Below, piece after piece: positions 1 through 36,379 of a DNA stretch of 36,379 nt. Location: positions 1 through 36,379 of the IMG/VR virus record IMGVR_UViG_3300022857_000027; one strand, given 5' to 3'. A model generated the notes under the pieces. That model saw only the letters and a list, made by a program, of their open reading frames with translations, had not been told where the DNA came from and did no database searches. The translations under genes and the position numbers were made by a program. Source of the stretch: a virus. Position 1 is the first letter of the stretch. Each line of letters begins with the position of its first letter.

Positions 1-1
1 A

Positions 2-160
2 GAGTCAGCAAGGTCAGCAGCAGAGTCAGCAAGGTCAGCAGCAGAGTCAGCAGCAGAGTCATCATGGTCAGCATCATGGTCAGCAAGGTCAGCAGCAGAG
101 TCAGCATGGTCAGCAGCATGGTCAGCAGCAGAGTCAGCAGCAGAGTCAGCATGGTCAGCA
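2..160 (+). repeat. Coding 9/12-base repeat array (left part)
   Basis: Units are a variable codon (TGG, GAG or AGG here) followed by TCA GCA or TCA GCA GCA, with a few TCA-for-GCA exchanges around 60-79. Ser is always TCA and Ala always GCA. Mixed 3- and 4-codon units average close to the 3.6 residues of a helical turn. The array continues from the right edge of the window. Confidence 0.9.
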
Positions 161-211
161 GAACTAGACCTGATTGCTGAAGAGCTTATTCGGTTGCTTG
201 AATCAGCATAA
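2..211 (+). CDS. 3' end of the junction-spanning W/E/R-S-A-A repeat protein
   Basis: Open from the window edge in frame 2 to TAA at 209-211. The first 53 codons are almost only Ser and Ala with Trp, Glu or Arg at every third or fourth position; the last 16 residues leave the repeat and form a charged, leucine-rich tail (ELDLIAEELIRLLESA). It is the same gene as the one open at the right edge: base 118 aligns with base 36379 and the frame is kept across the join, giving one protein of about 234 residues, or more if the assembly collapsed repeat units. The repeat should form one long alanine-rich helix. Function unknown; proteins with such W-S-A-A tails occur in environmental phages, as I recall, without an assigned role. 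Confidence 0.8.
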   Translation, partial: ESARSAAESARSAAESAAESSWSASWSARSAAESAWSAAWSAAESAAESAWSAELDLIAEELIRLLESA

Positions 212-219
212 ATTTATAC

Positions 220-232
220 AACACCATAGGAG
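220..232 (+). promoter_or_regulatory. Conserved 13-base translation leader, copy 1
   Basis: AACACCATAGGAG, ending in the Shine-Dalgarno core AGGAG, lies 9 bases before the ATG at 242. The identical 13-mer at the identical distance precedes the genes at 816 and 35768, so more than the ribosome binding site alone has been conserved or copied. Confidence 0.7.
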
Positions 233-241
233 TAGATAGAA

Positions 242-493
242 ATGCAGGACATGTACCAACTAGCGAAAATGGGTCTGATTGACGACGACTATATGAAAGA
301 CCTCAAGAAAACAATGGATCACGAGCAGTCGCTGAAGTCGTTCGCCGATCACCTTGAGAAGGCTTCAGGTAGGCCTGACACGTCCTATCGAGGCTCAGGC
401 GGCAATGGCAAGCGCCTAGTAGCTAGCCAGCGTAGATCGGCACGCAAGGCACAGAAGAAAGCCCGAAAGAAGGCGCGGAAGGCGTTATCATGA
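242..493 (+). CDS. Small protein with strongly basic C-terminus
   Basis: 83 residues, not recognised. The first half is mixed and mildly acidic; the last 27 residues are dominated by Lys and Arg (RRSARKAQKKARKKARKAL), which suggests nucleic-acid or membrane binding. The start is set by the conserved AACACCATAGGAG leader 9 bases upstream. Its TGA overlaps the ATG of the next gene (ATGA at 490-493), so the two are probably translationally coupled. It lies second in the distal part of the rightward operon, right after the repeat protein. No domain can be named. Confidence 0.7.
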   Translation: MQDMYQLAKMGLIDDDYMKDLKKTMDHEQSLKSFADHLEKASGRPDTSYRGSGGNGKRLVASQRRSARKAQKKARKKARKALS

Positions 494-795
494 GAAAGAA
501 CACAATGATCGAGTTAGTCGAAGAACTTGAGAAGTTGCCAGAGTCTGCTGAAATTAACTTCATGATCGAAGAGGCGAAGGCAGGTGAATACCACGATTAT
601 AAGAACAGGAAGTATGTCTGCGGGAAAATGGCATCATCCCAAATGCTAAGAAAGTACGGCCACATTGATCTAGCTAGGCGGATTGAAAGCGGGGAGTTTG
701 ACGAAGAGTGCGATGATCTGGATGAGCAAATGCTTCGCAACGATTTGGGAGATACCCCAGAAGGCAATGCCCTTAAGAAGATTTTAGGTCTTTAA
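490..795 (+). CDS. Hypothetical acidic protein
   Basis: 101 residues, not recognised. The sequence is helix-rich and acidic, with a central RKYGHIDLARRIESGEFDEE segment and no membrane segment or metal-binding cysteine set. The ATG overlaps the preceding stop (ATGA), so it has no separate conserved leader, unlike the genes on either side. Context (distal end of the rightward operon, converging on the lysis genes) gives no clear function. Confidence 0.65.
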   Translation: MRKNTMIELVEELEKLPESAEINFMIEEAKAGEYHDYKNRKYVCGKMASSQMLRKYGHIDLARRIESGEFDEECDDLDEQMLRNDLGDTPEGNALKKILGL

Positions 796-806
796 CACCA
801 TAGGAG
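794..806 (+). promoter_or_regulatory. Conserved 13-base translation leader, copy 2
   Basis: A second exact AACACCATAGGAG, overlapping the stop of the previous gene (TAA at 793-795) and 9 bases before the ATG at 816. It supports that start codon. Confidence 0.7.
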
Positions 807-815
807 ATAGATGAG

Positions 816-1277
816 ATGACCAACCAAAACTTTACCGGCGAAACACCAAAGTTGTCATTCACCTCGGAAGTAACAGAGGCGACTTGGAATCTGGAAATGC
901 TAAAACAAAGCCCATTAACTGCGCTGGGTACTATCGTGGTTCAGGCGGAGGTAATCAAGGCTAGAGATAAGCGCATAGCGGAACTTGAAGCAGAGAACGA
1001 GCGCCTTGATAGTCTGGTAGAAGATTGGATGCATGATAACGCGCACTTGAAAGATTGTTTAGCAGAACTGGAATCCAACTTATCCGCATACAAAGATGCT
1101 GAAAATCTGTGGTGTAGACAGAATGATGCTCAAGTAGTAGAGAACGACAAGCTCCGAGAGACTGCACCGGCTTATAGTGCCCGCATAGGACATGCCGCCA
1201 ACTGCCGGAGAGGACTAACTATTGAGAGTTGCACCTGCGGCTACAACAACCTCAAAGCAGCCCTAAACAATGCCTAA
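816..1277 (+). CDS. Coiled-coil protein with Cys/His C-terminal motif
   Basis: 153 residues. Residues about 45-110 form a predicted coiled coil (repeated leucines in RIAELEAENERLDSLVED and following). The C-terminus carries HAANC...ESCTCGYNNLK, a pattern common in small phage proteins and possibly a metal site. The start is fixed by the 13-base leader 9 bases upstream. It is the last gene of the rightward operon and converges on the endolysin gene. The 44-base gap (1278-1321) shows only weak stems and no T-run, so no terminator is called. Function unknown. Confidence 0.7.
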   Translation: MTNQNFTGETPKLSFTSEVTEATWNLEMLKQSPLTALGTIVVQAEVIKARDKRIAELEAENERLDSLVEDWMHDNAHLKDCLAELESNLSAYKDAENLWCRQNDAQVVENDKLRETAPAYSARIGHAANCRRGLTIESCTCGYNNLKAALNNA

Positions 1278-1321
1278 CCGGAGAGTGAAATGTATCTCTA
1301 CTGATATAGGGGAGTAGGGTA

Positions 1322-1699
1322 TTAGCTCTGCCACCTTGCCGGGCCTTTAGTCCTCGTGTCCAAGTGCGTGAAGTTTGAGTAGCTGCCGATCCCGTATATA
1401 TCTGGATATCGCGTCTTTAGGTACGATTGAATGTCCCTAGGGTTCTCTCCAGCCACCACAAAGTCTACCGCCCTTGCCAGTGGGTGCTGCGAGTTATCGT
1501 TGCTTCCTGGGCCCCCTTTGGACGCTGGGACCCGGTTCCATTCAAAACACCTTGCAGCACTGGTTACTGTGATTGGTTTGCCGAAGTTTTCCCGCACATC
1601 TTCAAGGATAATAAGCGTCATATAATCGACGCTATCGAAGCCACAATTACACGAACACTCAAATTCGTGACGGCTAAAGTGTGTGGATAAGTCGCCCAT
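1322..1699 (-). CDS. Endolysin, peptidase M15-type (D-Ala-D-Ala carboxypeptidase-like)
   Basis: 125 residues, the usual length of single-domain M15_3 phage endolysins, which cut peptide bonds in peptidoglycan to release progeny. The family signature is visible: N-terminal SRHEFECSCNCG, then SAARC, then SQHPLARAVDF with zinc ligands His72 and Asp79, and a final GIGSYSNFTHLDTR with His112 as third ligand. The glycine usual in the S-x-H-x-x-G-x-A-x-D motif is Arg here. No signal peptide, so export depends on the holin encoded just upstream (3-base gap). It is the last gene of the leftward late operon. Confidence 0.85.
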   Translation of the reverse strand: MGDLSTHFSRHEFECSCNCGFDSVDYMTLIILEDVRENFGKPITVTSAARCFEWNRVPASKGGPGSNDNSQHPLARAVDFVVAGENPRDIQSYLKTRYPDIYGIGSYSNFTHLDTRTKGPARWQS

Positions 1700-1701
1700 T
1701 A

Positions 1702-2106
1702 CTACCTCGGTACTTTCGTCATTGTTGATACAACCTTCTCAGCACTGCGCCCGGTAACATACCCACCAAGCCCGATCTTCAGGAGCATCCACGCCTCATC
1801 ATTCAGTGGTGACGGTAGGAAGCCGAAGCTATCCATGAGCACCAAGAATAAAAACGTCAGCATGGTAATGGGCCGCCATGTGGCGGTAAGCCAGTGCTTT
1901 GACTGTGCCTCTGCCTGCACGATACTGCCCTTCATCTCCAGCATCCGAGCCTCGTAATCGAGGAACTTCATAGTTACTTCGCTTTGACTTTCTAGCAACC
2001 TCGTCTTAGCGTCTATTTTCTCTTCAGATGAAGTATGAAGGTCGTCAATAAGTTCAGCCGCTGGCTTGAAGAGGCTTGTGATTAGCGTTAGTACTGCTGG
2101 TGCCAT
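1702..2106 (-). CDS. Holin, 3TM family
   Basis: 134 residues resembling the holins of the 3TM / gene-transfer-agent type. A helical charged N-terminal region precedes the family hallmark WLTATWRPITMLTFLFLVLM, the first clear membrane segment, and a second around WMLLKIGLGGYVTGRSAEKV. Holins open the inner membrane at the programmed time so that the endolysin reaches the wall. It lies directly before the endolysin gene and after a membrane-anchored coiled-coil protein, forming a compact lysis cassette. Confidence 0.8.
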   Translation of the reverse strand: MAPAVLTLITSLFKPAAELIDDLHTSSEEKIDAKTRLLESQSEVTMKFLDYEARMLEMKGSIVQAEAQSKHWLTATWRPITMLTFLFLVLMDSFGFLPSPLNDEAWMLLKIGLGGYVTGRSAEKVVSTMTKVPR

Positions 2107-2114
2107 GTTCCCTC

Positions 2115-2435
2115 CTATTGATTCCGTAGTATTGTAAGAATCTCTTTGTTGTCGGCTTTTAACTGGTCTTGAGCTTCCTTCAAGTGCTGAAGATTATTCT
2201 CAATAAGGATAATCTTGCCCGTCACAGTGTTTAGTGACTTGGTGTTAGCCGACTGCTCAGACTTGATCTCCACCACATCTTTGGCGTGTAGAGTTGCGTG
2301 AGCCGCCCCTTTTTCATCCAGTGCCTTTACGGTAGTACTCAAGGTTCCATAGGCCACGCTAACCGCGACCAGTAGCACCAGTGATTCCACTGACACTAGC
2401 TTGCTTATGACCCTGTTTGTTACATCGTCCGGCAT
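2115..2435 (-). CDS. Membrane-anchored coiled-coil protein (possible spanin or accessory lysis protein)
   Basis: 106 residues from the ATG at 2435, chosen because AAAGGA lies just upstream and because the longer open frame (to 2558) would overlap the tail-fibre gene. One membrane segment near residues 17-38 (LVSVESLVLLVAVSVAYGTL) is followed by a long helical C-terminal region with heptad leucines and isoleucines to the end. An N-terminal anchor plus periplasmic coiled coil is the layout of inner-membrane spanins (Rz type), and the position next to holin and endolysin fits, but no outer-membrane partner was recognised, so this is inference. Confidence 0.6.
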   Translation of the reverse strand: MPDDVTNRVISKLVSVESLVLLVAVSVAYGTLSTTVKALDEKGAAHATLHAKDVVEIKSEQSANTKSLNTVTGKIILIENNLQHLKEAQDQLKADNKEILTILRNQ

Positions 2436-2461
2436 GGTCTTTCCTTTAATTGGTTGCTGCA

Positions 2462-3088
2462 TTACGTGGGATTCGGCAGATACTGGTTGGTGTAGATAAT
2501 CCAGCCAGCAGTCGCGTTCAGGTAGATGAGTTCGACGCCGTTTTGCCCTAATCCCCATTCAAGCGTGTAATTACTTGCCAGCCTCTCAATAGGTGAGCCG
2601 TTCCTAAGCAGCGTTAGTGTGTAGTTTATATCTAGGTCTGATATCCGAATGCCCACCCTGTCGCCTGCTGTTGGGCTAGCGGGCAGGGTTACTGATAAAG
2701 CCCCACCGGATAGGTCGATAAAGTAAAAGTTGCCTGCAACTAGAGTAAAATTTGCCGTCTTTTCTGCGAGATCAAACGTCCAGTAAGCAGTACCACCGCC
2801 ACCGCTCGGGGCTGTGTAGCAGCAAGAGTCTACCGGATCCATAGTTCGCAGTTGAACGTCTGCCGAGTCCGTCAAAACAACCTTGGCATCGCCTGCATAA
2901 AATATATCAGGAGGAACGCCGTCTGCTCCAAGTATGACCGGGTTAGCATTTGCGCTTGATAAGGCGGCATCCGAGTAAGTGGTCTTCCGGTTGGTGGTCC
3001 CAGTGTCGTAAAAGTTTAATTTCCCTCCGCTCAATGGCGCACCGTTAGCGTCAAAAAACTGGGTTCCAATATCGAGTATTCTGGACAT
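2462..3088 (-). CDS. Tail fibre-like protein
   Basis: 208 residues. The N-terminus (GTQFFDANGAPLSGGKLNFY, then DTGTTNRKTTYSDA) is a common phage tail-protein start, probably the module that attaches a fibre to the tail. The middle is Gly-rich (PSGGGG) and the C-terminal half looks like a beta-rich domain (LAEKTANFTLVAGNFYFIDL, then SVTLPASPTAGDRVGIRISD). Its ATG overlaps the upstream gene's stop (TAATG at 3086-3090). Being short, it may be an adapter or a needle-like fibre rather than a full receptor-binding protein. Confidence 0.7.
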   Translation of the reverse strand: MSRILDIGTQFFDANGAPLSGGKLNFYDTGTTNRKTTYSDAALSSANANPVILGADGVPPDIFYAGDAKVVLTDSADVQLRTMDPVDSCCYTAPSGGGGTAYWTFDLAEKTANFTLVAGNFYFIDLSGGALSVTLPASPTAGDRVGIRISDLDINYTLTLLRNGSPIERLASNYTLEWGLGQNGVELIYLNATAGWIIYTNQYLPNPT

Positions 3089-4770
3089 TATTTAGATTCC
3101 TTCAATAGTTCGCGTAGCGCCTTCATTGCGTTAGTTTCGTTGACACCTTGCACCTTTTTGGCCAGAGCTACCGCGCCTTCTACCGCGATAGCACCAGGGC
3201 CCTGGATGCCAGTACGCACACCCTTCTCAACATCGCCTTGCAGTGAGGTTCTAGCGTTGGTGCCAAACATCTTTTCGAGTTCGTCGACAAACATCACTTG
3301 CCCCATAATGTCGTCATCAAGGTCGGAGGCTTTCACACCACTGCGCTTGGTGATATGCCCGAACGGGACTACATCTGTCCCACCAGATACAAACCTTTGC
3401 GCCACATCGTCAAGCTTCTTTATGGCGTCTTTTAGTGGGATTCGAGACTGCGCGTTACTAAGCAGTCTGCGGGTTAGTGTGCCTATAGCTTGATCTGCAT
3501 TTTCACCGTAGAAGTCCATCTTTTTGCCTGCAACGTCCTGAAGCGCATCGAGAGCCCCGATAGTTTGGGCATATTCGGTGTTTACTTTGTCGTATGCGGG
3601 GAAATTCTCATCTAATACCGAGTCGAGGTTGTGGCGTAGAGATTTCAGGATATTCTCAGTCTTACCACCCAGGCCTCGGGCATTCTTCCCATAGGTTACT
3701 TGCTCATCAATAAAGCGCTTCATGCGGTGAGTATCGAAAGCATCTGGCGCTTTTGTGTCCAGCATCCGAGTAATGACATTCTTAATTACGCGCTGCGGTC
3801 CCACTACACCCTCAAGGTCTGAGCCTTTAAAGTTGAGTTCGCGAGTCGTTGGGTTAAACTGCACACCCATGCCGTCCAATTCTTTTAAGAAGCCGTCCAC
3901 TGCGGTAGTAACGTCTATTTGTTGACCTTTAAGGGCTTTCGCGGTGCTGTCGAGCCTGTTCCCGGCAGCCCGGTTAGCTTCCCTTACGACTTTTACACGG
4001 GTCAATACAGAGTCTCCGGCTATGTCCAAGGGGCGGTTCTCTGCGGAATAGCGAAAATTCTTTTTACCCTTTTCCACTATGTCGACCATTGCCGCCATTT
4101 TCTTGCGAGCGTTTTTGGGTGATGCTTTAATCTGTGCAATCAATCCCTCGTCAAAACCTTGTTTTACTGCCTCTTTACCCACTTTGTCGGTTATCGCTCT
4201 AGGAGCCTGTAGGGGCGCGCTGGGGTCGAGTTTTTTAGTCGCGGTGATTACATCGCCAGAGCCTGATAATAGCGCCTGCTCTGCTTCTGGTAGCTTTTCG
4301 AGTGCTTGCTGGCTAAGTGATACGCTCGCGGCCCGAATTGGAGCTTTAGCCGCTCCGATCCCCGCAAACTCAGCAATAGCGCCGGGAATCTTTGCAACAT
4401 TGCGGGTTACTGGTGCGAAGCCGCCCGCCATCGTCAAAGCCTGTCCTGCGCCCCTAACAGCATCTTGCGCTGTTCCTGGCTCCATGAACCCACCCTGAAT
4501 ACCGATACCCTCAAGGGAATCTGTAAGTGTGGGCATTCTCTTATCTGAACCCGCCAAACTCATAACCGCGTTCACAGTGTCAGGCACCACAAAATCAACT
4601 AAGCCCGCCGCCTCACGCATAGCGCCCGCGCCAGCTTCCGCTAGCACAGCGCGAGTATTGTCGAGAAAGCTGTCAGGCTTTTCCGCTTGCTCTGGCGAGT
4701 CTAAGACAAATCCAGGCGGTAACGCGGCAGGCTCGTCAATAACAAACCCTTCAGGTAGTTGTGCGCTCAT
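3088..4770 (-). CDS. Internal virion / DNA ejection protein (P22 gp16-like position)
   Basis: 560 residues from the ATG at 4770, which overlaps the upstream stop (ATGA); a start at 4782 four residues earlier is possible. The N-terminus holds two related short motifs, LPEGFVIDEP and LPPGFVLDSP, then an Ala/Gly-rich amphipathic region (about 25-160) and a long helical region with many Lys and Glu. Size and position as the last of the large internal proteins match P22 gp16, which enters the host with the DNA. The ending (MKALRELLKESK) is helical. The assignment rests on context and composition, not on a diagnostic motif. Confidence 0.6.
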   Translation of the reverse strand: MSAQLPEGFVIDEPAALPPGFVLDSPEQAEKPDSFLDNTRAVLAEAGAGAMREAAGLVDFVVPDTVNAVMSLAGSDKRMPTLTDSLEGIGIQGGFMEPGTAQDAVRGAGQALTMAGGFAPVTRNVAKIPGAIAEFAGIGAAKAPIRAASVSLSQQALEKLPEAEQALLSGSGDVITATKKLDPSAPLQAPRAITDKVGKEAVKQGFDEGLIAQIKASPKNARKKMAAMVDIVEKGKKNFRYSAENRPLDIAGDSVLTRVKVVREANRAAGNRLDSTAKALKGQQIDVTTAVDGFLKELDGMGVQFNPTTRELNFKGSDLEGVVGPQRVIKNVITRMLDTKAPDAFDTHRMKRFIDEQVTYGKNARGLGGKTENILKSLRHNLDSVLDENFPAYDKVNTEYAQTIGALDALQDVAGKKMDFYGENADQAIGTLTRRLLSNAQSRIPLKDAIKKLDDVAQRFVSGGTDVVPFGHITKRSGVKASDLDDDIMGQVMFVDELEKMFGTNARTSLQGDVEKGVRTGIQGPGAIAVEGAVALAKKVQGVNETNAMKALRELLKESK

Positions 4771-6068
4771 GCTGGACCCCATTGCCCGCCTTGGAATATC
4801 AGTTTTTCACCCGTTTGCGGGTTAGTTGCTGTCTGGCCTTCTTGTGATCCTCCGCCTTTTTGTGCTGGTGGCGCGCTCGCTTGTTTCTCTTTTTGCATCG
4901 CTGCCCACTTCGCTGGGGTTCCGCCTGGTGTCCCAAGGAATATCGCGGCCTCTTCGATGTAGTTAGACAGCTTCTGTTGAGATTCTTTCTTGTCGACTAG
5001 CCAGCCCCTAAGCTCCGCCGGGTCCATATTGGTGGGCAGCGCAGTGCTAACAGCCAAAGCGAGCTCGCCAGCAGATAGGGCTCCAAACGTAGTACTCCCA
5101 ATAACATCCAAACCCATGCGCTTTTGAACATTATCCAGTTCTTTGGATGCGGCCCTAAAGCTTGGCAACATACTCATAAATACACCAGTAGAAGCCCCGT
5201 CATCAATGGCCTTGATTGCAGTATCAATATTGGCGATAGCGGGCCGAATCTTGTCAATCCGATCAAAGTATTTATCGGAGGTTTTAATGGAGCTCTTAGC
5301 GGCCTCTGTCCGTCCGGCCTTGGACGCAGCAAAGGATATTTCCTCTTCCCGCGCAGCTCGCAGTACCGCTAGACGATCCTCGCCGGTAACAATAACACCT
5401 TCTGGATTTGTGACTCGTGTATCGCCATTCCTAAGCGCCTGGGTGATAGTTCCATTGTCATAAACGCGAGTAACCGCTGATGCGCCGATTTTCTCATTGT
5501 CGGTACCATCACCAATCTTGAAGCCCTTAATATCCTTCGCTACCAGATTGCCCTTTGCATCCATGTAAGAGACTTGCCCCGCCTTGCTGATATCTCCACC
5601 CTTGATAAGCTCTGGACCTGGTTCTGGGTCAAAAATGTTTAACTCTCTCCCCATCATCACGTTATCGCTGAACTCTTTGAGTAGCTCGGCCTGCGCTGTC
5701 TTGTCACCCTGCGCTGCAAGTATGGATTTCTGGGCTATTCTCCTTGTCCCGCTAAAGTCTACACCTGGGAAGTTTTGCTCATTAGCACTTTCAGCGCGGT
5801 TAACTGCGATCCTGCTAACCAAGTCCCATCGATCATCTTTACCAAACTTTAATCCAGCGGCTGAATCAGTAAAAACTGTCTTCATGCGAGCCAAATCCGC
5901 CTCCTGATTGGCCCCAGCCTGCAGGCGCTGCTCTTTACCTGCCGCTACATTGCCTCGCTGAGCAAGCGCATCACGTTCAGCTAGACTGTTTCCAAATTCC
6001 ACTCCGCGCCCCTGTAATCCAGCGCTAAGACCCTGCAATACCAAACCCGCTTGGCTCATATCATTCAT
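4767..6068 (-). CDS. Internal virion / DNA transfer protein
   Basis: 433 residues, helix-rich. A Gln/Ala-rich N-terminus (LVLQGLSAGLQGRGVEFGNS) is followed by repeated Lys/Glu-rich helices. The C-terminus ends in NPQTGEKLIFQGGQWGPA, a short tail seen at the end of several phage ejection proteins, preceded by FLGTPGGTPAKW. AAGGGG upstream supports the ATG at 6068. It sits between the Gln/Gly-rich protein and the gp16-position protein, so it probably belongs to the set expelled from the capsid during infection. It has no clear counterpart among the three P22 ejection proteins. Confidence 0.6.
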   Translation of the reverse strand: MNDMSQAGLVLQGLSAGLQGRGVEFGNSLAERDALAQRGNVAAGKEQRLQAGANQEADLARMKTVFTDSAAGLKFGKDDRWDLVSRIAVNRAESANEQNFPGVDFSGTRRIAQKSILAAQGDKTAQAELLKEFSDNVMMGRELNIFDPEPGPELIKGGDISKAGQVSYMDAKGNLVAKDIKGFKIGDGTDNEKIGASAVTRVYDNGTITQALRNGDTRVTNPEGVIVTGEDRLAVLRAAREEEISFAASKAGRTEAAKSSIKTSDKYFDRIDKIRPAIANIDTAIKAIDDGASTGVFMSMLPSFRAASKELDNVQKRMGLDVIGSTTFGALSAGELALAVSTALPTNMDPAELRGWLVDKKESQQKLSNYIEEAAIFLGTPGGTPAKWAAMQKEKQASAPPAQKGGGSQEGQTATNPQTGEKLIFQGGQWGPA

Positions 6069-6087
6069 ACATTACCCCTTTTTATGT

Positions 6088-7560
6088 TTACCCGAGCGCG
6101 GTTAGAATGCCGCCGAGACCGCCCGCTGCTGCGCTTACTGCACCTGTAGCGCCGCCTGATTGCACGAATTGCCCCAGAGATGGCTGCGAGGCCACTTGTG
6201 AGCTTTGTCCAATCGAGATATTCCCCAGCATCGCTGCCAGCTGCTCTTGGCTCAGTCCAGTTTGCTGTCCAAGGCCAGCCAATAAGCTGGAAATGTTGTT
6301 TCCTCCAGCGCCGACAATGCCTGACAAGTTCTGCCCTTGCTGGTTAATCAAGTTCGCGAGCCCGGAAGTCGTATTGGAGACAGAATCGGCTATTTGCTCG
6401 CCTGTTCTGGTGCGCCCCGCGCCCATCTGCTGGCCTGTATTGAAATTGTAATTCGCTGCTAAGTTGCCAGAGTTCAAGCCAGCCTGACCTTGATTCTGTG
6501 CGATATTCGACTGCCCTTGTGTAGCTGCAAAGCCTTGATTAGAGACCTGGCCCAATCGGTTGAACTGGTTACTAAAGTCCTGCTGTGCCAGTCCTTGGCC
6601 AAAGGTTGCTAGAGCCTTCTGGACGTTGCCCCCACCAAGCCCACCTGTAGCCGCTGCATTACGCACAATGGCTTGCTCGCCTCGGTCCCTAAGGAATTGC
6701 TGTCCCGGTGAGTCGTTGAAATTGTTGTAAGCGTCCTGCTGAGCTTGCCCACCTAATGCACCAGATTGAGCCGCCATCACACTGTTCGCGCCCTGCCCGT
6801 TAGTGGCAAAGCCCCCGAGGAGACTGGATGCGCGATTAGCTTGCTGGTTGTAGTTGTTCAGGCCGCCCTGTATGCCGCCTAGAGCGCCACTAAGTCCTTG
6901 CTGTTGTGCCATCTCAGAACCGATCAAACCGGTCGGTGGTGCCATTCCTGGAGCCGCCTGCCCAAAGGTTCCGGCAAGCTGCCCACCTTGAACACTGCCT
7001 GCTATATTTTGACTCTGCCCCGGTGCACCCCATTGAGTGCCCCCACCACCTGGGTTGTAACCACCTGGACCCCCGGCTTGGACATTTCCACCTTGTTGCG
7101 GGTAGCCGCCTTGTGCTGGTGCCTGCCCAGAATTAGGGCTTATGCCCGCGTTATATTGCGCGTTCTGCATTGCCGCGATAAACGCGGGGTCTTGCCCCAT
7201 TTTGGTATTGAAATTAGCCTGCCCCGCCTGATCGAGCCCGTTGTAATAAGCGTTATCCATCACTGGCCGCTGTTGACCGCCTAGAGCCTGCCCTGGCTGC
7301 ATGGGGTTGGGTGCGCCACCCTGTGGCCCGGCATTTGGAGAACCGTAGTTAGGAGCCTGCCCGACAAAGCTCATACCATTGGCTGCGCCTTGATTCTGGC
7401 TACCTACCCAATTCCTGAACTGGTCTTGAGAGCCCGCCGGAGCTTGGCCTTGGCCTACCCACGTCGCACCGCCGCCCTCATATTTCCCGCTTTGAGGGTT
7501 ATAGGCACCCGCTGCAAAACTGTAGCCAGGGTTTCCTGCTGGTGATCCAAGATTAAGCAT
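6088..7560 (-). CDS. Gly/Gln/Asn-rich internal virion protein (P22 gp20-like position)
   Basis: 490 residues with extreme Gly, Gln, Asn and Ala content; the first 200 residues are low-complexity (GGPGGYNPGGGGTQWGAPG). Residues about 280-380 hold a more ordered segment, GQQFLRDRGEQAIVRNAAA, followed by TGGLGGGNVQKALATFGQGL, recurrent in phage DNA-transfer proteins. Length is close to P22 gp20 (471 residues). Its ATG overlaps the upstream stop (TAATG). It is likely part of the ejectosome that carries DNA across the envelope; the disordered half may help it pass through the portal. Confidence 0.6.
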   Translation of the reverse strand: MLNLGSPAGNPGYSFAAGAYNPQSGKYEGGGATWVGQGQAPAGSQDQFRNWVGSQNQGAANGMSFVGQAPNYGSPNAGPQGGAPNPMQPGQALGGQQRPVMDNAYYNGLDQAGQANFNTKMGQDPAFIAAMQNAQYNAGISPNSGQAPAQGGYPQQGGNVQAGGPGGYNPGGGGTQWGAPGQSQNIAGSVQGGQLAGTFGQAAPGMAPPTGLIGSEMAQQQGLSGALGGIQGGLNNYNQQANRASSLLGGFATNGQGANSVMAAQSGALGGQAQQDAYNNFNDSPGQQFLRDRGEQAIVRNAAATGGLGGGNVQKALATFGQGLAQQDFSNQFNRLGQVSNQGFAATQGQSNIAQNQGQAGLNSGNLAANYNFNTGQQMGAGRTRTGEQIADSVSNTTSGLANLINQQGQNLSGIVGAGGNNISSLLAGLGQQTGLSQEQLAAMLGNISIGQSSQVASQPSLGQFVQSGGATGAVSAAAGGLGGILTALG

Positions 7561-8306
7561 TACACGCCTCCTAATAATTGGGCTTGATTGCCGGGCTTCT
7601 CGCCGGGATGTACCGCAAGGAACAGGCTAGAAAGCGCGCCGGATAGCAGCGGGTTAGTGTTCGCTCCAATCTTATTTAATAGAAAGTCAGCATTGGGAGC
7701 CGAACCCCAGTTAGTTGCCCCTGCATTCGCTTGATCGTCTGCAAAGTTCCGGCTGAGTGCTCCGAATTGCTGGTCCGTCAAATACCCGTCTTGGTAAGCC
7801 TTAGCCGCTAATGCTTGGTTAGTTGTACCGCCCGGTGTGAATTGGACAGGCTCTGTACCTGGTGCTGTAATACCCGCGCTCACAAAGTCAGGAACCTGAG
7901 TGTTAAACATCGATTCAAGGTTGCGTTCAGGATGTAAAATTCTAGGCTGAATACCGGACATATCGACAGGAAGCCCAAGCAAAGCGTTTTGTGTCTGCTC
8001 CTGGCCTGCAAGCATCGCTTCCTGAGCAAAGAAGTTACCCCTTGCCGTGGTGTCGATCTGCTGGCGAGTCGATAACCCTTGAGTATCGAGAGCACCTTGT
8101 ACGCCAAGTTCTCGGTTTTGCTGTGCAGCACCGAATAAAGGAACAGCGTCCTTCCGGGCTTGCGCCGCCTGCTCTTTAATAAATTGAGTTTCGGCTGCGT
8201 TTTGATCTTCCTGAGCGTCGAGTGCATCGCCTCTGGAATTGTAATCAGATACAGCCCCACCTATGGCAAGACCCCCCCCGATTACTGCTGCTGTGGTAAC
8301 GGCCAT
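7560..8306 (-). CDS. Internal virion protein (P22 gp7-like position)
   Basis: 248 residues, near the 229 of P22 gp7. A hydrophobic N-terminus (VTTAAVIGGGLAIGGAVSDY) resembles the membrane-active start of ejection proteins; then an Ala/Gln-rich helix (EQAAQARKDAVPLFGAAQQN) and a mixed C-terminus. The ATG overlaps the acetyltransferase stop (TAATG). Together with the next three genes it makes up the internal-protein block. No catalytic motif is visible. Confidence 0.55.
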   Translation of the reverse strand: MAVTTAAVIGGGLAIGGAVSDYNSRGDALDAQEDQNAAETQFIKEQAAQARKDAVPLFGAAQQNRELGVQGALDTQGLSTRQQIDTTARGNFFAQEAMLAGQEQTQNALLGLPVDMSGIQPRILHPERNLESMFNTQVPDFVSAGITAPGTEPVQFTPGGTTNQALAAKAYQDGYLTDQQFGALSRNFADDQANAGATNWGSAPNADFLLNKIGANTNPLLSGALSSLFLAVHPGEKPGNQAQLLGGV

Positions 8307-8746
8307 TATAAAACCCTCGAATAGATAACTTCTGTTTGCTGATAGCCTAATTTCTCGTAAATGCCTTTGATCTCTTCAGGCATACTTGATTCCATATAAG
8401 CCATATTCCAATATTTAATACCCGCTGCTTTGGCGAGCCCTTCAATATGCTTTAGCAGGCCAATGCCGTTACGCCCGCTCCTATGCTCTGGGTTTACCCA
8501 CCAAGCAATCTCAGTCCCAGTTGCCACTGCGTTATTACCCAATAACGGGCCTTTAATGCCACACGCAAAGCCGACAACATGCCCGCCGATCTCAACCACT
8601 GACATTAGGTTTTGCTCAATGCAATGCTTTGCCATGTTCATCACCGACACAGAACATAGCGGTTCATCGTAAATAGTGTGCTCCCAAAACTCAGATGACA
8701 TAGCGATAATATCCACCAGGTCGTTATTGCTGCCCGCCCTAATCAT
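8306..8746 (-). CDS. GNAT-family N-acetyltransferase
   Basis: 146 residues from the ATG at 8746, which shares one base with the upstream TGA (TGATG) and has GAGGG upstream; the longer frame to 8767 is less likely. The fold signature runs from MIRAGSNNDLVDIIAMSSEF through EIGGHVVGFACG to motif A, EIAWWVNPEHRSGRNGIGLL, the acetyl-CoA pyrophosphate loop, and ends with a GIYEKLGYQQTEVIYSRVL motif B. It would move an acetyl group from acetyl-CoA to an unknown amine. It lies in the virion operon coupled to the oxygenase-like gene, so its target may be a virion or host-surface component. Confidence 0.85.
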   Translation of the reverse strand: MIRAGSNNDLVDIIAMSSEFWEHTIYDEPLCSVSVMNMAKHCIEQNLMSVVEIGGHVVGFACGIKGPLLGNNAVATGTEIAWWVNPEHRSGRNGIGLLKHIEGLAKAAGIKYWNMAYMESSMPEEIKGIYEKLGYQQTEVIYSRVL

Positions 8747-9315
8747 CAGATAACCCTCGCGAAACAAACTAGAACTAAGCGCCCATCTGTTGAGTCAGCC
8801 CCGAATGAGGTAGGCATTTCTGCCCGGTGCATTGAATGGGTATCAAATACAAATGCGCGGTTAGGCTGCATTTCTACCATTTCTTGTATCTCCCATGCCT
8901 CGCGGTTGTTGGTGTCTCGCTCCCAGATTTCTTGCTCTTCCTGGTTACGGGGGTTCTTATCCATCCCAGTTTCAATATGCCGAACAAACGCAGTGCCGCC
9001 CTTGCAGTGTTCCGCCCGGTTCAGGTATAGAATTATCCCGTAATCGCCCATAGTCGCGTCGTTGTGCGCCTGGTGCGGCACTGGAACGCCCTCAAGAGTC
9101 GCGCGCAAAAACATCACTGTTTCGTTGATGGTCTTAGGTATATTTTCCTGAAGAGATTTAACAACTTTACGCTCTACGCCTTTAGGAATCTCAGTGCTAA
9201 TGCCTGGGTATAAAACCCCGTCAACTGGGTTTACTGTGCCGGTGTAATCTAGCCCATCGCAATGAGTGCGGAACTCATCAAAATAACTCAAGGTGTTGTC
9301 TATGAGTGCCATCAT
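8746..9315 (-). CDS. 2-oxoglutarate/Fe(II) oxygenase-like protein (DUF6445-like)
   Basis: 189 residues from the ATG at 9315 (TGATG overlap with the upstream gene; a start at 9330 is possible). The double-stranded beta-helix metal motif is visible: His84-x-Asp86 in HNDATMGDYGIILYLN, GGTAFVRH as a following strand, a distal His (His160 or His163) in FVFDTHSMHRAEMP, and Arg179 in DGRLVLVCF suited to bind 2-oxoglutarate. Such enzymes hydroxylate proteins, nucleic acids or small molecules. The next gene is the acetyltransferase, an uncommon pair within a P22-like structural block. Substrate unknown. Confidence 0.7.
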   Translation of the reverse strand: MMALIDNTLSYFDEFRTHCDGLDYTGTVNPVDGVLYPGISTEIPKGVERKVVKSLQENIPKTINETVMFLRATLEGVPVPHQAHNDATMGDYGIILYLNRAEHCKGGTAFVRHIETGMDKNPRNQEEQEIWERDTNNREAWEIQEMVEMQPNRAFVFDTHSMHRAEMPTSFGADSTDGRLVLVCFARVI

Positions 9316-10031
9316 CAAATTACATCCCATGTGTCTGTAGCGATGTATCGAAAACTGGTTTCTACATGCTGCGCCCAGGTTGGAATAGTCCCGTTAACTG
9401 TTAGCCCAGTTGTAGTGAGCACGAGGGTTCCGGTTCCCGCCTGCCTGATCGTCAATACATCGCCAACCGCATACGTCCCCGTTGGAATTGTCACAGCAGG
9501 GCTTGCGCCGGTCATACGCTTGGCAACGTTTGCATCACCCACAAGCATTGTGTAAGTGGTTGCGGATTCAGTGGAGATTAGCGGGGCGCTGTAGCCTGAA
9601 ACTTGGCTGGCCAGTATTGCCAGTGCCGCCTCATGCTGAGTGACTGAAGTAGCCGAGATTCTGGCGTCTGCAAAGGTGCCGGTAGTCACTTGGGCTGTGT
9701 CTATCGCGTCAAGTGCCGCTTGCAAGTCAACCTGGCTAGCAATAGACCCACCAATGCCGCCCCATGTCGCAGAACCCACCGAAAGCTGTTCCCACCCTTG
9801 GGACTTATCACCGCTAATGTCAGGCAGCATTTTGCGATAGGAGATAAGCCCCTGCCCTGCGCCCTCATCGATGTAAAGCGACAAGTAAGGAGCTTCTAGT
9901 ACGCCCTCTGGTGATCCAGTGCCAACAGTCGGCAAGGAGCGCGAAACCTTGAACATAAACTCACGGAAGAACAGCGCCATAGTGCGGTCTTCAAGGATGA
10001 TGGGGAGCGATGCGTTTAATACCTCTGACAT
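9315..10031 (-). CDS. Tail fibre / tail needle-position protein
   Basis: 238 residues, directly after the gp10-like gene, where P22 has the tail needle gp26 (233 residues). The N-terminal 75 residues form an unrecognised domain; then GGIGGSIASQVDLQAALDAI, a motif frequent in phage fibres, a short helical stretch, and a C-terminal beta domain (YTMLVGDANVAKRMTGASPA to the end) typical of fibre tips. The fibre motifs suggest it is a small fibre rather than a true needle; the position suggests it caps or decorates the tail end. Confidence 0.6.
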   Translation of the reverse strand: MSEVLNASLPIILEDRTMALFFREFMFKVSRSLPTVGTGSPEGVLEAPYLSLYIDEGAGQGLISYRKMLPDISGDKSQGWEQLSVGSATWGGIGGSIASQVDLQAALDAIDTAQVTTGTFADARISATSVTQHEAALAILASQVSGYSAPLISTESATTYTMLVGDANVAKRMTGASPAVTIPTGTYAVGDVLTIRQAGTGTLVLTTTGLTVNGTIPTWAQHVETSFRYIATDTWDVI

Positions 10032-11473
10032 TACTGGCCCACCATAATATCGGCGTGTAGACCGAGCAATGGAGCTTTAACCGGTGCGGAAGTGCTGAAT
10101 CGAAAGACTTGAAAGCGATCAACCCGGCCATTACGCCGCCATATAATTCTGCGGTTGTTCTCTCCTACCTTGCCTATGCCCCTAGCGCGGTCCCACACAA
10201 AGGTTTTGCCGCCATCCACTGAGCGATCCATAACAATCATGGGGTCTGGCTCGGCTGCATTACCAACACCGGATTCCATAGTGATCTCAAGATAAGGGAC
10301 GGTGAACGGCTTCATATTGTCTTGGAATGGCTGGCCAGACGTTCGGCGGAATACTCTATTGCCGTACTCGTCCACATTGTCAGGGTCCATCAATCCTAGT
10401 CGACCGTCCAGAGTGTCGGCCACGTACATACTGCCGTAGGCTTTGACGACTGAACTCACCCGGTAGGGAACATCGATCGTGTTTAATGCTGCGTCGATAT
10501 AGCGAGACTTTCGCTCGTGCCATTTTCCGGTCGTGGTGTCATAGACGATAGTAGTTGCCGGCAGAGTAAATCCGACAAAGTAATGGCCGCTCTGAGCGTA
10601 TGACCAGCCAAACACAGCGGTTAATTGTGCTGCGGTCAAATCTTCTAACAGGTCATCAATCGCTAACGTACTGACTTTTTGTGTGGTGTTGCCTGCGAAC
10701 GCCCAAACCGCTGGAGACTCGTCTTTTGCTCCACCGATAAATAAGAATGTTTCGGAGGTTTTGAGCACTGAGAAAGGGGAGGTTGTGCCTTGATCGAGGA
10801 ACACGCCGGATCTTTGAAAGGGAAAGTCTGCACCGCCGATGTTCGAAAAGCCTTCCGCTGTAATCTCACCAACAATGAAAAGCTGGTTTTTAAATACGAT
10901 AGGTACTTGTGTTCCGTCTGGGTTTGATTCCGCGGTCCCGAAGTCGAGCGCGTCATAAGCCAGCCCATTGTTAGAGGCGGAGATAATGAATTTGTTTGCG
11001 TCCGTAGTGAACACAAAATAACTGTCAACAAAGACAACCGCTTGAGGGTTCCCATTGGCCACAAAATCAACATCTGAAATGGTGGTTAGAGCGTCCGGCC
11101 CTGTAGTGAATATGTAGCCATTCACGCCCGGTGCCAAGATCATCAACTGAGTACCGTTATCGGACATTGATACACGCCCGGTGCCGCCGATAGTCCCTAG
11201 CGAGTCCAGTGTGTCGTCAGCATTAAGCCTATAAAGCGTTGCGCCGTTAACGTAGTACGGGACGCCATTCAATGCCCAGCCGCCCCGGTTAGCGTCATCT
11301 GTATCTGTGCCGCTTGAGACTACCGCCGCTATCCCCGGTGTAGGGAATAGAACCTCTGGCGTCAGTGCGGGTCCATCAGGGACATGCACATACCAATTTA
11401 GGCACTCTTGGGCCGCAAGGGGTAGCACTGGCGATTCGTAGAACCCGGTAGCAAATGGCAGGGGAGTAATCAC
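10031..11473 (-). CDS. Packaged-DNA stabilisation protein, P22 gp10-like tail hub
   Basis: 480 residues, close to P22 gp10 (472). The N-terminal AAQECLNWYVHVPDGP matches the family start, internal GGTGRVSMSDNGTQLM parallels P22's GSGRVSMAHG segment, and the ending RRIIWRRNGRVDRFQVFRFS corresponds to P22's VLWKRVGRI region. In P22 gp10 closes the tail channel after packaging together with gp4 and gp26. Translation starts at GTG (11473) overlapping the upstream TGA (GTGA). Its place after the gp4-like gene reproduces the P22 order. Confidence 0.85.
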   Translation of the reverse strand: MITPLPFATGFYESPVLPLAAQECLNWYVHVPDGPALTPEVLFPTPGIAAVVSSGTDTDDANRGGWALNGVPYYVNGATLYRLNADDTLDSLGTIGGTGRVSMSDNGTQLMILAPGVNGYIFTTGPDALTTISDVDFVANGNPQAVVFVDSYFVFTTDANKFIISASNNGLAYDALDFGTAESNPDGTQVPIVFKNQLFIVGEITAEGFSNIGGADFPFQRSGVFLDQGTTSPFSVLKTSETFLFIGGAKDESPAVWAFAGNTTQKVSTLAIDDLLEDLTAAQLTAVFGWSYAQSGHYFVGFTLPATTIVYDTTTGKWHERKSRYIDAALNTIDVPYRVSSVVKAYGSMYVADTLDGRLGLMDPDNVDEYGNRVFRRTSGQPFQDNMKPFTVPYLEITMESGVGNAAEPDPMIVMDRSVDGGKTFVWDRARGIGKVGENNRRIIWRRNGRVDRFQVFRFSTSAPVKAPLLGLHADIMVGQ

Positions 11474-12279
11474 AGCGCTTCGAATACTGCCTGAGTAACA
11501 GTCACAGATTCTGTGGCTAGATCATCTTCAACCCATAGCTCCAGATAGTCCCCTGGGTTCAGTGTGACGAGTTTGGTTAATGCTAAGGCGACAGGTGTAC
11601 TTGTTAGCGCAGAGCTTACAGTGGCCACAGAGACCCCGTTCTGCATAAGCCGGAAGGTGTACGTGCTATTCCCGGTCGCGCTAAAGTTAATTGTCGCCGT
11701 GATATCAACTTTTAAGTCAGTGATATTGGTTAGTGTGCCGGTAATATCCCCACGAAACCCTGTCAGCTTTGAGAGATTCCAGAACCCTGCAACACGGTAA
11801 GCCGTATCGGTCGCAGTCATGACCGTGGACACACTATTGCCCGCCAGTGTAATCAGCGCGCTCGATAAGTCTTCGAAAAAGTGTGTGGTGTACCGGTAAT
11901 CTTCTGAGCCAGAGCCCACTGGCAATAAGGTAGGCAAGGCCGTAGCAATGATTTGAACGCCGAGCTTTTCGAGAACTTTCATCCCCTCGCGCGCCTGCAT
12001 CACTAAAGGCTGGGTGATCGTGCCGCCGTAGTCTGGTGAGACTTCAACCGCCATGTTGGCAATAATCCCACGATTAGCACCTGCGGGAACTGTCACGATA
12101 TCAGCGATATTCGTAACCGGTGTATAGCCTAAACGAACGCCATCAGATTCAAGGTCAGCCATGAAATCATTTAAGGCGTCCAAGTAATCAGCGTAGTCGT
12201 CAGCTTCTAGCGGGGCATCTGCTGCCTGTACTAGAATGCGTTTCAAGCTACGCTGTGCAAAATCTCCAGCCGTTGCCAT
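11470..12279 (-). CDS. Head-tail adaptor, P22 gp4-like, with extra C-terminal domain
   Basis: 269 residues against 166 in P22 gp4. Residues 1-130 match the gp4 tail-accessory family: FAQRSLKRILVQAADAPLEA, then YLDALNDFMADLESDGVRLG, the helical region that binds the portal. The remaining 135 residues are a Thr/Ser-rich beta domain (SVSTVMTATDTAYRVAGFWN to the end) absent from P22 gp4, probably a decoration domain facing outward at the neck. It overlaps the gp10-like start by four bases. Confidence 0.75.
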   Translation of the reverse strand: MATAGDFAQRSLKRILVQAADAPLEADDYADYLDALNDFMADLESDGVRLGYTPVTNIADIVTVPAGANRGIIANMAVEVSPDYGGTITQPLVMQAREGMKVLEKLGVQIIATALPTLLPVGSGSEDYRYTTHFFEDLSSALITLAGNSVSTVMTATDTAYRVAGFWNLSKLTGFRGDITGTLTNITDLKVDITATINFSATGNSTYTFRLMQNGVSVATVSSALTSTPVALALTKLVTLNPGDYLELWVEDDLATESVTVTQAVFEAL

Positions 12280-12435
12280 TTAAGCAGGCTTCCAGCCGAG
12301 TGCCACAGCCGCTTCAATCGTGGCCTTGTATCCGTTTAATTCTAGTTTTGTACCGTCTGGCTTCACCCATGTCCGGAGGTCTTCAGGGTTTGCACTGACT
12401 TCCTCAATAGGTGCTACTTTCTTCTTTCCTGCCAT
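12280..12435 (-). CDS. Small conserved-looking protein between coat and gp4 genes
   Basis: 51 residues: Lys-rich start (MAGKKKVAPIEEV) and an ending in AALGWKPA. AGGGA lies eight bases before the ATG; the stop abuts the gp4-like start. It lies after the coat terminator, so its expression depends on read-through. No domain recognised; comparable small genes occur at this spot in related phages. Its size and the absence of cysteines or membrane segments allow no functional claim. Confidence 0.65.
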   Translation of the reverse strand: MAGKKKVAPIEEVSANPEDLRTWVKPDGTKLELNGYKATIEAAVALGWKPA

Positions 12436-12454
12436 GATAATTCCCTGTGGAGTT

Positions 12455-12492
12455 ATAAAAAAGGCGGCTGCAATGTTTCCACTGAGCCGCCT
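12455..12492 (-). terminator. Intrinsic terminator after coat gene
   Basis: On the minus strand AGGCGGCT and AGCCGCCT form a perfect 8-bp GC-rich stem with a 15-base loop, followed by TTTTTT. It starts about 24 bases beyond the coat stop and would make coat mRNA more abundant than the downstream tail genes. Confidence 0.9.
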
Positions 12493-12515
12493 CCCTAGCC
12501 GGTTAATCCAGCGGT

Positions 12516-13784
12516 TTAGCTACCGAATGCCTGCCCAGCGAAGAACGGATTCAACACTGCATAAGCGGGACGGAAGTCAAAACGGACCTTCTGCTGGTTC
12601 TCAAGGAAGCCGACACCTTTCGATACGCGGAACTGCAAACCGTCTTCAGTGGTTGCAATGGTATCGGTAGAATGAAGCTTCTTAATGGGTACTGAACCTA
12701 CAGAGAACGCTTCCTTGTGCCAGAACAGGTTAGGCTGGATTAAGGTTGCAGCAGCGCCACCAAGCGTCACTACAGCACCACTGGCCAATGCCGCCTCCAC
12801 TGTGTTGTAAGCTCCGCCAGCCTCAAAGATGCCCGCGCCAGAAACAACCAGGGTTCCCGCACCAGCACCGCTCAGCGTTACCGTTTCAGTCACTGTGCCA
12901 CTGAACAAGATAGCCGCGCCTGTTTCGTCGACGATCTGTTGCCGAGTAGACAAGTTCAGGCGATTCGCTCCTGTTACGGTGATGGTTTCACCGGCAGCAA
13001 CAACAAGGTTTGCTTGGAAGGCAGTAACCGCTAATGATTGCTGCATTGAGTCCTTAGCCGCCAGATAAGTGGGGGTAGGAGCTGCTGAGAGAGTACCGGC
13101 ACGATCAGCGCCAATGCCTGTGGTATACGATGCCAGAGTTGTGGCAGTCATAACCTTAATACCGGCGAAGTTCTCGCTGATAATAGCCTTACGGTGCGCT
13201 TCAGAGACCAGAGGATCAACAGCACCTAAAGAGCGCTGAATACCTGCAAGGGCTCGCTGAGTGAACGGGTTTACCGTCATACACCAGTCGCCATCAGAAG
13301 GGACACCAGAAGCCTGCATAATCGCGGCTGCGCCTGCAACGTGATCCCAAGTAGAGATCGCTGTGCCGACAGTACCGGAAAGCAAGTTAGTGTTCTTCAT
13401 CATGAATGCAGCAAAGTCAACTTCGAAATCAGTCTTAATGCGAGTGGCCAAAGGTGCAAGCAGTTGGTCTAGCCCGCCCATCTTGATCGCTTCGTCAGCT
13501 TCATCGAAATCAACAAAGGCTGTAAAGTAAGGCTGAACCGTACCAGTCGCCTTGCCTGTGGTAATAGAGCTGGCAGTTTCGCCAGACACATCACCGTTAG
13601 CGGTACGAACAGAAACGTAATCAGTGGGCCGCTTAAAGTCGTAGTTCTCCCCGCTATCGGGGTTGAACTTACCATCAAGCAATTGAGTGTTTACGTTCTT
13701 ACTGAGAACGCGGTCACTTTCGAATTTCTTTAAGAAGGATTTCGCGAGCTTGCGCGAAAAGTTTGAATCAAAATTGTTAGCCAT
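12516..13784 (-). CDS. Major coat protein, P22-like
   Basis: 422 residues against 430 for P22 gp5. It forms the icosahedral shell around the scaffold. Supporting features are the N-terminal arm, the internal FEVDFAAFMMKNTN helix and NPFTQRALAGIQRSLGAVDP segment (compare P22's FFNPQDYKKAGYDL), an inserted beta region (about 240-345), and the ending NLFWHKEAFSVGSVPI, similar to P22's NVFWADDAIRIVS. GGAGG six bases before the ATG is the strongest ribosome site in the late operon. It has its own promoter, a structured leader and a terminator, all consistent with very high expression. Confidence 0.9.
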   Translation of the reverse strand: MANNFDSNFSRKLAKSFLKKFESDRVLSKNVNTQLLDGKFNPDSGENYDFKRPTDYVSVRTANGDVSGETASSITTGKATGTVQPYFTAFVDFDEADEAIKMGGLDQLLAPLATRIKTDFEVDFAAFMMKNTNLLSGTVGTAISTWDHVAGAAAIMQASGVPSDGDWCMTVNPFTQRALAGIQRSLGAVDPLVSEAHRKAIISENFAGIKVMTATTLASYTTGIGADRAGTLSAAPTPTYLAAKDSMQQSLAVTAFQANLVVAAGETITVTGANRLNLSTRQQIVDETGAAILFSGTVTETVTLSGAGAGTLVVSGAGIFEAGGAYNTVEAALASGAVVTLGGAAATLIQPNLFWHKEAFSVGSVPIKKLHSTDTIATTEDGLQFRVSKGVGFLENQQKVRFDFRPAYAVLNPFFAGQAFGS

Positions 13785-13808
13785 TGTCGGCCTCCATAAG
13801 CATTAAAT

Positions 13809-13866
13809 AAGGGTTTTCTCGGTTCCTGTCGCTGTACAGGTAGGGTCGAGATGCAGCGGAGCCCTT
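13809..13866 (-). promoter_or_regulatory. Structured 5' leader of coat mRNA
   Basis: Three nested complementary pairs can form in the minus-strand RNA: AAGGG/CCCTT outside, TCTCG/CGAGA in the middle, CCTGT/ACAGG around a 6-base loop. The structure ends 25 bases before the coat ATG and leaves the GGAGG site free. It has no following T-run, so it is not a terminator; a stabilising or regulatory 5' hairpin is inferred. Confidence 0.5.
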
Positions 13867-13904
13867 AAAGGTATTTAATGCCGGTCATGGAGACCGTGAT
13901 TTAG

Positions 13905-13933
13905 TCTATGCACACAATTTAATAGTGTGTCAA
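13905..13933 (-). promoter_or_regulatory. Late promoter for coat
   Basis: Minus strand: TTGACA (13928-13933), 17-base spacer, CATAGA (13905-13910, within CATAGACT). The same elements, spacing and much of the spacer (TTAAATTGTG-like) occur before the small terminase gene. The -35 box abuts the scaffold stop, so the promoter lies in the scaffold-coat gap of about 150 bases. Confidence 0.65.
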
Positions 13934-14743
13934 CTAGACAAAGGTAGCGCCTTTTGGCCCTCCGTCACCCTCTGGCATACCCGATCCGCGAACAGGGCTA
14001 ACAGGGTCTGGGGCAAGGTCTTTAGGTTGTGTCATGTTGCGCGCTGCCTCTTTAATGTCGGTGGATATGCGAACCGCTGCGTCCATTGGCGACAGTCGAG
14101 ATATTTCATCCAGCACTGTGGGGTTTTTTGACAGGTACACGGTAATACTGGGGCCGTGGGCCTCACGTAGAATGTGTGTGGCAACTTCCATTGTCAGCCC
14201 GTAGTTTCCCACCACCGCACCGGCTTGCTGTAAATCTACAGGTTCAATGCCTAGCTTCTTAGATCGCTCTGAGTAGTCAACGATTGCAGCCTGGGTATGC
14301 TCTTGCTGCTTGGCCCACTCTGCGTTAGCGGCATCCTGTCGCGCTTGCTCCCTGGCCCGCTGCTCACTGTCAAACCGAGCCGCTTGGATGATGGTGTTAT
14401 CCCTTGCCGCCATCTGCTCTGCAAAATCATCGTCGTAAGGGTCTGGCAATGCGGGGATATCGGGCCGGGTTTCCTGGGGAACTTGCTTTCTAAGCTGCTC
14501 TAGGTCTTCCTGTAGCTTTTGCGCTAAACGTTCAGCCTCGCGAGTCTTGGCGGTCTTTTTGTTGATCGCCTCGTCAAATACTTTTTGTTGGTCTTCAGAG
14601 AATCGAACAGGCTCCTTTACTTCGGCTTTCTCGGTGGGGTCAACTATCTCTTCAGCCGGTGATTCCTCGGAGAAAACAATACCGCTGGTATCTTCCTCAA
14701 CCGGGGCCACTTCGATTACTTCCTGATCTGCCGCTTCACTCAT
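13934..14743 (-). CDS. Scaffolding protein
   Basis: 269 residues, acidic and helix-rich, between portal/structural genes and coat, the place of scaffold in P22-like phages (P22 gp8: 303 residues). The N-terminus is strongly acidic (residues 1-45), then a long Glu/Gln/Arg coiled coil (about 48-150), and a basic, Pro/Gly-rich C-terminus (GSGMPEGDGGPKGATFV). Scaffold directs coat assembly and leaves before packaging. AGGAG seven bases before the ATG. The assignment rests on composition and synteny. Confidence 0.75.
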   Translation of the reverse strand: MSEAADQEVIEVAPVEEDTSGIVFSEESPAEEIVDPTEKAEVKEPVRFSEDQQKVFDEAINKKTAKTREAERLAQKLQEDLEQLRKQVPQETRPDIPALPDPYDDDFAEQMAARDNTIIQAARFDSEQRAREQARQDAANAEWAKQQEHTQAAIVDYSERSKKLGIEPVDLQQAGAVVGNYGLTMEVATHILREAHGPSITVYLSKNPTVLDEISRLSPMDAAVRISTDIKEAARNMTQPKDLAPDPVSPVRGSGMPEGDGGPKGATFV

Positions 14744-14780
14744 ATCGTTCTCCTAAATGCCACGATTCGGTCGTGTGCCG

Positions 14781-15248
14781 TTAGTGCAATGTATGCGCCA
14801 TAATGATGGCCAGTATTTCTTCGTCTTCTCTTAAAATGTTCTCGCGCTCATAGTCGCTATAAACTCCGCTACCGCCCCCGCCGCGTGCTGGCTCTATGGG
14901 TATTATCGGCGCTGGATTCTTCGCCAAGAAGTCATGTAACCCGCCTGGTGTTGCTGTAACCGATAGATCAGTGATTCTGTCGGATGACTTACCCCCGCCT
15001 CCGCTGGGAGTCTTCGCAATAAACTCATGCAGCCCGCCCGGTGTTGCCATGACAGACAATTCGGTGAGCCTGGTCGATGGCTTGCCCCCTCCCCCCGCTG
15101 GTGTCTTAGCGATGAAGGTATGTAAGCCACCCGGTAAAGCCTGAACACTGAGCGCCGTTATCTGATCCGACGACTTACCCGAAGCTGGAGACTTAGGGCT
15201 AAAGCTCTGCGCGCGCCCCGGCGTTGCCGTTACCGATAGCGCGGTCAT
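14781..15248 (-). CDS. Structural protein with four tandem ~31-residue repeats
   Basis: 155 residues. Four units follow each other from residue 2: each begins LSVxATPG (LSVQALPG in unit 2), continues GLHxFIAKTP, then a Gly-rich linker GGGGK and SSDRIT. Unit 1 is the most diverged (PGRAQSFSPKSP) and unit 4 loses its linker. The repeats end in an acidic helical tail. The gene follows the repeat-rich 15250-16710 gene by one base and precedes scaffold, so it is likely a capsid decoration or fibre component. Similar ATPGR-type segments occur in other phage structural proteins; exact role unknown. Confidence 0.65.
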   Translation of the reverse strand: MTALSVTATPGRAQSFSPKSPASGKSSDQITALSVQALPGGLHTFIAKTPAGGGGKPSTRLTELSVMATPGGLHEFIAKTPSGGGGKSSDRITDLSVTATPGGLHDFLAKNPAPIIPIEPARGGGGSGVYSDYERENILREDEEILAIIMAHTLH

Positions 15249-15249
15249 A

Positions 15250-16710
15250 TCACACGATTACAAAGGTGTCAGCGTTGCTGGGGGCCTCAGTGATCGCGGT
15301 AAACGTTAGCAGCCCATTGGTGCCGGTGTAGTCCGTGATGTTCGTCGCCTGGTCCTTTAGCGCGCCAGAGGTCCAGATAATAATGCGCCCGTTGTAGTGG
15401 TCGTCTGTGGCTTCCGTGAGATCACTGGTCATCTGAGTTGTGCTGAGCGTTCCGGTCACCGCCGCTGCGATAACAATGGTTTCGGCAGACGCCTCAAGCT
15501 GAACCGCTGCTGCTGTACTGCCAGAGATGGCCACCGCGTCAGAGGACATCAGCCCGCCTGCTAGAGACGCGGGCAATCTGGTCTGGATATCATCCGTATC
15601 AGCTTGTAATGTTGCGATAAGTCCCGGCACATCGTCGGCCTGTAGCTCATTTGTGTCTGCCACGATTGCCGCTAGCTTGGTCGAGTTGTCATCCATTTCT
15701 GTGCGGATTTGAGAAACAGTTGGAGCCGAACCACCGCCAGCCCATGCCGCGTCGCCGCGATTCCTAATAGCCTCGTTAGAATCTGTTGATGTGTCGAAGG
15801 TCGCACCCTCAAGCCCATCAAAGCGCCCTGGAATGTCGTCTGCTTGCAGCTCGTTAGTGTCAGCAACAATTGCGGCCAACTTTGTGGAGTTGTCGTCCAT
15901 CTCGGTCCTGATCTCCGCGACCGTGGGTGATGACCCTCCCGCGCCTGTCGTCCATGCAGCGTCGCCTCGGTTCCTCAACGCTTCAAGTGAGTCTGTCGCA
16001 GTGGCAAAGGTAGCGCCCGACATATCATCAAGCTGACCAGGAATAGTCGTACCTGTATCGACCAAAATAGAATCCACATTCCCGTCTATAGTCGCAAGTG
16101 ATGCAGGTAGGGTTGTGCCAGTGTCTACTAAGATCGCGTCAACAATGCCGTCAACTGTAGCTAGTGCCGCTGCCGTAGCTGCCGAGTCTGTGCCTCTCAT
16201 TGCTGTGGTGGGTATGGCGTCAACTGAAGTCTTAATGGCTCCAAGCCCATCAGTGCCGTTGCTTAGGTCTGTCTGAATGCCATCGACCACCGTATCTACT
16301 ATTGCGAGGTTTGCCGCCGTTGCTGCCAAATCAAGCACAGTTTTAAGCGCTGTCAATCCGTCAGTTGCATTGGCAAGATCAACCGCCGCCGCTGATCGTC
16401 CCAGGGTAAACTGTCCAACTACCTCGCCCACGACACTAACGCTATCCACTGTGCCAGTCGTCACTACCAGATTGTAAGATTTTCCAATCTCGAAGCCGTT
16501 GCCGGTGGTGGCAACTACCGTGAGCATGTTTAAACCCACAACGCCGTCGTGGTCCACTCCGAGGGTAATGCCTGCAGTAATCTGGGTTAGCCCTGCATCC
16601 TCATAGGCGGAAACAACCGGGGAGCCGGCCAAAACCGTGGGAATACCCGAGGCAAATGCCCGGGTTGTGAATGCAATGTATTGCGTTTCGCCTAGTGTAA
16701 AATCTGACAT
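15250..16710 (-). CDS. Large repeat-rich virion protein (fibre/baseplate-like)
   Basis: 486 residues. The N-terminal 110 residues form a beta domain (QYIAFTTRAFASGIPTVLAG, GVDHDGVVGLNM, VVGEVVGQFTLGR) found at the start of many environmental-phage fibre proteins. Residues about 115-385 are a low-complexity alpha/coiled region with internal duplications: VDxILVDTGTTxP twice, and a longer unit with EIRTEMDDNSTKLAAIVAD, TNELQADD, and LRNRGDAAW-type segments twice. The C-terminal 100 residues form a separate beta domain. AGGTAA precedes the ATG. It is probably a trimeric fibre or head-fibre protein. Confidence 0.65.
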   Translation of the reverse strand: MSDFTLGETQYIAFTTRAFASGIPTVLAGSPVVSAYEDAGLTQITAGITLGVDHDGVVGLNMLTVVATTGNGFEIGKSYNLVVTTGTVDSVSVVGEVVGQFTLGRSAAAVDLANATDGLTALKTVLDLAATAANLAIVDTVVDGIQTDLSNGTDGLGAIKTSVDAIPTTAMRGTDSAATAAALATVDGIVDAILVDTGTTLPASLATIDGNVDSILVDTGTTIPGQLDDMSGATFATATDSLEALRNRGDAAWTTGAGGSSPTVAEIRTEMDDNSTKLAAIVADTNELQADDIPGRFDGLEGATFDTSTDSNEAIRNRGDAAWAGGGSAPTVSQIRTEMDDNSTKLAAIVADTNELQADDVPGLIATLQADTDDIQTRLPASLAGGLMSSDAVAISGSTAAAVQLEASAETIVIAAAVTGTLSTTQMTSDLTEATDDHYNGRIIIWTSGALKDQATNITDYTGTNGLLTFTAITEAPSNADTFVIV

Positions 16711-16725
16711 AAATTTACCTGTTGA

Positions 16726-17760
16726 TTATCCGGCCATCCCGCCGCCAATTCCTGCTATTCCGCCCATTCCAGCAAGGCCGCCTTTCCCGGCAATACCGCC
16801 CATTATTCTACCGCTCGCGGCTGCTAAAAACGCATAACACCCGATATCGTTGGTCGTAAACGCATTGCCTTGCAGGTCTAGCGCTGGCCTGCCTGTTGCC
16901 GTGCCCGTGTTGTAAAGTGTTGAGCTTGTATCAGCGATACGGAAGTCGCCGCCCACAGCGTCAGCGAAATCAGCGGAATCAATATCGGTCGTGATGGGAC
17001 TTGTGCCGGGCTCGGTCGAATCACTAGAGGCGTTATGCGACCCCGTCCAGTCTGTGCCCGTCCAGTCTGTGCCGCCATTATAAGCTGCGCAATTGGTCGC
17101 CACCGCATTGCTGCCGGACGTCCCTATCTTGTCAAAGTTTCGGAGGCAGTTGGCGACCGTGGTATTTGTGACCGTGCCGTTAACGAAGTTGTTAATCACC
17201 AGTCCACCACCACCCCAGCCATCAATCAGGCAGGATTCAACGATAGGGGTGAAACCGGAAAACACGCTCGAAAGTGAGTTAGCCCCGATCCCCTCTCCGC
17301 TAATGATACAGCGTTTTAGCTTAGCGCTAGCCGCAAGCGCCACACCACGAGCATAGTTAGCTATACGTGTGCTGTGAATTTGTAAGTCTGTGACTTCAAC
17401 AAAGGAGGCAAGCGATTGCAACACCGGCAAGTTAAAGCCTGCGTCCAGCGCGATCCTGTACCCCGCCCCGCCCTTAATCGTATTGTACGTGTCGCCCCTG
17501 AGCCACAAATAGCGGGTCGCGTCCCCGACCCAGTCCGCAGAAGCAGCATTGACCGCTGTAGTGTCCGTGCCGTTGCCAGCAACGCCCGTAATAATCACCC
17601 GCTCGTCGTTGGTGGTCATTGCGCCGTGGGCGGCTTTTACGCCATCGATAGCGGCCTGCATGGACACAAAGGCCCGCGTAGAACCGGTGGTGCCAGGCGT
17701 AGTGCCGTCGCCGCCCGCAGTCGATGCGGGATTGGCAAAAAACTCTACATCTGTCGGCAT
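16726..17760 (-). CDS. Right-handed beta-helix virion protein
   Basis: 344 residues. The middle (about 75-250) has the short repeating Val/Ile/Asn turns of a pectate-lyase-like beta-helix (YLWLRGDTYNTIKGG, VEVTDLQIHSTRIANYAR, LKRCIISGEG, GTVTNTTVANC). This fold is shared by P22-type tailspikes that bind or cut surface polysaccharide, but no catalytic residues can be pointed out. The C-terminus is a Gly/Met/Ala-rich tail (GGIAGKGGLAGMGGIAGI). The ATG follows the hydrolase stop without a gap (TAAATG), so the two are probably made together. Confidence 0.7.
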   Translation of the reverse strand: MPTDVEFFANPASTAGGDGTTPGTTGSTRAFVSMQAAIDGVKAAHGAMTTNDERVIITGVAGNGTDTTAVNAASADWVGDATRYLWLRGDTYNTIKGGAGYRIALDAGFNLPVLQSLASFVEVTDLQIHSTRIANYARGVALAASAKLKRCIISGEGIGANSLSSVFSGFTPIVESCLIDGWGGGGLVINNFVNGTVTNTTVANCLRNFDKIGTSGSNAVATNCAAYNGGTDWTGTDWTGSHNASSDSTEPGTSPITTDIDSADFADAVGGDFRIADTSSTLYNTGTATGRPALDLQGNAFTTNDIGCYAFLAAASGRIMGGIAGKGGLAGMGGIAGIGGGMAG

Positions 17761-19365
17761 TTACTTAGTGACTACGAGATTAATGTACGGATCACCTGAG
17801 ACAAGCGCGATGTTCATCGTCAATAGGCCTTTAGCGTCCGTGGTATCGGTGCCAGATTGCGAGCCGAACACCCAGCTATAGGCCGTATTCGGCGCAAGGT
17901 TGGAAAACGCCTGCTTGTCGATTAGCTGTGAGAACGTCCACCGCGGCGTTACGTCAACCGAGATGGAACCAATCATGCCTGGCGTGTGATCGTTAGTGCC
18001 TGCCACCTTAGCCACGTACTTAACCGGGAAGGTGATCGTGCTGGCTGTCTCTACAATATTGCCGTGATCCCACCACAGGCCTTGGTTAATATGACCAGAG
18101 CGCGGCATAGTGGAAACGGTCTTGCCGTACCAGTCCTGCGGGTAATCGCCTGTTGAATTAGTGAACGCCAGGAAAGGCCTATCGAGCGAGACTTTGTTTG
18201 TCGTGGGCTCTCTCAGCATGGACCCAACTACCGGGACGCCGTGCGCGGGCGTTAGCTCTGCCCACGTAAAGCTCCCACTGATTTTATTATCTCGCACAAC
18301 GTCAAGAAACTTGGGGTTGAGCATCCCAAGAACATCATTCCAGCCCCACTGGTGGACGTACACAATATTCTGGACGATGTTGTCGAGGGGGGCTTGTATC
18401 TGAAAATCCATCTTGTCCCAGTTGGCAGAGTTGGCCCCTGTGTCCGGCCCCATCGCCGGGTATAGCACGGGCAAGGTCCTGGGCAGTGTGTGCCCGGTAA
18501 TGCCATCGGACATAATAAGCCGCTCGCGCCATCGCTGGCACATGATCATAGGCATTTGCAGTGACGCCCTACCCCCCATCGACTGGCCTTGCGCGGTTAA
18601 ACCCCGACCCCAGTCAAATATAAGAGAGTGGCGGTTTTCGACAAGATCGAGTAACTGACACATCCGCTCGGCGGCATAACTGCCGACCCCCTGCGCTGTA
18701 CCGTAGCCACTCAAGCCCCAGGACTCTATGTGGCCGTAGCTCTCCATATCCTGAGCTTTAACCATAAGCCGGGATTCTTTATCGAAGTGGTCATAGCTCG
18801 GACTGCCCCAGTGAATTCTAGGGCCACCGCCGGACGCGTGAAAGCTGGCGACTACCTTGGACGGCTTCTCTACGCTAGCGCCTTCTGGCCTGATCAAGAT
18901 GTTGTCTTTGTACGTTAGCCGCCAAGTGTAAAACCCCTTAGTGTCTATGCCGTAAGGATCGTATGCCGTATCACTGGGCAGGTCGCAGCGATAGCCCGAA
19001 ACGTAGGTATTCGGGTAAAGGTTTATTTCAGGGCAAGTGACCAGGCTTGTGCTTGGCTCGTTAGGGTCGCCGGGCAAGGCACAACCAACAGCGTCAACCG
19101 GTACGCCTGCGGGAGTCGCTGAACACTGATCTATATCGTCGGGTACGTTGTCGCCGTCTATATCGCTGGGCGGGTTGTTACACGTATTGCTGGGATCATT
19201 CGGGCACTCGTCCAGATCGTCGGGGACGCCATCACCATCAGTATCGACGGGGGCGGACGCGCACAGCATATCCTGAGAATGATACTCGCAGAATTTGTCT
19301 ACAGTTAATTGGGCAGACGCGGTAGCGGAAAGCAACAAAGCGTAAAATGCAATCAAATATTTCAA
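17761..19365 (-). CDS. Exported alpha/beta hydrolase with thrombospondin type-3 calcium repeats
   Basis: 534 residues from a TTG at 19365: AGGAG lies five bases upstream, the upstream gene stops one base before, and this start gives a clean signal peptide, MKYLIAFYALLLSATASA, cleavable before Gln19. (An ATG at 19395 would add ten residues and spoil it.) Residues 41-57 and 68-81 are thrombospondin type-3 repeats (DTDGDGVPDDLDECPND, DIDGDNVPDDIDQC), which bind calcium. Then comes a hydrolase fold: HASGGG near 176 as oxyanion region, nucleophile Ser262 in GQSMGG, candidate acid Asp407 and His425 or His434. It may be a secreted or virion-borne esterase or depolymerase. Many cysteines fit export. 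Substrate unknown. Confidence 0.75.
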   Translation of the reverse strand: MKYLIAFYALLLSATASAQLTVDKFCEYHSQDMLCASAPVDTDGDGVPDDLDECPNDPSNTCNNPPSDIDGDNVPDDIDQCSATPAGVPVDAVGCALPGDPNEPSTSLVTCPEINLYPNTYVSGYRCDLPSDTAYDPYGIDTKGFYTWRLTYKDNILIRPEGASVEKPSKVVASFHASGGGPRIHWGSPSYDHFDKESRLMVKAQDMESYGHIESWGLSGYGTAQGVGSYAAERMCQLLDLVENRHSLIFDWGRGLTAQGQSMGGRASLQMPMIMCQRWRERLIMSDGITGHTLPRTLPVLYPAMGPDTGANSANWDKMDFQIQAPLDNIVQNIVYVHQWGWNDVLGMLNPKFLDVVRDNKISGSFTWAELTPAHGVPVVGSMLREPTTNKVSLDRPFLAFTNSTGDYPQDWYGKTVSTMPRSGHINQGLWWDHGNIVETASTITFPVKYVAKVAGTNDHTPGMIGSISVDVTPRWTFSQLIDKQAFSNLAPNTAYSWVFGSQSGTDTTDAKGLLTMNIALVSGDPYINLVVTK

Positions 19366-19366
19366 C

Positions 19367-19864
19367 CTAACTCCTAATTGGTGTGGCAATAACACTCTTC
19401 AAATACCCGCGCTGGTCACGCTCGATATCAAACTTCACCGGCTTTTGTTCCGGTGCATTGTTTAAGCTGTCTTTTAGTGCGGCAATTAGTGACTTAATTA
19501 GTGCTGGATTTGCCTGTGCAATAACAGAGAGTTGATCGACAACGGCATTCAGATTGCTGTCGCCAACCTCTTTCAGTTGCTTGGTGCTAAGACTCAAGGC
19601 ATTGGTGTGCGCCTTCGCTTGCTTCTCGAAGCGCTTGTCTTGGTCCCGTGATGCCTTGCCCATCTCTTTGGCGATGGTCTCGATACCTAGTAGTATTTGG
19701 TCAACCTGGGCTCGTGTGCTTTCGTCCTGTTGCCGGGCTTGTTTGGTCAGTCCTTTGGACAGAAGCTCAATCGTCTTTCCTGCTTGGGATTCTTTGGCCT
19801 GCTCGCGGTCTTCCAACTCACGCCGGATAAGCTCTGCTGCTACTTGTTGTCGCTCAGTTGCCAC
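19367..19864 (-). CDS. Coiled-coil protein downstream of portal
   Basis: 165 residues from GTG at 19864, overlapping the portal end by 11 bases, with AAGGTGG upstream. Nearly all helix: heptad-like repeats from residue 5 to about 105, then a short hydrophobic stretch (LSVIAQANPALIKSLIAALK) and an ending KFDIERDQRGYLKSVIATPI, a short segment recurrent in phage proteins of unknown role. P22 has no obvious counterpart. Position between portal and the fibre-type genes suggests an assembly or virion factor. Confidence 0.6.
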   Translation of the reverse strand: MATERQQVAAELIRRELEDREQAKESQAGKTIELLSKGLTKQARQQDESTRAQVDQILLGIETIAKEMGKASRDQDKRFEKQAKAHTNALSLSTKQLKEVGDSNLNAVVDQLSVIAQANPALIKSLIAALKDSLNNAPEQKPVKFDIERDQRGYLKSVIATPIRS

Positions 19865-21980
19865 TCAAGCCACCTTGCATAACTTCCATGAGCCGCTTCG
19901 TTGGAGCATTACGAATATCCTCAACCTTGGCGAAGTTATCCAGCTCTGATCCTTCTGCGTCAGCGGTCTTCTTGCGTATGCCGCTCTCAACTTCGATTCG
20001 CTTGGTCTCGGCGCTAATGCGTGATGTCTCAGCGTTAAAGGTGTCGATCTTGAGTTTTTCCATTCTCTCCTGTTGGGAGAACTGTGATTCCTGCTGCTTG
20101 GTCTGAGCGTCCAACATATCGGCCTGCCCTTTCATGGCCTCGGCTTGTGCCGCTATCTCCATAGGGTCTTGCTGTGGAGGTTGATTTTGTGCGGCTTGCT
20201 GCTGCTCCTGGACTTTCTGCTTCTCTTCGTCCGTCCATTGATCCTCGGGTATCAATCCCTGTTGAAATAGCTGGTTGCGCTTACGCCCGCCAATAGAGCG
20301 CATGCCGGGCGCGGGGATATTGTTTAGCAAGATATCGCCGCCCAACTGGATCACACTGGGGTCAACCTTGCCGACTTCAGTTAAGGCGCGAACGGTTTCA
20401 TTCTGGCGATTCTTAAAGCTTGGCCCACTACTGCAGGCAACATCGTACTTTCCTACCGATAGATCGTTGAGCGTGACTTCTTCGCCGGTCTGCTGGTCAA
20501 TAATGACCTCACCAATAGTCGCCATATCAAACGAACCATCTTCGTCCAGTATGCGAACCTGACGCCCAGGCCCGTAAACCTTGGGGATAGCCTTAACCAG
20601 AATGCGCGCCGTGTGACGCTGTGCAATCTCTCGGGCTGTGCTGTACTTGTTGTTACCTGTGTCGCCTTTGTCTTGGAGCTTATCGATAGCCACACCTGAC
20701 TGTGCAAACGGGTTATCACCCATCGAAGCAGAGAACATGCCCGCGCTTTGATTGATGACCGCCTTCATGCCCTCGGAGATTGTCCTCAGCCCTGGGTTGA
20801 TAGTGGCCCCACCGTTCTGCTGTGGCGGCCCTGGTAGTTCTTGATCCGGGTTAAATATCTGCACCGGGTCTGAATTGGTGTTGAGTGTGGCGAGTGTATC
20901 GGTGTGCCCTTTAACCTGGGCGCTGGTCATCCAGTACTTAGCTCTGGGAGCCAGTGCGCCCTCTTCAATCTCACGTGACTGCGAATAGTTATACACACGC
21001 TGTGCATCAATGATCTTTTCAACAGCGCCGTAATAGACTACTTTCTCTTCAACGATATCGAAATTAGCAAAGGCTGGAACAATGGGTAGCCATTCCTCGA
21101 ACACGGTCTTTCTGGCATCGGTCAACCAGTCTTGAGTGCTGAACTCACGCGAATACACGCACCGTTTCATGCGCTTACGCCGCTTGCGCTCTGTGATTCC
21201 CAGCGCTAGCAACTCATCGACAATCTTATCAAATTCAGCATCGGCCTCGTATATTTCGTTATTGGTCATCAGAACCAATTCAATAGGCTCTTCTTTGACG
21301 TATAGGAACTCCCCTACCATCTCTAAGTCTTGCCGGTGGTAGTAAGCCGTTCCGGTGCGATCAGAGCCTACAGAGCCTTCTGTGGCCTCTGGGTACTTGG
21401 TTTTAAAGTCTTCAGGCAATAAGCCGGATAATACCCAGCCATAATCAGCGTCTGAGGCGTCTGGCTCTTCAAACGGGCCAAACCACACGCGATCCTCAAA
21501 GTTACCCACGCGCTTAATAATCAAGTCTTGATCGAATGAATCGCCGTCAACGTATTCCTGGACAACTCGCCAGCCTGCCAAGCCACCGACAACCATGCTA
21601 CGCCCGGCGCTGTTGAATACCTGGACCGCGTTGCTCATCTTCTCAATGTTGCGAACTAAACCGTCATAGGTTTCCGCGATATCTTTCGTTGCATCATTGC
21701 CAGCCGGTGAAATCTTGATATCAAAGTCTGAGCGCTCCATATAACCCGCGATCTGGTCGATAATGGGATTGGTCATGTCAAACGAAAAACGGGGCCTGCC
21801 GTCATTGGCATTCCACCAATAAGACTCCCACTGCCCATCGCGTTTAGTGGTAAACAACTTAGCCTCGCGCACTTGCTCGCGGTTGTCGTGGTCTGCGTCC
21901 TGGGCTTTCTTTAAATGCTCAAGTACCCACGCATGATTTTCGTGGTTGGGGAGATCATCACTGTCTGTTTTGTCTTTCAT
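19854..21980 (-). CDS. Portal protein, P22-like
   Basis: 708 residues from the ATG at 21980 (ATGA overlap with the terminase stop); 21989 is an alternative. P22 gp1 has 725. It forms the twelve-subunit ring through which DNA enters and leaves. Recognisable family segments are AKLFTTKRDGQWESYWWNAN, the FDMTNPIIDQIAGYMERSDF region, WRVVQEYVDGDSFDQDL, and the long Gln-rich helical barrel-type C-terminus (about 590-700: EEKQKVQEQQQAAQNQPPQQ and following). The gene lies directly after the large terminase, its packaging partner. Confidence 0.88.
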   Translation of the reverse strand: MKDKTDSDDLPNHENHAWVLEHLKKAQDADHDNREQVREAKLFTTKRDGQWESYWWNANDGRPRFSFDMTNPIIDQIAGYMERSDFDIKISPAGNDATKDIAETYDGLVRNIEKMSNAVQVFNSAGRSMVVGGLAGWRVVQEYVDGDSFDQDLIIKRVGNFEDRVWFGPFEEPDASDADYGWVLSGLLPEDFKTKYPEATEGSVGSDRTGTAYYHRQDLEMVGEFLYVKEEPIELVLMTNNEIYEADAEFDKIVDELLALGITERKRRKRMKRCVYSREFSTQDWLTDARKTVFEEWLPIVPAFANFDIVEEKVVYYGAVEKIIDAQRVYNYSQSREIEEGALAPRAKYWMTSAQVKGHTDTLATLNTNSDPVQIFNPDQELPGPPQQNGGATINPGLRTISEGMKAVINQSAGMFSASMGDNPFAQSGVAIDKLQDKGDTGNNKYSTAREIAQRHTARILVKAIPKVYGPGRQVRILDEDGSFDMATIGEVIIDQQTGEEVTLNDLSVGKYDVACSSGPSFKNRQNETVRALTEVGKVDPSVIQLGGDILLNNIPAPGMRSIGGRKRNQLFQQGLIPEDQWTDEEKQKVQEQQQAAQNQPPQQDPMEIAAQAEAMKGQADMLDAQTKQQESQFSQQERMEKLKIDTFNAETSRISAETKRIEVESGIRKKTADAEGSELDNFAKVEDIRNAPTKRLMEVMQGGLSGN

Positions 21981-23446
21981 TTGTTCCATCCAGCGAAATT
22001 GATTGTCTCTACTTCGTCGTTAACTTCAATCGGGCGCATCAACATCATTACAGCGTCACCCATGTTTGGGGAGTCAATGCCAAGCTTTTCCATCTCAGGC
22101 TTGGACATGAGCTGAATGCGGCCTGAACCGTTGTATTTACGGGGGATTCTGCATAACTCCGAGCGCAATGCCTGAAGCTGCTCAATGCTTGAAGAGAAGC
22201 TAATTAGGTCGTCGGGGTTGATCGCTTTCTTTTCCTTCTCTACCGCCAGGTACGTGCGTAACATGCGGTCCCTGAGCATCCAGTAGTATTGAGCACGCTT
22301 ATTGAGGAATGCGTCCTTGTTCGTCTTGGGCTTCTTAACTTCACTGTTGATCGGGTCGTATATTTGCTTGGGATTGTCGGCACCTTCAGAGCCCCGGAAT
22401 GACTCAACCACTACCTTTTTGCCCTTGAAGGCGTCCGTGATCTGACGTTTGAGCCCTAAGCCAACACCGTCAGCGTCCCATGTAAAAGTATCAGGCTTCT
22501 TGTCGATAGCGAATGACGTGGCCCAATCGGTGGCCGTGTCTATTCTTCCTGCATCGGTAGACTGAACATCTTTGATTACAACGCCGTGGGAGTACGCTAC
22601 TGCCTTGTGATCTCCACAGTCGGCAGGATCATAGGCCACGCGTTCTTGTCCAACGGCATCGAACCCCAGCTTAATGTGAGCATCAATACAGGCATCGAAC
22701 CATTCGGGCTCAATGATGGCGTTGTCCACGGTATCGGAGTATTTGCCTTCCCAAATATGGTCATATTCTGCCCTGGGTAGGTTAGCGAGATCGTCTAATC
22801 TCTCCTGCTCTAGCTCCGGAGGGAACCAAGGGTTGTCCATCCAATTCACCTCGACCACCATCATCAGGTCATCTTCATAGAATCCGGTCTTGGCCAGTGA
22901 TGCCTCCGCGCGCTTGAGATACTTCTTGCTGATCGCGTCCTTGGAACTCCCACGGTTCATAGTTATCCAGATTTCGGGAGGCTTCTCCCCGTCAATATCA
23001 ATGACGTTATCGGCTGCTGATTTACGAATAGAGGGAGTTAATACCCTGAGCGACTTTTCACTGACTGATTCCCCCTCTTCAATCCAGAGCTTATTAACCC
23101 CGTGGATAGACTTCAGGCTGGTGATGTTGCGCGCCAATCCTTTGTAGAAAATCTCTCCGCCGCTGTGGGCTTTGATCTCATTCGCCATCACTGTGAAGTT
23201 GGCTGATGCCCCCAGCCGCTCGATCTCTTGGCGTAGGCTTTCGTGTACTGAGTCATCAATGCTGTTCTGGAATTCTCTGGTGCAACAGATACGATCGCCG
23301 CAATCCGCAAACATCAACATGAAATCGCCCACGGCTGTGGACTTCTGACTGCCTCGGCCACCGACTGCGATCTTGACCCGCTTGGGCTTAGACAGTAGCC
23401 ATGTCAGCTTCTCAGTCGCTTGTAGGTCTACGGCTGCGCTACTCAC
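21977..23446 (-). CDS. terL: Terminase large subunit (ATPase and nuclease)
   Basis: 489 residues from GTG at 23446 with GGAG seven bases upstream; length matches P22 gp2 (499) and Sf6 gp2 (470). It pumps DNA into the prohead and cuts it. The ATPase has Walker A GGRGSQKST (29-37) and Walker B NKLWIEE (118-124). The RNase H-like nuclease has Asp273 in AYDPADCGDH, Asp324/Asp326 in FTWDADGVG, and Asp464 in NMGDAVMM. The Sf6/P22 relationship predicts headful packaging, which agrees with the circular overlap of the window ends. Confidence 0.93.
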   Translation of the reverse strand: MSSAAVDLQATEKLTWLLSKPKRVKIAVGGRGSQKSTAVGDFMLMFADCGDRICCTREFQNSIDDSVHESLRQEIERLGASANFTVMANEIKAHSGGEIFYKGLARNITSLKSIHGVNKLWIEEGESVSEKSLRVLTPSIRKSAADNVIDIDGEKPPEIWITMNRGSSKDAISKKYLKRAEASLAKTGFYEDDLMMVVEVNWMDNPWFPPELEQERLDDLANLPRAEYDHIWEGKYSDTVDNAIIEPEWFDACIDAHIKLGFDAVGQERVAYDPADCGDHKAVAYSHGVVIKDVQSTDAGRIDTATDWATSFAIDKKPDTFTWDADGVGLGLKRQITDAFKGKKVVVESFRGSEGADNPKQIYDPINSEVKKPKTNKDAFLNKRAQYYWMLRDRMLRTYLAVEKEKKAINPDDLISFSSSIEQLQALRSELCRIPRKYNGSGRIQLMSKPEMEKLGIDSPNMGDAVMMLMRPIEVNDEVETINFAGWNK

Positions 23447-23783
23447 TGGTAACTCCGGTGACGGACCAACTGTGCTTGACGGTTACATCGCCTGTGACCG
23501 CTAGCTTGCTGCCTTCCTTGCGATCAATGATCTTATGCGCTGTGTTGATATCCTTGTCATCAAGTGCGCTTAGGATAACGCTGCGGGCCTTGAATACAGG
23601 GTTAGACTTCAACCGCTCTTTCCGGTCTATAAACTCTGGATTGTTGTCCTGGTAGGTGTAGAGGGTTTGCTTGGAGATGTCTGCGGCGAAACATGCCTCA
23701 ACGTCAGTACACCCGAGCATGAAAGCATCCTCAAGTTTCTTGACTGTTAGTTCCGTCATTTTCGTAGGTCTGCCGCCAGCCAT
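23439..23783 (-). CDS. terS: Terminase small subunit
   Basis: 114 residues. The N-terminal helix-turn-helix (GGRPTKMTELTVKKLEDAFM, then DISKQTLYTYQDNNPEF) would bind the packaging start site; the rest is the oligomerisation helix pair (ARSVILSALDDKDINTAHKI). The family is close in layout to P22/Sf6 small terminases, though shorter than P22 gp3 (162). It is the first gene of the late operon, about 95 bases after the promoter at 23882-23910, and overlaps the large subunit by eight bases. The packaging site is often inside this gene in such phages. Confidence 0.85.
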   Translation of the reverse strand: MAGGRPTKMTELTVKKLEDAFMLGCTDVEACFAADISKQTLYTYQDNNPEFIDRKERLKSNPVFKARSVILSALDDKDINTAHKIIDRKEGSKLAVTGDVTVKHSWSVTGVTSE

Positions 23784-23881
23784 CTAGTGGCCTTGGACAA
23801 AAAAACGCGCCCCGGAGGACGCAAGAGGATGTAAACACATTTGGAACATTTAGCGTGTCTCACGACAAGGCCGGACTTCAG

Positions 23882-23910
23882 TCTATGCACAAATTAAAGG
23901 GTTGTGTCTA
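23882..23910 (-). promoter_or_regulatory. Late promoter for terminase-portal operon
   Basis: Minus strand: TAGACA (23905-23910), 17-base spacer, CATAGA (23882-23887, within GCATAGACT). The spacer TTAATTTGTG resembles that of the coat promoter. Both lack a good TATAAT, which suggests that they need an activator. Confidence 0.6.
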
Positions 23911-23933
23911 GGGTTTATCCTAAAGTCTGTAAT

Positions 23934-23948
23934 GGAGAAACTTTCTCC
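23934..23948. promoter_or_regulatory. Palindromic operator upstream of the late promoter
   Basis: GGAGAAA-C-TTTCTCC is a perfect inverted repeat, followed by a third half-site TTTCTCC at 23952-23958. Its centre is about 66 bases upstream of the expected start of the terminase transcript, the classic distance for an activator. No copy was seen before the coat promoter. Confidence 0.5.
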
Positions 23949-24068
23949 ACTTTTCTCCGCCCCGCCGTTACTGTGTTTGCCCTGTTTCCTCAGCTTGCCC
24001 AGTTGGTACATAAACTATCAGTCGATAGGGTTATGGGTATTTAAATATATTTTATGAAAGTTGTGGTG

Positions 24069-24074
24069 TATAAT
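24069..24074 (+). promoter_or_regulatory. Consensus -10 box for a rightward transcript
   Basis: TATAAT exactly, in a strongly AT-rich context; at 17-base spacing the -35 region is only weak (TATATT-like). It lies about 45 bases before the stem-loop at 24119. Confidence 0.4.
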
Positions 24075-24080
24075 TCATGG

Positions 24081-24147
24081 CATCTGCCTCGATTGCTTTC
24101 GGTCGGATATTTCAAAGAAGCCTGCTCATGCACGAGTGGGCTTTTTG
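24081..24147 (+). ncRNA. Candidate small RNA
   Basis: A transcript from the TATAAT at 24069-24074 would run about 67 bases: an unstructured start, a hairpin CGATTG-CTTT-CGGTCG (24090-24105), a short A-rich linker, and the terminator stem with T-run (24119-24146). This is the usual layout of a small regulatory RNA. The evidence is only promoter box plus structure; the stem-loop could exist solely to end the leftward operon. Confidence 0.35.
24119..24146. terminator. Stem-loop terminator, possibly bidirectional
   Basis: AGCCTGCTC and GAGTGGGCT make a 9-bp stem with two G-U pairs around a 6-base loop. On the plus strand TTTTT follows. On the minus strand the stem is followed by TCTTTGAA and sits 12 bases beyond the last gene of the early leftward operon (stop at 24158), so it may stop that operon before the terminase genes. 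Confidence 0.7.
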
Positions 24148-24157
24148 GGTTTTGGGG

Positions 24158-24430
24158 TCAACCGTTTAAGTCTCTATTCCTCAGTGTATTAATCTGGTCT
24201 TTGCGTGTGCGCTTTATCGGGTCTTTGAACGATCGGTTCTGCGTGTAGTCTACCACTTCAATCTTGCCGCCATCCTTCAGGAATTTAGCCTTTGCTATGT
24301 CGATCTGTATTTGCTCTGCCTCCTTGGGGTTTGTCTCAGCGTCATAGTGATGACATGACGGGCAATTCCAACCCCTATCACCGGCTTCGTCAAAAGGCTT
24401 TAGTGCTTTACTGCATCTCGGGCATATCAT
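24158..24430 (-). CDS. Zinc-ribbon protein
   Basis: 90 residues from the ATG at 24430, chosen for AGGAAGGA just upstream; the frame extends 20 residues further without a ribosome site. The N-terminus has two Cys pairs, CPRC at residues 3-6 and CPSC about 20 residues later with a following HH, forming a small zinc ribbon. The rest is charged and helical with a basic C-terminus (PIKRTRKDQINTLRNRD), suggesting nucleic-acid binding. It is the last gene of the early leftward operon, just before the terminator. Function unknown. Confidence 0.7.
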   Translation of the reverse strand: MICPRCSKALKPFDEAGDRGWNCPSCHHYDAETNPKEAEQIQIDIAKAKFLKDGGKIEVVDYTQNRSFKDPIKRTRKDQINTLRNRDLNG

Positions 24431-24593
24431 TGCGATCCTTCCTGGGACTGCGCCCGTAGATAAGATGGAATATGTCTCTAAGCTCTTCAAAGTCGTTGAA
24501 TCCCCACGCTATATCCTCTTCATGATCAGCTAGATATTCCGATAGCTGCTTAAGCTCTTTGATTGGCAGTTGCAGTGCCTCGGCATCAATCAC
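24408..24593 (-). CDS. Small acidic protein
   Basis: 61 residues from GTG at 24593, helical and acidic (LSEYLADHEEDIAWGFNDFE), with a short basic tail. No domain recognised. It overlaps the zinc-ribbon gene by 23 bases, and its GTG overlaps the stop of the preceding micro-gene (GTGA), in keeping with the coupled layout of the operon. The overlap at both ends and the absence of any better frame support it as a real gene. Confidence 0.6.
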   Translation of the reverse strand: MIDAEALQLPIKELKQLSEYLADHEEDIAWGFNDFEELRDIFHLIYGRSPRKDRNDMPEMQ

Positions 24594-24649
24594 CAGTCGT
24601 AATCCTTAACATCTTCAGACTCATCCATAGGCTCATCGTCGTCACTCAA
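24590..24649 (-). CDS. Possible 19-residue acidic micro-protein
   Basis: TTG at 24649, reading MSDDDEPMDESEDVKDYDW, stop TGA at 24590-24592. It overlaps the preceding DUF3310 gene by eight bases and the next GTG start by four. Nearly half of its residues are Asp or Glu. The coupling pattern supports it; the rare start codon and tiny size argue caution. Confidence 0.35.
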   Translation of the reverse strand: MSDDDEPMDESEDVKDYDW

Positions 24650-24848
24650 TTACCTGGCTCTCGATTAGCAGCTCTATGTAATGCTTCGCCTTGCGTAAAT
24701 CCTCAACACCGCCCTTTTCCTTCCAGCGAGTCATGTACTTGATGACATTTCCCTCGCAGAATCCGATATCGTTAGCCAGGATGTATTCAATAGGCTGGAT
24801 AGCGAGTTGATAGTGTTCGCCTCCCACTTGGGTATCTTTTGCACTCAT
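24642..24848 (-). CDS. DUF3310 family protein
   Basis: 68 residues, the full length of a DUF3310 domain. Family marks: QVGGEHYQLAIQPIEYILAN, then GNVIKYMTRWKEKGGVEDLR and KAKHYIELL. DUF3310 proteins are frequent in phages, sometimes fused to nucleotide-metabolism enzymes; the biochemical role is not settled. The ATG overlaps the NinG stop (ATGA at 24845-24848). It lies among recombination genes in the early leftward operon. Confidence 0.85.
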   Translation of the reverse strand: MSAKDTQVGGEHYQLAIQPIEYILANDIGFCEGNVIKYMTRWKEKGGVEDLRKAKHYIELLIESQVIE

Positions 24849-25441
24849 TGCTCTCTCCGTTGTCGGTAGTACTTCGCTCTGCGGTCAAATATCTTTCTAA
24901 CGCGCTGAAGGTAGGCCACATCCATTTTGTGCATGACCGAATTGCATTCAAGGCTATCGACAAGCTCTAGGCCGTAACGCTCAATCAGACCCTTTCGATA
25001 CTCCAGCTCGTTACCTGACATATCACGGTTACACTCGACGCACTGACCGTGTATGTTCAAAATATTGAAGCGGAGGTTCCTGTATAACCCTCCCCGGCGC
25101 TTGAAGTGGCCTGCGTCAACGTAGTGCTTGTATGAGTCTGTTGGCCTGTGGGGTTTGTTGCAGCTAATGCAGGGCCTCCCATAGTCGCGTAGCAGGATGT
25201 ATCGGTTTACTGAATCCTGAGCTTTTTTGTCATGCCAGCTAACAGGCCTACTTTCATCCTTGCGCCTTCGGGTTTCAGCATTGAACGCCTTCTCAGCTTT
25301 CTTAGCCTCTTTCTTATAGTGGAGTGAAAGCCCACACGTAGGGCTACACGCGGCGGCATTACGCATGGTAGGAGTGAAGGTCTCGCCGCAGATAGCGCAG
25401 TCCTTTGCTTTACGCGCTCGGTTAAGTGGTGAGCGAATCAA
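24845..25441 (-). CDS. ninG: NinG-like (Rap) recombination nuclease
   Basis: 198 residues, near the 204 of lambda NinG, a structure-specific nuclease acting on recombination intermediates. An N-terminal zinc site (CAICGETFTP and CSPTCG), a basic helix (KKEAKKAEKAFNAETRRRK), then the family core SWHDKKAQDSVNRYILLRD, CISCN, DAGHF and GQCVECNRDMSGNELEYRKG. Translation appears to start at TTG (25441); no in-frame ATG or GTG lies close. NinG beside NinB and, on the other strand, ERF and exonuclease suggests a complete recombination set. Confidence 0.9.
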   Translation of the reverse strand: MIRSPLNRARKAKDCAICGETFTPTMRNAAACSPTCGLSLHYKKEAKKAEKAFNAETRRRKDESRPVSWHDKKAQDSVNRYILLRDYGRPCISCNKPHRPTDSYKHYVDAGHFKRRGGLYRNLRFNILNIHGQCVECNRDMSGNELEYRKGLIERYGLELVDSLECNSVMHKMDVAYLQRVRKIFDRRAKYYRQRREQ

Positions 25442-25601
25442 GCTCTATACCCAATATGGCATCCAGAAACGCCTCATGCTCTTTGTTGTTGATCGCTGCC
25501 ACTAGTATCTCTTCGCCGCGTAATGGGCCGTAGATAGCTATAAACTCCGCTGTAGTGGTTTCCCTGCCTAGATCGATTTCGCTTTTAGTTAACACAATCA
25601 T
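25422..25601 (-). CDS. Small protein of unknown function
   Basis: 59 residues, ATG at 25601 with GGAGGCGGGAG upstream, a strong ribosome site. Moderately acidic: MIVLTKSEIDLGRETTTAEF opens it and a helical IELDSLTT closes it. No motif recognised. ATGA overlap with the preceding gene and 20-base overlap with NinG, whose TTG start may depend on translation coming from here. Confidence 0.6.
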   Translation of the reverse strand: MIVLTKSEIDLGRETTTAEFIAIYGPLRGEEILVAAINNKEHEAFLDAILGIELDSLTT

Positions 25602-25738
25602 TTCTCTCCCGCCTCCAATCTCTCAGCTATGACATGCATAACCTTTTCAATCGATTCCAGTGAGTCAGCCATAGATACATGGGCATCTCTGAACTCCAGT
25701 AGTAATTCCATTAGCTGGGCTTCGGTGATTTCAGACAC
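25598..25738 (-). CDS. Small helical protein
   Basis: 46 residues from GTG at 25738, one continuous amphipathic helix by composition (AQLMELLLEFRDAHVSMADS, then LESIEKVMHVIAERLEAGEK). The start overlaps the end of the upstream helix-turn-helix gene and its TGA overlaps the next ATG (ATGA at 25598-25601). Possibly a dimerising partner or regulator; nothing specific can be said. Its own ribosome site is weak, so coupling is likely. Confidence 0.5.
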   Translation of the reverse strand: MSEITEAQLMELLLEFRDAHVSMADSLESIEKVMHVIAERLEAGEK

Positions 25739-26030
25739 TCTTTGTTGACTCAGGTCTAAAAATTAATCCGCTTTTCGCTAGCCGTCCTATAAGCTCCGCT
25801 TGGTCAGGGTGGATGAAAACGCGCGCGCCAAACTTAAAAGCCTTAACCTTTCCCTCCCCAATCAAATTGTTTATGGCGCTGTTCGATACGCCTAACTCTT
25901 TCGCCAGCGCGTTCGGTGTCGTGTAAATTACCGATGTGTCTATATCTCCCGCATCAAGACTCTCTTTGATTGCCGGGGTAGCCTGCCGATCTCTTCTTTC
26001 AGCCACTAAAAGTAATTCTGCGTGATTCAT
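25731..26030 (-). CDS. Helix-turn-helix DNA-binding protein (excisionase/MerR-like)
   Basis: 99 residues. The second half has the winged-helix pattern of excisionase-type proteins: PNALAKELGVSNSAINNLIG as helix-turn-helix followed by EGKVKAFKFGARVFIHPDQ as the wing strand. Such proteins bind DNA and bend it, either as recombination directionality factors or as transcription regulators. With no integrase in the genome, a regulatory role is more likely. ATGA overlap with NinB upstream. Confidence 0.7.
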   Translation of the reverse strand: MNHAELLLVAERRDRQATPAIKESLDAGDIDTSVIYTTPNALAKELGVSNSAINNLIGEGKVKAFKFGARVFIHPDQAELIGRLAKSGLIFRPESTKSV

Positions 26031-26497
26031 TTCGTATTCTCCTCATAACTTTCAATTTCATTGGGATTCACTAGGGACAATCCCTGCTTACTGAACTCTC
26101 TAATCACTGTCTCGATATATTCCGTAGCCTGTGGTTTCTTCATCCGGCTTGTGACCGGCAAGATATCCATAGCCAATAGTTTTTCCTCGGTCGTTAGGTG
26201 CTGCATGATGCTTTTGGTGTACATGGCGCTAAAGGCTTCGTCATAGGCCAGCAAAATAGGAATACCGAAATAGGCTTTACAGTGCCTACGGATATCAACC
26301 ACGCTCTCGTCTTCCTTCTGGGCTGCTATCTGGCCGTACAGAGCATTAATCATGGCGTTCTGGTCTAAGCTTCTATCCTCGCGCAGAAACTGCACCGTGG
26401 GAGGCTTGCCTGCCGCTCTACGGGTCGCTACCTCGTCATTGAAGTAACTAACGCTTGTATCGCTGTTGAGCCTGTACTGCTGTCCTGTGGCTCTCAT
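26027..26497 (-). CDS. ninB: NinB-like (Orf) recombination mediator
   Basis: 156 residues from the ATG at 26497, which overlaps the preceding stop (ATGA); a start at 26542 would add 15 residues and overlap by 49 bases. Family signature: DRSLDQNAMINALYGQIAAQ and VVDIRRHCKAYFGIPILLAY, then TTEEKLLAMDILPVTSRMKK. NinB of lambda binds single-stranded DNA and replaces RecFOR in loading recombinase. It shares an operon with NinG, as in lambdoid nin regions. Confidence 0.88.
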   Translation of the reverse strand: MRATGQQYRLNSDTSVSYFNDEVATRRAAGKPPTVQFLREDRSLDQNAMINALYGQIAAQKEDESVVDIRRHCKAYFGIPILLAYDEAFSAMYTKSIMQHLTTEEKLLAMDILPVTSRMKKPQATEYIETVIREFSKQGLSLVNPNEIESYEENTK

Positions 26498-26814
26498 ATC
26501 GACGCCATCGCCATTGAGTGGTTGCTGGGTAGCCTGCCCCAATGACTGTTTAACAGCGTGGGGACTATTTCAATCTTTGCCGCTGGTGCTGGCCCTGGAT
26601 GGTAAAACATCGGCATTGCCCCTCCCCGCTTATTCTCACCTGTCGGCACTGAGTGAGCTAGACCTTGCGTGATGAGCCTATGTAATCCAGAACTCACGGT
26701 ACTAAATGCCAAGTCTGGTATCAAGTCGGCAATCTGTCTTTTGGTCATTACAGCCTTCTTGACTTCGATTAGCACTCTGTCTTGTGCTGATAATTCATGG
26801 TCGTTGTTTCTCAT
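26494..26814 (-). CDS. Winged-helix regulator
   Basis: 106 residues from the ATG at 26814 (ATGA overlap with the HNH gene stop). Residues about 10-65 read as a winged helix: [40 protein letters not shown] as recognition region and [20 protein letters not shown] as wing. The C-terminal 35 residues are probably flexible. It may regulate early or late transcription; it is one candidate to bind the palindrome before the late promoter, which is inference only. Confidence 0.65.
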
Positions 26815-27302
26815 AATCCAGCCCATCCCCATTTATAGCCCTTGTGGTAGGGTCTAATCCCCCGACAACATTTTAATATTGTTGAATGATCAAACCCGTC
26901 CTTTCTAGCGTTCCCAGCAGATGGGTAGAATATTTTAGCGCCAGTTTTGATACTCTTACCCATAACAGGAATACCCCTCTTGAGCAGTCCATTATCTGAG
27001 GCATGTCGTGAATTCTCAGCAGCAGTTACCCATTCAAGATTATCACTTGAATTGTTAGCTTTACATCCATCAATATGGTTAACCTGTGGTTTGTTTTCTT
27101 GGTTTTCAATAAACGCTTCAGCCACAAGCCTGTGTACGGCAATCCTTTTATGGTGGATATGGTAGAGCGGCGCGGCAACATACCGGTAGCCAGACTTAAC
27201 ACCCCCCTTCAACAGCTTTCCTTTATGTGACCAAACACGGCCTAAGCTAGACACTTTATATTCAACCCCATAACCTACATCAACCTTCTCTAATTGCTCC
27301 AT
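26811..27302 (-). CDS. HNH homing endonuclease
   Basis: 163 residues. N-terminal NUMOD4-like segment ([20 protein letters not shown]), then the HNH core: [37 protein letters not shown] with the catalytic His and Asn residues in place, then a C-terminal DNA-binding region ([20 protein letters not shown] and WGWAGL). Free-standing HNH genes copy themselves into phage genomes by cutting sites lacking them. GGAGG eight bases before the ATG; it overlaps the preceding gene by 13 bases. Its surroundings (26.8-28.4 kb) look richer in A+T than the late genes, in line with transfer. Confidence 0.88.
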
Positions 27303-27577
27303 GATCGGTCCTCCAAATCCTCTTCAATGGTTTTTTGCCTACTTGATTGCTGCTTAGGTGGGTCTACCCAGTACACGCCCTTCCAGTTCATCTCTATGGC
27401 ATTACAGATCATTCTCTCTTGCTCTGGTATCGACCACTGTAAAAGCTTCTTAGTGAGCATCTTGATTGCCCTGGGGGTCATTGGCTTTGATAAGTCCTCT
27501 TCCCTGTAAGCTATCCATTCTGCTAGATATTCGGTGTTGAGGTTATCCGGTACTACTGAATCAACTATTTTTAGCAT
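27290..27577 (-). CDS. Small protein resembling the C-terminal part of phage replication initiators
   Basis: 95 residues. The middle [20 protein letters not shown], then [20 protein letters not shown], matches a short helical module that in many phages lies at the end of replication-initiation proteins and in some exists alone. AAGGAT six bases before the ATG. No helicase or primase gene was found, so this may help recruit host replication proteins; that step is inference. The C-terminus is charged ([15 protein letters not shown]). Confidence 0.55.
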
Positions 27578-27586
27578 TTTCTATCC

Positions 27587-28399
27587 TTAATTGTAGTCTT
27601 GCTCTGCCATGTGGCAAAAGATTCCGCACTGGATATCTGGAGCATCATCCATCGGCTTAATATCCTCCGGTAATTCATGTAGCTGTAACCTCCAACGGTT
27701 TGCGCTCCCCTTTTCATTGTATAAATCAGGGCTGCCAAGCTCTTTATATTTTTCAGGGTATCGCTTTTTAACCACAGGCATTGATATTTGGCAGACGCTA
27801 CGCCCCAGTGCTTGCTCTGTTTCGCTCATCTTTAAAAAGTAATCAGGAAAATCCTTCTCTATCTTGCGCCAATAGCTAGGGGATACAGCCTTAACGCACC
27901 CCCGACAATTGTTGTTTTTATACCCTAGCCGATACATTTCAGGCAATTCAATCCCTGCATTTTCCACCATCGCCAGACAGTCTGATTTTGTTAGCCCTGC
28001 ATCAATTAACGGCGCTGATGTATGTATATTGTTAGCGTCAATGAATCTGTCGTATCGGTCCTGCTCTTCCACGGTATAACCCATGACGTGAACATCATCG
28101 GGTTTCTGGAAAGTCTCACGAACCTCTTTTTTTAAAACTCCTGTACACTTTGCTCCCCCAGGACCGACAAGATACCTTGATTTATTGAATACCTCATAGA
28201 TAGACCTGTGATATTTATCATTCCCTAAAATCAGTATTTCTTGACCGAACCACTTCTCACAGTCAGCTAGGAACCTTGGGTTATCCTCGCTTTCCTCTTT
28301 GACCTCACAGTAGGCAATCGTTACAGGGCCTTTGGCTATACTTAGCTTAGTAGCCACTGCTGATGCCGCCCCACAACTAAACCAGCTAACCGTTCTCAT
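27587..28399 (-). CDS. PAPS reductase-like PP-loop protein
   Basis: 270 residues of the adenine-nucleotide alpha-hydrolase fold. The ATP loop is VSWFSCGAASAVATKLSI (residues 4-21), a variant with Cys and Ala in place of the usual SGGKDS. Other marks: GAKCTGVLKK around Cys85, VMGYTVEEQDRYDRF, and a Cys pair CRGC at 165-168, with more Cys near the end (CGIFC), which could hold an iron-sulfur cluster. Phage members have been linked to sulfur assimilation or to nucleic-acid sulfur or base modification; no partner gene is visible. GAGGG nine bases before the ATG; a long gap upstream suggests its own promoter. Confidence 0.8.
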   Translation of the reverse strand: MRTVSWFSCGAASAVATKLSIAKGPVTIAYCEVKEESEDNPRFLADCEKWFGQEILILGNDKYHRSIYEVFNKSRYLVGPGGAKCTGVLKKEVRETFQKPDDVHVMGYTVEEQDRYDRFIDANNIHTSAPLIDAGLTKSDCLAMVENAGIELPEMYRLGYKNNNCRGCVKAVSPSYWRKIEKDFPDYFLKMSETEQALGRSVCQISMPVVKKRYPEKYKELGSPDLYNEKGSANRWRLQLHELPEDIKPMDDAPDIQCGIFCHMAEQDYN

Positions 28400-28522
28400 T
28401 ATTCAACCCTCTTGTTAATCAACAACTAAATTCATTGATTCTAGGTACAACTACCCCCCTTCCCACTGCTTGGTAGTATAACCAAAGCCTTATGTGGTAG
28501 GTGCCTTCAGAGCATAGCGCTC
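28400..28522 (-). promoter_or_regulatory. Likely promoter region of the PAPS-reductase-like gene
   Basis: 123 bases without a gene. Minus strand TATACT at 28475-28480 is a good -10 box but no good -35 lies 17 bases upstream. A short stem AGAGC/GCTCT lies close to the upstream end. Promoter activity is plausible, not shown. Confidence 0.3.
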
Positions 28523-28855
28523 TCACTGCAAGGTGCCAATGTGTGACCAGCTTAACGGACGGGGGTAGGTCCTATCTGGCTTTGGGTAGTGTTTAATTGA
28601 TCCGCAGAGAAACACCACTGCATAAAAGCTGCGGCGAGCAAGAAAGAACCAAAAGAAGGAGGTGACGTAAATTGTCACATTGTGCCGCTGGTTGTCAGTA
28701 GTTGACACTCTAGGGCAGTATGGTAAGCTTTCCTCGTTCTTTTCTGGTCTCGCAACTAGAAGATAACCTTTCAGACCTTCATGGTCAACAGGGGCCTTAT
28801 CCTCCCCGCAGACTCCCCGCTTAATTGCGGGGTTTTTGTTTCTGGCCATCGACAT
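28523..28855 (-). CDS. Doubtful open reading frame
   Basis: 110 residues from the ATG at 28855, two bases after the stop of the 28-residue membrane protein, which speaks for a real start. The first 60 residues (MARNKNPAIKRGVCGEDKAP and on) look protein-like; the last 50 (YVTSFFWFFLARRSFYAVVF, then a Pro/Tyr-rich tail) do not. The frame lies over a plus-strand terminator and two inverted repeats, so it may be a decayed gene or partly non-coding. No family recognised. Confidence 0.3.
   Translation of the reverse strand: MSMARNKNPAIKRGVCGEDKAPVDHEGLKGYLLVARPEKNEESLPYCPRVSTTDNQRHNVTIYVTSFFWFFLARRSFYAVVFLCGSIKHYPKPDRTYPRPLSWSHIGTLQ
28662..28707. promoter_or_regulatory. Pair of inverted repeats built from TGAC/GTCA half-sites
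   Basis: GTGAC-7-GTCAC (28662-28678) and TGTCA-5-TGACA (28693-28707). Their centres are 30 bases apart, about three helical turns. TTGACA at 28702-28707 could be a weak rightward -35 (TAAGCT 16 bases later). Possible operator pair. Confidence 0.35.
28815..28838 (+). terminator. Intrinsic terminator for a rightward transcript
   Basis: CCCCGC-TTAATT-GCGGGG followed by TTTTTG on the plus strand: a perfect 6-bp GC stem and T-run. No rightward gene precedes it, so it would end an antisense or small RNA. On the minus strand no T-run follows. Confidence 0.7.
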
Positions 28856-28857
28856 AC

Positions 28858-28944
28858 TCACCACCCCACCACCAGGGCTATCAAGCAAGCAGCAGATAAT
28901 AGTAGGAATAGGGCTAACACTGCTTTTTCTAACTTATCCATCAT
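28858..28944 (-). CDS. 28-residue single-helix membrane protein A
   Basis: ATG at 28944 overlaps the preceding stop (ATGA); stop TGA at 28858-28860. After MMDKLEK comes an uninterrupted hydrophobic helix (AVLALFLLLSAACLIALVVG) and a final Trp. GAGGGG upstream supports translation. One-helix proteins of this size in phages often change host membranes or enzymes; nothing specific is known here. A second protein of exactly this length lies two genes upstream. Confidence 0.6.
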   Translation of the reverse strand: MMDKLEKAVLALFLLLSAACLIALVVGW

Positions 28945-29129
28945 TCAATCCCCTCAAGTGCGCGCTGTAACAAACCTATATTTAATGGATTCCTTAGTAC
29001 AGCCCTTGCCGCCCCCTCTATAACTCGGAGCCTGATATGCTCGGTAAACAGGTATTCAATCTCGCAATCCTTGCAAGTATTACTGCGGGTAGTGTGCTGC
29101 TTACACCATTCGAACGGATAGTCGCTCAT
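28941..29129 (-). CDS. Small Cys-containing protein
   Basis: 62 residues from the ATG at 29129 (MSDYPFEWCKQHT), which shares a base with the preceding TGA (TGATG) and has GGAG upstream; the frame extends to 29147. The Cys/His pattern WCKQHTTRSNTCKDCE could bind a metal. The rest is helical (RLRVIEGAARAVLRN). Not recognised. Lying between two tiny membrane proteins, with overlaps on both sides, it is likely translated with them. Confidence 0.6.
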   Translation of the reverse strand: MSDYPFEWCKQHTTRSNTCKDCEIEYLFTEHIRLRVIEGAARAVLRNPLNIGLLQRALEGIE

Positions 29130-29215
29130 CACTCCACTCCCATCCACATAAACACAATAGCCAGTATCAGCACTGAGACCGAAAAGGCTTCAAGTAATAG
29201 CTCTGTTTTAGTCAC
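29129..29215 (-). CDS. 28-residue single-helix membrane protein B
   Basis: GTG at 29215 overlaps the preceding TGA (GTGA) and has GGAGG nine bases upstream; stop at 29129-29131. Reads MTKTELLLEAF, then SVSVLILAIVFMWMGV as the membrane helix, ending in Glu. It is similar in length and layout, not in sequence, to the protein at 28858-28944. Role unknown. Confidence 0.6.
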   Translation of the reverse strand: MTKTELLLEAFSVSVLILAIVFMWMGVE

Positions 29216-29412
29216 TTCGCAGCCTCCAGGCTATACCGCGCATAACTCCGGTTATTGTGAGTGCGGATAAACTTGGTCTTTATCTTGTGGCCCCGTCCTC
29301 GTAACCGCTCAATCCTCGCAGCGAGCCGCATACAGCCGTAGTTGTTCAGGGCTTGTAGCTGGGTAATGGATCTGCGCTTTAGGTGCGATAGTATCTGATC
29401 TTCTTGGCTCAT
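29212..29412 (-). CDS. Winged-helix protein (HTH_39-like)
   Basis: 66 residues. The pattern QILSHLKRRSITQLQALNNY, then GCMRLAARIERLRGRGHKIK, is that of the short winged-helix proteins frequent in phages and prophages (the HTH_39 family). They probably bind DNA; targets are unknown. The ATG overlaps the preceding stop (ATGA at 29409-29412) and its own stop overlaps the next GTG. It is a candidate regulator of this operon or of late genes. Confidence 0.8.
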   Translation of the reverse strand: MSQEDQILSHLKRRSITQLQALNNYGCMRLAARIERLRGRGHKIKTKFIRTHNNRSYARYSLEAAK

Positions 29413-29849
29413 GACGCCTTACTCGTCCACCATGCGTCCAGCGCGTCAACGTGTTCAAGTAACGCAAGCCCTGCCTTCTTCATGCGGTTTCTAACACGGC
29501 CATAACCAACCTCAGTAAGCCGCTGTCTTGGCACGTAAACATCACGACTGTCTGGGTAGTACGCCTGCAAAATACCATCGAACATATCTTCAACTTGACC
29601 GTTAATATACTCATCTGCTTTTACTATAGGGTCGTGCCTCTTCGCTGCCCTCTTTCGGACAGCGCCTTTAATGTGCATAGTTGAGCAGTACTGCATCAAG
29701 GGTGGGGATAGCGCGCCCTCGTCGATCAATCGAATAACCTGATCAGACACCCTGTTAACGTCAACGTCCATCCCCGATTGCTCTAGGGGCAGCATAACGC
29801 TATCAATCAAGCCGTCTAACTGTGATGCTAAGCCTTCGTTATTTTTCAT
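29409..29849 (-). CDS. Hypothetical helical protein of the early operon
   Basis: 146 residues from the ATG at 29849 (MKNNEGLASQ), overlapping the preceding gene by 11 bases; the frame reaches 29894 but without a ribosome site. Helical throughout. A basic stretch (HIKGAVRKRAAKRHDP) is followed by a region that could be a helix-turn-helix (YVPRQRLTEVGYGRVRNRMK). A DNA-binding role is possible. Its length and place in a nin-like region would fit an antiterminator or regulator, but no family signature supports that. Confidence 0.55.
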   Translation of the reverse strand: MKNNEGLASQLDGLIDSVMLPLEQSGMDVDVNRVSDQVIRLIDEGALSPPLMQYCSTMHIKGAVRKRAAKRHDPIVKADEYINGQVEDMFDGILQAYYPDSRDVYVPRQRLTEVGYGRVRNRMKKAGLALLEHVDALDAWWTSKAS

Positions 29850-30447
29850 AATTATCAATCCATGTTTTAAGTTTAGGTATGATGCTTGCCGCATCTTCTT
29901 TCATTGCTTCCGTCCATTCGTCCACCAGGAAATCCAGGTCTTGGCTGAACAATCCACGCGAGCGAAACTCACGCAGAACACCCCATATATAGAGTGAATC
30001 TGCATTGATTCTAGGCTGCTTTTCCTCCTTCGGTTTAAGGATGTGATTAGTGCTTGGCTTTGCGGCAGGACTATCTACAGCCCTTTCAAACTCTGCCTCC
30101 GGCACAGCGGCAAGCTTCTGGTAACTAGCCGCTTTCTTGTCGGATAAGTTGGCCCCGTCCTTTGCTTTCTTATACTCAGAATCAGGTAAAACATTTTCCC
30201 CAGTTGGCAAATCTTTTATATTCCCACGACCGCTGCCACTACCCTTCTCTAGCCCGGCAAGCAGCTCCCCGCATTTACGCTCTGCCCGTACTCTTGCCCT
30301 GGCTGCATCCCACTCAAGATCCATATCATTCGCCTGTTTAGCATACAATTCGACGGCAACTGCTTTATCTATGTAATCTTTCAGTTCATCAACTGATTTA
30401 TATTCGGAAATCCACTTCTTGGCGTTATCGTACCTTGTTAGCTGCAT
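29839..30447 (-). CDS. Phage protein of the helical RAERK family
   Basis: 202 residues. The N-terminal 65 residues (SVDELKDYIDKAVAVELYAK, DLEWDAARARVRAERKCGEL) match a helical module common in phage and mobile-element proteins that contain 'AERRLGEL' segments; its function is not known to me. A Lys/Pro-rich linker (about 70-145) leads to a second helical domain ending in KTWIDNYEK. Its ATG overlaps the ribbon-helix-helix stop (TAATG), so both are made from the first leftward early transcript. Confidence 0.6.
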   Translation of the reverse strand: MQLTRYDNAKKWISEYKSVDELKDYIDKAVAVELYAKQANDMDLEWDAARARVRAERKCGELLAGLEKGSGSGRGNIKDLPTGENVLPDSEYKKAKDGANLSDKKAASYQKLAAVPEAEFERAVDSPAAKPSTNHILKPKEEKQPRINADSLYIWGVLREFRSRGLFSQDLDFLVDEWTEAMKEDAASIIPKLKTWIDNYEK

Positions 30448-30611
30448 TAGATTTTTGCCTCTTGTGGGAGCCGGTTGTAACTACGGAGGATAAGAATACG
30501 CAGCGCACCACTTAAACTAGTGCTGTTGTATTGTGCAATCGCTTGAGCCATGCGCTTTTCCTCCACCGTCATTCGAACCTGGGTTAGTTTTCTCACTTCG
30601 GGTCTTAGCAT
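30447..30611 (-). CDS. Ribbon-helix-helix (Arc/CopG-type) DNA-binding protein
   Basis: 54 residues. QVRMTVEEKRMAQAIAQ forms the beta strand and first helix, STSLSGALRILILRSY the second helix of the fold; the strand side chains (Gln-Val-Arg-Met) would read DNA. Proteins of this size act as dimers and usually repress their own promoter. It is the first gene of the leftward early operon and faces the rightward early promoter across a region with repeated CGTATAT boxes, so it is the best candidate for the control of both. The ribosome site is weak (AGG). Confidence 0.75.
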   Translation of the reverse strand: MLRPEVRKLTQVRMTVEEKRMAQAIAQYNSTSLSGALRILILRSYNRLPQEAKI

Positions 30612-30648
30612 CCTATATACCTGCTTGATTTATTTACATGTCGAATTA

Positions 30649-30714
30649 GCGTATATCCTAACGTATATAAATATATCGCGCAAGGGGTTGACTCGAAATA
30701 GGTTTGCGTATATC
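30649..30714. promoter_or_regulatory. CGTATAT operator cluster
   Basis: CGTATAT occurs at 30650-30656, 30662-30668 and 30707-30713, twice inside GCGTATATC (30649-30657, 30706-30714), with an inverted ATATCG near 30673-30678. The first two are 12 bases apart, fitting ribbon-helix-helix dimers side by side. The third covers the -10 box of the rightward promoter. Confidence 0.55.
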
Positions 30715-30716
30715 GT
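30688..30716 (+). promoter_or_regulatory. Rightward early promoter
   Basis: TTGACT (30688-30693), 17-base spacer, TATCGT (30711-30716): a sigma70-type promoter with five and four consensus bases. The expected start near 30723 precedes the first rightward gene by about 27 bases. The -10 overlaps a CGTATAT box, so repression there would shut off the recombination operon. Confidence 0.65.
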
Positions 30717-30749
30717 TACTACATCGACCACAACAACGGATAAAGCGAA

Positions 30750-31106
30750 ATGAGTTACTTATCAACTATGGACTATTTAAAGGAAGTGGCCGCAACGCCA
30801 TTCATACCTTCTAGCTACAATAAGAGCGTGGGCATTCATGTGACCGACGCAGACTATGCACCACTTCCCCATGTTGCCATGCGCACACGAAAATCACCCG
30901 TAGGCGAGTACGTCACACACTCAGAGCTTGAGTTGTTATTCGACTATGACTATCAGCCTTTTGAAGCTGCGGATCAGGAATACCCCGGTTGTGACGAGGC
31001 GGTAACGATCACTGGCATCTACTTTCGGGAGATTGATTTGATGAGTGAATACACGGGACTTGAAATACAACTCTTTGAAGAAGAGATACTGGAGCAGCAC
31101 TCATGA
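30750..31106 (+). CDS. Hypothetical protein, first rightward early gene
   Basis: 118 residues, acidic, not recognised. A tyrosine/acid-rich middle (HSELELLFDYDYQPFEAADQ) precedes ITGIYFREIDLMSEYTGLEI. The ribosome site is weak (GGATAAAG). First genes after an early promoter often take over the host; this one has no catalytic or DNA-binding motif. Its TGA overlaps the ATG of a 15-codon micro-gene (ATGA at 31103-31106). Confidence 0.65.
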   Translation: MSYLSTMDYLKEVAATPFIPSSYNKSVGIHVTDADYAPLPHVAMRTRKSPVGEYVTHSELELLFDYDYQPFEAADQEYPGCDEAVTITGIYFREIDLMSEYTGLEIQLFEEEILEQHS

Positions 31107-31150
31107 AGCCTATTTGTATGCGTCTTGAGATAGAGGAGATGAGCGCATGA
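31103..31150 (+). CDS. Possible 15-residue coupling peptide
   Basis: MKPICMRLEIEEMSA, overlapped by ATGA at both ends (31103-31106 and 31147-31150) and containing GAGGAG, which serves the next gene. It may exist to pass ribosomes on rather than to make a functional product. Confidence 0.4.
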   Translation: MKPICMRLEIEEMSA

Positions 31151-31389
31151 AGCCGGTTGATTTTGAAGGTAGAAACGCTCTGATTGCGGAGCACCAAGAT
31201 GAATACATTACCCTGCCAGCGCAGTACAAAAATGATGATAGCGGCACAGTTATATTTTGCTGGGAACTTAGTTGGAGGGAGAGATTTAAGGCGCTATTCA
31301 CTGGTGTCGTATGGCAAGCAGTATTGACATTCGGAGGCCCACTGCAACCACAAATGCTGGCTACTGAAAAACTGGAGGACGAGTCATGA
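31147..31389 (+). CDS. Conserved-looking phage protein of unknown function
   Basis: 80 residues. Reads NALIAEHQDEYITLPAQYKN, then GTVIFCWELSWRERFKALFT and a final PLQPQMLATEK. This order (a cysteine-tryptophan strand, a helix with ER, a hydrophobic turn, then PLQP) is common among small early proteins of many phages whose function is unknown. GAGGAG lies upstream within the preceding micro-gene. ATGA overlap with the next gene. Confidence 0.65.
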   Translation: MKPVDFEGRNALIAEHQDEYITLPAQYKNDDSGTVIFCWELSWRERFKALFTGVVWQAVLTFGGPLQPQMLATEKLEDES

Positions 31390-31586
31390 ACACCACACCC
31401 TATGAGCTTAAAGACCAAGCAATGAACCGCAGGCACGAAGGCCAGCGCAATGACCCTATTACAACCGCAGGCGGTCTTGTGAAGTGGATTGGTATAGCAG
31501 TCCTTGCAGTGCTGATACCTCTTGTATTCGCTCTAGGCATGGGTGAGTTGATTGATGGCGTGATGATATTTAGTGGGAGAGCGTAA
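31386..31586 (+). CDS. Small membrane protein
   Basis: 66 residues. A charged N-terminal half (MNRRHEGQRNDPITTAGGLV) leads to one membrane helix, WIGIAVLAVLIPLVFALGMG, and a short tail. No signal-peptide cleavage site. The stop overlaps the next ATG (TAATG). Such proteins in early operons sometimes block superinfection or alter the envelope; the sequence alone does not tell. Confidence 0.6.
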   Translation: MNTTPYELKDQAMNRRHEGQRNDPITTAGGLVKWIGIAVLAVLIPLVFALGMGELIDGVMIFSGRA

Positions 31587-31786
31587 TGAGAAACAACTGC
31601 CCGCGATGCGACTCAGAATGTACAGACCTTGATTCAAGCAGGGAGCAGCAAGTTAGCGCAGTAATGTGCTTGGATTGTGATTTCGGTTTCAATGCTCCGG
31701 TTGATGAAGATTGTATTGAGAAGATGTGGAATTTAATCGGCAAGGAAAGCTGCGCAGTGATGGACGAGGACGATGAATATGAGTGA
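31586..31786 (+). CDS. Lar-like zinc-ribbon protein
   Basis: 66 residues. NCPRCDSEC and MCLDCDF form the zinc ribbon and EKMWN follows, the arrangement of the Lar (restriction alleviation) family. Lar of the Rac prophage lessens type I restriction, but family members are diverse and this one is small and very acidic at the end (MDEDDEYE). GGGAG and a TAATG overlap give the start. An anti-restriction role is possible, not shown. Confidence 0.55.
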   Translation: MRNNCPRCDSECTDLDSSREQQVSAVMCLDCDFGFNAPVDEDCIEKMWNLIGKESCAVMDEDDEYE

Positions 31787-31955
31787 CAAGCAGGCCAATC
31801 CAAACGTGACAGCGTTCTATAGAAAGTACTTCGAAAGGAGTGCAGAAGCAGCCAAGGCCCAGCCCTACAAATGCCCTCAAGAGGTTATGAATGTAATAGC
31901 AGATCAAGCTAAGGAGATCATAGCGCTTAAGGACCGAATAGGAGAATTGACATGA
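31773..31955 (+). CDS. Small helical protein
   Basis: 60 residues; ATG at 31773 with GAGG four bases upstream, or ATG at 31779 at better spacing. Helical, with a C-terminal IADQAKEIIALKDRIGELT that may form a short coiled coil. Not recognised. ATGA overlap at 31952-31955 with the following gene. It overlaps the zinc-ribbon gene by 14 bases. Confidence 0.55.
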   Translation: MNMSDKQANPNVTAFYRKYFERSAEAAKAQPYKCPQEVMNVIADQAKEIIALKDRIGELT

Positions 31956-32167
31956 AATGTTATGTAGAAATTGCAGTAGAGGTTGATTATGACGCTAGCA
32001 GAGGGCGAGATCAGACTAGAACAGACCCAGCTGAGCCTGCTGAGTTGGAAATCACAAAGGTAAGGCTAGGGTGGATTGATATTTTCGACATGATGACGCC
32101 GAGCCACATTGAACAAATTGAATCCCAAGTATGGGAAAAACTTAACGAAGAACCAGGGGGACGGTAA
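31952..32167 (+). CDS. Hypothetical protein
   Basis: 71 residues, not recognised. A short strand at the start (KCYVEIAVEVDYDA) followed by a polar loop and a helical end (PSHIEQIESQVWEKLNE). GGAG before the ATG lies within the previous gene, and the stop overlaps the next ATG by one base. Nothing in it points to a function; the operon context suggests an early host-directed role. Confidence 0.55.
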   Translation: MKCYVEIAVEVDYDASRGRDQTRTDPAEPAELEITKVRLGWIDIFDMMTPSHIEQIESQVWEKLNEEPGGR

Positions 32168-32463
32168 TGGATAAGACACGCACAGAAACAATTTACTTTT
32201 ACGCTATATGTCGTGATGGGCAATCAGAAATAGAATACAGGGCTTCCGACGTCTTTATGGATTGCCTGCCAGAATACACGCTGGTTAGCCAGAAGGAAAT
32301 CACCTTCGCCCTGCCAGATGCTAAGGATATATTGCCTAGAGTCATTGGCCGTCTTGAGGATAAAAGGGCATTAATGCGAGCTGCGGCAAGTGCAGCAATT
32401 ACAAAAGTCGATGAGCAGATAGCAAGCCTTATGGCTTTGCCGGACATGAGCGATCAATCATGA
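32167..32463 (+). CDS. Hypothetical protein
   Basis: 98 residues. A beta-rich first half (TIYFYAICRDGQSEIEYRAS) and an Ala-rich helical second half (KRALMRAAASAAITKVDEQI). Not recognised. The ribosome site GGGGG lies close to the ATG, and the TGA overlaps the next ATG (ATGA at 32460-32463). It stands before the recombination genes in the same transcript. Confidence 0.55.
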   Translation: MDKTRTETIYFYAICRDGQSEIEYRASDVFMDCLPEYTLVSQKEITFALPDAKDILPRVIGRLEDKRALMRAAASAAITKVDEQIASLMALPDMSDQS

Positions 32464-32567
32464 CTATCCGAGTAGATCGCTATAACCGAGACAAAGAACT
32501 AAGGGAGTTTGCTAGGGAGTGTCAGAGGCAGGCTTTGAATTATAACGCAGTGAGGGTTCAGCAATGA
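32460..32567 (+). CDS. 35-residue basic micro-protein
   Basis: ATGA overlaps on both sides (32460 and 32564). Arg-rich helix (MTIRVDRYNRDKELREFARE), no hydrophobic segment. The doubled coupling and lack of space for another gene support it. Possibly DNA- or RNA-binding by charge. Confidence 0.5.
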   Translation: MTIRVDRYNRDKELREFARECQRQALNYNAVRVQQ

Positions 32568-32728
32568 GCAATAAAAATATATACCAGCGCATTAACGAGG
32601 TGATGACTGAGGTTGAATACGTCCAAAAGGATGCCACGATAACCGGAGGAGGCAGCTATGCGGGCTGTGATACATATTTCGGGTTGTGCCGCGAGTTGGT
32701 GTTAAAACTTACAGGAAGAGATTTATGA
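32564..32728 (+). CDS. 54-residue protein resembling the N-terminus of ERF annealases
   Basis: MSNKNIYQRINEVMTEVEYV followed by QKDATITGGGSYAGCDTYFG recalls the opening of ERF-type annealing proteins (helix, 'Kd', then a Tyr strand), yet it stops before the core. It overlaps the true ERF gene by ATGA (32725-32728) and ends with AGGAAGAG, the ribosome site of ERF. It may be a detached N-terminal module or an accessory protein. The likeness is weak and needs a profile search. Confidence 0.45.
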   Translation: MSNKNIYQRINEVMTEVEYVQKDATITGGGSYAGCDTYFGLCRELVLKLTGRDL

Positions 32729-33456
32729 GAGATGTTGCGAAAGTAGAAACAGTTAAGCCTGAGACAGTTGTTACCACTGGTCCTACGGACCTTATACGGA
32801 TTGCTGTTGAGCAAAATATGGACGTGGAGAAACTCTCCAAACTTATGGATCTTCAAGAGCGATGGGAGGCTACCGAAGCGCGCAAACAGTACTTCGACGC
32901 CTTTGCTACATTCCAGGCTTTGGTCCCAGTCATCAAAAAGAAAACTGAGGGCCATAATTACAAGTACGCCACTTTGGGAGACATTGCCCAGAATATTAAG
33001 CCTGTGATTGAGGAGTGCCAGCTTTCATACAGGTTTGATATTCAGGACACAGGCGAGCTAATAAGTGTTACCTGCATAGTCAGTCACAGGGCTGGGCATC
33101 AAGAGAAAACCACAATGACCGCGCAGCCCGACGATACCGGAAGTAAAAACACAATTCAGGCGCGAGGGTCTGCTGTGTCTTACTTGCAGCGATACTCGCT
33201 TGTAGGCGCTCTAGGGTTAACCACGGCAGACGAGGACATAGATGCTCGCATATCTTCAGAGTTCATAAGCACGGGGCAGGCCGCAGGCATTAAGGCTCGA
33301 CTTGAGTTTACAAACAGCAATGTTGAAAAGTTTTGCTACGCGCTTTCAATCCCAAATGTTGACGCTATGCCCGCCATTAAATATGCAAAGGCGGACAAAA
33401 TGTTAACCCAAAAAGAAACGAAAATAGTACTGGAGAGTTCCGATGAAAATTCTTGA
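32725..33456 (+). CDS. erf: ERF-family single-strand annealing recombinase
   Basis: 243 residues from the ATG at 32725 (AGGAAGAG upstream, ATGA overlap); the frame reaches 32686 but without signals. ERF proteins form rings on single-stranded DNA and anneal complementary strands. Family hallmarks are EARKQYFDAFATFQALVPVI, KKKTEGHNYKYATLGDI, and RGSAVSYLQRYSLVGALGLT with TADEDIDA. The C-terminal 70 residues are a small separate domain. It works with the exonuclease and SSB encoded downstream to make concatemers, the substrate for headful packaging. Confidence 0.9.
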   Translation: MRDVAKVETVKPETVVTTGPTDLIRIAVEQNMDVEKLSKLMDLQERWEATEARKQYFDAFATFQALVPVIKKKTEGHNYKYATLGDIAQNIKPVIEECQLSYRFDIQDTGELISVTCIVSHRAGHQEKTTMTAQPDDTGSKNTIQARGSAVSYLQRYSLVGALGLTTADEDIDARISSEFISTGQAAGIKARLEFTNSNVEKFCYALSIPNVDAMPAIKYAKADKMLTQKETKIVLESSDENS

Positions 33457-34045
33457 TTTTGAACAAGGTACTTCCGAGTGGCTACAGGCAAGGCTTGGAA
33501 TCCCAACTGCGTCAAACTTCGGAAAACTTATAACAAGTACGGGTAAGAAATCTACCCAAATAGACGGTTTTCTAAATACCTTGGTAGCAGAAACCCTAAT
33601 GGGAAAGCCTGCTGATTTCTTTACGAATGACCATATGCAGCGCGGTACTGAACTGGAGCCAGAAGCTCGCGCTTGGTACGAATTCCAGACGGACCATAAC
33701 GTAAAAGAAGTTGGGTTTGTTCTACGCGATGATGGCCAAGTTGGCTGTTCACCAGACGGCCTAACAGATATCAGTGGTGTCGAGTTTAAATGCCCCAAAG
33801 CAGAAACTCACGTTGGCTACCTACGTAAAGGAGTAATTCCTGCCACCTACGTACCACAGGTGCAGGGATGCATGTGGTTGTGCGAAAGGGAGACTTGGGA
33901 CTTTGCAAGCTACCACCCTGATATGCCAAAGATGCTAGTCACAGTACAAAGGGATTCTCGATTCATCGCTACGCTAGAGTCTCTGGTAAATGAAATAAAC
34001 GACAAGAAAGCAGAAATTCTAAACACACTAGGAGCAATGCAATGA
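33443..34045 (+). CDS. YqaJ/lambda-exonuclease-type recombination nuclease
   Basis: 200 residues, near the 226 of lambda Exo. It would chew one strand of duplex DNA from an end so that ERF can anneal the exposed strand. Motifs: EWLQARLGIPTASNF, MQRGTELEPEARAWYEF (Glu of the metal site), VGCSPDGLT with the catalytic Asp, and GVEFKCPK with Glu-x-Lys. YVPQVQGCMWLCERETWDFA closes the core. It overlaps ERF by 14 bases and the next gene by ATGA. Confidence 0.9.
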   Translation: MKILDFEQGTSEWLQARLGIPTASNFGKLITSTGKKSTQIDGFLNTLVAETLMGKPADFFTNDHMQRGTELEPEARAWYEFQTDHNVKEVGFVLRDDGQVGCSPDGLTDISGVEFKCPKAETHVGYLRKGVIPATYVPQVQGCMWLCERETWDFASYHPDMPKMLVTVQRDSRFIATLESLVNEINDKKAEILNTLGAMQ

Positions 34046-35103
34046 GCGCACAAGATGCACAGAAGATAGAACACTCATCCAATAACATCGTTGAATTTAA
34101 TGAATTCGAGTCGAATCTGGCAGAGTACAAAGCCAAGTATGAGGGCGTGGTCTACGATTTAACAAACCCCGACCAGGACAAGCAGGCGCGATCTGACAGG
34201 CTCTCTATTGGAAAAACAATATCTAGGCTGGACAGCGTACACAAGGCAGTAAAGATGCCACTCAAGGATCAAGTGGACCTTTTAGATGGTGAGCGCAAAC
34301 GGATTAAAGACGGGCTTCTTGAGGTTCAAGACAGCATAAAAAGCCAAATAGCTGAACATGAAGCGATGCTGGAAGCCAAAGAGCAGGACCTTATGGGTAG
34401 AGTTGAGGCGATTAAATCACTGGCTTTGTTTGTCGATTACACCCCTGGTTCATCGTACATCAAAGAGCGTATAGATCAGCTTGAAAATGTAAGCATCGAT
34501 GATTCCTTTGAGCATTACGAAGCTGAAGCGACCTTCGCAAAAGTGAAAAGCCTGGAATCTCTAAACGAATTTTTGGCGCAAGTAATGGCTCAGGAATCAG
34601 AGCAAGCAGAACTCGAAAAACTCAGACAGGAAAAAGCCAATCGAGAACAGAAAGATCGTGAAGACACGATAGCAGCCGAAGCAAAAGCCAGCGCCGAAAA
34701 TGCAGCCGCCGCTCAGATTGCAAAAGAGCGCCAAGCAAAAGCGATTGCAGAGCAGGCTGTTATCCAAGCCGAGCAGAACGCCATAGAAGCAAAAAAGAGG
34801 GCCGAGCAGGAGGCTTTAGATGTAGCCCAGCGCGCAGAAGATGCAAAGCGCGAGGCTGTACGCGCGGCAGAGCAGAAGGCAAAAGCCGAGGCGGAGCGCG
34901 TTATTGCAGCCGCTGCCCAACAATTAGAAGAAGAGCAAGCCGCTACCGCAAAACGAGAAGCCAATAAAAAGCACCGCGCAAAGACCAATAACGCCGCTGT
35001 AGCTGCACTGGTAAAACTTGCAGGGCTTCCGGTAGACCAGGCAAAGGCCGTCGTGAGCGCAATAGCGAAAAACTCAGTACCTGCAATACAAATCAACTAC
35101 TAA
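34042..35103 (+). CDS. DUF1351-like coiled-coil protein
   Basis: 353 residues. N-terminal region (NNIVEFNEFESNLAEYKAKY to about 110, with RLSIGKTISRLDSVHKAVKM) matches the layout of DUF1351 proteins, found next to annealase and exonuclease genes. Residues about 195-310 are an Ala/Glu/Lys coiled coil of TolA-like composition; the ending NAAVAALVKLAGLPVDQAKA with VPAIQINY is shared by phage homologues. Function unknown, probably tied to recombination. A TolA-type annotation would rest on composition only. Confidence 0.75.
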   Translation: MSAQDAQKIEHSSNNIVEFNEFESNLAEYKAKYEGVVYDLTNPDQDKQARSDRLSIGKTISRLDSVHKAVKMPLKDQVDLLDGERKRIKDGLLEVQDSIKSQIAEHEAMLEAKEQDLMGRVEAIKSLALFVDYTPGSSYIKERIDQLENVSIDDSFEHYEAEATFAKVKSLESLNEFLAQVMAQESEQAELEKLRQEKANREQKDREDTIAAEAKASAENAAAAQIAKERQAKAIAEQAVIQAEQNAIEAKKRAEQEALDVAQRAEDAKREAVRAAEQKAKAEAERVIAAAAQQLEEEQAATAKREANKKHRAKTNNAAVAALVKLAGLPVDQAKAVVSAIAKNSVPAIQINY

Positions 35104-35112
35104 GGAATAATA

Positions 35113-35436
35113 ATGAAAATCGGAATATCAGTAAAAATCGACGTTACAAAGATACTCAAAGAGCGTCTATTCAAAGGCGAGAAAGGCACGTACCTCGATC
35201 TAACAACATTCATCGATACAGATGTTGTTGACCAGTACGAGAACCACGGCTTTATTAGCCAGAGCGTTTCTAAAGAGGAGCGCGAGCAAAAGGTGCAGAC
35301 TCCGATACTGGGCAACTGCCGTGTGTTCTATAAAGGTGAATCAGACGCTCAGACAGCGCAGGGCTATGACAAGGGTATGGAGCAAGCCAAGGCTGCACTG
35401 GCCCCTGACTTCGACAATTCCGATATTCCTTTTTGA
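35113..35436 (+). CDS. ssb: Single-stranded DNA-binding protein
   Basis: 107 residues with a phage-type SSB layout. The core (KIGISVKIDVTKILKERLFK, GTYLDLTTFID) is beta-rich; ILGNCRVFYKGES and the acidic ending DFDNSDIPF are characteristic. That last segment, like the DDIPF tip of bacterial SSB, recruits replication and recombination partners. AAGGAATAATA precedes the ATG by a few bases. Position after ERF, exonuclease and the coiled-coil protein completes the recombination set. Confidence 0.8.
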   Translation: MKIGISVKIDVTKILKERLFKGEKGTYLDLTTFIDTDVVDQYENHGFISQSVSKEEREQKVQTPILGNCRVFYKGESDAQTAQGYDKGMEQAKAALAPDFDNSDIPF

Positions 35437-35437
35437 T

Positions 35438-35644
35438 ATGACATACCAAATCGTGTACATACCTAAAGTCTCAGACTTCGATCACTTGTCGGGCTACAAC
35501 CCCTGCACTGGTGGTATTGTCGTGTCGCCTTGCATACCTGTAACGCCGTACTTCCCACCTACTGATAACTCTAGCTCTGTACCTGTACCCGGTACGCTGT
35601 TGTTGCTGCTGGTGGGTTTAGTCTTAATGAAATGGAGTAGATAA
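35438..35644 (+). CDS. Small protein with PEP-CTERM-like C-terminus
   Basis: 68 residues, ATG one base after the SSB stop. Residues 1-45 are polar with two Cys and many Pro (YNPCTGGIVVSPCIPVTPYF). The C-terminus reads VPVPGTLLLLLVGLVLM then KWSR: a Pro-rich box, one membrane helix and a short basic end, the three parts of the PEP-CTERM signal handled by exosortases of many Gram-negative bacteria. No N-terminal signal peptide is visible, which is unusual for that class, so a plain tail-anchored membrane protein is the alternative. Confidence 0.6.
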   Translation: MTYQIVYIPKVSDFDHLSGYNPCTGGIVVSPCIPVTPYFPPTDNSSSVPVPGTLLLLLVGLVLMKWSR

Positions 35645-35652
35645 CAATCATC

Positions 35653-35740
35653 GTTGCTGTAGCTCAGTGGTAGAGCGGCTGTGTGAATCTCAGCAGGTTT
35701 AGGCCGATGAAGGACGCGGGTTCGATCCCCGCCAGCAACG
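35653..35740 (+). tRNA. tRNA-like gene, possible anticodon GAA, long variable region
   Basis: 88 bases. Acceptor arms GTTGCTG (35653-35659) and CAGCAAC (35733-35739) pair perfectly; D arm GCTC-AGTGGTA-GAGC; T arm GCGGG-TTCGATC-CCCGC. The anticodon stem (35678-35694) pairs four of five positions with a T-T mismatch next to the loop; the 7-base loop GTGAATC would give anticodon GAA (Phe). The variable region is 21 bases with only a weak stem, unlike a Phe tRNA. CCA is not encoded (TCC follows). Either a diverged tRNA or a tRNA mimic. Confidence 0.65.
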
Positions 35741-35745
35741 TCCAC

Positions 35746-35758
35746 AACACCATAGGAG
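35746..35758 (+). promoter_or_regulatory. Conserved 13-base translation leader, copy 3
   Basis: AACACCATAGGAG, five bases after the tRNA-like gene and 9 bases before the ATG at 35768; identical to 220-232 and 794-806. Confidence 0.7.
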
Positions 35759-35767
35759 TAAGAGAAA

Positions 35768-36379
35768 ATGATCGCATATCACGGAAAGCAAGAAGTAAAA
35801 GATATCTACGTTAACCGAATGCAGGCTCATATGGACGCAGACGAGCTGATACGCGGCACTGGTTTTGAGAACGGCAAGGGATGCGCTGTTGGCTGCACTC
35901 TAAACAATTACAGCCACACTCAATTCGAGAGTGAGCTTGGCGTTCCTGAAGGGATAGCAAGGCTTCTCGATACCCTGCACGAAGGCACTAGCGCTGAGGT
36001 ATGGCCAACTCTGTCTCTGCGGTTTCTCAATGCTATTAAGCCCGGAGCTGACTTAGCTAAAGTCTCAAATCATATAAACCTGTTTATCCTGAACCGTAAT
36101 AAAGTAAGAACCGCCGCCCTGAAAGATTTAGATGGTGAGGTTCGCGGGGTTGTTATTGCCGCCATTGACCAGTGTATAGAACTGCACGCTAGTGAATTAG
36201 CTGGTGTAATTATTGAGTCAGCAGCATGGTCAGCAGCAGGGTCAGCAGCATGGTCAGCAGCATGGTCAGCAGAGTCAGCAGCAGAGTCAGCAAGGTCAGC
36301 AGCAGAGTCAGCAGCAGAGTCATCATGGTCAGCATCATGGTCAGCAAGGTCAGCAGCAGAGTCAGCATGGTCAGCAGCA
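35768..36379 (+). CDS. Helical W/E/R-S-A-A repeat protein (5' part, runs across the junction)
   Basis: 204 codons to the window edge, continuing at base 119 after closure (about 234 residues in all). Residues 1-149 form a globular domain: KQEVKDIYVNRMQAHMDADE, then a well-marked GKGCAVGCTLNNY and FESELGVPEGIARLLDTLHE, WPTLSLRFLNAIKPGADLAK; this domain recurs in phage proteins of unknown function. From residue 150 the sequence is a repeat of (W/E/R/G)-S-A-(A). Conserved leader nine bases upstream. The Cys pair and the small globular domain give no clear enzymatic role. Confidence 0.8.
   Translation, partial: MIAYHGKQEVKDIYVNRMQAHMDADELIRGTGFENGKGCAVGCTLNNYSHTQFESELGVPEGIARLLDTLHEGTSAEVWPTLSLRFLNAIKPGADLAKVSNHINLFILNRNKVRTAALKDLDGEVRGVVIAAIDQCIELHASELAGVIIESAAWSAAGSAAWSAAWSAESAAESARSAAESAAESSWSASWSARSAAESAWSAA
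36215..36379 (+). repeat. Coding 9/12-base repeat array (right part)
   Basis: 55 codons of TCA GCA (GCA) separated by a codon that is always TGG, AGG, GGG or GAG. Closed with the left part, the array encodes about 69 residues. The unit number may be understated, since the assembler joined the ends inside it. Confidence 0.9.
36274..36379. repeat. Terminal direct overlap with 13-118
   Basis: 106 bases identical to 13-118; extending leftwards over the first 12 bases gives four mismatches (positions 2, 3, 11 and 12). It marks a circular assembly or a terminally redundant molecule of about 36.26 kb unit length. Confidence 0.8.

Follow-up and report, generated by a model that had tools for sequence, protein, structure and literature searches.

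Where tailed phages encode enzymes directed at cell surfaces, these are mostly tailspikes on the virion or enzymes of the lysis system. What role, then, could be played by a hydrolase with an apparent export signal that is encoded among the capsid genes of a phage? The question is raised by one gene (17761..19365, minus strand, as are all of its elements described below) in a 36,379-base IMG/VR virus record for which no host is stated; this whole stretch of DNA is referred to here as the window. The original prediction, made from the letters alone, was of a signal peptide, two thrombospondin type-3 (TSP3) repeats and a serine hydrolase, and the open reading frame of 534 aa and its coordinates were found to be correct.

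Searches with Pfam and PHROG profiles showed P22-like late genes in the window, comprising terminase, portal (PF16510), scaffold, coat (PF11651), tail accessory factor (PF11650) and stabilisation protein (PF11134), and by these markers the carrier is a P22-like podovirus from an environmental sample. The isolates with the nearest portals were a Pseudoalteromonas phage (42% identity) and a Vibrio phage (38%), which suggests a gammaproteobacterial, and hence Gram-negative, host. The gene had been placed between portal and scaffold, which is right in a loose sense, as five genes occupy that interval. On the minus strand, the P22-type portal (19854..21989; PF16510, E 1e-130) is followed by a 165-aa protein common to both strains compared below (19367..19864), the hydrolase gene, a 344-aa right-handed beta-helix protein (16726..17760; PF13229, E 4e-5, slightly under the cut-off), a 486-aa repetitive and possibly fibre-like protein (15250..16710; no PHROG or phage match), a 155-aa repeat protein (14781..15248; no family match in Pfam or PHROG) and the scaffolding protein at the downstream edge of the insert (13934..14743; phrog_8865). 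No informative matches to PDB sequences were found for the neighbouring proteins, and a promoter scan gave no excess.

Elsewhere in the window, a phosphoadenosine phosphosulfate reductase-like gene (27587-28399; phrog_424, E 1e-41) was observed, as well as an acetyltransferase-like gene between the head and ejection genes (8306-8767; phrog_1249, E 5e-16), with similar-looking genes in the corresponding region of two relatives (L007 and L009), and a DUF6445 protein (8746-9330) that weakly resembles 2OG-Fe(II) oxygenases and also matches a "minor coat protein" PHROG.

The start of the gene was as predicted, a TTG at 19365 directly after the stop codon (19367-19369) of the upstream 165-aa gene, with the Shine-Dalgarno sequence AGGAG (19371..19375) five nucleotides before it, within the end of that gene; the same arrangement was read in a second strain, L003. 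The longer mechanical start of the open reading frame is an in-frame GTG at 19395. The first 18 residues, MKYLIAFYALLLSATASA (19312..19365), are followed by QL and have the n-, h- and c-regions of a Sec signal peptide, with a lysine at position 2, the hydrophobic core LIAFYALLL and an A-x-A site (ASA) at 16-18. Their 9-residue hydropathy, 2.76, was the highest among the 39 genes compared, in which no signal peptide was found for the neighbours of the hydrolase gene in the insert. The clean Sec signal peptide of the original prediction is in this way borne out by sequence features and hydropathy. Furthermore, eight of the ten cysteines of the protein lie within its first 127 residues, and most late virion genes have 0-2. 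The cysteine content and the leader fit an oxidising destination, with export itself a prediction.

Behind the leader, two TSP3 repeats were recognised, as had been claimed. The first, DTDGDGVPDDLDEC (residues 41-54; 19204..19245), matches the canonical DxDxDGxxDxxDxC calcium motif and is like the TSP3 region of PDB 5wtl. The second, DIDGDNVPDDIDQC (residues 68-81; 19123..19164), has N for G and is therefore one residue off the canonical motif; it is a direct repeat of the first, with 70% identity over 47 nt and a spacing of 81. The Pfam TSP_3 model (PF02412) gave the window protein 19.1 bits, below the gathering cut-off of 25 bits, and the L003 variant 33.7 bits, above it. TSP3-like stretches in two further phage contigs were set aside as belonging to unrelated proteins. 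One is a protein with many DTDGDG repeats and no signal peptide, encoded downstream of a structural-looking gene (L155:2606-4411), and the other a subtilase-like protein whose neighbouring genes on a viral contig look structural (L158:3119-4891).

Contig UViG_3300005914_001135 (L003) and the window share 99.3% identity across 5 kb in which terminase and portal lie, and their comparison located a change of cargo at these repeats. In L003 the 165-aa upstream gene, the AGGAG-TTG start and the signal peptide are the same as in the window, and so are the first residues of the mature protein. The two strains part inside the first TSP3 motif (19229..19247), where the blastn match ends at 19229 and the first differing base is near 19246. 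The L003 gene has only 99 residues, consisting of the signal peptide and two TSP3 units, and then runs into stop codons, with no hydrolase; the genes after it also differ from those of the window. In that stretch (L003:4897-6719), the exported TSP3 protein is followed by two proteins that do not resemble the window's, of 154 and 276 aa; the 276-aa protein is lectin-like by eye. The window version was found unchanged over 16 kb in a further record, UViG_3300022867_000065 (L002), whose identical hydrolase gene is the only full-length second copy, which makes a single faulty assembly an improbable source of the arrangement. The portal is immediately followed by the scaffold, or by its counterpart, in Vibrio phage 340E47.2 and in several relatives at a greater distance, and L008, Pseudoalteromonas phage H6/1 and MW202573 have one or a few other genes separating the two. 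Taken with the L003 differences, this adjacency indicates, on comparison of the sequences, that the five-gene block is an accessory insert of strain-variable content. The constant leader thus has the appearance of an attachment site behind which cargo, directed at the cell surface or at what surrounds it, can be swapped.

The origin of the hydrolase was more difficult to trace, as TSP3 was the only part of the protein recognised by standard libraries and no match for the hydrolase part was found in Pfam, PHROGs, NCBIfam or PDB sequences. Direct protein searches of phage and plasmid records and an exact-peptide search of genome contigs gave nothing. Direct searches with the protein returned only marginal matches, in samples of the class of G001 and of the phyla of G008 and G004; one of these (L140) is a true family member, and two (L145 and L146) appear unrelated on inspection. 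Two other candidates were rejected, L021 as a chance match of 12 residues read in a different frame and L159 as an antisense match. The C-terminal SVDVTPR stretch resembles secreted planctomycete hydrolases, and on the strength of this resemblance bacterial genomes were scanned at the DNA level for VD[VIM]TPRRxQxF. At least 118 stretches were obtained, when about eight would be expected at random by our own estimate from the information content of the pattern, and among the matches listed the motif lay towards the end of a long open reading frame in nearly all loci.

A family profile was then built from 84 of these sequences with the phage protein left out; a comparison with the A1 profile, which contains it, was set aside as circular. 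This profile gave the phage protein 78.2 bits (E 6.6e-23 among 2,002 sequences), against a maximum of 10.1 bits among 2,000 shuffles, and aligned both its catalytic and its C-terminal parts. These alignments indicate that the phage protein belongs to an unnamed, often secreted bacterial family (Planctomycetota, Myxococcota, Verrucomicrobiota and others) of long esterase-like proteins with a VDVTPRRxQxF C-terminal domain. GxSMGG and GxxD are shared, and several of the bacterial relatives shown carry signal peptides or lipoprotein leaders, as the phage protein carries its own. Nevertheless, the identity is only about 16-26%, the second R of the family motif VD[VI]TPRRxQxF is W in the phage protein, with an insertion before Q-F, and its histidine is offset by two. 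The TSP3 stalk of the phage protein was also not found by motif search in the collected family members. No report of a protein of this kind was found in literature searches.

Structure prediction supported the assignment. With 44 relatives as the alignment, AlphaFold2 modelled residues 101-534 (17764..19065) with pLDDT 72 and pTM 0.77, much of the core reaching pLDDT 80-95; from the single sequence, pLDDT was 32 and no usable model was obtained. The model has an esterase-type alpha/beta-hydrolase fold (core at about 159-398), followed by the VDVTPR beta domain (about 400-534). Absence of this fold from a predicted structure had been named as one outcome that would speak against the original prediction, and the model shows the fold. 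In fold comparison, esterase D, S-formylglutathione hydrolase and S9 peptidases gave VIA Z scores of 14-15, and a Foldseek search of viral models gave no match at E < 0.001. The predicted catalytic residues are Ser262 in the nucleophile elbow GQSMGG (residues 260-265; 18571..18588), Asp344 in GWND (18334..18336) and His375 in WAELTPAH (18241..18243). Ser262 and Asp344 fall in invariant columns of the family alignment (A5 for the acid); His375 lies two residues past the family histidine column, plausibly through a loop insertion. The serine hydrolase with GQSMGG thus stands, with an elbow whose serine is invariant in the family and sits within the modelled fold.

Searched against PDB sequences, the family profile matched LC-Est1C (2.6e-22), esterase D and feruloyl esterases, a PF00756-like group that shares the catalytic core fold and the nucleophile elbow; these matches cover the catalytic core only and not the VDVTPR domain, and no Pfam hydrolase model was matched by the phage protein. 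A polyester substrate, one of the options raised for comparison, was not supported at family level. Many relatives matched the extracellular PHA-depolymerase model (NF050058) weakly, the best of the five tested reaching 45.6 bits against a curated cut-off of 150, and the phage protein did not match it. The label was dropped, since what the family has in common with extracellular PHA depolymerases (NF050058, TIGR01840) is the alpha/beta-hydrolase fold and a weak profile similarity far below the curated cut-offs. An export signal and TSP3 repeats joined to a catalytic domain are known from Lam16A of Saccharophagus degradans, a secreted marine carbohydrase (PMC2386152), but the enzymes of that type are bacterial glycoside hydrolases, not phage esterases.

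A second phage with a member of the family was found through the DNA motif in viral contigs. This 42-kb record, UViG_3300003465_000019 (G767), has a P22-type portal (phrog_156, E 6e-113), and its family member scored 185 bits and has its own leader, MTMRRLLAAALLLGPVLLLGGAA. Two genes stand before that of the family member, encoding proteins that both begin with signal peptides, one of 622 aa and the other longer and tail-fibre-like. After it come the gene of an 888-aa protein whose leader is Tat-like and, further along, a recognised endolysin gene. The first two proteins had no family library match and are apparent tail-fibre proteins on a reading of their sequences. The exported proteins of G767 have 2-10 cysteines in the parts counted, and several upstream virion genes have none. 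The premise that virion proteins normally lack signal peptides should be treated with caution, as G767 has apparent tail-fibre genes with signal peptides. The whole run (L149/G767:C1, about 30723-39500; L163:16723-19598 and L149:1090-5968) comprises four consecutive late genes with apparent Sec or Tat leaders and several cysteines, two of them tail-fibre-like and two sharing the mature N-terminus ARPLFLRAGHPxGGG.

In a tree of 41 family members, the G767 protein fell in a clade of nine with 100/100 support that does not include the window protein, and the latter was left unplaced on a very long branch (3.37). The simplest reading is that the two phages apparently acquired the family separately. 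The search for homologues in related phages proposed originally had in this way yielded a member in G767 with its own signal peptide and the appearance of a separate acquisition, and a strain, L003, that keeps the leader without the hydrolase.

The explanation that we prefer, at about even confidence, is that of a captured bacterial exoenzyme, exported late and acting around the producing cell on surface or matrix esters. Both a captured host exoenzyme and a secreted enzyme of the surface or matrix had been suggested originally, and both fit the bacterial relatives, several of them with leaders, and the alpha/beta-hydrolase fold. The gene would be expressed along with the late virion genes and the signal peptide would direct the product out of the cytoplasm through the host Sec machinery, where disulphides and calcium-bound TSP3 motifs may stabilise a short stalk. 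The putative triad Ser262-Asp344-His375 would cleave ester bonds in surface or extracellular polymers, an activity to which the fold and two of the triad columns point. Such modification, before and at lysis, would probably ease the release of progeny or their access to neighbouring cells. The TSP3 junction, where the breakpoint was located, may in turn let the cargo behind the constant export leader be exchanged, we infer by recombination at the repeat. Two points weigh against this explanation: the offset of the catalytic histidine from the family column, and the outer membrane of a presumed Gram-negative host, across which no route is visible, so that the protein may stay periplasmic until lysis.

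An unlikely alternative is an exported virion appendage, which would fold with disulphides in the periplasm, attach to the virion at or after lysis and serve as a surface esterase in adsorption. The gene has beta-helix and repetitive genes around it in an insert that varies between strains, which would suit such a part, and so would the G767 member, which stands beside two tail-fibre-like genes with signal peptides and contains a segment that matches a PHROG tail family. However, that match is short and weak (E 2e-4), the window protein has no known virion-attachment domain and its insert neighbours have no signal peptides, and no precedent for attachment after lysis was found here. Equally tentative is a wider reading, to which the window phage and L003 contribute the difference in cargo and G767 its four consecutive genes. 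On this reading, some P22-like podoviruses might possess an exported late module that encodes adhesins, fibres and surface enzymes, all rich in cysteine and preceded by Sec or Tat leaders. These proteins would undergo maturation in the periplasm and, when the cell lyses, would be added to virions or deposited on the surroundings, and the cargo behind a constant leader would be exchanged.

Somewhat less probable still is an accessory lysis esterase that, once exported, would weaken the outermost envelope layer. Phages do encode an esterase for the outer envelope, LysB of mycobacteriophages, and an endolysin with a Sec signal peptide, Lys44 of fOg44 (PMC6116005), and the esterase-type fold with an export signal would suit a LysB-like role. 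The holin and endolysin genes have no recognised spanin next to them, which is weak evidence in its favour. Lys44 and LysB act in lysis, whereas the phage gene lies among capsid genes and its product has TSP3 and VDVTPR domains; unlike a LysB-type esterase, it is encoded far from the lysis genes (1322-2106), and strain L003 does without the hydrolase. The least probable explanation is a recently acquired passenger of no benefit to the phage: the gene is absent from a near-identical strain and its GC3, 0.64, exceeds that of every other gene in the set of 39, but it has a full-length open frame, a conserved nucleophile and acid and its own ribosome site, it sits on a very long branch rather than beside a close bacterial match, and another phage acquired the same family.

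If the captured exoenzyme is the correct explanation, the phage would remodel the surroundings of its host while progeny are being produced, and its action would not be confined to entering or leaving the cell. The position of the breakpoint, at a TSP3 repeat, offers a testable picture of how cargo may be exchanged. Additionally, a large and poorly named family of bacterial hydrolases is linked to phages, by which it was apparently acquired at least twice.
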